Source: Deltaproteobacteria bacterium
Lineage (GTDB): Bacteria; Campylobacterota_A; Desulfurellia; JAGGSF01
Reading direction: 5' to 3'
Length of the DNA stretch: 7,812 nt
Assembly: GCA_021159235.1 (NCBI GenBank)
Contig: JAGGSF010000067.1
Span: forward strand, 1-7,812
The first letter of the stretch is position 1. Every line of letters starts with the position of its first letter. A program made the position numbers and the translations under genes. Positions 1 to 7,812 of this stretch are shown piece by piece. The notes below the pieces were generated by a model that saw only the letters and a program-made list of their open reading frames with translations, was not told the origin of the DNA and ran no database searches.

Positions 1-3
1 TTG

Positions 4-32
4 CAATCGATTTTGCAAAGCAAAATTGATTG
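4..32. repeat. Inverted repeat, 13-bp stem with AAA loop, upstream of speD
   Basis: Arms 4-16 and 20-32 pair over 13 positions, with one G-T wobble (9/27), around the triplet AAA. The right arm runs into the -35 hexamer of the predicted speD promoter. It could be the end of an upstream gene's transcript or an operator for the polyamine operon. No T-run follows it directly on the plus strand, and the window starts too close to its left side to judge a minus-strand terminator. Confidence 0.6.
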
Positions 33-58
33 ACAATTTACAAATTTAATGCTAAAAA
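30..58 (+). promoter_or_regulatory. Predicted sigma-70 type promoter of the speD-pdaD-speB operon
   Basis: A perfect -35 hexamer TTGACA (30-35) is followed after 17 bp by TAAAAA (53-58), a 4/6 match to the -10 consensus. The bases TGC just before it supply an extended -10 TGn. Transcription would start near 65, giving a leader of about 40 nt before the speD start. This is pattern-based only. Confidence 0.55.
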
Positions 59-90
59 GACACACGCGTTTTTGAAAATCTGTAAAGCGT

Positions 91-100
91 AAGGAGGTGA
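91..100 (+). promoter_or_regulatory. Ribosome binding site fixing the TTG start of speD
   Basis: AAGGAGGTGA matches the anti-Shine-Dalgarno of bacterial 16S rRNA over ten bases. Six bases separate the GGAGG core from the TTG at 104. This strong site supports the unusual start codon. Confidence 0.85.
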
Positions 101-103
101 GAA

Positions 104-502
104 TTGAGGGCGTTAGGAAGACACATACTGGTTGAGTATTTCAACTGTGACCGGGAACTTCTCAATGATCCGGTAAGGCTGGAAAGTTGTTTAAAAGAAG
201 CAGCGGTAAAAACCGGTGCTCATATTCTTTCCTCTACATTCAGAACATTTGAGCCACATGGAGTGAGTGGAGTGGTGATTGTCGCCGAATCTCACTTAGC
301 TATTCATACCTGGCCAGAATATGGTATTTTGTTAGGAGATTTTTTTACCTGTGGTGAACAGGCAAACCCGTGGAAGGCGCATGAATATTTGAAAAACATA
401 CTCAAACCCACCCGTTCAATGGAGAGAGAGATTCTGCGAGGCATAATGGACAGGGATATATCGCACAAACCAACCATTCTCAAAGGAGTTGAGAGTGTTT
501 AG
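104..502 (+). CDS. speD: S-adenosylmethionine decarboxylase proenzyme (class 1b, pyruvoyl-dependent)
   Basis: This cytoplasmic self-processing enzyme decarboxylates S-adenosylmethionine to provide the aminopropyl donor for spermidine synthesis. The 132-residue product has the usual length for the small bacterial form. Self-cleavage is expected between Glu62 and Ser63, where Ser63 becomes the pyruvoyl group. The processing/catalytic residues His68 and Cys83 (in FTCGE) are present at the same positions as in the Thermotoga maritima enzyme, as recalled from the family. Phe49, Trp70 and Glu72, expected to hold the substrate, are also kept. The TTG start is chosen for its ideally spaced Shine-Dalgarno site. 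It is the first gene of a three-gene polyamine operon and overlaps pdaD by 8 nt if pdaD starts at its GTG. The stretch after Glu72 (GILLGD) departs from the usual GYAAID. Some SpeD homologues have become arginine or ornithine decarboxylases, but the conserved substrate residues and an adjacent separate arginine decarboxylase make that less likely. Confidence 0.95.
   Translation: MRALGRHILVEYFNCDRELLNDPVRLESCLKEAAVKTGAHILSSTFRTFEPHGVSGVVIVAESHLAIHTWPEYGILLGDFFTCGEQANPWKAHEYLKNILKPTRSMEREILRGIMDRDISHKPTILKGVESV
482..488 (+). promoter_or_regulatory. Ribosome binding site that decides the pdaD start
   Basis: AAAGGAG lies inside the end of speD. It directly abuts an in-frame TTG at 489, which is too close to use, but is six bases from the in-frame GTG at 495. 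GTG at 495 is therefore preferred. Confidence 0.7.
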
Positions 503-968
503 GGAAAGACCCAACATCTTTTGTCTGAGAGCTTCTGCTGGTGATGCATCTTCCGAGCTTAACGCATTTGATATGGCCTTGTTCAAAGCAGGCGTAGGAA
601 ATATGAACTTATTAAAGATAAGCAGCATTTTGCCTCCCCATTGTGAGTATGTGGAAGAGATGAAATTTGAAGAAGGAGCACTTGTTCCTGTTGCTTATGG
701 AGCAGTTCATTCATCGGTTAAAGGAGAGCTTTTGAGTGCAGCTGTAGCTTGTGCTATACCAAGAGATAAAAATAGAGTGGGATTGATTATGGAGTATGCT
801 GCTAAAGGAAAAACAAAGGAGGATACGGAAAAACAGGCAAGAGAAATGGCTTTAGAAGGTATGCGATGGAGAGGCTATGAAGTGGAAAAGATAATGTCTA
901 TATCCTGTGAGCATAGGGTAGATAGGTGTGGTGTGGCTTTTGCCTGTGTTGTTTTAGGATGGAAGTAA
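495..968 (+). CDS. pdaD: Pyruvoyl-dependent arginine decarboxylase
   Basis: This enzyme converts arginine to agmatine, the first step of the putrescine route completed by the downstream agmatinase. It belongs to the PdaD family known from Methanocaldococcus and scattered bacteria. The proenzyme cleaves itself within the Ser-Ser pair of the motif LLKISSILPP, between Ser43 and Ser44 counted from the GTG start, and Ser44 becomes the pyruvoyl group. The preceding GVGNMN motif and Glu100 (in IMEYAAKG), which matches the catalytic Glu of the archaeal enzyme, are intact. The 157-residue length is normal. A TTG at 489 would add two residues but has no usable ribosome-binding spacing. It overlaps the end of speD by 8 nt and ends 3 nt before speB, so co-translation is likely. 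The final codons lie in a 14-bp direct repeat shared with the start of speB. Confidence 0.95.
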   Translation: MFRERPNIFCLRASAGDASSELNAFDMALFKAGVGNMNLLKISSILPPHCEYVEEMKFEEGALVPVAYGAVHSSVKGELLSAAVACAIPRDKNRVGLIMEYAAKGKTKEDTEKQAREMALEGMRWRGYEVEKIMSISCEHRVDRCGVAFACVVLGWK

Positions 969-991
969 TTTATGGACGATGGAAGTAATTT
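958..991 (+). repeat. 14-bp direct repeat across the pdaD-speB junction
   Basis: The 14-mer GATGGAAGTAATTT occurs at 958-971 and again at 978-991, 20 bp apart. Copy one carries the last sense codons and stop of pdaD plus the GGAAG ribosome-binding site of speB. Copy two is codons 3-6 of speB and part of the next. The 20-bp offset is not a multiple of three, so the two copies are read in different frames. Confidence 0.9.
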
Positions 992-1808
992 TATCTGTGC
1001 AGATAAAGATTTTAGAAGATCTAAGGTATGTATAGCGGGTATACCATATGATGGAACAAGTAGTAATAGACCCGGTGCACGGTTTGCACCCAGGGCAATA
1101 AGAGAAGCATCACACGGTATAGAATCTTACAGTATTTACAAAAAGAAGGACTTAGGGGATAAGTCTATCTCCGATATGGGCGATATACCATTACCCTTAG
1201 GCGATGCAAAATTTGCAATGGAAATTATAAAATCTTTTGTTTCTCCCGTTTTAAGGAAGAAGAAATGCTTTTTCCTGGGAGGAGAACATCTGATAACCCT
1301 TCCTATTGTAGATGTTTTATCCACTATGTATGATAATTTGTTTGTGGTGCAATTTGATGCCCATGCAGATTTAAGGGATAGCTGGATGGGTCAAAAACTT
1401 TCCCATGCCTCCGTTATGAGGAGAATAGCAGAAATCGTAGGGTTTGAACATCTACTGCAATTGGGTATTCGTTCAGGCACAGAGGAAGAGTTCAGACTTC
1501 CTTATAGAGATAAACTTTTATGTGAAGATTTTTCCCGTGCAGGCGAATTTGTTAAAATCATAGGTAAAAATCCCGTTTATCTTTCCATAGATCTGGATGT
1601 TTTAGACACATCGATAGCACCTGGAGTGGGAACGCCAGAGCCTGGTGGAAGGAGTTTTACAGAGTTGATTGAAACCTTGATAAAATTTTCATCTCTCAAT
1701 GTTGTGGGTTGTGATCTGGTTGAACTTTCTCCCCATTATGATCCTTCAGGTAACTCATCTACTGTAGCTGCCAGTATAGTGAAAGAAGCTATCATCAGTC
1801 TTTTCTAA
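972..1808 (+). CDS. speB: Agmatinase (agmatine ureohydrolase)
   Basis: It hydrolyses agmatine to putrescine and urea with a binuclear manganese centre and belongs to the arginase/agmatinase family. All metal-binding motifs are visible: GGEH with His106, DAHAD with Asp129, His131 and Asp133, and SIDLDVLD with Asp207 and Asp209, followed by the family motif APGVGTPEPGG (216-226). SHAS with His145 and the C-terminal DLVELSP with Glu251 also fit. Length 278 is slightly short of the usual 290-310, mainly through a short N-terminus. The ATG start follows the pdaD stop by 3 nt and uses GGAAG (961-965), six bases upstream. Neighbouring arginine decarboxylase makes agmatinase far more likely than arginase or formiminoglutamase. 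Its last 14 bases overlap the convergent helicase gene. Confidence 0.95.
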   Translation: MDDGSNFICADKDFRRSKVCIAGIPYDGTSSNRPGARFAPRAIREASHGIESYSIYKKKDLGDKSISDMGDIPLPLGDAKFAMEIIKSFVSPVLRKKKCFFLGGEHLITLPIVDVLSTMYDNLFVVQFDAHADLRDSWMGQKLSHASVMRRIAEIVGFEHLLQLGIRSGTEEEFRLPYRDKLLCEDFSRAGEFVKIIGKNPVYLSIDLDVLDTSIAPGVGTPEPGGRSFTELIETLIKFSSLNVVGCDLVELSPHYDPSGNSSTVAASIVKEAIISLF

Positions 1809-4197
1809 TCATTTCTCTCAGTTGTTCAATGCTGCCGATATGCATCTGACATAGAGGAAGAGCATCTAAAAAGTATTTGCCGTAGGATCTGGTGAGTATT
1901 CTCTTATCCAGGATAACTATTGTTCCTCTATCTTCTCTGCTTCTGATCAGCCTGCCAAAACCCTGTTTTGTCTTTATAACTGCCTTAGGCAGACTGTATT
2001 GTAGAAACGAATTACCTCCTTCCTGTTCAATCAGTTTATATCTCGCACTTTCTACAGGATGAGTGGGAACCTCGAACGGTAACTTTGTGATAACCACGCA
2101 GGAAAGGGCCTTTCCCTTTACATCTATCCCTTCCCAGAAGCTACTTACACCAAATAGAATGCCATTGCTTGATTTTTTAAATAGTGTGAGCAACTTAAAT
2201 CTATCCATATCCCCTTGTTTGAATGTTTCACGGTTTTTTATTTTTCCTCTGCACAATTCATAGACATCATCCATAAGCTTAACGGAGGTAAATAGAGTAA
2301 GAATCCCTCCTTTTACTGTTTCCGTGATGTTCAATATAGCCTGACTGAGAGCTTGTGAAAAACCTTCTTCATGTGGTAACGGAACATCCTTTACCACGAT
2401 GAGTTTCACCGATTTTTGAAAGTCAAAAGAGGAAGGCAAAACAAGGGTTTCCGCCTCCTCAAGACCGATGCTGTTCTGAAAAAAATCAAAGGAATTCCCC
2501 ACACTTAAGGTAGCAGAGGTAAACACACAGCATCTTTTACGGTTAAACAGTATCTCTTTCATACAGGGAGCGAGTTTTAATGGTGTGATGTGGAAAAAGA
2601 GGTTCTCTTTCTGTATGGAAAACCACAGAACATTGTTTTGTTCAGGATTTTCAAACATCTTCAACAAGGATACAAAGGAAAATATTCTTCCCATGTAGGC
2701 ACGAAAGTGTTTTATATAGAACAGTGCTTCTTCATCTTTTATCCGTTTTAATTCTTTTCCTACCTTTTCTCCATGGAGAACTATTCCCTTTAAAATCTCA
2801 TATAATTCTTTCAATGGTTCTTTAACATGCTGAGATATATCTCCGCTGAAGGATATTTCACTGGCATTTTGAGGAAGAAAGGCTTTTATGGTGTGGTATA
2901 TGTTTGTTGATAACACCTCTATCTGTTTTTTCTTTCTTTCTATCTCTTCCCCTAATTTATCCAGCTCTTCATTTAAAGAAGGAAGATTTTCGGCAAATGT
3001 TTGAAGGATAGAGATTACGCCCCTGTTCTTTTTCTTGAAGCGATTGTGTAATTTGGAAAGTGTTCTCTTTACCCCTTCTATGGACAGATTTTCCCCGAAG
3101 TGTTTGGTTGCCACACTTTCTATGTTGTGCGCTTCATCAAAGATAATGTTTTTGTATGGAGGGAGAAGAGCGGAAGCTTCGCTGAGTTGAGAGATAGCAA
3201 GGTCGGAAAAAACAAGATGATGGTTGGCTACGATTATGTCACTGGTTGCAATACGCAGTTTTGCCTTGAAGTAAAAGCAGTTATCCGGAAAGTATTTACA
3301 TCTCTTGTACAGACAGGTATCCGTTTGTGAACATATCTCTTCCCACAATCTCTCGCTTGTAAAATCCGATATTTCCTCATACCTTCCTTCCTTTGTTTTG
3401 CTTGCCCAGTCTCTTAATTTTTCTATCTCTTTCTTCTTTCCTTTAAAGAGGAGGAAACCGCCAGTTTTCAGCATCTCCTCGAATTTTCTTAAACATAAAA
3501 AATGTTCTCTTCCTACTGCTAAAGAGGCAGTAAAAGGTATGTTTAGATTTCTTGAAAAAAATGGTATATCCTTATTTATCAACTGATACTGGAGATTTAT
3601 TGTATTTGTAGAGACAACAATATGCTCCTTATTTTTCCTTGCCCATAATATAGCAGGGAGTAGATAAGCGAAGCTTTTGCCCGTTCCTGTGCCTGCCTCC
3701 ACCACCAGGTTCTTGCCTTCATTCAATGCCTTTGTTACTTCTTCCGCCATCTTCAGCTGCTCTTTTCTGTATTCAAAACCCTCTAACTTTTTAGAAAGAA
3801 GACCTTTGTTTCCAAAATAATTCTTTATCTGTTTTATATCTATTTTTTCTTCTTTTGTTGCGGGCTTTGTTACGATGTGAGCAAATGAGCAATCGTTATT
3901 TACAATGAAAAATCCTACTCCATTCCGAGACAGATAAGCAGCGATATTTAAGTCTTGGTTTGAAGGAGTAAGTATGCCGGAAGGATGATTGTGAATTACC
4001 ACATATCCAGATGGAACATCCACCGCCACTGTACATTCCTCATTCCCCCAGCTTTTAGCCTCTACTTCCTCTATTTTTCCTTCATCATTTGTCTTTCCTG
4101 TGAAGAATACCTCTCCTTCTTCATTCTTTTTGATTTCTTCTGCTATGTAGTTGCGAGCAGAGGGTGTAAATATCTTATTAGCTGGAATGTACATCAT
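1795..4197 (-). CDS. JAMM/RadC-like domain fused to a DinG-type (XPD family) Fe-S helicase
   Basis: The 800-residue protein has two parts. Residues ~1-112 form an MPN/JAB domain with a complete JAMM motif: Glu29, then HNHPSG (His69, His71), Ser79 and Asp82, closely matching RadC. Residues ~140-800 form a superfamily 2 helicase of the DinG/XPD type. They carry Walker A (EAGTGTGKS, 167-175), DEAH (354-357), SATLS (561-565), EGID (689-692) and QGFGRLIRS (745-753). Four cysteines between motifs I and II (Cys235, Cys295, Cys300, Cys307) fit a 4Fe-4S cluster. Residues ~365-550 are charged and helical, as expected of the arch region. DinG proteins unwind DNA 5' to 3' and resolve R-loops or G-quadruplexes; that role is inferred here. 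Many Gram-positive DinG proteins carry an N-terminal DEDD exonuclease instead; none is seen. The ATG overlaps the purF stop as ATGA with only a weak AGAG site, implying translational coupling. A second ATG follows immediately. No frameshift is seen. Confidence 0.9.
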   Translation of the reverse strand: MMYIPANKIFTPSARNYIAEEIKKNEEGEVFFTGKTNDEGKIEEVEAKSWGNEECTVAVDVPSGYVVIHNHPSGILTPSNQDLNIAAYLSRNGVGFFIVNNDCSFAHIVTKPATKEEKIDIKQIKNYFGNKGLLSKKLEGFEYRKEQLKMAEEVTKALNEGKNLVVEAGTGTGKSFAYLLPAILWARKNKEHIVVSTNTINLQYQLINKDIPFFSRNLNIPFTASLAVGREHFLCLRKFEEMLKTGGFLLFKGKKKEIEKLRDWASKTKEGRYEEISDFTSERLWEEICSQTDTCLYKRCKYFPDNCFYFKAKLRIATSDIIVANHHLVFSDLAISQLSEASALLPPYKNIIFDEAHNIESVATKHFGENLSIEGVKRTLSKLHNRFKKKNRGVISILQTFAENLPSLNEELDKLGEEIERKKKQIEVLSTNIYHTIKAFLPQNASEISFSGDISQHVKEPLKELYEILKGIVLHGEKVGKELKRIKDEEALFYIKHFRAYMGRIFSFVSLLKMFENPEQNNVLWFSIQKENLFFHITPLKLAPCMKEILFNRKRCCVFTSATLSVGNSFDFFQNSIGLEEAETLVLPSSFDFQKSVKLIVVKDVPLPHEEGFSQALSQAILNITETVKGGILTLFTSVKLMDDVYELCRGKIKNRETFKQGDMDRFKLLTLFKKSSNGILFGVSSFWEGIDVKGKALSCVVITKLPFEVPTHPVESARYKLIEQEGGNSFLQYSLPKAVIKTKQGFGRLIRSREDRGTIVILDKRILTRSYGKYFLDALPLCQMHIGSIEQLREMIRKD

Positions 4198-5555
4198 TCA
4201 AACTCTGCAGGATATTTACCTGTGAAACAGGCGTAACAAAAATTCTCCTTCCTGCCCACCACTTCCTTCAATCCATCTAAGGAAAGGTAGGAGAGAGAAT
4301 CGGCTGTGGAATATTTTCTTATCTCTTCTATACTGTGGGAGGAGGCTATGAGTTCCCTCCTGGTAGGGGTATCAATGCCATAGAAACAGGGGGAGATGAT
4401 GGGGGGAGAGGCAATACGCAGATGCACTTCTCTTGCTCCCGCTGCTCTTACCATTTTTACGATTTTTCTGCTGGTTGTTCCCCTGACGATGGAATCGTCC
4501 ACCACCACCACCCTTTTCCCCTTTAAAAATTTTCTCACCGCATTGAACTTTATCTTTACACCAAAATGCCTTATGGATTGTTTTGGTTCTATAAAGGTTC
4601 TACCTATGTAATGGTTTCTTATAAGCCCGAACTCCAGTGGTATACCTGAACCCTGAGAAAAACCTATGGCCGAAGCTACACCGGAATCCGGCACTGGAAC
4701 AACAACATCTGCCTCAACAGGGGATTCTTGAGACAGCAGTTCCCCCAATCTCTTTCTGACCATGTAGACATCCTTTCCCCATAAAATACTATCGGGACGG
4801 GCGAAATACACATATTCAAATATACATTGTTTCGGTTCTACCTTTTCAAAGGGTTGCAGGGAGGTTATACCCTTGTCATTTATAATCACAATTTCTCCAG
4901 GTTTTACATCCCGTAAGAACCTGGCTCCGATGAGTTCAAATGGGCATGTTTCTGAAGAAAGGATGATTGTATTGTTCATCTTTCCTATGCTCAACGGTCT
5001 GACTCCATAGGGGTCTCTTACCCCAATGAGGCTATTCTTGGTGAGAATAACCAGTGAATATGCACCCTTTATCTGCTTTAAGGAGTTGACCAGTCTTGTT
5101 ACTATATTTCCCTTACTGCGAGCAATGAGATGGAGGATTACCTCCGTATCGGACTGAGAGTTGAAGATTGCCCCCTCTGCGGTAAGAGTTTTTCTTAATT
5201 TATGGGTGTTGGTTAAATTTCCGTTGTGAGCGATGGCAATGTTTCCCGACGAAATAGTGGCTGTAAACGGTTGCATATTTACAAAACTATCATCTCCTGT
5301 TGTAGAATATCGGTTATGACCGATGGCGATATTCCCTTTTAATTTTTTAATTGTTTCTTTATCAAATGCTTCGGCCACCAATCCCGTGGATTTATATTCG
5401 TAGAAGTTTTTTCTATCTGTAGATACGATACCTGCACCTTCCTGTCCTCGGTGTTGAAGAGCATACAGTATCAAATAGACAAAATTCGCAGCCTCTTTAT
5501 GGTTAAATACACCACATATACCACATGCTTCTTTCAATTTATAATCCAAGGACAT
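4194..5555 (-). CDS. purF: Amidophosphoribosyltransferase (glutamine PRPP amidotransferase), Fe-S type
   Basis: PurF catalyses the first committed step of purine synthesis, making phosphoribosylamine from PRPP and glutamine. After a 10-residue propeptide comes the nucleophile Cys11 of the class II glutaminase domain (CGICGVF), with QHRGQEG, GHNRYSTTG and HNGNL following. The C-terminal phosphoribosyltransferase domain has the PRPP loop VVVVDDSIVRGTTS (349-362). Cys244, Cys390, Cys440 and Cys443 (CYAC) match the 4Fe-4S ligands of the Bacillus subtilis type; propeptide and cluster go together in that class. Length 453 is a little short of usual. It overlaps dapB by 17 nt and the downstream helicase by 4 nt. 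The ATG at 5555 has GAGAG directly against it; a TTG at 5549 has that site at six bases and would leave an 8-residue propeptide, so the start is uncertain by two codons. Oxygen-sensitive regulation of this enzyme class is known, and nucleotide feedback is expected. Confidence 0.96.
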   Translation of the reverse strand: MSLDYKLKEACGICGVFNHKEAANFVYLILYALQHRGQEGAGIVSTDRKNFYEYKSTGLVAEAFDKETIKKLKGNIAIGHNRYSTTGDDSFVNMQPFTATISSGNIAIAHNGNLTNTHKLRKTLTAEGAIFNSQSDTEVILHLIARSKGNIVTRLVNSLKQIKGAYSLVILTKNSLIGVRDPYGVRPLSIGKMNNTIILSSETCPFELIGARFLRDVKPGEIVIINDKGITSLQPFEKVEPKQCIFEYVYFARPDSILWGKDVYMVRKRLGELLSQESPVEADVVVPVPDSGVASAIGFSQGSGIPLEFGLIRNHYIGRTFIEPKQSIRHFGVKIKFNAVRKFLKGKRVVVVDDSIVRGTTSRKIVKMVRAAGAREVHLRIASPPIISPCFYGIDTPTRRELIASSHSIEEIRKYSTADSLSYLSLDGLKEVVGRKENFCYACFTGKYPAEFE

Positions 5556-6321
5556 CTCTCATCGTATACAACCCTGAAGGTTTATCTATTATCCATAAAG
5601 CGGCTTTTACCGCTCCATGAGCAAAGGTTTCCCGGGATTGGGCACGATGGGTAATCTCTAATCTTTCCCCTGTACCGGCAAAGGTAACAGTGTGCTCTCC
5701 CACTATATCACCTCCCCTTAAAGAGAGAATACCAATTTCTTTATCCTTTCTCCCTCCTACCATACCCTTTCTTCCATATACCGCTACATCTTCCAATTTT
5801 TCTCCCATTGCCTGAGCAATGATCTGTGCTATCTTCACTGCCGTTCCTGAAGGGGCATCCTTTTTTAATCTGTGATGTATCTCCATTATTTCTACATCAA
5901 AATCCTTTATGAGAAGAGGTGCTATTCTTTCTACAATACTAAACAAGGTGTTCACACCCATACTCATGTTTGGAGACATAACAATGGAAATATCCTTAGA
6001 CGTTTTTCTAATTTCTTCTATTCCTTCCTCATCTATACCCGTGGTACCGATGACCATTTTTTTGCCTGCTTTCAGATGGGAAATTGTAGCCTCAGGTGTA
6101 GAAAATTCTATTATTACATCTCCTGCAGCCTTCTCTATATCACCGGTGATTTGTATGCCTTTTCTTGGCAAACCTGCAATTTCTCCTATATCCGTTCCAA
6201 TATAGGGAGAACCAGGAGCCTCTATTCCTCCAGAAACTTCTATTCCCTCTACATCTTCAACAGCTCTTGTAATCATTCTGCCCATCCTTCCACCTGCTCC
6301 AGAGACTATAGCTCTAACCAT
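5539..6321 (-). CDS. dapB: 4-hydroxy-tetrahydrodipicolinate reductase
   Basis: DapB reduces the DapA product to tetrahydrodipicolinate using NAD(P)H, in the diaminopimelate/lysine pathway. The N-terminal Rossmann domain shows GAGGRMG (8-14), Glu34 at the position that contacts the cofactor ribose in the E. coli enzyme, and GTTG (92-95). The substrate domain shows EIHHRLKKDAPSGTA, with the catalytic pair His149/His150 and Lys153. At 260 residues it is of normal length (E. coli 273). The ATG at 6321 is preceded by AGGAGAGG, which overlaps the dapA stop codon; the gap to dapA is 10 nt. Its last 17 bases overlap the start of purF. All diagnostic residues are present, so an active enzyme is expected. 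Confidence 0.97.
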   Translation of the reverse strand: MVRAIVSGAGGRMGRMITRAVEDVEGIEVSGGIEAPGSPYIGTDIGEIAGLPRKGIQITGDIEKAAGDVIIEFSTPEATISHLKAGKKMVIGTTGIDEEGIEEIRKTSKDISIVMSPNMSMGVNTLFSIVERIAPLLIKDFDVEIMEIHHRLKKDAPSGTAVKIAQIIAQAMGEKLEDVAVYGRKGMVGGRKDKEIGILSLRGGDIVGEHTVTFAGTGERLEITHRAQSRETFAHGAVKAALWIIDKPSGLYTMRDVLGL

Positions 6322-6331
6322 AATACCTCTC

Positions 6332-7210
6332 CTAAATGAGATTGTAAGATTTGAGAACGGTCTTTAATCTTTCTCTGTTTGCATCACTCATCTTGCATAG
6401 AGGAAGTCTGTATTCCTCTTCCACCAGTCCCATCAAATAGCATGCCGTTTTCACGGGAATGGGGTTTGTTTCAATGAACATTGCCTCATGCAGAGGGTGA
6501 AGATAGTGGTGCAGTTCTTTTGCTTTTTCAAAATCCTTGTTGAACACTGCATCCACCTGTTCTGAAACAGGTTTTGGAGCAACATTTGCCGTTACAGATA
6601 TAACACCCACCGCCCCCAAAGCCATCATAGGAAGGGTAAGGAAATCGTCTCCACTGATAACGGCAAAATCGGATGATGTGTTTTCAATGATCTTGCTTAC
6701 CTGTCTCAGGTTTCCGCTCGCTTCTTTTATTCCAATGATATTCTCTATTTGCGACAGCCTGATTACCGTTTCAGGTAATATGTTTATACCTGTTCTTCCA
6801 GGAACATTGTACAGAACAATAGGAATATCTACCTCCTTTGCAACATATGCATAATGTTCATACAACCCCTGCTGAGTGGGCTTATTGTAATATGGGGTAA
6901 CAGATAAAATAGCATCTGCACCCGCTTCTTTTGCATTTTCTGCCAATTTTACTACCTTTTTAGTATCGTTTGTCCCTGCGCCGGCTAAAACCTTTATACC
7001 TCTTTTACTGCATTCTTCCACTGTAATTTCAACCAGCCTCCTGTATTCCGGGACATCCATTGTTGCAGCTTCTCCCGTCGTTCCTGCAGGAACAATAACA
7101 TCTATACCATTTTCTATCTGCCTTTTTACCAACTTCCTGTATGCCTCTTCATCTATTTCTCCATTTTTGAAAGGTGTAATGATGGCAACCATCGCCCCTT
7201 TAATCTCCAT
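6332..7210 (-). CDS. dapA: 4-hydroxy-tetrahydrodipicolinate synthase
   Basis: DapA condenses pyruvate with aspartate semialdehyde, the entry step of diaminopimelate synthesis. It is a class I (Schiff-base) aldolase-type TIM barrel. Counted from the ATG at 7210, the 292-residue product has the Schiff-base Lys162 in GIKEASG, Tyr134 and Arg139 in YNVPGRTG, Thr44/Thr45 in GTTGE, and Tyr107 in PYYNKPT. Length equals that of the E. coli enzyme (292). An in-frame GTG at 7222 would add four residues, but its region is the GGAGG Shine-Dalgarno site serving the ATG, so the shorter form is chosen. It begins 2 nt after dapF and is followed by dapB, so substrate flows through adjacent genes. Related lyases such as N-acetylneuraminate or 2-keto-3-deoxygluconate aldolase share the fold, but the dap neighbours and motifs favour DapA. 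Confidence 0.97.
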   Translation of the reverse strand: MEIKGAMVAIITPFKNGEIDEEAYRKLVKRQIENGIDVIVPAGTTGEAATMDVPEYRRLVEITVEECSKRGIKVLAGAGTNDTKKVVKLAENAKEAGADAILSVTPYYNKPTQQGLYEHYAYVAKEVDIPIVLYNVPGRTGINILPETVIRLSQIENIIGIKEASGNLRQVSKIIENTSSDFAVISGDDFLTLPMMALGAVGVISVTANVAPKPVSEQVDAVFNKDFEKAKELHHYLHPLHEAMFIETNPIPVKTACYLMGLVEEEYRLPLCKMSDANRERLKTVLKSYNLI

Positions 7211-7212
7211 AT

Positions 7213-7812
7213 CTACCTCCACGCCTCATCATTCATAACTCCCTTACAAACAGAATTTACCTTCCCTTCCAGCATTACCTTTTCCATTTCCTGGAAATAT
7301 ACGGTGAGTTCCTCTCCTCCCCTTGTCTTTACTGAAACAGGGGATTTCAGCCTGCCCAGAGCACCTCCTACCAGCACACTGGCTACAGAGCCTGTTCCAC
7401 AAGCCAATGTCTCCCCCTCCACACCCCTTTCATATGTTCTTACCATTATGGATCTTTCATCGATGATTTTCATAAAATCCACATTTGTTCCATATTTAAA
7501 CCTCTTTGAATACCTTGTTTCCCTCCCCATCTTCATTACATCTACATCTTCTATATCCTCTACCAGATAAACTACATGGGGAACGCCAGTATTTATGAAG
7601 TAGCCTTCTCTACCGTTTATATTCATCTTCTCAAATGAGGAGGGTCTGGTAAGCTCTACCCTCACTCTGTTTTCATCAACAATCCAGGCATGGATGGGGC
7701 CAGCTTTAGTCCGAAAACACATCTCATTCTCAGCTATCCCTTTTTCATAGGCAAAACGGGCAACACATCTGGAACCATTTCCGCACATCTCCACTTCAGT
7801 TCCATCGTTGTT
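7213..7812 (-). CDS. dapF: Diaminopimelate epimerase, 5' end cut by the window edge
   Basis: DapF interconverts LL- and meso-diaminopimelate by a two-cysteine proton-transfer mechanism, supplying meso-diaminopimelate for peptidoglycan and lysine. The reading frame stays open to the right edge, giving 199 visible residues beginning NNDGTEVEMCGNG. Roughly 75 N-terminal residues of a usual ~275 are therefore missing, and internal GTG or ATG codons near 7790 are not true starts. The first catalytic cysteine is visible residue 10 (in EMCGNGSRC) and the second is residue 138 (in GETLACGTGS). Both halves of the pseudo-symmetric fold are represented. The TAG stop is 2 nt before the dapA ATG. It is the first visible gene of the minus-strand operon; further dap or lysine genes may precede it outside the window. 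Confidence 0.96.
   Translation of the reverse strand, partial: NNDGTEVEMCGNGSRCVARFAYEKGIAENEMCFRTKAGPIHAWIVDENRVRVELTRPSSFEKMNINGREGYFINTGVPHVVYLVEDIEDVDVMKMGRETRYSKRFKYGTNVDFMKIIDERSIMVRTYERGVEGETLACGTGSVASVLVGGALGRLKSPVSVKTRGGEELTVYFQEMEKVMLEGKVNSVCKGVMNDEAWR
7216..7220 (-). promoter_or_regulatory. Ribosome binding site that decides the dapA start
   Basis: GGAGG on the minus strand, inside the last codons of dapF, lies five bases before the ATG at 7210. It rules against the in-frame GTG at 7222, which overlaps it. Confidence 0.85.

Follow-up and report, generated by a model that had tools for sequence, protein, structure and literature searches.

JAMM domains of the RadC type occur throughout bacteria, and we know of no established activity for them. 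The locus described here raises the question of what such a domain does when it forms part of a DNA helicase, an architecture that Aravind's group reportedly noted earlier. A covalent tie to a helicase would narrow the possible substrates of the JAMM domain to something encountered on DNA.

A JAMM Metal Site and an Iron-Sulfur Helicase in One Chain

On the minus strand of the window (the whole stretch of 7,812 nucleotides that was analyzed), a frame running from 4197 to 1795 contains 800 codons without a stop. The gene, its parts, and its upstream neighbor are:

1795–4197, minus strand: RadC-like JAMM domain–DinG helicase fusion gene, 800 aa
3862–4197, minus strand: RadC-like JAMM/MPN domain, about residues 1–112 (PF04002, AlphaFold2 model, Foldseek)
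4111–4113, minus strand: Glu29, the putative JAMM general base (alignment)
3952–3993, minus strand: His69-Asn-His71-Pro ... Ser79-x2-Asp82, the JAMM metal site (alignment)
3787–3861, minus strand: linker, about residues 113–137 (lower pLDDT, variable alignment)
1798–3786, minus strand: DinG/YoaA-type XPD-like helicase, residues 138–800 (NF053712, PF13307)
3673–3699, minus strand: Walker A, EAGTGTGKS, residues 167–175 (core invariant in the alignment)
3277–3495, minus strand: Fe-S region, Cys235, Cys295, Cys300, and Cys307 (motif positions and alignment)
3127–3138, minus strand: Walker B, DEAH, residues 354–357 (motif position)
residues 561–565, minus strand: helicase motif SATLS (motif position)
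1942–1965, minus strand: helicase motif VI, QGFGRLIR, residues 745–752 (motif position)
4194–5555, minus strand: purF, directly upstream of the fusion gene with an ATGA overlap; a neighbor kept across the class

The initial annotation had described a single uninterrupted frame, a RadC-type JAMM domain with its motif at Glu29, His69-x-His71, Ser79, and Asp82, and an intact DinG helicase with four cluster cysteines and all helicase motifs. The frame and the four cysteines are as described, and every position given for the JAMM motif is correct; with Asn70 and Pro72 included, the metal site has the canonical spacing HxH-x7-S-x2-D. Residues 1–130 match the Pfam RadC family PF04002 at 28.2 bits, above the gathering cut-off of 22.1, and the RadC family models TIGR00608 and NF000642 give the protein 20–25 bits, under their cut-offs of 133.85 and 180. 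Structure prediction had been proposed as a test of the MPN fold, and the alignment-based AlphaFold2 model of residues 1–140 (pLDDT 85.5) has a predicted MPN/RadC fold. Its best Foldseek match in the PDB is RadC from Chlorobium tepidum (2qlc, E 5.2e-5), followed by BubCD, Rpn11, PfJAMM1, and other MPN domains (Z 8–10 over about 100 residues).

We aligned 21 fused proteins, which come from several phyla and are mostly about 30% identical to the window's domain. None of these rows departs from the Glu, both His, the Asn, Pro, Ser, and Asp, and neither do 55 further distinct rows, a few of which repeat loci from the first alignment. At the level of sequence, this invariance shows selection on the metal site; it says nothing about the substrate.

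In the helicase part, Helicase_C_2 (PF13307) scores 161 bits, and the YoaA model NF053712 matches from residue 126 with 565.6 bits, which misses its curated cut-off of 680. Judged by motifs, the protein has the MD1, Fe-S, Arch, and MD2 elements and the intact ATP motifs of an XPD-like helicase. Two Myxococcota-type relatives in the alignment have Thr in place of Cys295. A Pfam search found no exonuclease (DnaQ, the mark of ExoDinG) at the N terminus, where the JAMM domain stands instead. As read from its sequence, one chain thus combines a JAMM metal site under strict conservation with the Fe-S cysteines and the full set of helicase motifs. In the window's genome, an assembly of 1.13 Mb in 122 contigs from which absences are provisional, no PF13307 helicase and no PF04002 match other than the fusion protein was found; the same-genus genomes agree for E1 and HolC.

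The Fusion Recurs in Several Phyla

From 84,980 species genomes, a scan yielded 80 relatives, 20 of which carry the same fusion. The carriers belong to Planctomycetota (Brocadia, Jettenia, and Kuenenia), Auribacterota, UBP3, Myxococcota-type bacteria, and two other bacteria. They include the two other genomes of the window's order, from the same genus, whose proteins are 85% identical to that of the window. A sequencing or assembly error joining two genes at about residues 112–140, which the initial annotation had named as one of the findings that would undo its reading, is therefore excluded.

We also measured the spread of the N-terminal domain with a profile of that domain alone (E below 1e-10) in genomes sampled from two phyla. 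Matches were found in 45 of the 294 Planctomycetota genomes and in 53 of the 282 genomes of a phylum that we read as Myxococcota. The latter sample includes the genome of one relative labelled Myxococcota; UBA796, which we take to be Myxococcota, is the second basis for the name. Nearly all matches lie in frames of 700–1300 aa, with few in short frames, some of these near contig ends. Because of these frame lengths, fusion to DinG is, in the genomes sampled, the normal state of this JAMM subfamily.

Other origins were considered and rejected. For a mobile element, no plasmid match to the N-terminal domain was found, and among the 20 whole-protein phage matches listed, all begin at residue 104 or later and thus cover the helicase only. 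The RadC-like domains obtained from viral contigs are not fused to a DinG-type helicase. Matches to defense systems were to the type IV DinG-type helicase only, with none to the JAMM part. Two viral contigs encode giant frames of more than 2000 aa that have a RadC-like motif near residue 1000–1070 and resemble polyvalent proteins.

The Gene Lies behind purF

The gene string around the fusion gene is dapF-dapA-dapB-purF-helicase. The fusion gene starts with ATGATG and overlaps the purF stop codon (gaATGATG); as its start lies inside that stop codon, it is probably translationally coupled to purF. We found no pointer to DNA repair in this neighborhood of amino acid, purine, and polyamine genes, and no partner gene beside the fusion gene that is conserved across phyla; purF, dapA, and dapB are shared only within the class. 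Three adjacent polyamine genes (S-adenosylmethionine decarboxylase, pyruvoyl-dependent arginine decarboxylase, and agmatinase; 104–1808, plus strand) converge on the helicase gene and overlap its end by 14 bases.

Probable Loss of the Metal Site and the Domain within Desulfurellia

All 25 genomes of the NCBI class Desulfurellia (families f1–f4) carry this helicase, but its N-terminal part differs among them. In f1, the window's order (3 genomes), the JAMM domain is intact. The 16 genomes of f3, which comprises Hippea and its relatives, encode an N-terminal domain roughly 100 aa long that lacks every JAMM ligand. The f2 orthologue, at 627 aa, has no room for the domain, and the f4 orthologue is a 676 aa protein or fragment without JAMM, with one f4 locus offering a frame of only 436 aa. 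The f3 genes are positional orthologues of the window gene, because purF flanks them as in the window and dapA and dapB recur in several; the order purF then helicase is found in both JAMM and JAMM-less families of the class. A stand-alone RadC occurs in the window's genus and in f4; none was detected in those f2 and f3 genomes that were tested, whose helicases likewise carry no active JAMM.

In trees of the helicase part only, f1, f3, and f2 form one group (SH-aLRT 98–99) placed among JAMM-bearing proteins, although these trees come from quick searches and contain some long branches. A clade of JAMM proteins only is rejected (p-AU 0.01), and JAMM and Desulfurellia proteins form one clade with a support of 36 in one tree and 89–99 in others. 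The initial annotation had held that homologues without the JAMM motif would speak against its reading. Such homologues do exist in sister families of the same class, but the absence of JAMM there reads as secondary loss within the JAMM clade and not as evidence against the fusion.

The f3 domain has no Pfam match, and a profile-profile comparison (hhalign) found no similarity between it and the JAMM domain. In a shuffle test the whole domain gave a marginal z of 1.8, the N-terminal part a positive z of 4.0, and the last 55 residues a null result. These sequence results, together with structural Z scores of only 4.7–5.7, would suit an unrelated domain that had replaced JAMM. That explanation has to account for an f3 model that was built from its own nine-sequence alignment, with JAMM sequences left out, and nevertheless has the order of elements in the window's domain model: helix, three strands, helix, two strands, helix. 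Moreover, nearly all of the 50 structural matches listed for the f3 model are MPN domains, if at modest Z, and they include many metal-free MPN subunits (CSN6, Rpn8, and eIF3). The domain also occupies the same position in orthologous genes behind purF, and these genes are nested inside the JAMM clade in the helicase tree. We consider replacement improbable, and a degenerate JAMM/MPN domain, as the models suggest, likely. Given these mixed sequence results, we base the link chiefly on fold, position, and phylogeny. We propose that one Desulfurellia family subsequently lost the metal site and kept an MPN-like shell, and that another lost the whole domain.

A Candidate Role for the JAMM Domain

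The reading that we favor, with some reservation, is that an intact RadC-like JAMM metal-hydrolase domain on a chromosomal DinG/YoaA-type 5'-3' Fe-S DNA helicase acts on a substrate exposed by the helicase. The helicase would move along single-stranded DNA, unwinding in the 5'-3' direction, and the JAMM domain would bind metal and hydrolyze. Unwinding could place the metal site at a structure or an adduct encountered at a blocked fork, an R-loop, or a repair intermediate; the domain may then cut a bond there, either in the DNA itself or in a protein that is bound or crosslinked to it. JAMM would then be the processing part, in the place that an exonuclease or endonuclease takes in other DinGs. 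As the Desulfurellia families that lost the metal site or the domain show, the helicase of some lineages can do without the hydrolase in its core role.

This loss is also what best suits a different view, that the N-terminal domain serves chiefly a structural purpose or docks protein or DNA, with the metal site kept only for stability or regulation. Sister families that keep a ligand-less MPN-like domain, or drop it, have a helicase that works without the site. However, all catalytic residues, among them the Glu base and the Ser, are invariant across phyla, whereas a structural zinc site would need less, and we regard a mainly structural role as rather unlikely. Another explanation is a peptidase or isopeptidase that strips DNA-bound complexes of ubiquitin-like tags or of proteins during remodelling by the helicase. 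The fold and motif are those of JAMM isopeptidases, and BubCD, Rpn11, and PfJAMM1 are the best structural matches after RadC. Yet the window's genome, two genomes of the same genus, and one Auribacterota genome yielded no E1/ThiF protein over the cut-off, which argues against ordinary conjugation of ubiquitin-like proteins (Ubl) in these four. Comparison of neighborhoods found no Ubl gene near the fusion gene, and RadC itself is reported as unlikely to possess a groove for the ubiquitin tail (PMC5512222). We consider the isopeptidase explanation unlikely, as is the removal of ubiquitin-like tags in the window's genus, given the absence of E1/ThiF there. Coupling to the clamp loader in the manner of YoaA is unlikely too, because HolC (PF04364) was found in none of the eight genomes tested, with a positive E. 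coli control.

A helicase-coupled hydrolase remains our preferred reading. A bolder form of it, which we offer tentatively and with more doubt than belief, combines a new JAMM activity on DNA, RNA-DNA, or DNA-protein adducts (and not on ubiquitin-like tags) with stepwise loss, from active JAMM to ligand-less MPN shell to no domain, at one conserved Desulfurellia locus. Sister lineages without the metal site or without the domain amount to a natural experiment on the role of the JAMM domain, and comparison of their proteins makes that role directly testable.

Comparison with Known Systems

The alternative DinG architecture that the initial annotation had proposed is widespread and has a name in the literature: 'RadC-like DinG' is one of ten DinG subgroups defined by Cheng 2025 (PMC11981726), and the window protein therefore belongs to a kind already described. 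For the protein of Desulfuromonas soudanensis, that study presented a model with a zinc site, and it stated that RadC-like DinG has been without research so far. The window protein shares with this type the N-terminal RadC-like JAMM domain with its E, H, H, and D, the YoaA-like Fe-S helicase, and the absence of HolC. It differs only in host lineage, a small Desulfurellia genome; the lineage itself differs in having sister families that lost the metal site or the domain.

Stand-alone RadC (PF04002, TIGR00608) has the same JAMM fold and HNHPSG-x4-S-x2-D motif and provides the best PDB match, but the fused form scores far lower, and its match to the family model is confined to the C-terminal part. 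Many fusion genomes contain a separate stand-alone RadC, which scores 136–162 bits against 24–34 for the fused form. Because the stand-alone RadC of the same-genus genomes scores about 150 bits and their fused domain 25–27, the fused domain is, by these scores, not simply a captured copy of the resident RadC. One Auribacterota genome encodes three RadC-domain proteins, one of them in a 605 aa frame, besides a stand-alone RadC and the DinG fusion.

Every helicase and Fe-S motif is shared with YoaA/DinG, from which the window protein is set apart by its score below the YoaA cut-off, its extra JAMM domain, and the missing HolC partner. ExoDinG, pExoDinG, and EndoDinG likewise have an enzyme-like extra domain at the N terminus, and a counterpart with an inactive domain exists among them; ExoDinG and EndoDinG carry an exonuclease or endonuclease where the window protein carries a JAMM hydrolase domain. 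Relative to the literature, what is new here is the set of same-locus relatives in which the metal site or the whole domain is lost, and the reading of the Hippea domain as MPN-like. Cheng 2025 (PMC11981726) placed the Hippea maritima DinG-like protein among 'Others' and left its N-terminal domain, which resembles known proteins only to a limited degree, unassigned, as it did that of Kosmotogales DinG. In Hippea-type genomes the DinG-like protein is the orthologous helicase behind purF, and its N-terminal domain, without JAMM ligands and MPN-like in prediction, is a probable degenerate MPN domain.
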